Shown: positions 1-36,574 of the stretch, in pieces
How the letters are laid out: each line of letters opens with the position of its first letter
How positions within the stretch are numbered: the stretch's first letter is position 1
Source of the DNA: Chloroflexota bacterium
GTDB lineage: Bacteria; Chloroflexota; Dehalococcoidia; Lucifugimonadales; Lucifugimonadaceae
Assembly: GCA_013204545.1 (NCBI GenBank)
Contig: JABMNN010000001.1
Location: forward strand, 1 to 36,574
Reading direction: 5' to 3'
DNA: 36,574 nt
The notes under the pieces: model-generated
What the model saw: only the letters and a program-made list of their open reading frames with translations
Told to the model about the DNA's origin: nothing
Database searches by the model: none
Translations under genes and position numbers: made by a program

Positions 1-403
1 CCCCCCCCCCTCTGGCTCCCTCCCTAGAAGATAGGGAAGGATAAGACAAGACGGGCTTTGGACATTCGTCGATTGACTTGGTCGCTGGCTGTTGTTATTG
101 CTCAGGGCATCACTGGTGTGAGTGAACACTAATCCATCCCACCTCTCCACTCGTTGTAAGGAGGGCGGGACGGTTCCATGGGTGTCCGTCGAAGAGACTT
201 GGTTGCTAGCTGCAAGTGACAGCCCCTTCCCGAGGGAAGGGGGACAGAGCAAGATACTCACTTGTTCTGACTCTTTTGGGTTCAATACGGGTTGAAAATC
301 TGATCTACTTCTCAGAATCGGTTCATTGAGTTGGGTTAGAGCGCACTTGAGGGTGGTTTAGAAACTGTTCGATAGAAGTTCATATACTCAGAATCGCCAA
401 CAT
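1..403. repeat. Non-coding stretch with degenerate palindromic repeats
   Basis: No credible gene is seen here. The window opens with a run of ten C, possibly a contig edge or low-quality sequence. Several short palindromic or repeat-like pieces follow: a CCCTCCCTAGAAGATAGGGA-type dyad near 20-45, a second dyad (CCCCTTCCC and GGGAAGGGG arms) near 222-243, and two imperfect direct copies of a GTCGA..GACTTGGT.GCT.GCTG motif near 69-92 and 187-212. These resemble other intergenic repeat fragments in the window. The last part, about 300-403, would hold the promoter of the following gene, but I cannot name boxes with confidence. Confidence 0.5.
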
Positions 404-406
404 TTG

Positions 407-1966
407 ATGATTGTTGGTGGGTTGTTTCTGTTGTCGCTTGCGTTGTACTTCTCGACGATGTCGAGGGGTATCACTTGGCTGAACACAGGGGCGGATGGTG
501 GCGATTTTATTACCGCTGCTCGAGCGTTCGGAGTTCCGCATCCGACTGGCTACCCGACGTACACGCTTTTGCTGCGGGTGTTCGGTGATGTCGTTGCGAT
601 TGGTGATCATGCGTTCCGGGCAAATCTTCTTTCTGTGTTTCTCGGTGCGTTGACGGTGCCGTTGGTGTATCTGGCGGCTTTACGGGTGGTTGGCATGCTT
701 CCCAGCCATGAAGTGGGCGGTAGCGCCTCTGTGCGGGTATCAGCAGCAATAGCGGCACTTGCATTCGGTACGTCTAGATTGTTTTGGTCGCAGGCGACGA
801 TTACCGAGGTGTACACGCTGAATGCGCTGTTTGGGGCAGCGTTATTGGTTTTGATGCTTGGCGTGGTTAAAAATCTTACGCAGTCGAACCATGCGATTCG
901 AGTTCGTACTTTGATGGCGTTTTTACTTGGGCTTGGTCTTGGTAATCACACAACGCTTGGTTTGGCGTCGGCGGCTTTCGGTCTTTGGGTGTTGTGGATT
1001 GTGTGGAGATTTTTCGGGTGGCGTGGTGTTTTGGACTGGCGTCCGATTGTTGCGCTCTTAGGTGGGCTATTGGTTTACGTTTACGTGCCGATCGCCGCTT
1101 CGTCAGCACCAATCGTTAGTTGGGGTTCACCGGATTCTATTAAGGGTTTCCGTTGGATGATTTCTGGCACGATCTACCGACCTTACGCATTCGGATTGGC
1201 GAGTGATTTCCTATCGGGTCGGATCGCCTCGGTCGCTGAATTGCTGTTTACTCAGTTCACGGTGATTGGGACGGTGATCGGAATTGCTGGGTTGACGACC
1301 ATATGGACATATAGCCGAGAGTTTGTGCTGGCGTCGATCGTGTCGGTGCTGACAATTGCTGTGTATGCGGTTGCTTACGATACTGTCGACAGTTTTATTT
1401 ATCTGATTTCAGCTTTCATGTTGTTTTCGCTGTGGCTGGCAATTGGTACGGCAGTATTGGGGCAGGGGATCAAGCGGTTTGCTGGGCGAGTTTCGAGTTT
1501 GCGTGGGTATCAGCGGCAGGCGTATGTGGGTGTATTTGTCGCCGTGGTATTAGTGGTGCCTGTTTGGTCGGTAATCTCCGGTTGGGGTGAACTGAACCTG
1601 TCAGGTAACGATGGACCCAAGTCGTATGTTGAGCAGACGATAGCTAAGGCGGCCGGTGGAGTTGTGTTGGCTGAGGAGCCGGAGTTGTTTGCGTTGGTAT
1701 ACCAGGCACAAGTTGCAAACCCTGAATTGGACGTAATGGTGATTGGCCCAGTGATGTTGCAGCATGATTGGTACTGGGATCAATTGGTGCAGTATTACGG
1801 TGACAGGATGCCGTTGGAGCGTCCGGATTCATTCTTGCAGCGTGTCGAATGGGTCGTTGGAATGAACTTGGGGATTGTGCCTATCTACACGACAGACGAT
1901 GAACGGGAATATTACGATGGGTTCAATCTGATTCCGGACGGCGATATTTTCAGGGTGGAATTTTAG
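407..1966 (+). CDS. DUF2723 family multi-pass membrane protein
   Basis: An integral membrane protein of about 519 residues. The N-terminus is a membrane segment (about residues 1-18), followed by the DUF2723 hallmark region: a D-G-G-D acidic cluster at about residues 31-34 and a PHPTGYPTY motif at about 46-54. Many hydrophobic helices follow, then a soluble tail after about residue 400. The family is related to the GT-C fold O-mannosyltransferase-like proteins (TMEM260), so a lipid-linked sugar transferase role is plausible, but the substrate is unknown. A TTG at 404 directly precedes the ATG at 407; ATG is preferred, and no in-frame ATG, GTG or TTG lies between it and an upstream stop at about 359. 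The gene ends 14 bp before the next start, so the two probably share a transcript. Confidence 0.85.
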   Translation: MIVGGLFLLSLALYFSTMSRGITWLNTGADGGDFITAARAFGVPHPTGYPTYTLLLRVFGDVVAIGDHAFRANLLSVFLGALTVPLVYLAALRVVGMLPSHEVGGSASVRVSAAIAALAFGTSRLFWSQATITEVYTLNALFGAALLVLMLGVVKNLTQSNHAIRVRTLMAFLLGLGLGNHTTLGLASAAFGLWVLWIVWRFFGWRGVLDWRPIVALLGGLLVYVYVPIAASSAPIVSWGSPDSIKGFRWMISGTIYRPYAFGLASDFLSGRIASVAELLFTQFTVIGTVIGIAGLTTIWTYSREFVLASIVSVLTIAVYAVAYDTVDSFIYLISAFMLFSLWLAIGTAVLGQGIKRFAGRVSSLRGYQRQAYVGVFVAVVLVVPVWSVISGWGELNLSGNDGPKSYVEQTIAKAAGGVVLAEEPELFALVYQAQVANPELDVMVIGPVMLQHDWYWDQLVQYYGDRMPLERPDSFLQRVEWVVGMNLGIVPIYTTDDEREYYDGFNLIPDGDIFRVEF

Positions 1967-1980
1967 ATGAGGTGCGGTTG

Positions 1981-2742
1981 ATGGCAGTTGTTTCATCGGT
2001 CAATGCGATCCCGATTATCGGACTTCCTGAGATCGTGGTCGGTGATGATTTAGGTGCTTTGATTGCCGCTCAATCCGAAGCGAACGGTGTGCGTATTGCT
2101 GACGGAGATCTGATTGTGGTGGCTCAGAAGATTGTTTCGAAGGCTGAAGGGGCGATTCAGCACATTTCAGATCAGAAGCCATCTGACGAGGCGATGAAGC
2201 TCGCTGAGATTGTTGGTAAAGACCCGCGATTGGTCGAAATCGTTCTCAATCAGTCGCAGCGAGTAGTTCGTGCTGTTCCTGGTGTGCTGATTGTGGAGAC
2301 CCACCATGGATTTATTTGCGCGAATGCTGGTGTCGATCATTCCAATATCGAGGATGACGGGTTAGTAACAACGTTGCCTGTCGATTCGGATCGGTCGGCG
2401 TCGCAGATTCGAGATACGTTACATGGGATAACCGGGTGCGAGATTGGCGTGTTGGTTTCCGACACGTTTAATCGGCCGTGGCGCGAAGGATCGATCAATG
2501 TCGCTATCGGCGTTGCTGGGTTTGATCCAATACGCGATTTGCGGGGAGTAGTCGATGATTTTCATCGTGAAATGACTACGAGCACAGTTTCGTTAGCTGA
2601 CGAAATTGCTTCGACCGCGCAGTTGGTGATGGGAGAGAGTGGGCGGATTCCAGCAGCGATAGTGCGAGGGGTGCAATGGGAAGCTGGAGATTATTCTGCC
2701 GGTCGATTGCTTCGACCGGCGAATAGAGATTTGTTCAGATAA
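1981..2742 (+). CDS. cofE: Coenzyme F420-0:L-glutamate ligase (CofE)
   Basis: This enzyme adds glutamate to F420-0 with GTP, making the polyglutamate tail of the deazaflavin coenzyme F420. The whole sequence reads as the CofE family: a GDLIVVAQKIVSKAEG motif near the N-terminus, SQRVVR, ETHHGFICANAGVDHSN, then SDTFNRPWREGSINVAIG. At about 253 residues it matches stand-alone CofE and lacks the nitroreductase-like extension of actinobacterial FbiB. GTG 1972 would also work as a start, but ATG 1981 has a GAGGTG ribosome site at 1969-1974 with ideal spacing. No other F420 biosynthesis gene is present, so the rest of the pathway must be elsewhere. The identity is confident; use of F420 by the host is inference from this gene. 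Confidence 0.95.
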   Translation: MAVVSSVNAIPIIGLPEIVVGDDLGALIAAQSEANGVRIADGDLIVVAQKIVSKAEGAIQHISDQKPSDEAMKLAEIVGKDPRLVEIVLNQSQRVVRAVPGVLIVETHHGFICANAGVDHSNIEDDGLVTTLPVDSDRSASQIRDTLHGITGCEIGVLVSDTFNRPWREGSINVAIGVAGFDPIRDLRGVVDDFHREMTTSTVSLADEIASTAQLVMGESGRIPAAIVRGVQWEAGDYSAGRLLRPANRDLFR

Positions 2743-2756
2743 GCCCCGTTTATCTG
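2736..2756. terminator. Weak hairpin between convergent genes
   Basis: Perfect 7-bp arms (CAGATAA and TTATCTG) surround a 7-nt loop. The hairpin overlaps the cofE stop codon and lies just before the 3' end of the opposing small gene. There is no good U-tract on either side, so termination is only plausible. Confidence 0.35.
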
Positions 2757-2757
2757 T

Positions 2758-3033
2758 CTACTTGTCAGACTCGGGTTTGTCTTTGCCGGCGTCATCATCT
2801 GCCTTATCCGGAGCCCCGCCTTTAGATCCTGGCGATTTGTTGCCGTACCAAGATGAATATTCAAACGAGTTTCGGAATTCTTTTGCTTCGCCACATACTT
2901 TGCAACTGCCCTGGCTAACGGCTCCGTTCGGCGGATCGATTACCCAGTGGTGTACGCAACCACCTTCAGTTACTTGGGCGATTGGCTCTTCGACTGGTGC
3001 AATATTCTTTTTTGGGAATGACGATGGACTCAT
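2758..3033 (-). CDS. Small zinc-ribbon-like protein
   Basis: A small soluble protein of about 91 residues. The centre has a His-containing block (C-x-H-H-W-V-I-D-P-P-N-G) followed by G-S-C-K-V-C-G-E, then F-R-N-S-F, a His/Cys arrangement that suggests a small zinc site. The tail is very hydrophilic and rich in Lys, Asp, Gly and Ser, probably disordered. Such short proteins recur in Actinobacteria and Chloroflexota without an assigned function, so I give none. An ATG at 3078 would add 15 residues, but ATG 3033 has a GGAG ribosome site about 9 bases upstream and is preferred. The gene is divergent from the HTH regulator and convergent with cofE. Confidence 0.7.
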   Translation of the reverse strand: MSPSSFPKKNIAPVEEPIAQVTEGGCVHHWVIDPPNGAVSQGSCKVCGEAKEFRNSFEYSSWYGNKSPGSKGGAPDKADDDAGKDKPESDK

Positions 3034-3186
3034 ATAAGTTCTAGCTCCGCGTAGTCGTTTTTTCGTGAGTGACGACATGCCTGCTCGTATGTAACAACCA
3101 ACTTCCTCACAATTTTAACCCAACTTTGCAATCCTTGTGGTTTTCATTGGTTGTTAGCCTGATTGCAGTGAAAATATGTTTTATTT

Positions 3187-3202
3187 ACTATTCATGAATA
3201 GT
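3187..3202. promoter_or_regulatory. Perfect 16-bp palindrome, candidate operator
   Basis: ACTATTCATGAATAGT is a perfect 16-bp inverted repeat in the AT-rich intergenic region, 61 bp before the HTH regulator start and between two divergent genes. Position and symmetry fit the binding site of a dimeric winged-helix regulator, most simply the adjacent one acting on itself. Binding is inference. Confidence 0.5.
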
Positions 3203-3262
3203 TGCATGTTTGAAGTGTATATTTGGTCAGTTGCCAATGTGGAATGCACGGAGTAATCGATA

Positions 3263-3916
3263 ATGTCTGTATCGCGAAATAGTATTATGACGATCATTCG
3301 TCAAAACAACGGTGTTAACGTTGATGAAATTGCGAAAGAGATGCAGTTGGCACCAGCGACGGTGCGCAGGCATCTAGACATTCTTGAGCGTGACGGGTTG
3401 GTGGACCATTCAGAGGTTAGGAAACCCACAGGTCGCCCTCAGTACTCGTTTCATTTGACTGAAAAAGGTCATGACTCAGTTCCAAAAGACTACAGTCGTC
3501 TTTTGAACGAGTTGGTCTTTGAACTCAAAAATATTCCGGCGAATGAGCTTTCTAGTCGTTCTGGTGGAGATGTTCTGAGAGATTCACTGACACTCATAGG
3601 CGAGAAGCGAGCGGTGCAGTACCGACAGGGGCGGGGCCCGGTAGAAGCAGTTACTGCTGCTTTCGAAGAGGGTGGATACGACCCGATCGTTCAGACTAGC
3701 GAGGAGGGTTTGAAGATTCGTGTGACTAATTGCCCATATCGCCGGGCGTCTATCGATGACGAAATTATTTGCACGGTAGATCGTTCAATGGTCACCAGTT
3801 TGCTTGGGAAAGATATCGAGCATAGCGTTGAGATGTCGCCCGAATCAAATGAGTGTGTGTACACGCTTGCTGCGACACATTTGGTAAAGATTGACAGTAC
3901 AGCGCTTGGCAGCTAG
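3263..3916 (+). CDS. SufR/ArsR-like HTH regulator with C-terminal cysteines
   Basis: A 217-residue transcription regulator. Residues 5-70 form a winged helix (N-V-D-E-I-A-K-E-M, A-P-A-T-V-R-R-H-L-D-I-L, then the GRPQYSFHLTEKG wing). The C-terminal half has spaced cysteines, C157 in N-C-P-Y, C170 and C198. This is the layout of the SufR family of iron-sulfur-sensing regulators, in which such cysteines hold an Fe-S cluster. The ATG at 3263 has a GGAG ribosome site about 8 bases upstream. It lies just upstream of the cobalamin riboswitch and BtuCFD-like genes and opposite a small zinc-ribbon gene; whether it controls either is unknown. The palindrome at 3187-3202 is a natural autoregulatory site. 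A redox or metal-responsive role is inference from the family. Confidence 0.8.
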   Translation: MSVSRNSIMTIIRQNNGVNVDEIAKEMQLAPATVRRHLDILERDGLVDHSEVRKPTGRPQYSFHLTEKGHDSVPKDYSRLLNELVFELKNIPANELSSRSGGDVLRDSLTLIGEKRAVQYRQGRGPVEAVTAAFEEGGYDPIVQTSEEGLKIRVTNCPYRRASIDDEIICTVDRSMVTSLLGKDIEHSVEMSPESNECVYTLAATHLVKIDSTALGS

Positions 3917-3949
3917 TCTCGGCTAATCAATTAAATATGTGTGGTTCCT

Positions 3950-4146
3950 CGGTGTTTTGGTTTTTGAGTTTTCAAGACTGAAACCGAAAGGGAAAGCGGT
4001 GAGAATCCGCTGCGGTAGCGCCACTGTAACCGGGAAGACGATTCACAAGATGCCACTGTCGATAAGACGGGAAGGCGTGGATTAGTTGCCGAGTCGAAGT
4101 AAAAGTTTGTTTCGACCGATATTCTGGAAGTCAGGAGACCTGCCGA
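3950..4146 (+). promoter_or_regulatory. Cobalamin (B12) riboswitch
   Basis: The class I cobalamin aptamer is recognisable by its conserved blocks in order: AAAGGGAA near 3986-3995, GGTGAGAATCCGCTGCGG at 3998-4015, GCCACTGTAACCGGGAAG from 4019, a second CCACTG, GGGAAGGCG near 4069-4077, and the closing B12 box AGTCAGGAGACCTGCC at 4129-4144. Known members bind adenosyl- or methylcobalamin and switch off transport or synthesis genes. The first downstream gene is a BtuC-like permease, which matches. An intrinsic terminator about 80 bases further on suggests control by transcription attenuation. Confidence 0.93.
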
Positions 4147-4226
4147 GGAACATCTGAGTGACTGCTCCCCGCCTAGGGTGTGGCCTCATGGTGATAGCCT
4201 CCTACGGAACGGATGTCACCTGTGGA

Positions 4227-4254
4227 CCCTTGACGATGCAGTCAGGGGTTTTTT
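4227..4254 (+). terminator. Riboswitch-controlled intrinsic terminator
   Basis: Arms CCCTTGAC (4227-4234) and GTCAGGGG (4241-4248) pair over 8 bp with one U-G wobble around a GATGCA loop, followed at once by six T (4249-4254). It lies between the cobalamin aptamer and the permease start and is the likely OFF state of the riboswitch. The 3' arm also holds an AGGGG that could serve as the ribosome site of the TTG at 4256, so the same hairpin could block translation too. Confidence 0.8.
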
Positions 4255-4255
4255 A

Positions 4256-5329
4256 TTGGCGACGGATTTCGGTAGCAGTGTGCAGCGTGTTTCGACTGGC
4301 TCAACAGTATTGAGACGGTTGCTCATTGGAACGCTTTTGCTTGGTGCTTTGACGGTGTTGGTGACTATCGTTGCGGCATCGGTTGGTCCGTTCAGCGTTC
4401 CTTTCACGCATACTGCGACGACTCTGCTCGATTTGATCGGGATCGGTGAGTCGACAGCGAAACCGACCGAACAAGCGATTATTCAGAGCATAAGGCTTCC
4501 GCGTATTTTTCTTGCTTTCATCGTTGGTGCTGCTCTGGGAATTTCAGGCGGGATCATGCAGGGCTTATTCCGTAATTCGATGGCGGATCCTGGAATTATT
4601 GGTGTTTCGAGTGGTGGTGCTACTGGTGCTGTTATCGCGATTGCTACGGGTGCCAGCACTGTTTCAACTTTCTTTTTGCCTTTGTTCGCGTTCATTGGCT
4701 CGGCCGTATCGATGGCAGTTGTTTTTTTGATCGCTTCAGTGGGTGGGCGGTTTTCGATGACGACTCTGTTGCTTGGCGGAATCGCAGTCAGTTCATTTCT
4801 TGGCGCAATTACAACTGCGACGATCATATTGACCGACGATTTGAATGTTCAGCGTCAGATTATTTTCTGGATTGCAGGCGGATTCGATACCGCGCGATGG
4901 GAGTCGGTTCAGATTGTGGCTCCTATCATCGTCGTGGGCGCGCTGATAACCATTTTTGCGGCTCGTGACCTGAACTTGCTCTTGATTGGTGAGGATGAGG
5001 CGCGGGCGTTGGGTGTGCGAGTGACTTTGGTTCGTAACACGCTTTTGATTTCAGCTTCTTTGATTACGGGTGCTGCCGTAGCGTATTCAGGAATTATTGC
5101 CTTCGTAGGCTTAGTGGTTCCGCACGTCGTGCGGTTGATCGTTGGTGCGGATCATCGGGTTCTTCTCCCGTTGAGTGCGCTTGGGGGTGGATTGTTTTTA
5201 CTGGTCGCGGATACTGCGGCTCGGATTGTGCTTTCGCCTGCTGAACTGAGGGTAGGAGTGCTGACGGCGTTGATTGGGGCACCGTTTTTTATTTACTTGC
5301 TCGTGCATTCGCGGGCGAGGTTGATTTAG
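4256..5329 (+). CDS. BtuC/FecCD-type ABC transporter permease, probably for corrinoids
   Basis: A membrane permease of about 357 residues in the FecCD (type II) importer family. It shows the family's RLPR.FLAF..GAALGISGG.MQG..RN..ADPG block, and near the C-terminus GLVVPHVVRLIVGADHR, with roughly ten membrane helices. The family moves vitamin B12, haem or ferric siderophores; the upstream cobalamin riboswitch points to corrinoids. The open frame extends to a GTG at 4178, but that start lies inside the riboswitch expression platform and would translate the terminator, so TTG 4256 (AGGGG ribosome site) or GTG 4280 is more likely. The binding protein and ATPase genes follow on the same strand. 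Confidence 0.88.
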   Translation: MATDFGSSVQRVSTGSTVLRRLLIGTLLLGALTVLVTIVAASVGPFSVPFTHTATTLLDLIGIGESTAKPTEQAIIQSIRLPRIFLAFIVGAALGISGGIMQGLFRNSMADPGIIGVSSGGATGAVIAIATGASTVSTFFLPLFAFIGSAVSMAVVFLIASVGGRFSMTTLLLGGIAVSSFLGAITTATIILTDDLNVQRQIIFWIAGGFDTARWESVQIVAPIIVVGALITIFAARDLNLLLIGEDEARALGVRVTLVRNTLLISASLITGAAVAYSGIIAFVGLVVPHVVRLIVGADHRVLLPLSALGGGLFLLVADTAARIVLSPAELRVGVLTALIGAPFFIYLLVHSRARLI

Positions 5330-5410
5330 TGATGCGTGTGACTTTTTCTGAGAGATCGTGTGGCGTTGGCTAGGTTGAGTAGTTGCGACTTTTGTGTGTT
5401 GAAGAGCGGG

Positions 5411-5443
5411 GATTTGCTTCCACTACGTTCTTCTTCGAAATGA
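5411..5443. repeat. Diverged copy of a REP-like intergenic repeat
   Basis: A stretch reading GATTTGCTTCCACTACGTTC then TTCTTCGAAATGAC resembles the near-identical elements at 9343-9372 and 35645-35674 (core ACGTCGTTCCTCCTC then ACAATGACA). It lies in the gap between the permease and binding-protein genes. Confidence 0.4.
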
Positions 5444-5484
5444 CGAGCGAATGATTCGGTGTGAAATTTTTTGAAAGGGATGAG

Positions 5485-6720
5485 ATGAATCGGATAGTTA
5501 ATGTTGGGCTGGGTGCGCGGTTTGTGGTTGTGGTGATGGTCACTTTGACGGCAGCGTTTGTTGTGGCGTGTGGCGGGAGCGAGTCTGAAGCGACTAGCGT
5601 GGCGGTGCAGCCGACTGCGACTGTTCAGGCGGAGGTTCAAGCTGAGTCTGCAGTGACAGAGGTTTCTGTTAGTTCAGTGCCGGTTGATGTAACACCGACA
5701 ACCACGGCATCTGTTTCAGCTACACAGATGCCCGTTGCAACAGTTCGAGTTACTCCATTCGCAGTTCCGGAGGTTGTCGAAGTCGCTCATGCATTCGACA
5801 AATCTCGATTTGCTGACATTCCGGGGATTATCGATGCGTCGAACTTTGGCTGGCCACGGAGCGTCGAGACCTCAGAGGGTGTCATAACGCTTGACGCGCC
5901 TCCGATGAAGATTCACTCACTTTCATTGGGGCACTCGGAAATTCTCGCGGCAATGGTCGATTTCGACCGATTGACTGCGGTTTACAGTTTTTTCGTGGAT
6001 GAAGAGCAGTCGAACATCGCTGAACTTTCGGTGGATCATAAAATGATCGGTTTTGATCCAGAAGAAGTGGTCGTTCTTGAGCCTGATGTGATTATTGCTT
6101 CTCGGTTTACGAACGCCGATACCGTAGCTCTGATGAAGAGTGCTGGTATTCCGGTTGCGAGAACGAATCTTGAGAATTCGGCCCTTGGGAACGTTCCAAA
6201 TATTTTGTTGATGGGCTACTTGATTGGCGCAGAGGCGGAGGCGATTAAGTTGGCTGATGAGATTCAGGCTCGCATGCAGTTCATTACTGATGTACTGGCT
6301 TCTGATGTTCATCCTCGGGTGCTTTCGGTTTCGAAGTGGACATCAGCTTTCGCAGCGGGATCGGGAACGACCGAGGGTGGAATTATCGAGCAGGCTGGTG
6401 GAATCAATGCCGCCGCCGATTCGGGAATTGAGGGTCATCAGCAGGTGAGCATTGAGTCGATAGCCGCGATTAATCCTGACGTGATTATCGTTCCGCAGCC
6501 GTTGGACGGTGCGAATACCTTCATCGAAGAGCTGACATCGAATCCAGCGTTGGCTGAAGTTCCTGCAGTGAAAAACGGCGAGGTGTACTACGTGGTGCCG
6601 AAATACCACACGACGCTTTCGCATTGGAATGTACGAGGGATTGAGCGACTTGCCACGTTGTTGTTCCCTTCGGCATTTTCTGGAGTTACGTTCGAGGGTT
6701 TCTTGAACTGGGGTGAGTAG
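5485..6720 (+). CDS. BtuF-like substrate-binding lipoprotein
   Basis: The extracytoplasmic binding protein of the corrinoid importer. The N-terminus is a lipoprotein signal with a V-V-A-C lipobox (Cys about residue 29 from this start). A Thr/Val/Ser-rich low-complexity linker of about 70 residues follows, then a PeriplaBP_2 (BtuF/FhuD class) domain with I-H-S-L-S-L-G-H-S-E-I-L, E-P-D-V-I-I-A-S and I-N-P-D-V-I-I-V-P motifs. The long linker probably spans the cell wall or surface layer. A GTG at 5461 is in frame, but ATG 5485 follows an AAAGGGA ribosome site and gives a better signal peptide. It lies between the permease and ATPase genes, as expected for an importer operon. Cobalamin specificity is inferred from the upstream riboswitch. 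Confidence 0.88.
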   Translation: MNRIVNVGLGARFVVVVMVTLTAAFVVACGGSESEATSVAVQPTATVQAEVQAESAVTEVSVSSVPVDVTPTTTASVSATQMPVATVRVTPFAVPEVVEVAHAFDKSRFADIPGIIDASNFGWPRSVETSEGVITLDAPPMKIHSLSLGHSEILAAMVDFDRLTAVYSFFVDEEQSNIAELSVDHKMIGFDPEEVVVLEPDVIIASRFTNADTVALMKSAGIPVARTNLENSALGNVPNILLMGYLIGAEAEAIKLADEIQARMQFITDVLASDVHPRVLSVSKWTSAFAAGSGTTEGGIIEQAGGINAAADSGIEGHQQVSIESIAAINPDVIIVPQPLDGANTFIEELTSNPALAEVPAVKNGEVYYVVPKYHTTLSHWNVRGIERLATLLFPSAFSGVTFEGFLNWGE

Positions 6721-6735
6721 GTTTGGGACTGTGAT

Positions 6736-8094
6736 TTGAGAAATTCAGTTTCTATAGAGAGCGAGTTGCTGGCTGCTAATGGCATGCTGGAGGATTCGGC
6801 TGTGCTTCGGGTTGAGGGGCTTTCAACGAAGTTAGACGGGAAGTCGATTGTCGATTCAGTCTCGTTTTCGGTGAATCGGGGTGAGGTTGTTGGTGTGGTT
6901 GGGGCGAATGGCAGTGGTAAGACGACTTTGATGCGAACGGTAGCGGGTCTGTTGACGGCGAATTCGGGCGAGATTGTTATCGATGGAACTTCGTTCGGTC
7001 ATGCGAGTGGCGGAGCGTCTCGACAGGAACGATCACGTAAAGTGGCGTACATGCCGCAGTTGGCGGTGAGTCACCCTTTTACCGCGTTCGAATCGGTGTT
7101 GATGGGTCGTTATCCGCACTTAGGTAGATTCGAGCTTGAGGGCTCGGGAGATCGTGATCTGGCGTGGCAGGCGATGGAGCGGACGTCGACTGTCGAGTTC
7201 GCTAATCGAAAGCTGGACACGTTATCGGGTGGAGAGCGTCAGCGGGTGGTTCTGGCGAGGGTGTTGGTTCAACAGGCAGATGTGTTGTTAATGGATGAGC
7301 CGACGGCTTCACTGGACTTAAGGCATCAGATTCTGACGATGGATTTGGTGCGAGAAGAGGTGAGGGACAGGAATGCTGCTGTGGTTGTGATCTTGCACGA
7401 TCTATCGCTGGCGGCTCGATTTTGTGATCGGCTAGTGGTGCTGGATGGGGGCAAAAAGCTAGCCGAGGGTACGCCGTGGGAGGTTTTGACTCCGAGCAAT
7501 TTGCGCGCTGCATTTGGTGTGGAGGGTTTGGTCGAACCTGATCCGGTGACCGGCAAGCCGCACGTGTTGTTGCTAGGGAGCGATAATTCGTCTAAAGAGG
7601 ATCTAGTGGGGACGGGTCGGACAGTGCATTTGATTTGCGGAGCCGGAAGTGGTCGTGAGCTGATGCACCAACTTCGGGTCGCCGGGTACGACGTGACGGT
7701 TGGGGTTTTGGGCATTGGCGATTCAGATCGTGAGGCGGCTGAGCGGCTGGGGCTGAACTATGTTGCAGCGCCGCCGTTCGCGAGTATTACGGACGAGCAG
7801 CACGAGGCTCATTTGGAGTTGGTGAAAGCGGCGGATCACGTTGTGTTGTGCGCGATGGCGGTCGGGTTGAATAACGTTCGAAATGTGGTGGCTGCCACTG
7901 CTGCTTCGAACTTGATCATGATCGAGCCCCTGGAGCGGGTCGGCGATCTTGAGCTTGATGTTGCGACTGGGGTTCCTGATTTCACTGACGGTATTGCCGA
8001 CGAGCTTCGTCGAGGGATGATCGAGAAATTCGGTGAGATTCCGGAATCGACGTTGCTGTTTGAATTGGCGCGCTCGCGAGGCGAGGATTTATGA
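6736..8094 (+). CDS. BtuD-like ABC ATPase with extra C-terminal domain
   Basis: The ATPase of the importer, 452 residues from the TTG at 6736 (ATG 6784, residue 17, is an equally possible start). Residues about 21-265 are a complete ABC domain: Walker A GANGSGKTT (56-64), PYMPQ-like Q-loop near 105-108, signature LSGGE (163-167), Walker B LLMDEPT (184-190) and switch H221. After a PDPVTGKPH segment (268-276) comes a second domain of about 160 residues that begins with T-V-H-L-I-C-G-A-G-S-G-R-E-L and looks Rossmann-like. A normal BtuD or FhuC ends near 260 residues. Related tails occur on some haloarchaeal BtuD proteins as far as I recall; the role is unknown, with nucleotide or corrinoid sensing a possibility. 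Confidence 0.88.
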   Translation: MRNSVSIESELLAANGMLEDSAVLRVEGLSTKLDGKSIVDSVSFSVNRGEVVGVVGANGSGKTTLMRTVAGLLTANSGEIVIDGTSFGHASGGASRQERSRKVAYMPQLAVSHPFTAFESVLMGRYPHLGRFELEGSGDRDLAWQAMERTSTVEFANRKLDTLSGGERQRVVLARVLVQQADVLLMDEPTASLDLRHQILTMDLVREEVRDRNAAVVVILHDLSLAARFCDRLVVLDGGKKLAEGTPWEVLTPSNLRAAFGVEGLVEPDPVTGKPHVLLLGSDNSSKEDLVGTGRTVHLICGAGSGRELMHQLRVAGYDVTVGVLGIGDSDREAAERLGLNYVAAPPFASITDEQHEAHLELVKAADHVVLCAMAVGLNNVRNVVAATAASNLIMIEPLERVGDLELDVATGVPDFTDGIADELRRGMIEKFGEIPESTLLFELARSRGEDL

Positions 8095-8235
8095 GACATC
8101 GGGTGGTCGTTGGTTGAGTTGGGGTGTTGAGGCTTGTGTTTGATCGTGAGCGATACTCTGGCTCCCGCCTACGCTCGGTGAGCGAACTTTGCTATTCTGA
8201 CCGTCGATTGGATTATCTTGAGACAGAGGGATACG
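8095..8235. repeat. Intergenic gap with hairpin-forming sequence
   Basis: The gap between the BtuD-like and epimerase genes holds a short hairpin, CGCTC-GGT-GAGCG, near 8173-8185, in a GGCTCCCGCC-rich context like other repeat debris in the window. It has no U-tract and is not a clear terminator. The ribosome site of the next gene, AGAGGG, is at 8225-8230. Confidence 0.35.
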
Positions 8236-9231
8236 TTGAAGGTTTTATTTGTTGGCGGTACGGGGAAGATAAGTTCGGCAGTTACGGCTTTAGCGGTCGA
8301 GAAGGGCTTTGAACTTTATTTGCTGAATCGTGGGGTTACGGATCGTCCGGTGCCGGCGGGTGCGAAGGTGATCAAGGGCGATATGAACGACCCTGCATCG
8401 GTTAAAGCTGCGTTGGGCGATTTGAAGTTCGACGCTGTCGTGAACTGGATCGCTTTTACGGAAGAGCACATCGAGAGAGATATCGAGCTGTTCCGGGACC
8501 GCACAAATCAGTACATTTTCATTAGCTCGGCCTCGGCTTATCAGTCGCCACCAGTGAACTTGCCGGTTACTGAGTCGACTCCACTGGATAATCCTTACTG
8601 GCAGTATTCACGAGACAAGGCCGCTTGTGAGGATCGATTGACGCGGGCGTACAAGGAAGAGAAGTTCCCGTTTACGGTGGTTCGCCCTTCACACACGTAT
8701 GACAAGACGATGTTGCCGTTTCAGGGTGGCTGGACGGTGGTTGACCGGATGCGAAAAGGCAAGAAAATTCTCGTTCACGGCGATGGATCTTCACTCTGGG
8801 TATTCACACACCACACCGATTTTGCGAAGGGCTTTGTGGGTCTACTCGGCAACAATCGAGCGATTGGTGAGGCGTTCCACATCACTTCAGACGAGCTTTT
8901 GACGTGGAACCAGTTGCATGAGATTGCGGGTCGTGCTGCCGGTGCGCCGCCGCTGAATATTGTTCATGTACCTTCGGATTTGATCAATGCATTTGATCCG
9001 GCTTGGGGTGCGGGTTTACTCGGCGACAAGGCTGCGAGCATGGTTTTCGACAATACGAAGATTAAGCGGTTATCTCCGGAGTTCATGTGCACGGTTCCTT
9101 ATGCGCAGGGTGCGCAGGAGATGGTGGAGTGGTACGACGCTGATCCATCTAGGCGGGTTGTTGATGAAGAGTTCAACGCTTTGACGGATCGGATTATTGC
9201 GGCGTATGAACGGGTGTGGCCAAAGAGCTAA
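8236..9231 (+). CDS. NAD-dependent epimerase/reductase (extended SDR)
   Basis: An extended short-chain dehydrogenase of about 331 residues. The N-terminus is K-V-L-F-V-G-G-T-G-K-I-S, a GGTGxI NAD(P)-binding motif of the atypical epimerase group. F-I-S-S-A-S-A-Y then S-R-D-K-A-A-C-E follows, so the usual active-site Tyr-x3-Lys appears as S-R-D-K, with the Tyr position uncertain. V-V-R-P-S-H-T-Y-D is the usual mid-domain motif. Substrates are probably nucleotide sugars or a related polyol, but cannot be read from sequence. The start is TTG 8236, chosen because AGAGGG sits five bases upstream; a TTG at 8218 has no ribosome site. It is convergent with cobQ. Confidence 0.82.
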   Translation: MKVLFVGGTGKISSAVTALAVEKGFELYLLNRGVTDRPVPAGAKVIKGDMNDPASVKAALGDLKFDAVVNWIAFTEEHIERDIELFRDRTNQYIFISSASAYQSPPVNLPVTESTPLDNPYWQYSRDKAACEDRLTRAYKEEKFPFTVVRPSHTYDKTMLPFQGGWTVVDRMRKGKKILVHGDGSSLWVFTHHTDFAKGFVGLLGNNRAIGEAFHITSDELLTWNQLHEIAGRAAGAPPLNIVHVPSDLINAFDPAWGAGLLGDKAASMVFDNTKIKRLSPEFMCTVPYAQGAQEMVEWYDADPSRRVVDEEFNALTDRIIAAYERVWPKS

Positions 9232-9301
9232 ACGATGCTTGGTAAGGCGAGGTTTGCTGCCTAGCTTCCGACATTGTGGGTGTCGAGAGTGATCCAATAG
9301 T

Positions 9302-9324
9302 TATCGCCGGATGATTTGGCGATA
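9302..9324. terminator. Possible weak hairpin terminator between convergent genes
   Basis: Seven-base arms TATCGCC and GGCGATA surround a 9-nt loop, followed by only a short T-rich stretch. It lies between the convergent epimerase and cobQ genes. Confidence 0.35.
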
Positions 9325-9342
9325 TTTAGTGGTTGATCGTCC

Positions 9343-9372
9343 ATTGCTACGTCGTTCCTCCTCACAATGACA
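9343..9372. repeat. REP-like intergenic repeat, copy 1
   Basis: A 30-bp element whose core ACGTCGTTCCTCCTC-ACAATGACA recurs at 35645-35674 with 29 of 30 bases identical. On the other strand it reads TGTCATTGTGAGGAGG..., the style of the widespread TGTCATTGCGAGG repeat of many bacterial genomes. It lies in the gap before the 3' end of cobQ. Confidence 0.65.
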
Positions 9373-9388
9373 AATCAGTCGGAGTCGT

Positions 9389-10984
9389 TCAATCAATTAG
9401 CGATTTGATGAAATCCATGTCGATGGCTGTGCGGACGGTATGAGCCAGACGGTCGTACTCAGCTTCCATTGAAAATTCCTCGATAGTTGGTTTGGGTAGG
9501 TTGTGGGTTTCGGCAGTGGTGTTCAGGAGTCGCCGGAGTATTTCAGGCGAGTCGAAGATACCGTGGACGTAGGAGCCGATGATTGGGAGGTCGGGTGCGG
9601 CTGTGCCGTCGGGCCATGTGATGGTTGAGGTTTGGTCGTTGGTGGCTGGGTCGGCGTTTCCACTCAACCTAGCCTTCTCCCTTAGGGAGAAGGAATCAGG
9701 GGATAGATCGGCGGATAGTTGGGCGAGGTAGGCTGGCGCACCGATTGTTATGCCAGTGTGGATTTCGTAGCCGGTTCCGGTGGCGTGTGGTCCTTTTAGC
9801 GGACCGCGTTCGTGGGCTGGGATTTCGATGTTGACTCGGCGTGTGGTTTTCTTGGTATCGAAGACCGTTTTGATTGGGAGTAGTCCGATGCCTTGTTCAG
9901 ACTGGGGAGTGGCTGATTCTGTGGCATCGGGATCGTCGAGGTGCCGACCGAGTATTTGGTAGCCACCGCAGATTCCTACGATTGTGACGTTGCGGTTTGC
10001 GGCTTCGATTATTGCGGAGTCGAGTCCTCGGGATTTCATCCATCGGAGATCGGCGATGGTGCTTTTCGAACCGGGGATGATGATTATGTGGGCGGGTATA
10101 AGTTCATGCGGATTGGTGACGATTCGGACTCGGCAGCCAGCCCGACGGAACGGGTCGAGGTCATCGTGATTTGAGACTCTTGGTAGCCCTATTACTGAGA
10201 CCTGAAGTGCTGCCGAACCGCTCGGAGGATCGTAGTCGCCGAAGGTTACGCCATCTTCATCTTTTACTTGGAGATCGTAGATAAAGGGGATGACTCCTGC
10301 GACCGGAACGCCGGTGCGTTCAGCGATCATTTCGGGGAGTGGGTGGAGGAGGGTGATATCGCCTCGGAAACGGTTGATGAGCGTGGCTTTTACGAGTGAT
10401 CGTTCTTCGCGTGTGAGCAACTCCATCGTGCCTAGTAGCGAGGCGAAGACACCTCCTCTGTCGATGTCTCCGATAAGGATTACAGATGCATTGGCGTAGG
10501 CAGCCATTCGCATGTTCACGATATCGCGATCACGGAGATTTACTTCGGCAGGTGAGCCTGCACCCTCGAGTACGATCACGTCATATTCAGAGGCTAGTCG
10601 ATCATAGGCTTCGGTCACTGCCGTCCAGACTTCAGATTGATCGCCCCAGTATTTTCGTGCTTCGAAGCTGCCAACTGATTTGCCGTTGATAACGACTTGC
10701 GAACGGCTGTCGGCTTCGGGTTTAAGCAGGACGGGGTTCATGTCGGTATGCGGCTCGACTCCGGCTGCTTGGGCTTGAACTACTTGGGCACGCCCCATCT
10801 CTCCTCCGTCGGCGGTGACATAGGAGTTATTGGACATGTTTTGGGCTTTGAACGGAGCTACCTTGATGCCATCTTGAGCAAGGATTCGGCAGAGTGCAGC
10901 CGTCATGACGCTCTTGCCAACAGAAGAGCTGGTGCCTTGGATCATGAGTGCCTTGGCACGTTTACTTTTCTGATGGGATGACAC
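9389..10984 (-). CDS. cobQ: Cobyric acid synthase (CobQ)
   Basis: This enzyme amidates four side-chain carboxylates of adenosyl-cobyrinic acid a,c-diamide using glutamine and ATP. Residues about 10-240 are the DTBS-like ATPase domain with P-loop QGTSSSVGKS (16-25) and the AQNMSNNSYVT block. The C-terminal half is a class I glutamine amidotransferase-like domain with the nucleophile in GICGGYQILG (Cys339) and catalytic His in S-Y-V-H-G (His474). The start is GTG 10984, since K-A-K-A-L-M-I-Q-G is the usual N-terminus. Residues about 427-442 (SPDSFSLREKARLSG) are an unusual insertion encoded by a palindromic repeat. It lies 23 bp after the phosphatase gene, so the two are probably co-transcribed. 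Confidence 0.96.
   Translation of the reverse strand: MSSHQKSKRAKALMIQGTSSSVGKSVMTAALCRILAQDGIKVAPFKAQNMSNNSYVTADGGEMGRAQVVQAQAAGVEPHTDMNPVLLKPEADSRSQVVINGKSVGSFEARKYWGDQSEVWTAVTEAYDRLASEYDVIVLEGAGSPAEVNLRDRDIVNMRMAAYANASVILIGDIDRGGVFASLLGTMELLTREERSLVKATLINRFRGDITLLHPLPEMIAERTGVPVAGVIPFIYDLQVKDEDGVTFGDYDPPSGSAALQVSVIGLPRVSNHDDLDPFRRAGCRVRIVTNPHELIPAHIIIIPGSKSTIADLRWMKSRGLDSAIIEAANRNVTIVGICGGYQILGRHLDDPDATESATPQSEQGIGLLPIKTVFDTKKTTRRVNIEIPAHERGPLKGPHATGTGYEIHTGITIGAPAYLAQLSADLSPDSFSLREKARLSGNADPATNDQTSTITWPDGTAAPDLPIIGSYVHGIFDSPEILRRLLNTTAETHNLPKPTIEEFSMEAEYDRLAHTVRTAIDMDFIKSLID
9659..9706. repeat. Palindromic repeat inserted in frame within cobQ
   Basis: Perfect 9-bp arms CCTTCTCCC (9673-9681) and GGGAGAAGG (9685-9693) surround TTA, followed by AATCAGGGGAT. 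The same GGAGAAGGAAT.AG motif occurs between genes near 18354-18371. Here it is read in frame as a Ser/Arg/Lys/Leu-rich peptide in the amidotransferase domain. Confidence 0.7.
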
Positions 10985-11007
10985 GAGAGTTCGCTGTTTA
11001 GTAGTTG

Positions 11008-11604
11008 TTAATTTAGGTGGGCTGTGTGATTCAGGGCCACTAGACGATTTGGGGATTTTACGTTGGGATTAATTTCTACGACGCTAACAGAGCAGTTATC
11101 TATTACGAGAGTGTCCATGGCTTCGTCGGGTAGGTTGAGGAGGGCAACTAAAAGGCCTTTCATTGCCCCGCCATGCCCGACCAGTACGACATCTCCTTCT
11201 TGCTCTTCGATTTGAGATTCATCGATCCAGTAGTGACCACGAACGGGGAGATTGGATCGCATTTCGCCGCCAGGTGGATCCATTTGATCGACATGACCGT
11301 TTAGTAGATGGGAGAAGTTTTGCTCGATTTCAGAGGTCAGTAGACCTTCCCACTCGCCGTAGTCGATCTCTAGGAGGTGATCGGAGGTCGAGACCGGCAT
11401 ATCGAATAGCGCGGCGGTGGCAGAGCAGCGCTGGAGGGGTGACGACCAGACTTTGCGAATGTCGTAGGAAGATTTCACATATTGGGCAGCAAGCTTGGCT
11501 TGATCTGCGCCTGTTTCGTTAAGCGGTTGATCGTTTCGGCCTTGCTTACGGCGTTCGACGTTCCAGTTAGTCTCGCCGTGTCGAATCAAGATCAGTCGGG
11601 TCAT
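11008..11604 (-). CDS. Histidine phosphatase, possible alpha-ribazole phosphatase
   Basis: A 198-residue member of the phosphoglycerate mutase-like phosphatase superfamily. The phospho-acceptor motif R-H-G-E-T-N-W-N is at residues 8-15, the V-W-S-S-P-L-Q-R-C motif follows at about 52-60, Glu in D-Y-G-E-W-E-G near 87, and the second catalytic His in V-G-H-G-G near 143. The size and motif pattern fit CobC (alpha-ribazole-5'-phosphate phosphatase) as well as general GpmB-like phosphatases. Its position immediately upstream of cobQ favours a cobalamin-related role, but sequence alone cannot settle substrate. Confidence 0.8.
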   Translation of the reverse strand: MTRLILIRHGETNWNVERRKQGRNDQPLNETGADQAKLAAQYVKSSYDIRKVWSSPLQRCSATAALFDMPVSTSDHLLEIDYGEWEGLLTSEIEQNFSHLLNGHVDQMDPPGGEMRSNLPVRGHYWIDESQIEEQEGDVVLVGHGGAMKGLLVALLNLPDEAMDTLVIDNCSVSVVEINPNVKSPNRLVALNHTAHLN

Positions 11605-11771
11605 TCACGTTCCATTGTTTTCACCTGTCGTTAAACGAATACCAAGGCTACACGGAACTATCACTCTTGCGAGGTATTTATTTTTATTGGGATTCAGACA
11701 TAATTGTATCCGTAATTTGCAGAATTCGCCTGTAACAGTTGTGCCCGAATCGGGTTGATCGAGAATCGTTG
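11605..11771. promoter_or_regulatory. Divergent intergenic region upstream of phosphatase and ABC exporter
   Basis: An AT-rich stretch between two divergent operons must hold promoters for both. TATTTATTTTTATT near 11676-11690 and CATAATTGTAT near 11699-11709 are possible -10 material for the plus strand, but I cannot pair either with a good -35 box. Confidence 0.3.
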
Positions 11772-12518
11772 ATGGATAACGGACCGATTATTTCAGCTTC
11801 TAACGTGATGAAAACTTACCGTTCTCGCGATGTAGTGGTAAACGCTTTGAACAATGTTTCGTTTGAGGTTCAACCGGGTGAGATGGTTGCGGTGATGGGC
11901 CCGAGCGGCTCAGGCAAGACGACTTTGTTGAACTGTATGTCAGGGCTGGATTCGATTGATGCGGGCGACGTGAGTATTGCGGGGCAGCTGCTGCGGACGA
12001 TGTCGGATGACGCTTTGAGCGATTATCGAGCCACGTCGATGGGATTCGTTTTTCAGGCGTACAACTTGTTGCCAGTGTTGAGCGCACAGGAGAATGTTGA
12101 GCTTCCGCTGGTTCTTGCTGGGGCATCTCAAAAAATAGCCCGAGAGCGAGCGAGTGAGAAGCTTGAATTGGTGGGACTAGGGGATCGAACGGATCATCTT
12201 CCCGCTGAGCTTTCGGGTGGACAGCAGCAGCGTGTGGCGATTGCTCGTGCGCTTGCGAACGATCCGGCGATTGTGTGGGCTGATGAGCCGACTGGAAACC
12301 TCGATTCAACAAACGCTTCCGAGATTATGGAATTGCTTGTTCGGTTGAATAACGAACAGGGGCAGACGTTTGTGCTTGTGACTCACTCAGAGGATGTGGG
12401 TGCTGTGACTGATCGAATCGTGAGAATGAGCGATGGCGTAGTCATTTCCACAAGTGATGCCACACATGGCTCATCTTCAGCTTCGAACGTCAGTTCTGGC
12501 GCGTCAACAAATATCTAA
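11772..12518 (+). CDS. MacB/LolD-type ABC transporter ATPase
   Basis: An ATPase of 248 residues of the MacB/LolD/FtsE class. It has Walker A GPSGSGKTT (43-51), the class-typical F-V-F-Q-A-Y-N-L-L-P-V-L Q-loop (about 92-103), signature LSGGQ (147-151), Walker B IVWADEPTGNLDS (167-179) and H-loop L-V-T-H-S (about 198-202). The C-terminus ends in a Ser-rich tail. An in-frame GTG at 11739 would add 11 residues; ATG 11772 gives the usual family N-terminus. Its stop codon is embedded in the ribosome site of the next gene, a double-FtsX permease, so they form one operon and probably one complex. Confidence 0.92.
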   Translation: MDNGPIISASNVMKTYRSRDVVVNALNNVSFEVQPGEMVAVMGPSGSGKTTLLNCMSGLDSIDAGDVSIAGQLLRTMSDDALSDYRATSMGFVFQAYNLLPVLSAQENVELPLVLAGASQKIARERASEKLELVGLGDRTDHLPAELSGGQQQRVAIARALANDPAIVWADEPTGNLDSTNASEIMELLVRLNNEQGQTFVLVTHSEDVGAVTDRIVRMSDGVVISTSDATHGSSSASNVSSGASTNI

Positions 12519-12530
12519 GGAGCTGGTGAA

Positions 12531-15500
12531 TTGGAAAAGCTCTTTGGGATAGAGATGAACGTTCTCGCTGGGATTCTTTCCGGCGGAACGATTGTTGTTC
12601 TTCTAATCGTTCTATTGCTTGCATTGCGTAATCGAGTGCTGCTGAAGCTTGCATTACGGAATATTCCGCGTCGTAAAGCTCAGACCGTATTGATAGTCGT
12701 CGGGTTGATGCTGAGCACGACGATCATTATGTCGGCTCTGGCGATTGGTGATTCGGTCTCGAGTTCGATTCGGACGACCGTGCTGGATGCGGTTGGTGAA
12801 ACAGATGTGAGGTTGGAGTCACCGATCACCGCACGATTTGGTGATGATTATCTTGATGCCTCATTTATAGATCGTGTTCGAGATGGGCTGGCGGGCGATG
12901 CTCGAGTTGATGGCGTTATGCCGCTAATTCGTGAGAAATTGCCCGTGCTGAACGAGGCGACCGATAAGACGGTTTCCGGGACGTTCGTTGTTGGTATCGA
13001 CGTTGGTTCTCTTGAAGGATTCGGGAACCTGAAGAATCAGGACGGCGATGTAGCCGATCTGGGGGCAGTTGGTGCTGGCAAAGTGGTAATCAACAAATCG
13101 CTTGCTGAGGATCTTGGCGCTGGGATTGGCGATGAAATAACGTTGGTTGCTCCTTCAGGACGAACTCGATACTCGGTAATTGAGATCGTTGAGAACAAGG
13201 GGCTTGCAGGAGGTGATGGCGAGACTCGTTCTTCTGCTGTGTTTTCAATTGAGGCGTTGCAGGGTGTGCTTGATCGCGAAGGGCAGTACAACTCTATTGA
13301 GGTGTCGGTTGTTGGTGGTCTTCGGGTAGATGTGGAGGATAGCGAGGATCTGGCAGATGATCTCCAGATTGCGTTTATCAATGACGAGGCAGCAGAGACG
13401 TTGTTCAAGGCGTTCAAGTCGCCAGTGGTTATCGATGCGCTTCAGGCGAAGATCGATGACGGTAGTGCTACTGGTCGTGGACCGTTCTCAAGTAATTCGC
13501 TCGATGAATTGGTTGCCGAACTTGAAAACAATTCGATGACGGACGAGTTCAAGATAGCGGCAACTGATACAGCGACATTGGCGATTGTCGGCGGGGTGAT
13601 TGAGGAGATTGGTGACCCTCAACTGGCGCAGTCGTTACTAGTACCGATGTCACATTTGGTTGAGTTGCATGTTGTTGCGATCAAGAATCGTGGTCTCGAT
13701 ATTGCCGAATTGATAGGTTCGCAGATCACGTTGATTTTCAGTATTTTCGGATCGTTCTCAATCATCGTTGGTCTGCTGTTGATCTTCCTCGTGTTCGTGA
13801 TGTTAGCGGCATCACGGACTACGGAAATGGGCATTATCCGGGCGGTAGGCACGAAGCGTCGGCATCTGGTGCAGATGTTCACCTACGAGGGAATTGTCTA
13901 TTCGGTTGGTGCGGCCGCGCTAGGTACGGTTTTGGGCATTATCGCTTCGATTGTGCTGGTGCAGATCATGATCAGCGCTATCGGCTCTGACGACAACTTT
14001 ACGTTCACTTATTCAGTGACTTTGCAGTCTGTTATTGTGGCATTTTCTGCCGGACTGTTTATCACGGCGATTACTGTCGCTATTTCGGCGTACCGGGTAA
14101 GTAAGCTGAACATCGTGGTCGCAATACGTGGCCTCGGGCAAGAGTTTGTGAAAGACGAAACGCCTAGTGCCGGTAAGCGTGTGAAGACTGCTTTGCGCTG
14201 GCTGGGTGGTCCATTGACGTATACGGTGGACACTTGGAAGCGACGAAAGACCGGAGAGGGATGGGTGGTACGAGTCGTACTGAACATTCTTTGGTTACTG
14301 GTAATTGTTCAGAATCTTGCAGCAATAGCGGCTCCTGACTTGGAAGATTCTGTAGTGGCTAAGGCGGTGACTGCGGCGATTGTTTACTGGTTGATGATTT
14401 TCATCTGGAAGATGTTTAAGTTGGTTCAGCCGTGGTTGGCTTCCGGCTGGCCGCTGTTACCGATCGGATTATTTTCGGCGTTGATTGGATTCCATCCCGA
14501 CAAAGGAATTGCGGGACTTGCCAATGACAACGCGGCGTTGTTTATGGGTGGCACAACGCTCATGATCATTGGCATTGGGTTGATTATGCGCGGACTTCTA
14601 GAACGTCGTGGTTATCGGGAAGAGTTCCAGAAGCGCGTTTCGATGACATTCATCGGTGTTGCTATGTTGATTTTCTGGGGACTTCCTTTTGATGCCTTGG
14701 AGGGGCTGACGGGCACTCTAAGCGGTGGCGTTGAGATGTTCTTGCTGTCGGGTGTTTCGTTGGTTGCAGCCGCCGTTTGGGTGGTGATGCACAACGCGGA
14801 AGTTATCGTCTGGTTCGTTTCGAAAATGACTGGTCGATTCGGTAGTTTGCGTCCTGTGGTGAAGATGGCTATTGCTTATCCGATGGCGGCGCGGTTCCGG
14901 ACGGGGCTGACGTTGGCGATGTTCTCGCTGGTCATTTTCACTCTGATGATCTTTGCGATTCTGAGCAATTTGGGGAGTGCGATTGAGGATGATCCTGATC
15001 TTGTTTCGGGTGGATTCGATATTCGAGCCGAGATCGATCCTGAATTGCCGATCGATGATGTGTACGCGGTGATTACTGCCAGCGATGGGAAGCTATTGGC
15101 TTCGGATTTCAAAGTGATAACTTCGCAGGCTCAGTTGTTTGTTGAGGCGCGTCAGGATGGTGCAGACGATCTTGCGTTCAAGGGCGCACGAATTCGTGCA
15201 TCAGACGACGCTTGGCTGACAAGCAACACGTTCAGGTTGTCACACTGGGATCCTGCTTATGGATCAACCACTGATGAGATTTGGGCTGCGATCGTGGCTG
15301 ATGCGTCGTTGGCGGTTGTAAATGGTGCGCTGATCGAAACTGGTGGATTCGGCGGTTGGGAGCCGGGTCAAGGGCCGACGTTGGCAATTATTGGTATCAA
15401 GGCGAACGAGCCGGGCGAGATTATCGGGGTGGATATTACGATTCGACCGCCGATTGGTCAGGGTGCGGGTGTCTCAGTGAATCGTAAGGTTATCGGTGTT

Positions 15501-16136
15501 CTTGATCAGTTCGCCGATGCATTTGAATTCGGGTCGGGTGATATCTACATGAATCCGGCGGTTCTTGAGGAGCTTTCTACGAAGCCGGTTCCGTTTGTAG
15601 ATTACAAGTTCAGACTGACCGATTCTTCTCGTACCGAAGAGGTAACGCGTCTTCTTGAGACTGTGTTTATCGAGCACGGTATGACAGCCAGTGCAACTGT
15701 TGAAGACATTAAGGACAATCAGGCACAGAGTAATGCGTTCAACCAGTTATTCCAGGGCTTTATGGGTCTGGGTTTGATGGTGGGGGTTGCTGCTCTTGGT
15801 GTCGTTTCGTTCAGGGCCGTTGTAGAGCGTAGGCAGACGATTGGGATGATGCGCGCACTTGGTTATAAGGGTCGAATGATTCAGATTCAATTCTTGATGG
15901 AGTCGGGAATCGTGGCGGTGCTTGGTTCGGCCATCGGAGTTGGTTTGGGTACGTTGATCGGTTGGAATATTTTTCTTGCGATTAGTGCTGAGACCGATGG
16001 TTTGAAGTTCTCGATTCCGTGGTTGAACGTGATGATTATCGTTTTAGTGGCAGTTGTGTTCTCATTGCTGAACACGATTTTGCCGGCAAGGCAGGCTTCG
16101 AAGATTAGTCCGACGGATGCGTTGCGATACGAGTAG
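12531..16136 (+). CDS. Large double-FtsX ABC transporter permease
   Basis: A 1201-residue membrane protein, partner of the preceding ATPase. The N-terminus has a helix at about 14-32, then A-L-R-N-I-P-R-R-K-A and a second helix at 51-72, the usual FtsX/MacB opening. A large extracytoplasmic domain (about 75-390) is followed by the first FtsX block (about 395-550) with R-T-T-E-M-G-I-I-R-A-V-G. A middle region (about 583-765) adds several helices. A second MacB-like unit begins near 773, with a second extracytoplasmic domain and a final FtsX block (about 1076-1201) with R-R-Q-T-I-G-M-M-R-A-L-G and a Leu-Arg-Tyr-Glu end. Typical MacB or LolC proteins have 400-650 residues, so this is two fused units in one chain. 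It starts at TTG 12531 after AAGGAG at 12517-12522. Export of lipoproteins, peptides or drugs is possible; substrate unknown. Confidence 0.9.
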   Translation: MEKLFGIEMNVLAGILSGGTIVVLLIVLLLALRNRVLLKLALRNIPRRKAQTVLIVVGLMLSTTIIMSALAIGDSVSSSIRTTVLDAVGETDVRLESPITARFGDDYLDASFIDRVRDGLAGDARVDGVMPLIREKLPVLNEATDKTVSGTFVVGIDVGSLEGFGNLKNQDGDVADLGAVGAGKVVINKSLAEDLGAGIGDEITLVAPSGRTRYSVIEIVENKGLAGGDGETRSSAVFSIEALQGVLDREGQYNSIEVSVVGGLRVDVEDSEDLADDLQIAFINDEAAETLFKAFKSPVVIDALQAKIDDGSATGRGPFSSNSLDELVAELENNSMTDEFKIAATDTATLAIVGGVIEEIGDPQLAQSLLVPMSHLVELHVVAIKNRGLDIAELIGSQITLIFSIFGSFSIIVGLLLIFLVFVMLAASRTTEMGIIRAVGTKRRHLVQMFTYEGIVYSVGAAALGTVLGIIASIVLVQIMISAIGSDDNFTFTYSVTLQSVIVAFSAGLFITAITVAISAYRVSKLNIVVAIRGLGQEFVKDETPSAGKRVKTALRWLGGPLTYTVDTWKRRKTGEGWVVRVVLNILWLLVIVQNLAAIAAPDLEDSVVAKAVTAAIVYWLMIFIWKMFKLVQPWLASGWPLLPIGLFSALIGFHPDKGIAGLANDNAALFMGGTTLMIIGIGLIMRGLLERRGYREEFQKRVSMTFIGVAMLIFWGLPFDALEGLTGTLSGGVEMFLLSGVSLVAAAVWVVMHNAEVIVWFVSKMTGRFGSLRPVVKMAIAYPMAARFRTGLTLAMFSLVIFTLMIFAILSNLGSAIEDDPDLVSGGFDIRAEIDPELPIDDVYAVITASDGKLLASDFKVITSQAQLFVEARQDGADDLAFKGARIRASDDAWLTSNTFRLSHWDPAYGSTTDEIWAAIVADASLAVVNGALIETGGFGGWEPGQGPTLAIIGIKANEPGEIIGVDITIRPPIGQGAGVSVNRKVIGVLDQFADAFEFGSGDIYMNPAVLEELSTKPVPFVDYKFRLTDSSRTEEVTRLLETVFIEHGMTASATVEDIKDNQAQSNAFNQLFQGFMGLGLMVGVAALGVVSFRAVVERRQTIGMMRALGYKGRMIQIQFLMESGIVAVLGSAIGVGLGTLIGWNIFLAISAETDGLKFSIPWLNVMIIVLVAVVFSLLNTILPARQASKISPTDALRYE

Positions 16137-16239
16137 GAGGGTGAACAGCTCCGGGTGCACTGGCGTGACTTGGTACGCATCGCAACCAACTTAAAACATA
16201 TCCCGTTCCCGAACAAAAAGAGGATCGATTATTTCTGCA

Positions 16240-16938
16240 TCAGCCCAGAGAATGATGGCGGGGGGTGAATTTTCGGCTTTCGGCGATTTTTCGGGCGGCG
16301 GTCAGTTGTTCCTGTGTGTCTATATCGTGCAGGCTGATACGTCGAGGGTCGGATCGTTCGATATCTTCCTCTGTGAAAATCGTTACAGGTGGATAATCCG
16401 AGGCTATGGCCTTTTCGATGACACGGCGAGGGGATGTTTCGCCTTCTGCCATGGCATGTGCGAAATACGGCACCCAGTGTTCGCGTGGGTATATGGCGTG
16501 GAGTGGCTGGAGTGTGCCGTCGGTGCGTGGGATCACTGCTGAAGGGCTGTCGATTCCGTCGGTGGTAGCTACAGCTGCCATTGCTGTGACGAGATTTCTC
16601 GAAACGAACGGATGATCACCGGCGACTACGAAACTGAGCGGAGTGGTTGAGGCAGTGAGCCCAGCGTGCATTCCAGCCAGTGGTCCTTCGTATGGGTTCG
16701 TGTCTGATATTACGTGCATATTCAGTGCAATACCAAGATCGGGTACGTCATCTTCTTGGTCGGGTCTCACCACCAAAACAAGCTCGGAACAGATCATCTT
16801 CAGAGTATCGGCTACTCGAGCCAGAACGAGTTTGCCACCGATGTGTATGAGGAGCTTGGATTGTGTTACGGCCAGTCGCCGAGAGCGTCCTCCACCGAGG
16901 ACTATTCCGGTTAATGGGAGCTTGGATGGCTGGGTCAC
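16240..16938 (-). CDS. MobA-like molybdenum cofactor nucleotidyltransferase
   Basis: A nucleotidyltransferase of the MobA/MobA-like NTP-transferase fold. The N-terminal motif L-T-G-I-V-L-G-G-G-R-S-R-R-L-A followed by S-K-L-L matches the LAGGxSxRMGxxK loop, with a slightly altered spacing before Lys. The metal-binding region V-V-A-G-D-H-P-F sits where the family has D-M-P. In the family this enzyme attaches GMP (or CMP) to molybdopterin. The reading frame extends to an ATG at 17016, but that would overlap the DUF3179 gene by 70 bp; GTG 16938 lies 9 bp after that gene's stop and gives the usual short N-terminus, so it is preferred. It is likely co-transcribed with the DUF3179 gene. Confidence 0.82.
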   Translation of the reverse strand: MTQPSKLPLTGIVLGGGRSRRLAVTQSKLLIHIGGKLVLARVADTLKMICSELVLVVRPDQEDDVPDLGIALNMHVISDTNPYEGPLAGMHAGLTASTTPLSFVVAGDHPFVSRNLVTAMAAVATTDGIDSPSAVIPRTDGTLQPLHAIYPREHWVPYFAHAMAEGETSPRRVIEKAIASDYPPVTIFTEEDIERSDPRRISLHDIDTQEQLTAARKIAESRKFTPRHHSLG

Positions 16939-16946
16939 TGTTCGGG

Positions 16947-18188
16947 CTACTCTGCGGGTTGTGTCGGTGCTCCGAAGAGGTCGGCTGTTGGGTAGAAGCG
17001 TGACCATGCGTACCAAAATCCGGTCATTCCAGGGAGCATTTCGAGCTGACTGCCTTTGAGTTCACCATCGATACATTCACCACTGATGGCGCGCCATGTT
17101 GAGCCTGTTCGAGTGTCTTCTATGAGCCAAGGTTCGTAGTCGGGTAGCTCGCCTTCGCCGGATGCTGTTGCCTCGGCGGATCGACGTTGTGGGTTTTTAG
17201 ATTTGCCTTTGAAATTGAGCGTGATTCCATTCACTGTTCTTGAGAATGCAACGGCGGTTGCCGAGGAGCGTTCGTGAAGAACTATGATCGGCTGTTTACC
17301 TAGATCTTCTTCAAGCAATGGTTGATCGATCAAAGCGGTGTATGAGTACGCCTTGGCGTTGCCGTTGATGTCGAGACCGAGAACAACGTCCTTCCCGTGG
17401 AGTCGTTTGTCTGTGGGATTGAGGCTATGAACTCCGTTGCGCTCATTGGCGTAGTAGCGTTCGAAGATGTCAGATTCAGGCCCACCTTCGGTAGACATAA
17501 CTTCGGTATCAGGATGCGCTTCTTTCCACGCTGCCCAAGTGGTTGTGAGAGTGGGGATTTGTTTAAGTGTCCAACCGGCGAGATCGCCTGCGACGGCTTG
17601 TCCAATGAACTGAACGATAATGCTGCCAGATTCATCGGGCATAGTTGGAGAGTTGAACAGGGTGTGAGTGTGCCGGTTCAAGTTCAGGACTCGGTTGTCG
17701 ATTTTTGCCATGAACGCTCGAGCAGAGTAGGTGACTGGCGACCATGTCACTACGATCGGCGTCTCTCCGTACTCTTCGTTCGATACTTCTCGTACGCCGA
17801 GCGCGGCAAGTGGGTAGGCTGCGGCTTCTCCGTTGAGGTAGACGCCGATTACGCGATCATCGGGTAGTAGTTCGTCATCAGCTTCTTCACGGTCGATGAA
17901 TTCGGCTGGTTCGCTGGGGCCATGGCGTCGCTTACCAGAATTTTTTCGAATTTTTTCGTAGGTGGTGATTTCTTGGTTAGGCAGCACGATTGGTAGCCGG
18001 ATGGCGAAAAATCCCCAGCGCGCGAGAAAGTAGGTGACGAAGCCACCGATGTAGATGCCGAAGAGAACGTCTATTTGCTTGATGCTGCCATCAACGGCAA
18101 AAAATACGATTTGTATGGCGACGAACGCAACGAGGAAGACTGACAGGGCGCGCAGTCGAGGATTAAGCGTGTTCCAGTAGATTTTCAT
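16947..18188 (-). CDS. DUF3179 domain protein with two N-terminal membrane helices
   Basis: A 413-residue protein. Two hydrophobic helices at about 12-34 and 39-61 anchor it, followed by a basic/acidic linker (R-K-N-S-G-K-R-R-H-G). The rest matches DUF3179: V-I-G-V-Y-L-N-G-E-A-A-A-Y-P, P-I-V-V-T-W-S-P-V-T, N-S-P-T-M, T-L-T-T-T-W-A-A-W-K-E-A-H-P-D-T-E-V and G-K-D-V-V-L-G-L. Many members have a C-P-L-C pair where this one reads S-P-V-T, so the usual cysteine motif is missing. Function of the family is not established. The downstream MobA-like gene starts just after it, so an operon is likely. Start ATG 18188 opens directly before the first helix. Confidence 0.85.
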   Translation of the reverse strand: MKIYWNTLNPRLRALSVFLVAFVAIQIVFFAVDGSIKQIDVLFGIYIGGFVTYFLARWGFFAIRLPIVLPNQEITTYEKIRKNSGKRRHGPSEPAEFIDREEADDELLPDDRVIGVYLNGEAAAYPLAALGVREVSNEEYGETPIVVTWSPVTYSARAFMAKIDNRVLNLNRHTHTLFNSPTMPDESGSIIVQFIGQAVAGDLAGWTLKQIPTLTTTWAAWKEAHPDTEVMSTEGGPESDIFERYYANERNGVHSLNPTDKRLHGKDVVLGLDINGNAKAYSYTALIDQPLLEEDLGKQPIIVLHERSSATAVAFSRTVNGITLNFKGKSKNPQRRSAEATASGEGELPDYEPWLIEDTRTGSTWRAISGECIDGELKGSQLEMLPGMTGFWYAWSRFYPTADLFGAPTQPAE

Positions 18189-18295
18189 GTGATCTTGATC
18201 GGTATTCGAATTTGGGTGGGAATTTGTATCTCTGATGTTAACGGTAGTGTGAGAGATTCGCGGGGTTAACCGATAGTGGTTTATGCATTCGTCAA

Positions 18296-18377
18296 CATAA
18301 CTGCATTCCCCTTAGACCCATACTCATTTTGATCGGGAGTGGAGTTGTTTAGGGGAGAAGGAATTAGGAGATTGATG
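18296..18377. repeat. Degenerate palindromic repeat
   Basis: CCCCTTAGAC near 18309-18318 and GTTGTTTAGGGGAGAAGGAA near 18345-18364 form a long imperfect dyad. The GGAGAAGGAATTAGGAGAT part matches the element found inside cobQ (GGAGAAGGAATCAGGGGAT). Only non-coding sequence flanks it. Confidence 0.5.
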
Positions 18378-18402
18378 GACCGTAACTTGGCAAGCAGTGC
18401 GG

Positions 18403-18409
18403 TTATACT
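18403..18409 (+). promoter_or_regulatory. Possible -10 box upstream of the RraA-like gene
   Basis: TTATACT is a good -10 match about 120 bp before the RraA-like start. No -35 box with normal spacing is evident: TTGGCA at 18387 is too close and TTGATG at 18372 too far. This is weak support only. Confidence 0.25.
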
Positions 18410-18528
18410 GCGCCAGCGTCTCTCGTTGACCTAGTTTTTTTTGGTAGGCCATGTGGGCGCACCTAATTTATTGGCGAGTTGAGCTGATATTAGACCATAT
18501 CGTGGTTTCACGATTGGGAGTTCCACCA

Positions 18529-19266
18529 TTGGTTGATGTTGCTGTCAGGGTTCCTGATGACGTTCTGAAGAAGTATGAAAATGTTTCAAATGCCACTGTT
18601 CTGGGCGCATTGGCGAAGCGTGGGTATTTGAAGGTTTTCATGAACGGGGTTCATAGCCTTGCGCCGGGTCGTCGTCTAGTGGGGCGGGCTGTGACGTTGC
18701 GATATTTGCCTTCAAGGCCTGATTTGCAAGAGCACGTGACTCGCGGTGGTCATGGTGAAGGATTCAATGAGACGCCGCGATGGGATGCGCTTGAAGCTTT
18801 GACTCCGGGTGATTGCTTGGTTGCGGATTGCATGGGCGAGAGCATGACTTCGACGGGTGGCGATGTTGTGTTTTCACGGATTCTTTCGCAGAAGGCAGCG
18901 GGTTTGGTTACTGATGGTGGGGTTCGAGACGGTCACAAGGTCGCCGAGTATGGGTATCCGGTTTATGGCGGTGGAAGCACTCCGACGATTGGAGAACCGA
19001 ACGTATTACCGTATGAGGTGAATGAGCCGATTCAGTGTGGTGGCGTGTTGGTTTGGCCGGGCGATGTGATTCTTGGCGATGAGGATGGCGTGGTTGTGTT
19101 GCCTTCTCAGTTGGCTGAGGAGATTTACGATGAGTGTGTGCATCATGACGAGGTAGAAGCGGCGATACTGTGGCACACGCAGCGAGAAGGGATTTCACCG
19201 AAGTTCTTTTATCCGTTTAATTCGGAGACTGAGAAGATCTACGTTGAGTGGAAGAAAAGTCATTAG
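18529..19266 (+). CDS. RraA-like aldolase/demethylmenaquinone methyltransferase-like protein
   Basis: A protein of about 245 residues in the RraA / 4-hydroxy-4-methyl-2-oxoglutarate aldolase-like family. Family motifs are visible: S-N-A-T-V-L-G-A-L, L-V-G-R-A-V-T-L, L-T-P-G-D-C-L-V-A-D, then A-A-G-L-V-T-D-G-G-V-R-D-G, the substrate-binding glycine/Asp loop, and V-W-P-G-D-V-I-L-G-D-E-D-G-V-V-V-L-P. Members of this fold do retro-aldol cleavage of oxo acids or inhibit RNase E; the adjacent dehydrogenase, cupins and enolase-type genes favour catabolism. The frame opens at ATG 18451, but TTG 18529 sits 8 bases after GGGAG and begins the family-like L-V-D-V-A-V-R-V-P-D-D; the first 26 residues would otherwise be unmatched. 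Confidence 0.85.
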   Translation: MVDVAVRVPDDVLKKYENVSNATVLGALAKRGYLKVFMNGVHSLAPGRRLVGRAVTLRYLPSRPDLQEHVTRGGHGEGFNETPRWDALEALTPGDCLVADCMGESMTSTGGDVVFSRILSQKAAGLVTDGGVRDGHKVAEYGYPVYGGGSTPTIGEPNVLPYEVNEPIQCGGVLVWPGDVILGDEDGVVVLPSQLAEEIYDECVHHDEVEAAILWHTQREGISPKFFYPFNSETEKIYVEWKKSH

Positions 19267-19504
19267 TGGTAGGCGTTGGGCTCTGGGCATCATCCAGTGA
19301 TTTTGGGCTGTGATCGCATCGTCTTGACTCAGTGCGGGCATTCGCACTTGATCATTGATGTTTGCCGGTTCGAATTCCTTCCCTCTAGGGAATAAAGGAT
19401 TGATTTGAGTCGAACAAAATTCACTGTACCGTTTCAGTTCTCTCGACTTAGATGACTCTGCCCTGGACACGCTGGGATCTTTGGAAAGAGATCGAGGTAT
19501 GACT
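19267..19504. other. Intergenic region with hairpin and repeat fragment
   Basis: A 6-bp hairpin AGTGCG-GGCATT-CGCACT is at 19331-19348, without a U-tract. A CCTTCCCTCTAGGGAATAAAGG dyad near 19379-19400 is a further relative of the palindromic repeats. No gene is seen; the dehydrogenase ribosome site GAGGT is at 19494-19498. Confidence 0.4.
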
Positions 19505-20566
19505 ATGATGAAGACGGCTTATTTTTACGGTGGTAAGGACATTCGGATTGTTGAGGAAGTGATTCCTGTGGCGGGTCCGGGTGAGGTGTTGTTTAAGGTG
19601 ATGTCGGCTGGTGTGTGTGGCAGCGATTTGCACAATTACCGAGGTTATAGGGTTCGTGAAGACGTTCCGTGGCAGCAGGGTCATGAGCTTTCGGGCGTGA
19701 TCGCCGGTTTGGGAGAGGGCGTGAAGGGCCTGAAAATCGGAGAGCGAGTTGGGGTTGAGGCTGAGCATTTGCTTGGGTGCGGTGAGTGTCGATTGTGTCG
19801 GGATGACCAGTATCACTTGTGCGCTGATCGAGGGATGCGGCATGGAGTTCGTCAAGCGAGTCACGGTTTTTCACAGTATGACGTTTGTGTTGCAGAGAAC
19901 GTGACGGTTCTTCCTGACGATGTTTCTTTTGACGCTGCGGCGTTGGTTGATTGCTATGCGTGTGGTGTGCATGCGATGAATCGAGTGCCGGATCTTGCGG
20001 GGCAGAGCGTTGCGATTATCGGGGCTGGTGCAATCGCTCTTACATTGGGTCAAGTTTTGAAGGCCAACGGTGCTTCGCAAGTTATTTTGATCGGAACTCG
20101 GGAGCAGTCTGTTGAGTTGGCAATTGCTGCCGGATCGGCGGATATTGGTGGTGTTTCGGCGGACGTGGACGTTGTAGAGGCTGTTTTGGCAGGTACCGGA
20201 GGCGAGGGCGTAGCGGTTACATTTGAGACGGTCGGCGGTCAGAGTCAACTGATTCAACAGGCGGTTGAGATGACGCGTCGCGGAGGGACTATTTCGGTCC
20301 TGGGGTTGTTTACGAAGCCACAGACAGTTGATCCGGCAATGGCGATGGAGCGCGAGATTGCGATTCAGTGGTCGAATAGTTTTTCGAGTTGGAACGGTGA
20401 GCGGGAGTTTGCGACTGCTCTTGAGTTATTGAAGGCAGGGCAGTTGAATCCGGAGCCGATCGTTACGCATCATTACGGTTTGGAAGATATTGAAGAGGCG
20501 TTCGCTGTGGCAGATGATAAGCGGTCGTCGGGTGCAGTGAGGGTGATGGTTGTGCCTCATGGTTAG
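19505..20566 (+). CDS. Zinc-dependent alcohol dehydrogenase (MDR family)
   Basis: A medium-chain dehydrogenase of about 353 residues. Catalytic zinc ligands are Cys38 (in G-V-C-G-S-D-L-H) and the H60-E61 pair; the structural zinc loop has four cysteines at about 92, 95, 98 and 106 (C-G-E-C-R-L-C-R-D-D-Q-Y-H-L-C). The nucleotide fold reads V-A-I-I-G-A-G-A-I-A-L. The family oxidises secondary alcohols, polyols or L-threonine with NAD(P). Upstream in-frame starts exist (TTG 19481, ATG 19499); ATG 19505 or 19508 has the best-spaced GAGGT ribosome site. It follows the RraA-like gene and precedes two bicupins, which suggests a sugar or hydroxy-acid degradation locus, but the substrate is unknown. 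Confidence 0.9.
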   Translation: MMKTAYFYGGKDIRIVEEVIPVAGPGEVLFKVMSAGVCGSDLHNYRGYRVREDVPWQQGHELSGVIAGLGEGVKGLKIGERVGVEAEHLLGCGECRLCRDDQYHLCADRGMRHGVRQASHGFSQYDVCVAENVTVLPDDVSFDAAALVDCYACGVHAMNRVPDLAGQSVAIIGAGAIALTLGQVLKANGASQVILIGTREQSVELAIAAGSADIGGVSADVDVVEAVLAGTGGEGVAVTFETVGGQSQLIQQAVEMTRRGGTISVLGLFTKPQTVDPAMAMEREIAIQWSNSFSSWNGEREFATALELLKAGQLNPEPIVTHHYGLEDIEEAFAVADDKRSSGAVRVMVVPHG

Positions 20567-20580
20567 TATGTTGTGGGGAT

Positions 20581-20645
20581 TACGACGGTATTCGAAATAC
20601 TTCGTACTAGTTCGATACCCTGAAACTATTTCAGGATGACGGTGG
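20581..20645. repeat. Palindromic intergenic repeat
   Basis: Contains CTGAAACTATTTCAG (6-bp arms CTGAAA/TTTCAG) then GATGACGG, preceded by ATTCGAAATACTTCG. It resembles the common TTCAGGATGACGG-type intergenic repeat seen in many bacterial genomes. No coding role is likely. Confidence 0.4.
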
Positions 20646-20672
20646 AATGATTTTAGAAGGATTTGAGTAAAA

Positions 20673-21389
20673 TTGATTATTCGTAGGAGTGAGCAGGAAC
20701 CGACGGATCGGTATCCGGGGTGTCCTCGATTTGCGATTGCGGGCGCCGATTTTGGGCATTCGAGTTTGCACGTTGGTGATCTTTCATATCTGCCGGGGTT
20801 CGGTGTGCCGCATCACTACCACACCGGCGGGGCTGAAGAGACTCAGATCATGCTCGAAGGCGAGCTTGAGTGTTGGGTCGATGGCAAGCGAGTGATTGTG
20901 TATCCGGGCGATACGGTTACGGCTCCTCCGGGTACAGGCCACGCATTTCATAATCTGACCCAGACTGTAGGTCGAATGATCACAGCGTTTCCGCTTACTC
21001 CGCCTGAAACAATTCACATTGATGATCCAGAATTGGAGGATGCTATTTCTCATCCTGCAATCGTTCGGTCTGATAGTCGCAGGAAGCCTTATGGGGATGG
21101 CGTCGACGGCGTCGAGAAGGTCGAGCTTTCGGGTGATTTCTCGGGTGCAAAATCTACCTATTCGTACTTCGTTGACATTCAGCCAACCGCTTCGATGCCC
21201 GTAGAAACATTTGAAGCCGAGACAGCGATATTCGTCGTAACAGGGTCCGTCTTTTCTATAGTCGGTGATGAGTTTGAACTTAATACTGACGATGGTGCGG
21301 TTGTTGCGCCGAACGAATCGTATGGATTCGCCAATCGAGGTAGTGAAGTTGCTCGGTTGTGCGTAGTTCATCCGTTCTTGAACAGTTAG
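20673..21389 (+). CDS. Bicupin protein, N-terminal cupin metal site intact
   Basis: A 238-residue protein with two cupin barrels. The first has a full set of likely metal ligands: H48, H50 (P-H-H-Y-H), E55 or E56, and H90 in G-T-G-H-A-F-H. The second barrel (about residues 150-238) reads M-P-V-E-T-F-E-A-E-T-A-I-F-V and lacks the paired histidines, so it has probably lost its metal. Bicupins include oxalate decarboxylase, dioxygenases and sugar isomerases; the specific reaction is unknown. The start is TTG 20673 after a GAAGGATTTGAG purine-rich stretch; no in-frame ATG is nearby. It is a paralogue of the gene at 21497, probably by tandem duplication. Confidence 0.85.
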   Translation: MIIRRSEQEPTDRYPGCPRFAIAGADFGHSSLHVGDLSYLPGFGVPHHYHTGGAEETQIMLEGELECWVDGKRVIVYPGDTVTAPPGTGHAFHNLTQTVGRMITAFPLTPPETIHIDDPELEDAISHPAIVRSDSRRKPYGDGVDGVEKVELSGDFSGAKSTYSYFVDIQPTASMPVETFEAETAIFVVTGSVFSIVGDEFELNTDDGAVVAPNESYGFANRGSEVARLCVVHPFLNS

Positions 21390-21496
21390 ATATGATGTTG
21401 GTTACGACACAGTTTTGGCAATCCTTGTAAACTATCGCATCTTGAATTCAATCGTTGCTGGGCTGGTTTGTATTAGCCCTCCTGAAAGTAGTTGAT

Positions 21497-22237
21497 ATGA
21501 CAATCCTCCGACGTGCTGATCAAGAAGAGTCCTCTCCGATGGAGGGCGGAAAGCTGCTGACTATGGCTGGTAGCTCGACGGGTGCTGCGATGGCGACTGT
21601 CGGCGATTTGACCGTTCAGCCAGGTGTGATCTCTGGATATCACCTTCATCCGAACACGGAAGAGGCGATTTTCGTCGTCGACGGTGAAATGGAGTTTCGG
21701 GTTGGGCGTGCTCGATTTCGAGCCTCGTCGGGCGATTGTGTTTTAGCTCCTGCGGGGATTGGCCATGGCCTTGAGAATGTTGGTGATTCACCGGCGCGCT
21801 TGATCACGATTTATCCTACTGCAGAGCCTCAACGTGAGGCATTGCAGGATGTTGAGTACTCGGATGGCGATCCGCCTTCGACTGTTTTTGTTCGCAGCAA
21901 CAACGAACCTTACGAGTTTATGGCTGGGGTTTCTCGCTACGATATGGTTGGTGATTTCTTGGGTTCGGTTTCGCTTTATATGAGCGAACTTACTTTTGCA
22001 CCAGGATCGATTGCGCCGAATCACTATCATCCCGGTCATGAAGAGTCGATGTTCTGTCTCGAAGGCAGTTTGGTTGCGGTCTATGCGGATGAAAACAATG
22101 TTCCGCTGGCTGCTGGAGATTGCTTTACTTGCGAGATTGGGATTCGCCATGGTATTTACAATACGAGTAGTGAACCGGCGAAATTGCTGGCAATTCACCC
22201 CGTGTTGAATCCGCCGCCACGGATCGATGTGGAATAG
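21497..22237 (+). CDS. Bicupin protein, both metal sites present
   Basis: A 246-residue paralogue of the preceding gene (compare M-T-I-L-R-R-A-D-Q-E with M-I-I-R-R-S-E-Q-E). The first cupin has H49, H51, E55 and H90; the second has H176, H178, E182 or E183 and H218, so both barrels can bind metal. This contrasts with the neighbour, whose second site has decayed. The start is ATG 21497; a longer frame from 21455 would add a non-family N-terminus. Dioxygenase, isomerase or decarboxylase activity on the substrate of the neighbouring dehydrogenase is a plausible guess. It is convergent with the SelA-like gene. Confidence 0.85.
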   Translation: MTILRRADQEESSPMEGGKLLTMAGSSTGAAMATVGDLTVQPGVISGYHLHPNTEEAIFVVDGEMEFRVGRARFRASSGDCVLAPAGIGHGLENVGDSPARLITIYPTAEPQREALQDVEYSDGDPPSTVFVRSNNEPYEFMAGVSRYDMVGDFLGSVSLYMSELTFAPGSIAPNHYHPGHEESMFCLEGSLVAVYADENNVPLAAGDCFTCEIGIRHGIYNTSSEPAKLLAIHPVLNPPPRIDVE

Positions 22238-22275
22238 GGCGCTGCGTTAGATTGTTTTGTTCCGCGCTTTATTGG

Positions 22276-22302
22276 GTGGATTCGTCGCGCTTTGTAATCC
22301 AC
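22276..22302. terminator. Hairpin between convergent genes
   Basis: GTGGATT and AATCCAC arms of 7 bp surround a 13-nt loop between the bicupin and the SelA-like gene. No strong U-run follows, so only a weak terminator or processing hairpin. Confidence 0.3.
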
Positions 22303-22344
22303 TCTCGTTCTAACTGTGTTTGTCAGTTCTTCGAGTTCGTGTCG

Positions 22345-23484
22345 TCATTGAGACGAATTGAACTGCGCTCGTAGCGCAGCTGCGACAAGTTCGGCCTCTC
22401 CCGATTCAAGGGCAACAGGGCTGACGTACAACTCGTCACCGTAACTACCAACACCCACATGGATAGAAGGATCACCTGACGCCAACGCGTCTTGAATCTC
22501 CTTTGAGGAAGGTCCATCCCAGCTCTCGTCAAAATAAAAAACTGCTGCAGGACCCTGCCTATTAGGATCGCCATCTTCGATAACTGGACGCAGTCCTTCG
22601 ATTCCCTTGCCTGTAGCGGTAATGGTCTCCGACCAACTCCGCCACGTCGCCCATTCAGCCTCATGATCCATTGAAACAAACCGCTTCAATGCCGTGAGCA
22701 CAGCAGCGATCTCCTCTTTTGCCACCTTTGATCCTCTTCCAACCGAGGCGTGAGGTGACATGTTCAATCGAGCAGCTTCGATGAGATCAGCCCTACCGGC
22801 AAGAATGCCTGTGGACTGTGGACCACGAAGCCCTTTGCCACCAGAGAAAGTTACTAGATCAGCGCCATCCGCTATGTACCGTGTGAGATTGTCGGCGGGT
22901 GGAAGCATTGCGGCACCGTCGACGATCACCGGCACGTCGCGCTCATGGGCGATAGCCACGACCTCCCTCAAAGACAGGTCGCACTCCATCCACGGGCCGA
23001 ACACGTACGCAACCGCTGCCGTGTTTTCATCGATAGCTGCAGCCAGTTGGTCGGCAAGAGAGCCTTCGCCCTTACCCCATTCCTTTAGCTTTGCCCCAGC
23101 GGTTCGATAGCAAATCTCAAATCCGAAACGATGATTTTCAAATATAAGGATTTCGTCTTTCATCCCGGTCGTGTCTGGCAACTGTAATATTCGCTCTGGG
23201 TCTGAACCCGCCATACAAGCCGCCGCTTGAACCAGAAGCCCTGCGGATGCTCCAGCCACGACGAGTCCAGCTTCAGCCCCGGTGTACTGTGCTATTACTT
23301 CACCAGCGCGCTTATTCAGCTCATGAAAGTCTATGAACGTATCCGCTGCCTCTACCATGGCCTGCTGAACTTCCTCAGGCATTCGGCTTCCGCCGAGTAT
23401 CGTTACCCAACTTCTGCCGTTGATGACTCTTTTTAAGCCGAGTGAGTCGAACTGTGTAGAACCGGTGGAACTAGCTGAAGTCAT
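22345..23484 (-). CDS. SelA/DgaE-like PLP-dependent enzyme
   Basis: A fold-type I PLP enzyme of 379 residues close to the SelA/DgaE (D-glucosaminate-6-phosphate ammonia-lyase) group. It has L-K-R-V-I-N-G-R near the start, A-G-A-S-A-G-L (phosphate-binding turn), V-I-V-D-G-A-A with Asp189, and F-S-G-G-K-G-L-R-G-P-Q with the PLP lysine at 217. It is not true selenocysteine synthase as far as I can see: the window has no tRNA-Sec and the neighbourhood is catabolic. The ATG has GGAG about 7-9 bases upstream. It lies 57 bp downstream of the threonine-aldolase-like gene on the same strand, so the pair is probably one operon for amino-sugar or hydroxy-amino acid breakdown. Confidence 0.85.
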   Translation of the reverse strand: MTSASSTGSTQFDSLGLKRVINGRSWVTILGGSRMPEEVQQAMVEAADTFIDFHELNKRAGEVIAQYTGAEAGLVVAGASAGLLVQAAACMAGSDPERILQLPDTTGMKDEILIFENHRFGFEICYRTAGAKLKEWGKGEGSLADQLAAAIDENTAAVAYVFGPWMECDLSLREVVAIAHERDVPVIVDGAAMLPPADNLTRYIADGADLVTFSGGKGLRGPQSTGILAGRADLIEAARLNMSPHASVGRGSKVAKEEIAAVLTALKRFVSMDHEAEWATWRSWSETITATGKGIEGLRPVIEDGDPNRQGPAAVFYFDESWDGPSSKEIQDALASGDPSIHVGVGSYGDELYVSPVALESGEAELVAAALRAQFNSSQ

Positions 23485-23541
23485 TTGTAATTCTCCATAA
23501 GTATTAAGACGCAGTTTCTTCGAGCAAATTTGTGTGGATAG

Positions 23542-24681
23542 TCAATCCTGTGCAGATACAACAAACGCAAAGGTATCCGCGATTTCTTCGTTTGTCCGAC
23601 GGAGTATCGAACTGTTCACATGTAATAAAGGAAGCGGCCACTCACTCTTTAGCCAAGGAATCACGATGCCGAAATTAAGCAGAGATTCGACGAATTGATC
23701 TGTATCGATTTCGGCATCCAAATGTAACTCAAAGACGTTGGAGCCATGCTCGAACGGGTGAATTTCGATTCCTGGTAGTTTGTTCACAACAGTGAAAAGT
23801 GCGTTTGCCTTGGCGAGTGATTCACGAAAACGATCAACAAACCCATCCATTCCATTCATAGAAAGCGCGGTAGCTAAGTACCCCGATGGCAAGCCACCAC
23901 CGAACATGCGGCGGTCGTGGAACATGCCCCCGATAAACTCACGGGTTCCAGCGAGAATGGCGCCGAACGGTGATCCAAAATATTTCCATGTCGAAACGTA
24001 GACACTATCGAATAATTCAGCATATTCCTTGATGCCCACATCCGTTGAAGCCGACATCATGTACAGTCTGGCTCCGTCCAAATGAACAGGAATACCCGCC
24101 TTATTGCATAATAGAGTTATCGCCTGCATATCGTCCCACGGAACGATTTGGCCCGCTTGACGTCTTACCGGACTTTCGATCGAAATAGCCCCTACCGGGT
24201 TCAAAACCCTACCACTAACGGAGGAATGTAAAGCTTCCTGCAATTCACTAGCTGTGAAATATGGCTTGTCCTTCGCGAGAGGAATGGGGTTAAGTCCACT
24301 CAGTCGTACGAGTGCGTCGCCCTCATCTTGATAGATGTGGCTCTGCTCCTGCAAAACGACTCTCGCATTGGTTCCGCTGTGCCGCCTCAGAGCCAAATGG
24401 TTTGCCAATGTACCTGTCGGCATCCAAATGGCAGCTTCTTTACCTAGTTCATCCGCCATTCGACGTTCAAATACCTCGACACCGCCGCCCAAAGAGTAGG
24501 TGTCTGGGTGAAGATCACCTGCTGCAAGCATTGTTTGAAGTCGCTCAATAATCGACTCGGGCGATTGCGGTTCTCCGTCTCCCGAAAACACTATCGATTC
24601 CGGAGCACGCGTTAGTTCAGCACGACGTTTAGCCAAGTCTGGTTGAATGGTCGTATTGATCATTTGAGCCGTAAATCCCAC
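23542..24681 (-). CDS. Threonine aldolase-like PLP enzyme (beta-eliminating lyase family)
   Basis: A fold-type I PLP enzyme of 379 residues (GTG 24681) or 373 (ATG 24663), in the low-specificity threonine aldolase/beta-eliminating lyase group. H-L-D-G-A-R-L (about 200-206) carries the conserved Asp202 and Arg205, and S-V-Y-V-S-T-W-K-Y-F-G-S-P-F-G-A holds the PLP lysine, Lys233. Family members split threonine or other beta-hydroxy amino acids to glycine and aldehyde. The lysine loop reads S-T-W-K-Y-F rather than the common S-x-S-K-G-L, so a different substrate is possible. It is the first gene of a two-gene minus-strand operon with the SelA-like enzyme. Confidence 0.85.
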   Translation of the reverse strand: MGFTAQMINTTIQPDLAKRRAELTRAPESIVFSGDGEPQSPESIIERLQTMLAAGDLHPDTYSLGGGVEVFERRMADELGKEAAIWMPTGTLANHLALRRHSGTNARVVLQEQSHIYQDEGDALVRLSGLNPIPLAKDKPYFTASELQEALHSSVSGRVLNPVGAISIESPVRRQAGQIVPWDDMQAITLLCNKAGIPVHLDGARLYMMSASTDVGIKEYAELFDSVYVSTWKYFGSPFGAILAGTREFIGGMFHDRRMFGGGLPSGYLATALSMNGMDGFVDRFRESLAKANALFTVVNKLPGIEIHPFEHGSNVFELHLDAEIDTDQFVESLLNFGIVIPWLKSEWPLPLLHVNSSILRRTNEEIADTFAFVVSAQD

Positions 24682-25504
24682 TTGTGTACGATCATGTTGA
24701 CCGTTGTCATGAAAACCTCAAAAAGGATGCCCGGTAGCTATTGAGTAGATATTTTTATGAGCAGTGACATATTAGTTGGATAGTTATCTTAAAATGGCGC
24801 TTTCATCACCATTTATCGCAACAATGTTGCCCATTTCACGCCGTTTTTGATCAGATAGTTGTGAATACGATCCAAATTAGGATAGTTATGGGTAATTTAC
24901 TGATATTTCGTGGCGTGAATTTGGTCGTTTTTCCGCACACGAGAAATACCGAATCGCATTCTCAATTCAACAGAAATATTGCCTCGCAGATCTCAGTCAT
25001 TTACTGGTGATTGCTAATTCCACTGACAGATACAAAAACGTACCCCAACTGCGATCTGATGCGTAAAGGTTCAGGCAGTGTCTATTTAACGACATGCATA
25101 ATGGCATTCTTCACTCATTCAGGTGCGGAAGTTGCCGAAGCAAGACCCTAGTGATCGGCGATTCAGGAAATTCTATTTTTAGGTCACATTAGTTTTGTTG
25201 AGTCAGAAATCGGACTCTTTGTACATGGTAGGACAAAGACAGGACTTCGGCTTATGCACTGCGGGTCTTTCGTTCAAGTTGGTCGTTACGCAATCATCCA
25301 CACCTTTAGCAAACTTTATTCACATGTTGCGGTTTACCCCCATATTGTGTGGCGGTGTATTCACATCCGTCGTTTGAGGTTCGATAGATATTCTGCTTGT
25401 GAAGGTTTGGAAGTTTCGTATTCCGACCTCATTGCTGGACCTACTGAGGGGGGATCTCTTTATTGGTTCAACCGGTCGAATATCTTGAAGAAATTCTTGG
25501 AACT
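24682..25504. other. AT-rich intergenic region of about 0.8 kb
   Basis: No gene is supported: the short open frames on either strand lack family-like composition. The stretch is clearly richer in A and T than its surroundings up to about 25200. It separates the divergent PLP-enzyme operon from the archaellin-like gene, so it must contain promoters for both and a long leader for the latter. I could not identify a riboswitch motif. Confidence 0.5.
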
Positions 25505-26176
25505 ATGAACACTAGACAGCGTGGTATAACAGGACTGGAAACGGCGATCATCTTGATTGCGTTTGTGGTTGTGGCCTCTGTTTTCGCGTTTACGGTTTTG
25601 AGCACCGGTGTGTTCTCGGCCGAGCGAGCGAAAGAGACGATTTTTGCGGGGTTAGAGCAGACAAAGAGTAGTTTGCGTCCTTCTGGCAGTGTGATTGCGT
25701 TCAAGGGATTCGTAGGCGCTACCGAGGCGATCTTTAAGGTCAGCATGATTGTTGAGGCTGTCAATGGTGCAACGCCGATCGACGTCACTCCGCCTTACAC
25801 GGCTGACGGTGCAGGTACCGATCCGGATTTTTCGGGTACAACGAACAGGACGACTATCGCCTATATAGATGACAACCAGATTCTGCAGAACGTTCCGTGG
25901 TCGCTCAATTTTATGGGTAATGACAATGGCGATAATCTGCTTGATGACGGTGAGAAGGCTGAAATTGTTGTGTGGCTGCTGGATCGCACGACGGGTACTG
26001 CGATAACTGCAAACAGCTCTGTGAACTACATGTCGAGCGGTGGGTTAACTTCAGCGGGAACGCTTTTGACTCCCAACGACCAGTTCACACTTGAGGTTCA
26101 GCCTTCTTCTGGTGCGGTTTTGACTATTCGACGAACGCTTCCGGCTGCACTTGATACGGTATTGAACCTGCGGTAA
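25505..26176 (+). CDS. Archaellin-like protein with class III signal peptide
   Basis: A 223-residue secreted filament subunit. The N-terminus M-N-T-R-Q-R-G / I-T-G-L-E-T-A-I-I-L-I-A-F-V-V-V-A-S-V-F-A-F has a short basic leader, a Gly cleavage site for a prepilin/prearchaellin peptidase after residue 7, Glu at mature position 5, then a long unbroken hydrophobic helix. This helix strongly resembles archaellins rather than bacterial pilins. The C-terminal part is beta-rich and Thr/Asp/Gly-rich, as in archaellin outer domains, with D-N-D-G-D-N-L-L-D-D-G-E-K that could bind calcium. ATG 25505 fits the signal peptide; a longer frame from 25463 would bury it. No other archaellum gene lies in the window, so assembly machinery must be elsewhere or absent. 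Confidence 0.85.
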   Translation: MNTRQRGITGLETAIILIAFVVVASVFAFTVLSTGVFSAERAKETIFAGLEQTKSSLRPSGSVIAFKGFVGATEAIFKVSMIVEAVNGATPIDVTPPYTADGAGTDPDFSGTTNRTTIAYIDDNQILQNVPWSLNFMGNDNGDNLLDDGEKAEIVVWLLDRTTGTAITANSSVNYMSSGGLTSAGTLLTPNDQFTLEVQPSSGAVLTIRRTLPAALDTVLNLR

Positions 26177-26279
26177 CGGTGAGTGACGGTTTCCGTGGAA
26201 CAGGTCGGAAGTTAAGTTCAAGTGGAATGGTCACTGAAAATTACAAATTCGTGTGTACTTGATAAAGACTGTTAATTTG

Positions 26280-26310
26280 AAAAGGGAAGAGTTGAAACTC
26301 TTCCCTTTTT
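26280..26310. terminator. Strong bidirectional intrinsic terminator
   Basis: A 13-bp perfect stem: AAAAGGGAAGAGT (26280-26292) and ACTCTTCCCTTTT (26297-26309) around a TGAA loop, with T-rich flank on the plus strand and A-run on the minus strand giving U-tracts in both directions. It lies between the convergent archaellin-like and response-regulator genes. Confidence 0.9.
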
Positions 26311-26352
26311 CTTTCAGAACTGAAGTCTTTTGTGTTCAGAGACATGCAGGTT

Positions 26353-27246
26353 TTAGACAGCCATTGAAGCGGAGCGTTTAAGGTTACGAAGAGCTTTTTT
26401 TACGCAGTCTCCGACCAGAACCTCAACTTTTCCAGCGTCGATAGGTTTCTCTAGAAAGTTGTTGATTCCAACGAAATTAGATTTTCTCTGTGTTTCTGGT
26501 GACAGTTTGTCAGACGTGATGATCCTGATTAGTTTTTTCTCTTTGAGGCCTCGTCGTAGACTCGAAAACATCTTGAATGTGTCCATGTCGGGTAGTGACC
26601 ATTCGGTAACAATAATGTCTGGGTCATAGTCTTTGATTGCTGCGATTCCTTCTCCTGCAGATTCAACTTCAATGAAGTCTTGATTCAGTCTGGCGAGGAT
26701 TGAGGCGATTTTGGAGCGACTTTCTTTATCGGGATCGATGATCACAGTGAATGTCTTGATTGCGTTGGGTGCGCTATCAGACACATGCAAGTTTTTGGGC
26801 TGTTCATCGGATGCAGGGCCTCCGAAAACGCTTGAACTTGTGATCGCCGGCTTGAGAGGCTCACGTTGCTTGAGTAAGTGAGATTGGACTCGAGCTGCGA
26901 GCTCTTCTATTCCTGTGGTTTTTAGGACAAAGTCGGTCGCGCCTTTGAGGATCGCTCCATTGACCAGTTCAACATCGTCGGCCGACGTAAACATGATGAT
27001 CGGAATGTCAGATGTTTGTCTGATGACGGCACAAACGTCGCTACCGTTCATCAACGGCATGTGCATATCGAGGATAGCGAGGTCGGGTTTGAATTCGGGG
27101 AACATCGTGACCGCTTCGTATCCATCGCGTGCAGCTTGAACGGTGTAATCAAGTTCGAGAAGAGTTTCGGTGAGCGCGTCACGTAGATCGACGGCATCTT
27201 CAGCGATGAGAATTCTTGAAGGAGTTGTTTCTGAGTTCGGACTCAA
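26353..27246 (-). CDS. Double-receiver response regulator
   Basis: A 297-residue protein with two receiver (REC) domains and no DNA-binding output. REC1 (about 11-125) is canonical: E16-D17, phospho-acceptor D60 in L-A-I-L-D-M-H-M-P, T87 and K109. After a Ser/Pro linker (126-163) REC2 (about 165-295) keeps D171/D173 and K267, but at the phospho site has Glu215 in I-V-T-E-W-S-L-P, so it is probably unphosphorylated or locked. The start is TTG 27246, with GGAAATACAAGA upstream. Its tandem paralogue is immediately upstream at 27394-28288. It probably signals by protein-protein contact, like CheY; the nearby filament gene is convergent, not in the same operon. Confidence 0.88.
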   Translation of the reverse strand: MSPNSETTPSRILIAEDAVDLRDALTETLLELDYTVQAARDGYEAVTMFPEFKPDLAILDMHMPLMNGSDVCAVIRQTSDIPIIMFTSADDVELVNGAILKGATDFVLKTTGIEELAARVQSHLLKQREPLKPAITSSSVFGGPASDEQPKNLHVSDSAPNAIKTFTVIIDPDKESRSKIASILARLNQDFIEVESAGEGIAAIKDYDPDIIVTEWSLPDMDTFKMFSSLRRGLKEKKLIRIITSDKLSPETQRKSNFVGINNFLEKPIDAGKVEVLVGDCVKKALRNLKRSASMAV

Positions 27247-27393
27247 TCTTGTATTTCCGTCAATAGAATTATTAGGTGTGCATGCCGGGTTGAGGACATG
27301 TTGTCGAGGCGTTCAAATCACCCTAATAGTCTGTAGCCGGTATTTAACGTGCGGGGTGTAGTACTTACGTACGATTGAGTGATAATGCAGCAA

Positions 27394-28288
27394 CTACGCT
27401 GCTTTTCCTGCATTTCGTTTTTTGTTCCGTATTGTCTGCCGCACGCTGTCGGCAATCATCATTTCGACCTTGGCAGGATTTAGGGGTTTGACAAGGAAGT
27501 TTGTGATGCCTAAAAAGTGAGCTTTGCGCTGTGCTTCGGGAGACAGCCGAGCCGACATCATTACCGTGAGAAGTTCTTTGCCTCTTCGGACTCTTTTGAG
27601 TTCAGACAACATACTGAAACCATCATTATCTGGCAGTGACCATTCGCTGATAATGATGTCGGGACTGTGATGCTTAAACGCTGTGATTGCTTCGGTGGCA
27701 TTTGAGGCTTCCACTACACTTTGGTTCAGGCGTGTGAGCACAGATTTGATAATGGATCTGCTTTTTTCATCGGGGTCAATGATGAGCGTCGTGGTGGCCA
27801 GTCGTTTCCTTGGGGCCTCAGAAGCAGTTTTTATTTCACTTGGTGTCGTTTTGGTTGTTGCAAACTTCAATTTGTTGAGGTGGAAGGCAATTCGTTCGGT
27901 TAGTTCGATCATGCCGGTTGATTTCAATACGAAATCGGATGCGCCCTTCTTGATGGCATCTCGAACCTCGTCAGCATCATTGGACGAGGTGAATATTACT
28001 ACTGGGATCTGAGAACTTTGTCTAATAACAGCGCAAGTATCTGGCCCGCTCAATTTTGGCATTCTCATATCTAGGACGATGAGATCGGGATTGAATTCAT
28101 GGAAAAGAAGTGTTGCTTCGTGTCCGTCTCGTGCAGCCTTGACACGGTAGCCCTGTTCGAGCAGAACTAGGACGATTCCGTTACGCAGATCATCAGCGTC
28201 TTCAGCGACAAGAATTTTTGCTGCATGTGCTTTAGTTGTAGCTGAGCTTACTGGTTCGATCTCGGTTCCCCCCCAAATGATTGTTCAA
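27394..28288 (-). CDS. Double-receiver response regulator with a poly-G frame break at its 5' end
   Basis: A paralogue of the next gene downstream, about 290 residues. An internal ATG at 28068 is not the true start: in-frame sequence upstream encodes the rest of REC1, I-L-V-A-E-D-A-D-D-L-R-N through L-I-V-L-D-M-R-M-P. REC1 has acidic pair, phospho-Asp and K-S-T-G lysine; REC2 again has Glu for Asp (I-I-S-E-W-S-L-P). In the coding frame no ATG, GTG or TTG occurs between the REC1 start and a stop at about 28291. A TTG at 28288 begins a frame that would join if one G were removed from the run of seven G (28268-28274, minus strand). So the start is either a rare ATT/ATC, or the run is miscounted or length-variable. 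Confidence 0.75.
28268..28274 (-). repeat. Poly-G (7) tract at the 5' end of a response regulator
   Basis: Seven consecutive G on the minus strand lie 60-70 bp before the REC1 motif, exactly where the reading frame with a usable start codon loses register. Either a sequencing/assembly length error or a slippage-prone phase-variation site. Confidence 0.6.
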
Positions 28289-28539
28289 GCTGTTTGCTGC
28301 TTATGTGATGATCTTGACATCTAGCTGCTTGTTGAATCTCCGAAGTTCGCTAAAGTCTGGAAAGGTCAAGATTCGGTGTCGTATTAGTTATTGTCATACG
28401 TCATCCGAATTGAGATGAGTTCCAACAGATGCAGAGAGGCGAGCCAATCGGTGCGTAGGTTATGAGTGTCGGCACGATGGGTACCCGCGCGATTAATAGT
28501 CGGGAAAGGCTGACACTCGATGCAGAGTGGAATTGTCAG

Positions 28540-28929
28540 ATGAGGGTTTTGGCCGTGGAAAAAATTGTGTACATAGCTCTGGCGGGGGCTGTAGGAACGC
28601 TGACTCGTTATGGGGTTGGGAGTTTGATGCAGCGTGATGGCGTTGTCGGTATGCCTTGGGGCATTTTTGCCGTAAATATGATCGGTGCTTTGCTGTTTGG
28701 ATTGATCTGGGCTGCAAGTGAGGAACGAGGGTGGATTAGTGAGAATATGCGGGTGATAGCTCTGGTTGGTTTTATGGGGGCATTTACTACGTTTTCGACG
28801 TTTGCGTTCGACAATACGCAGATGGTGAGGGCATCCGAGTGGGGTTGGTTTGCTACGAACATGGTGCTGACAAATGCCGGTGGTTTGGCTGCGGTATACG
28901 CCGGATTCAGGGTTGCTCGAGTGTTGTGA
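28540..28929 (+). CDS. fluC: Fluoride ion exporter FluC (CrcB)
   Basis: A 129-residue, four-helix membrane protein. It has A-G-A-V-G-T-L-T-R-Y-G near the N-terminus, the channel-lining Asn in V-N-M-I-G-A-L-L-F-G, and G-F-M-G-A-F-T-T-F-S-T-F-A-F-D with the F-box phenylalanines and central sodium site. Family members are dual-topology dimers that export fluoride. A longer frame from 28462 would prepend 26 non-family residues; ATG 28540 gives the right length. I looked for a fluoride riboswitch in 28380-28539 and see no convincing one. It is divergent from the response-regulator pair. Confidence 0.93.
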   Translation: MRVLAVEKIVYIALAGAVGTLTRYGVGSLMQRDGVVGMPWGIFAVNMIGALLFGLIWAASEERGWISENMRVIALVGFMGAFTTFSTFAFDNTQMVRASEWGWFATNMVLTNAGGLAAVYAGFRVARVL

Positions 28930-29033
28930 TCGTTCGATGAATAGTGACTGGTGTTCCTGAATTTAGGTTCGGATGACTGGTAAGGTTTGCGAATTGTTTT
29001 TAGGGTTGGTTTGTTAATTGGGAGTTAGGTTGA

Positions 29034-29312
29034 ATGACTGAACAAGTTTGTTTGCATCTTGAGATGATTCAGGATGTGACTCCTTCATCGCAGGATCAGT
29101 GTTTACAGTGCATAGAGATGGGCGATGTGTGGGTCAATCTGCGGATGTGCATGATTTGTGGACAGGTTGGTTGTTGCGATAACTCGAAGAACGCCCACGC
29201 TACCAAGCACTTTAATTCCGATGGTCATGGGATTATTAAGTCGCATCAGCCTGGTGAAGATTGGTACTGGTGCTACGTCGACGAAGTGATGTTCGAAATC
29301 AATGTTGAGTGA
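29034..29312 (+). CDS. UBP-type zinc finger protein
   Basis: A 92-residue protein that is essentially one UBP-type zinc finger. Ligand residues are visible in order: C-x-H at the start, C-L-Q-C, C-M-I-C-G-Q-V-G-C-C, H-A-T-K-H-F, and G-H-x-I-I-K-S-H followed by W-Y-W-C-Y. In eukaryotes the domain binds the ubiquitin C-terminus; bacterial stand-alone versions have no known partner. It is followed by a clear terminator. Confidence 0.9.
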   Translation: MTEQVCLHLEMIQDVTPSSQDQCLQCIEMGDVWVNLRMCMICGQVGCCDNSKNAHATKHFNSDGHGIIKSHQPGEDWYWCYVDEVMFEINVE

Positions 29313-29354
29313 GGCTGTTTCGTTTCTCGTGATCAGTCGGTTCAGTTAGCTAAG

Positions 29355-29385
29355 AAAATCCCTCGGTGTTTGCTGAGGGATTTTT
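29355..29385 (+). terminator. Intrinsic terminator after the UBP zinc-finger gene
   Basis: Arms ATCCCTC (29358-29364) and GAGGGAT (29375-29381) are extended by A-T pairs and followed by TTTTT. It lies 43 bp after the stop. Confidence 0.85.
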
Positions 29386-29680
29386 GTTTGGTCGAGTTGT
29401 TCGGTACGAAATGGAAAGTCGGATGATGATCTGGCTGCCATTTCCGACCCTGATTTCGGCAGTTGTTCTATTGATAATTACGGTTGAACAACGCCGTCGG
29501 TACCGTAGACGGGAAACTGCGGCAGCTTAGGGGCTGGTAGTTGATCGAGATGAACGAAGTAACGCGTGGCTTGGTCGATGAATGAATCGGGGCCTGTGAG
29601 TAAGTTACATTCTGTTCGTTCGGTGGTCGGAGGGACGATCTTTCGCTTTTGCCTGATGATGATTTGACTGACTGTGAGTG
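29386..29680. other. Gap with a minus-strand coding-like remnant
   Basis: No complete gene. On the minus strand the frame ending at TAA 29478-29480 reads about 65 codons of protein-like sequence, including L-T-G-P-D-S-F-I-D-Q-A and L-P-Q-F-P-V-Y-G-T-D-G-V-V-Q-P, but has no start codon before it runs into the SDR gene. It may be the leftover 3' end of a deleted gene. I do not recognise the family. Confidence 0.3.
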
Positions 29681-30460
29681 CTAGGTCATTTTGGGAAGCA
29701 TTTGGGCGAGAACTCCGCCATCGACTGTGATGGTTTGGCCGGTGATGTAGGAGCTCTCATCGCTGCTTAGCCACGTAACAGCCTCTGCGATGGTTTCGGG
29801 GCCACCGAGTGCGCCCATTGGTATGACGCTTCCGTATTTGTCACGAAGGCTGGGGTCTAGATCGAATCGAGCTTCCATGATGGGCGTCGTGATGAAGCCG
29901 GGGGCGATGGTATTGACCCTGATGTTCTGGTCTCCAAAGGTTACGGCTGCGGATCTTGTGAGGCCGATGACTCCGTGTTTTGAGGCTGCGTAAGGTGCGC
30001 TGTCGGAGCCGCGCATTCCGAGTAGCGAAGAGTTGTTTACGATCGTTCCCCCACCCGATTCGAGCATTGCGGGAATTTGATGGCGCATGCACATCCAAAC
30101 ACCTTTCAGGTTTACGTCGGCAGTTTGGTCCCACAGTTCTTCAGTGAGACCGAGCCAGTCACCGGTGAGTCGACCGCTGAGTCCGGCATTGTTGAATGCG
30201 CAGTCGAGTTGGCCGTATTTAATAAGCGTTGCTTGGACCATGTTTTCGACATCGGCCCATTTGGCGACGTCGGTTTGGACGAAGATTGCCTTGCCTCCGT
30301 TGTGGGTAATTTCTTTGACGACTTCGAGACTTTCTTGTTCACGACGAGCTGCGATGACGACTTTTGCGCCTTCCCGTGCGAACTGGAAAGCGGTTGATTT
30401 TCCCATGCCAGAACTGGCCCCTGTGATGATTGCGACTTTTTCTTCAAGTCTCCGGCTCAT
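29681..30460 (-). CDS. SDR family NAD(P)-dependent oxidoreductase
   Basis: A classical short-chain dehydrogenase of 259 residues. The nucleotide motif is T-G-A-S-S-G-M-G (13-20), N-N-A-G (90-93), catalytic Ser144/145, Tyr157 and Lys161 (Y-A-A-S-K), and the P-G-F-I-T-T-P-I loop. The C-terminus V-D-G-G-V is typical. AAAGGA lies about 8 bases before ATG. Substrate unknown: glucose, keto-acyl or cyclohexanol-type dehydrogenases share these motifs. Confidence 0.92.
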   Translation of the reverse strand: MSRRLEEKVAIITGASSGMGKSTAFQFAREGAKVVIAARREQESLEVVKEITHNGGKAIFVQTDVAKWADVENMVQATLIKYGQLDCAFNNAGLSGRLTGDWLGLTEELWDQTADVNLKGVWMCMRHQIPAMLESGGGTIVNNSSLLGMRGSDSAPYAASKHGVIGLTRSAAVTFGDQNIRVNTIAPGFITTPIMEARFDLDPSLRDKYGSVIPMGALGGPETIAEAVTWLSSDESSYITGQTITVDGGVLAQMLPKMT

Positions 30461-30624
30461 GTCGTTATTCCTTTAGAGAGGCAGGTTGGTTAGGTTCGTA
30501 TTTTGTGTATTGCGCTTTGACGATTGGTGTAAATCTATCGGGCGAATCGTACATCGTGACGTGGAGCGATGGCTATTCGACGGGAGATTGTGGTGTTTTC
30601 AGGCCTAATATGCCCGGGCGCGAA

Positions 30625-30650
30625 AAAGCCCCAGAGACTTCTGGGGCTTT
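30625..30650. terminator. Terminator after tRNA-Asn, bidirectional
   Basis: AAAGCCCCAGA (30625-30635) and TCTGGGGCTTT (30640-30650) form an 11-bp stem with a 4-nt loop; the A-run at 30623-30627 gives U's on the minus strand, 15 bp beyond the tRNA end. Confidence 0.88.
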
Positions 30651-30664
30651 GTGTGATTCAAATA

Positions 30665-30739
30665 TGGCTCCCGAGGCAGGATTCGAACCTACGACCCGCT
30701 GATTAACAGTCAGCTGCTCTACCGCTGAGCTACTCGGGA
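30665..30739 (-). tRNA. tRNA-Asn (GUU)
   Basis: A full cloverleaf of 75 nt is visible on the minus strand. Acceptor stem TCCCGAG/CTCGGGA, D-arm GCTC/GAGC, anticodon stem GCTGA/TCAGC with loop CTGTTAA (anticodon GTT), T-arm GTAGG/CCTGC with TTCGAAT, discriminator G and an encoded CCA end. A strong terminator follows directly. Confidence 0.97.
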
Positions 30740-31031
30740 ATGCGATTGACGCGCGTTTGATGATACCGCGGTGTTTTGGATTTTGCGTTAGTTTAGGGCA
30801 GAATTTCTGATGCATACATTTCTCAGTATTTTTAAGTATCGACTGCAAGCGATACGCCTTCATCAGTTAGTCATCATCTACGGCGATTTGTTGAGATTGC
30901 GTGAATCAGGGGTTGTTGTATTCTGGCGATGATTTGTCGGTTGAGGGTAGTCTTTGACTCTCATCGATCCGAATTCTTTAATTTGCTGAGTCGCACCTTG
31001 TGCGGGCAGTTCGCCGTGGTTCATTGCTGTA

Positions 31032-32069
31032 ATGACATTTTCTAGAGCTTCCGACAATTTTTCTTTTCTACGCTCAACTGTTTTATCTGCTGCGATCCTT
31101 TCAGTTGCAGTGCTTGTTATAACCGGTTGTGCACTTGGGGATTCTGGGTCGGATTCTAACGATGTGGTTTTTGCTGTGGAGATCGACAGTAATGCTGATC
31201 TGTTCAAGATCGATTCTGAGACCGGGGATTTGATTCGGCTGACTACGTCGGTAGCGGTTGATCTGATGCCCGTGTGGTCACCAAATAAGAAGCAAATAGC
31301 GTTCATTTCTGACACGAACGGTGCTTCGGCATTGTGGCTAATGGATGCCGGTGGACAGTCGAAACGCCAGATATCAGGTCTTAATTCCGATATTTCGAAT
31401 TTCCGTTGGGCCCCAGATTCGGTTCGAATCGCGATAGAGAACAACCGTGTTGGCAATGGAACGATCTCGATTCTTGATACCGAGACGGATGAGTTGACGC
31501 CGTTAACTACTGGGGCTGAGAACGCTAGAGTTGGTGATTGGTCGCCAGACGGTGAGTGGGTTGTTTATGAGGTTGCTGAGGGTCCTGACAGTGCTATACG
31601 GCGTCGGAATCCAAACGGAGTTGATGAGATTACGATTGCGAGTGGGCGCAGCGCTAATTCTCGTTGGTCGCGGAACGGTCAGTGGATTGCGTTTGATCGG
31701 GTAAATGAAGATGGTTCATTCGACCTTGTGGTGATCGATAAGGATGGCGAAAACGAATCGATTGTTGCGGTGGGGGTCAATCCGGCTGACCCGCACGACT
31801 GGTCGCCAGATAGCAAGCAACTGGTGTACTTAAGTGGTGCTTATGGTGAAGCTGAGATTTATGTGACAGGTCGTGACGGCAATGGCATGAAGCAGTTGAC
31901 ATCGAACCGGGTTCTGGATTCGGCGCCAAAATGGAGTCCTGATGGTTCGTCGATATTGTTTCTTTCTGACGGTGACGGTTCTCTCGACGTTTACACCATG
32001 AATAAAGACGGTAGTCAGCAGACGCGTGTGACGTCTGAGGATGAGTTGGTGCTATTCGCCGATTGGTAG
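31032..32069 (+). CDS. PD40/TolB-like beta-propeller lipoprotein
   Basis: A secreted lipoprotein of 345 residues: signal with lipobox V-I-T-G-C (Cys33), then at least six PD40 repeats of the W-S-P-D-G kind (for example P-V-W-S-P-N-K-K-Q-I-A-F, D-W-S-P-D-G-E-W-V-V-Y, K-W-S-P-D-G-S-S-I-L-F), which build a TolB-like beta-propeller. Such proteins bind partner proteins or polymers at the cell surface; there is no catalytic motif. It has no obvious operon partner, and no TolA/TolB/Pal system is nearby. The start ATG lacks a strong ribosome site. Confidence 0.85.
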   Translation: MTFSRASDNFSFLRSTVLSAAILSVAVLVITGCALGDSGSDSNDVVFAVEIDSNADLFKIDSETGDLIRLTTSVAVDLMPVWSPNKKQIAFISDTNGASALWLMDAGGQSKRQISGLNSDISNFRWAPDSVRIAIENNRVGNGTISILDTETDELTPLTTGAENARVGDWSPDGEWVVYEVAEGPDSAIRRRNPNGVDEITIASGRSANSRWSRNGQWIAFDRVNEDGSFDLVVIDKDGENESIVAVGVNPADPHDWSPDSKQLVYLSGAYGEAEIYVTGRDGNGMKQLTSNRVLDSAPKWSPDGSSILFLSDGDGSLDVYTMNKDGSQQTRVTSEDELVLFADW

Positions 32070-32087
32070 GGCTTGGCGGTACATAAC

Positions 32088-32219
32088 CTGCCTGAGTTTA
32101 ACCCCACCTTCTAACTTCCTCCCTTCAAGGTAGTACGGGCTTCACCGCTCTCCCGACACACTACCGACGGTTCCCCACTGCGCCTTACTTCGGTTGGGAC
32201 GAGGGTGGAGTGGCAGGGT
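32088..32219. repeat. Inverted-repeat-bounded intergenic element
   Basis: CCTGCC...CCCCACC near 32089-32111 is mirrored by GGGTGG-AG-TGGCAGG near 32204-32218. Inside are CCTCCCTTCAAGG-type fragments. It resembles a decayed repeat unit; no ORF or terminator is clear. Confidence 0.35.
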
Positions 32220-32253
32220 TGATCTCTTGGGCGAAATGACGCGGGCGCGTGAT

Positions 32254-33609
32254 TCATTGCTCGGCGGTGATTACTCTGGTGAGATATTTATGGCCGAAGA
32301 TGTAGGCGTAGACGGCCTCCAAGAAGAGAGTCAGTGCCCATGCTCCGGCTCCGACCCAAAGTCCGTTGAGGTCGGTGAAATTCACAGTGACTACCACCCA
32401 GATTGCCAACGTAATAAGTCGCATCGTATTGATGTAGATGATGGGCCGGGTGTTGCGAGTGCGCATTAGGGCGGCGGTGTAGAGCTGTTCCATGACGAGA
32501 GCGATTGGCAGGATTGATAACAGTCGAAATCCGATTGAACTGAGTTCTTTAAGCCGACCTTCGGCTCCCATGATGTCGCCGATCACAAAGTCGGTTATCG
32601 GTGGAATGTAGGCGATGATCGCTACTACGGCGAAAGTAATGACCCCGACTGACAGCGCGAATCGTCGGACTCTGAACGGATTGTAGTGGCTGGCGAATAA
32701 GGCAAGTGCAGTGTTTTGCGTGCCGTTAGTGGCGACGGCGATTAGTTGAAATACGTAGAACGAGAGGGCAACCGCGGCGATTGATACTTCAGGTTCGGGT
32801 GATCGCGCCATGCCAGCGTTGAGGATGGGTTGGGTTCCCGCGGGGAGCATGGCTGCGAAGAGCAGAGGCCAAAAAAACCATGCCATTGCTTTGACTGAGA
32901 TATCGTTTGTATTGGTGACACCTGTGAATTTGCGGATGGGATTGATCGAGAGAATTGCAAGGGTGGAGGCTTCGGCGAGGGTTCCGGCCGACATTGCGAT
33001 GGCTGCGATGCTTGCGCCTTGGACAAGATCGGTCGAGAAAAGTCCGAATGCAACCACGACTACGGTGATCCCCCCTGCGCCTGTTCCGTACCAGGCTAGA
33101 CGGGGGCGGCTAATTCGTAACACTGCTCCGTAGTAGTGCATTTTCAGCACTAAAAGTCCGGGTAGAGGAATGAGCCAGACGAGGGCGTCGGCTGCGTTTT
33201 CTTTCAGGTCGCCAGTGATGGAGAAGACGGTTGTGAGTAGGAATTCAGTGGCGGCTGGGATGACAACTATCAGTGCGATGATGGTTACGAGGACGACCCA
33301 GAATACGACGAATTTCCGCAGTTGCTTGATTGATTCTTGGTTGTCGAAAAATACGAGAGTGAGTTGCTGAATTCGGAGTTGGGGGAGTCCGACGAACATT
33401 GATATTCCGAGGGCGACTGAGAAGCCTCCGATTGCGGCATCTGGATTGTCGGTTCGGGTGAGAATTGCCGATAGGAGCAGTGAGAGGATGGGCACGACTG
33501 TCATGTTCGCTGCGGTTGGTAGCAGCAGCGATATGGCGTGTTTTATAAGAGGGGCGTCATCGGATGACTTGGTAGTGCGTCGCAGGGGTGTTGTGGTGCC
33601 GAGAGTCAT
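32254..33609 (-). CDS. MATE/MOP-superfamily membrane exporter or flippase
   Basis: A 451-residue polytopic membrane protein with about 12 hydrophobic segments in the pattern of the MATE/flippase superfamily. It has a cytoplasmic basic N-terminus (L-R-R-T-T-K-S-S-D-D), then long helices such as V-V-P-I-L-S-L-L-L-S-A-I and F-F-W-P-L-L-F-A-A. No specific substrate motif is recognised, and membership in the NorM, MurJ or Wzx subgroup is not clear. The gene lies alone on the minus strand. Confidence 0.7.
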   Translation of the reverse strand: MTLGTTTPLRRTTKSSDDAPLIKHAISLLLPTAANMTVVPILSLLLSAILTRTDNPDAAIGGFSVALGISMFVGLPQLRIQQLTLVFFDNQESIKQLRKFVVFWVVLVTIIALIVVIPAATEFLLTTVFSITGDLKENAADALVWLIPLPGLLVLKMHYYGAVLRISRPRLAWYGTGAGGITVVVVAFGLFSTDLVQGASIAAIAMSAGTLAEASTLAILSINPIRKFTGVTNTNDISVKAMAWFFWPLLFAAMLPAGTQPILNAGMARSPEPEVSIAAVALSFYVFQLIAVATNGTQNTALALFASHYNPFRVRRFALSVGVITFAVVAIIAYIPPITDFVIGDIMGAEGRLKELSSIGFRLLSILPIALVMEQLYTAALMRTRNTRPIIYINTMRLITLAIWVVVTVNFTDLNGLWVGAGAWALTLFLEAVYAYIFGHKYLTRVITAEQ

Positions 33610-33748
33610 CGAATGACTTGGGCGCAGCTACCGGAAACCTCTTCCGTAACCGCTTTCCGTAGGAAGGTCGACTGAATGAAAGTAGGCGGCTGGTATGTCG
33701 ATGGTAGGTGCATTCAGATCACGTTACACGTGCCTGAGGCTAACGTGC

Positions 33749-34351
33749 CTAGTTAGTTGCTATGTCTTGGATTTGCTTGTGGCGGGGGCAGGTGGTTTGA
33801 TGGTCGTTGGTCATGCCAGCCGATTGCATGAAGGCGTAGGTGATTGTGGGGCCGACAAATGTCATACCTCGTATTTTGAGGTCTTTACTTAAGGCGATCG
33901 ATTCGACCGTTGCTCCAGCAGGTACATCGTTCATCGATGCGAAGTTTGGTTGAAGTGGTTTGCTGTTAGCGACGAACGACCAGAAGTAGTTGTTTAGCGA
34001 ACCATGTTCTTTTTGAATGGCGAGTGCGACATTGGCGTTTTTGACCGCTGCGTTGACTTTGAGTTTGTTGCGGATGATGCCTTCGTTTTGGAGTAGGTCA
34101 GCAATTTTCATGTCATCGTAGTTGGCTACTTTTTCTAATTCAAAATTGTCGAAGGCTTGGCGGTAGGTTTTGCGTCGTTTGAGGATGGTCTCCCATGAGA
34201 GTCCGGCCTGCGCGCCTTCGAGGATTAGGAGTTCGAACAGGTGACGATCGTCGTGGATGGGTACACCCCATTCTTCGTCGTGGTACACCTCGTATATGGG
34301 CGATCCGGTGCCGAAGCAGCGGGTGCCGGCGAGAGGGAAGTTGGTGACCAT
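33749..34351 (-). CDS. tag: DNA-3-methyladenine glycosylase I (Tag)
   Basis: A 200-residue base excision repair enzyme that removes 3-methyladenine from DNA. Tag family marks are Cys12, His24 (Y-H-D-E-E-W-G), then G-L-S-W-E-T-I-L-K-R-R, and the C-terminal zinc ligands His184 and Cys188 in N-D-H-Q-T-T-C, the same spacing as in the well-studied enzyme. The four ligands of the zinc snap are therefore present. Length is normal. Confidence 0.95.
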   Translation of the reverse strand: MVTNFPLAGTRCFGTGSPIYEVYHDEEWGVPIHDDRHLFELLILEGAQAGLSWETILKRRKTYRQAFDNFELEKVANYDDMKIADLLQNEGIIRNKLKVNAAVKNANVALAIQKEHGSLNNYFWSFVANSKPLQPNFASMNDVPAGATVESIALSKDLKIRGMTFVGPTITYAFMQSAGMTNDHQTTCPRHKQIQDIATN

Positions 34352-34866
34352 GGACTTGAGGTTATCGCGAGTGAGGCGTGATCCGGTAGGAAGGGATGGC
34401 GGTAAGGTCAGTTACTTAGTATTGCCGGAGCGTCGCGGAACCACTTGAAATGAGGTAAACGACAGTCAGCTGAACCCCAGATAATTGAGGCTTACCGTTG
34501 GATTTGCTCTGTGTGAATTCATAGTGCATGCCGTCGTACGCCATTAGCCTCGTGTCGTTGCACTGATTTCGAGTGTTTACACACTTGTTGACTCGTAGTC
34601 GTGGGGCGACCGAGTAGGGCAGAGGTTTACCGCTACCAATAATGCGAGAGCGCCAACAAATATCATGATCACCACGTTACCAAGTGTCATGGCGGGTACA
34701 GACGGTCTGAAGAGTCGCTTCCAGAGTGGAGTATTGGCTATCAGTAAATTAGTTATCGTCACTGTTGATAGCATCTGTGCTTCGTAGGTACGAAGCAATG
34801 CCGTAACATGTGTGGTCAGTTTGACTTCGTGTGTTGTCGGACTTTGGTTGAACAAAGGATCGGGTT
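34352..34866. other. Intergenic region of about 0.5 kb upstream of the DtxR-like regulator
   Basis: No RNA gene seen. A minus-strand open frame (34577-34855) with one hydrophobic helix (about residues 56-82) exists, but its start sits on the ribosome site of the next gene and it runs across the 20-bp palindrome at 34778-34797; I treat it as doubtful. The rest shows no recognisable family. Confidence 0.5.
34778..34797. promoter_or_regulatory. 20-bp palindrome, candidate operator of the DtxR-family regulator
   Basis: TGCTTCGTAGGTACGAAGCA has perfect 9-bp arms around a GG centre, ending 69 bp before the regulator's start. DtxR-family proteins bind palindromes of about this length, often upstream of their own gene. 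The sequence differs from the known iron box and Mn box, so binding is inference. Confidence 0.55.
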
Positions 34867-35574
34867 ATGGCTGAACAGGAAAAGCGTTCGGGTCCTCGGC
34901 TTACACAGGCGATGGAGAATTATCTGTTGTCGATATATGTCGTTTTAGAGCGAGGCGGCAAGGTGAGTAATTCAAACCTTGTTGATCAGTTAAGACGGGT
35001 GCCTGCGAGTGAAAATTTGGGTACATCGTTACCTGCTGTTTCAGGAATGCTTCGGCGCATGGAGAAGGAGTCGCTTATTCGTTTGGGCGACAGTCGCGAT
35101 ATTGATCTGACACCGAAAGGCCGCGGATTAGCGGAATCGATGATTCGGAAGCACCGATTGGCGGCTCGGATGGTGGTTGATTTGCTAAATGTTCCGCTTC
35201 ACGAGGTGGATGCTGAAGCACATATGTTGGAGCACGCTCTTTCAGATTCCTTAGAGAAGCGTATTCAGGAGAAGCTAGGGAACCCGAAGACAGATCCGTT
35301 TGGGCAGCCAATTCCGGGCAGCGGGTACCGGGAGCCTAAAGGAATCGTAACTCTCGACAAGGCCCCTGTGGGAGTTCCGATGGTTGTAGATCGTATTCCA
35401 GAGGATGATGCGGAGTTGGTGGCGTATCTGTACGAGAGCGGCGTTTTACCTGATGTTCAAGTGATTGTTGCTGATGTCGCTCCATACCGAGGCGTCGTGA
35501 CGCTCAAGATCGGAGATGAGATCGCTGTGCTGGGTTACAACGTTTCGAGTGAGATTAGGTTGCGTGAGATTTAA
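34867..35574 (+). CDS. DtxR-family metal-dependent regulator
   Basis: A 235-residue iron- or manganese-dependent repressor. Residues about 10-80 are the winged helix (M-E-N-Y-L-L-S-I-Y, L-P-A-V-S-G-M-L-R-R-M-E-K-E), then R-K-H-R-L-A-A-R-M and D-A-E-A-H-M-L-E-H-A-L-S form the dimerisation and metal-binding part with E-x2-H ligands, and the C-terminal third (about 160-235) is a FeoA/SH3-like domain. An insertion around V-P-A-S-E-N-L-G-T in the HTH is longer than in DtxR. ATG 34867 has AAAGGA 7 bases upstream. Confidence 0.9.
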   Translation: MAEQEKRSGPRLTQAMENYLLSIYVVLERGGKVSNSNLVDQLRRVPASENLGTSLPAVSGMLRRMEKESLIRLGDSRDIDLTPKGRGLAESMIRKHRLAARMVVDLLNVPLHEVDAEAHMLEHALSDSLEKRIQEKLGNPKTDPFGQPIPGSGYREPKGIVTLDKAPVGVPMVVDRIPEDDAELVAYLYESGVLPDVQVIVADVAPYRGVVTLKIGDEIAVLGYNVSSEIRLREI

Positions 35575-35644
35575 GTGGCCGGGTGGTTTTCTAACCTGAT
35601 GGTTGGAGAATGACAGGGTCGACAGATCACGCTGTTTGATGTTG

Positions 35645-35674
35645 ATTGCCACGTCGTTCCTCCTCACAATGACA
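35645..35674. repeat. REP-like intergenic repeat, copy 2
   Basis: Matches the element at 9343-9372 at 29 of 30 positions. It lies in the 130-bp gap between the DtxR-like regulator and the enolase-superfamily gene. Confidence 0.65.
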
Positions 35675-35706
35675 GTTTTCTACGTGGGCGATTGATGGAG
35701 CGAATC

Positions 35707-36574
35707 ATGAAGATCGTTGATGTTGAGCTTGTTCAGTTCAGAATGCCGACGTATAGCCACGGTACTAAGTGGGGATATGCGGTAGATGGCAAGCAGCTTG
35801 ACGGCATTCAGATATTGACGAAGATCGTGACCGATGAAGGCATCGAAGGTTATGCGACCGGTGGGGTTCATTCTTACTTTTACGGTGCATCGGTTGATGA
35901 AATTGAGCGGTTGGTCAAGCCGTTACTTGTTGGGCAGGACCCAATGGACCGTGGGTTGCTGTGGGAGTGGATGAAGAGCAACCGCGGATTTTCGGAGGCG
36001 CTAATTGGCAACATCGATTCAGCTTTGTGGGATTTGGCGGGTCGAGCGGCAGGGCAGTCGGTTGCTTCGATGATGGGTCGGGTTCGGACAAAGGCCAAGG
36101 CTTACGCCTCGACGGCTCCGAACATCGGTTCGCCGGACGTTTACGCCAAGCTACTCTGGAGAGTCGGGATAGCGGCTACACGGCGTTCAAAATTCACGCT
36201 TATATCTATGCCGATCCTTCGACTTTAGAAGCTACCCCTAGCAAACCTGCTTCACCGAAGGCTGATCTCGAAGTGTGCGAGGCGGTTTACGACGCTGTTG
36301 GTGATTCGATGGATTTGATGCTTGATCCGTGGGGTGTTTATTCGCTTCAGGAATCGTTGATGGTTGGTCGTGAGATCGAGCAGATGGGTTTTTACTTCTT
36401 CGAGCACCCGATGGACGAACGGGCGGTTGAGCCTTACAGGCGGCTGTCGGCTGAGCTAGAGATTCCGATATGTGGTCCGGAGTTGGCTGCTGGAATGCAC
36501 TATTCGCGGGCTGAGTGGGTTGCGCAGAAGGCGACCGATATTAGGCGGATCGACGTGAATTTTGGTGGTTTAAC
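35707..36574 (+). CDS. Enolase-superfamily (mandelate racemase/muconate lactonizing) enzyme, frameshifted and cut by the window end
   Basis: Residues 1-148 read in one frame: N-terminal capping domain M-K-I-V-D-V-E-L-V-Q-F-R and I-D-S-A-L-W-D-L-A-G. After A-K at 36150 one G is missing; the protein resumes in another frame with A-T-L-E-S-R-D-S-G-Y-T-A-F-K-I-H-A-Y, then metal ligands D in L-D-P-W-G, E in F-E-H-P-M-D-E and E in G-P-E-L-A. The KxH pair at the start of the barrel is typical of acid-sugar dehydratases. The last base of the window is still coding. Start ATG 35707 follows GGAG; 35695 is an alternative. Either a real pseudogene or a one-base sequencing error. Confidence 0.85.

Follow-up and report, generated by a model that had tools for sequence, protein, structure and literature searches.

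We found that a marine SAR202-type Chloroflexota bacterium, a congener of Candidatus Lucifugimonas marina, encodes away from its archaellum locus an archaellin that is very probably a separately regulated alternative or minor subunit of the already known bacterial archaellum. The archaellin (ArlB/FlaB) gene lies at positions 25505 to 26176 (+ strand, ATG start, 223 aa) of the window, the 36,574-base stretch of DNA analysed here, which is an entire contig (C134) of the genome. Profile, sequence and fold comparisons confirm that the product is a genuine archaellin, the subunit of the archaeal-type motility filament. This constitutes another genome in which the Lucifugimonas group retains multiple diverged archaellins in addition to the archaellum locus; comparison with relatives indicates that at least one of these dispersed archaellins belongs to a class that is old, under selection and set in a neighbourhood of its own.

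Identity of the archaellin

The protein encoded by the open reading frame 25505-26176 (+) begins with MNTRQRGITGLETAIILIAFVVVASVFAF, and its start is also given as MNTRQRGITGLETAII. An archaellin profile search, as the initial annotation had advised, matched the 223-aa protein to PF01917 (Arch_flagellin) with 73.9 bits (E 2.4e-20, cut-off 29.5) over positions 1-161 of the 162 of the profile, being this the only Pfam family at E <= 0.01. TIGR02537 ("archaellin/type IV pilin N-terminal domain") scored 30.2 bits over a cut-off of 20, and the sole other NCBIfam family listed was a flagellin subfamily scoring under its own cut-off. The class III signal peptide predicted for residues 1-7 (MNTRQRG/ITGLETAII) has a short charged leader, the G/xTGLE pattern and a hydrophobic helix. 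In the PDB sequence search the top match was 9i5h, the bacterial archaellum of Litorilinea aerophila (E 4.4e-30), and residue 1 of its chain C (ITALETAII) aligns to residue 8 of the window protein, so the predicted site RG/ITGLE is consistent with the solved chain and cleavage would take place between G7 and I8. The reading of the initial annotation, an archaellin-type protein distinct from ordinary type IV pilins and carrying a class III signal peptide followed by a hydrophobic helix, is thus upheld by PF01917, by TIGR02537, by the alignment of Ile8 with the mature start of 9i5h, and by the sequence and fold of 9i5h.

The initial annotation had also suggested a structure prediction of the beta-rich domain. 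The AlphaFold2 model, built from a 30-row alignment and of modest confidence (mean pLDDT 71.4, pTM 0.57), places a helix at about residues 10-53 followed by a beta-rich head. Foldseek searches with this model returned archaellins in 17 of 17 matches at E <= 0.001, with 9i5h ranked first and moderate TM-scores (0.37-0.47 by query length). The N-terminal, core-packing helix hardly differs from the helices of the other aligned archaellins, while the head differs from the heads of the cluster archaellins. In this head, an acidic cluster at residues 140-150 (DNGDNLLDDGE, codons at 25922 to 25954, + strand) aligns with part of the metal site of L. aerophila ArlB; D143, D147 and E150, taken by spacing, appear to match D127, E131 and E134 of that site (PMC12488501). 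Acidic residues align with most of the site, and D143 and E150 are invariant across the 30 aligned rows.

The archaellum machinery and other archaellins of the genome

The arl locus is found on another contig (C131), in agreement with the early view of an archaellin away from archaellum genes in a bacterial (Chloroflexota) genome. This locus opens with the likely C-terminal part of an archaellin and an acidic protein that matched no family, and continues with ArlG, a positional ArlF, ArlH, ArlI and ArlJ, followed by a histidine kinase and a LuxR-type response regulator. ArlI reaches 623.3 bits with NF058587 (cut-off 550). ArlH passes the cut-off of the FlaH model NF004723 (260.1 bits, cut-off 194), whereas it stays under that of the ArlH model NF052589 (198.5 against 215). 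The gene adjoining ArlI was assigned as ArlJ, since only ArlJ/FlaJ models were listed for it, the best being NF004703 with 392.8 bits and E 1.9e-117, under a cut-off of 570. ArlG matches NF052591 with 27.6 bits, under the cut-off of 110, and ArlF is a candidate by position (PF22201, E 0.071). As to ArlCDE, a search of the genome with PF04659 (ArlD/E) came back empty, and the expected place is occupied by the acidic protein (L014:365-1327) and a preceding 43-aa frame, neither of which matched a relevant family. A prepilin peptidase is encoded on C47 (Peptidase_A24, 68.4 bits, the only match in the genome); it also matches the bacterial N-terminal domain A24_N_bact with 24.6 bits (cut-off 23), whereas an archaeal-like PibD has been reported in SAR202 members (PMC12488501). 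The search of the genome for machinery, set beforehand as a refuting test should it come back empty, therefore returned ArlI, ArlJ, ArlH and a prepilin peptidase.

The PF01917 search of the whole genome gave ten places: seven archaellins, two short genes on C56 and the ArlG of C131. Of the seven archaellins, four are located on C97, C71, C132 and the window, and the other three form a tandem array that closes C42 and whose last member is truncated by the contig end. The gene had been described as standing alone; this is accurate for its contig, where it is the sole PF01917 match, but not for the genome, which holds six more archaellin-type genes. For this reason, and given the presence of ArlH, ArlI, ArlJ and the prepilin peptidase, the proposal of an isolated subunit forming a new surface filament does not stand.

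A conserved archaellin class, its leader and its gene neighbourhood

We compared the window with 40 genomes, 18 of them from the same genus, which together with its own genome make 19 genus genomes. A window-type gene occurs in six of these (the own genome, G005, G009, G013, G014 and G017), with 74-85% identity to the window copy; the orthologue of strain JH1073 (G013, CP046147.1) is located at 675073-675747 and shares 84% identity over 223 aa. In a midpoint-rooted tree of 63 archaellins, from which short, divergent and broken copies were excluded, the six genes form one clade with support 100/100, recovered in 99% of 200 bootstrap trees. In none of the six orthologues does a stop codon occur in the matched part. 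The dN/dS ratios are rough estimates: saturation affects five of the 15 orthologue pairs, and the other ten all have a dS above 1. In these ten the ratios range from 0.041 to 0.114, which indicates that the class is under purifying selection. The orthologue of G017 (L056:64-729, - strand) shows no ATG at the aligned start and reads ...NITNTRERGITG.

The neighbourhood is also conserved. Two double-cupin genes (20673 to 22237, + strand) lie upstream of the archaellin, and both were found upstream of the orthologue in all five relatives. Downstream, a double receiver and CrcB are kept in four of the five, the fifth (G017) being cut by the contig end, and a zinc-finger gene in three. In the window, a SelA-like gene and a beta-eliminating lyase gene separate the cupins from the archaellin; neither had a match in the corresponding stretches of the five relatives.

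Upstream of the gene, a conserved leader segment at 25320 to 25394 (+ strand) is common to the window-type class, in most of whose six members the leader is kept, and absent at the other archaellin genes examined; it is probably a regulatory region. Within up to 330 bases upstream (59 bases only in one of the 61 other archaellin genes), TGTGGYGGT was found in five of the six window-type genes and in none of the 61 others, TATTCT in all six and in one of the others, and TCAYAWGT in five and in one, respectively. As these motifs were chosen from the alignment of the same six leaders, only their absence elsewhere constitutes a test. The leader was initially annotated as AT-rich. Its G+C content is indeed lower than that of the flanks, but only mildly: 40.7-46.5% in the three 400-base windows that span 24400-25599, compared with 48-55% upstream and 44-54% downstream. 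A similar nuance applies to the strong terminator proposed after the gene. A terminator-like hairpin with a 14-bp stem and a 4-nt loop is present at 26279 to 26310, where the archaellin and double-receiver genes converge (-20.2 kcal/mol for 55 nt folded), but a strict terminator scan, whose number of sites was similar to that of shuffled sequences, did not list it, and neither the promoter nor the terminator scan gave anything above chance.

Double-receiver neighbours

The double-receiver genes announced by the initial annotation do adjoin the archaellin; there are two of them, downstream and on the opposite strand. RR2 (26353 to 27246, - strand) is a protein of 297 aa in which no output domain was found, and the second protein is encoded at 27394 to 28260 (- strand), with a possible ATC start at 28260. 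In its frame (27394-28284) there is no ATG, GTG or TTG before 28068, yet homology extends to 28233. A G-rich stretch precedes this gene and is followed by ACCGAGATC in the window genome and in G013, by ACCGAGATA in G014, which has an in-frame ATG slightly later, and by ATG in G005. It is thus possible that the second double receiver starts at ATC in two genomes, those of the window and G013.

In both proteins the first receiver keeps the Asp and the second one has Glu at a position that, from the motif, we read as that of the phosphoacceptor; this holds for all eight aligned rows from five genomes, an alignment that excluded the split G013 copy and the G009 remnant. In the former (JH1073, a one-contig genome; L052:8078-8964, - strand) the gene corresponding to the first double receiver is broken into two frames, of 205 and 192 aa, and in the latter (L055:4680-4811, - strand) a short remnant of a double-receiver end lies beside one intact copy.

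RR2-type double receivers (E <= 1e-40) and the window archaellin class occur in the same six of the 19 genus genomes, and the RR2 type was absent from the 21 other genomes searched. The two genes share a locus in the window and in four relatives; in G017, the RR2 match (49%) is on a different contig and the archaellin is at a contig end. The joint loss of genes linked in this way explains the co-occurrence. Sequence identity to RR2 is 55% in G009 and 49% in G017, close to the 51% shared by the two window paralogues. Among the receiver matches listed for G013, all that lie within 4 kb of an archaellin belong to the window-type locus. An association of archaellins with receivers as a general rule was considered and is unsupported, the cases being too few.

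The linkage may be mere neighbourhood. A bolder reading is that the archaellin and the two half-inactive double receivers form a co-inherited signalling module, which would time the production of the subunit or connect CheA/CheY-type signalling to the archaellum motor in SAR202-type bacteria. The latter role is conceivable because the archaeal adaptor CheF is absent in Chloroflexota (PMC12488501), though on the whole we consider the module improbable. We found no paper that describes a linkage of archaellum genes and double receivers; the main texts of PMC12488501 and PMC13319060 do not use the word "receiver", and the term "response regulator" is missing from the main text of PMC10444878.

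CheW, motor genes and loss of archaella across the genus

A CheW-domain match was found in nine of the 11 genus genomes with a clear archaellin and in none of the other eight (Fisher p 0.0007), where "clear" means a best E < 1e-40, a line drawn after the data were seen, and where the other eight include G010 (a broken copy, 5e-16), G001 and G011 (fragments). Among the nine, the matches of G007 and G008 carry stops and the sole match of G014 lies in a 713-aa, CheA-sized frame; G005 and G017 have archaellins and no CheW match. This co-occurrence weakly supports a role in motility. ArlI was matched in five of the 19 genus genomes, the own genome included, and also in G021. In G012, ArlJ is a piece at a contig start, so a missing ArlI or ArlJ can be an assembly break. 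This weakens the idea, which we had entertained, that motor-less relatives keep archaellins as a separate filament.

Archaellin copies with stops were observed in G004, G008, G010 and G015, and short fragments in G001 and G011. Taken with the stops in CheW of G007 and G008, they suggest that archaella have been lost repeatedly in the genus; G008, with stops in both its archaellin copy and CheW, looks like real decay.

Comparison with known archaella

Lim et al. (2023, PMC10444878) reported in Ca. L. marina, whose strains share at least 99.9% ANI, six tandem flaB genes followed by flaGFHIJ and six scattered flaB, and saw no archaella in SAR202 cells. In JH1073 we found six tandem archaellins, six scattered ones at >= 51% identity, of which the window orthologue is one, and a divergent seventh copy (35%); from the count, the six scattered copies are presumably those of Lim et al. 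Sivabalasarma et al. (2025, PMC12488501) showed that L. aerophila has a functional archaellum, and reported that the machinery appears to be encoded in 243 genomes of Chloroflexota. The window protein shares with that archaellum the fold and the class III cleavage site, and in both cases the machinery is encoded in the genome. The kind of gene described here is therefore already known, from the scattered flaB of the same genus and from the published archaella of Chloroflexota. However, the window copy comes from a different genome than Ca. L. marina, and we found in PMC10444878 no description of individual scattered copies or of the genes around them. Also, while archaellum-encoding Chloroflexota have arlB and the downstream machinery in one locus (PMC12488501), the window copy is unlinked and beside double receivers. 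What our sequence comparisons appear to add is the separate class, its purifying selection, its own leader and its conserved neighbourhood with double receivers.

Diverged archaellins in one cell are also known from Methanocaldococcus villosus, in which ArlB1 and ArlB2 alternate in one filament (PMC8821640), and from Halorubrum, with FlaB1 and FlaB2 (PMC7349177). In many species the archaellin homologues are in one operon (PMC8821640), whereas in the window genome they are dispersed.

Role of the window archaellin

The leader of its own, the terminator-like hairpin and the old separate class with its own neighbours make an alternative or minor subunit the probable role of the window archaellin. 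The host has archaellum genes of archaeal origin, and the window gene is one of several dispersed archaellin paralogues. Its product would most likely be secreted and cut after Gly7 by the type IV prepilin peptidase of the cell, and the ArlI/ArlJ/ArlH machine encoded on C131 would build it into the archaellum with the cluster archaellins, a mixed filament for which that of M. villosus (PMC8821640) serves as precedent. It may be used under different conditions, perhaps controlled by the adjacent receiver proteins. Why one bacterium has many archaellins, and whether the linked double receivers control the filament, thus become concrete targets for study.

Other explanations agree less well with these data. 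The same class, leader and neighbours, and a head unlike those of the cluster archaellins, would also suit a protein that forms a filament alone, adhesive or sensory, apart from the swimming archaellum; the almost identical core helix argues against it, as does the finding of a single ArlI match (E <= 1e-40) and a single ArlJ match (E <= 1e-10) in the own genome, and we regard a separate filament as unlikely. Still less probable is that the gene is a decaying leftover of an archaellum transfer, out of use. The broken and fragmentary copies of six relatives would fit such a history, but the window frame is intact, the low dN/dS ratios were obtained in ten of 15 pairs, and the orthologues are free of stops in their matched part and mostly retain the leader. 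As to an ordinary bacterial type IV pilin, the genome does encode a machine that could handle one (a PilB/GspE-type ATPase and a PilC/GspF-type platform, paired on C112); nevertheless, the profile, PDB sequence and fold searches all led to archaellins and rule it out for practical purposes. The alternative or minor archaellum subunit is thus our preferred reading.

Other archaellin-like genes

A divergent archaellin-like gene on C52 (L061:5207-5929, - strand), with 33-38% identity to the window copy, was found by protein search. This type has one match in each of nine genus genomes, and the seven fetched begin with (S/A)VAIEVAII. The surroundings of the C52 gene include a receiver-like gene at 4210-5043 and, at 8544-9467, a double receiver. 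The two adjacent short genes of C56 (L019:6472-6996 and 7229-7756, - strand) score 32.5 and 35.8 bits with PF01917, just above the cut-off; the pair gives weak ArlF matches and is distant from the arl locus. In G005, an archaellin-like frame of 575 aa (L072:2509-4233, - strand) is far above the usual copy size. Finally, the tandem archaellins of C42 adjoin a LuxR-type response regulator, and a similar receiver is located beside the tandem archaellins of G013.
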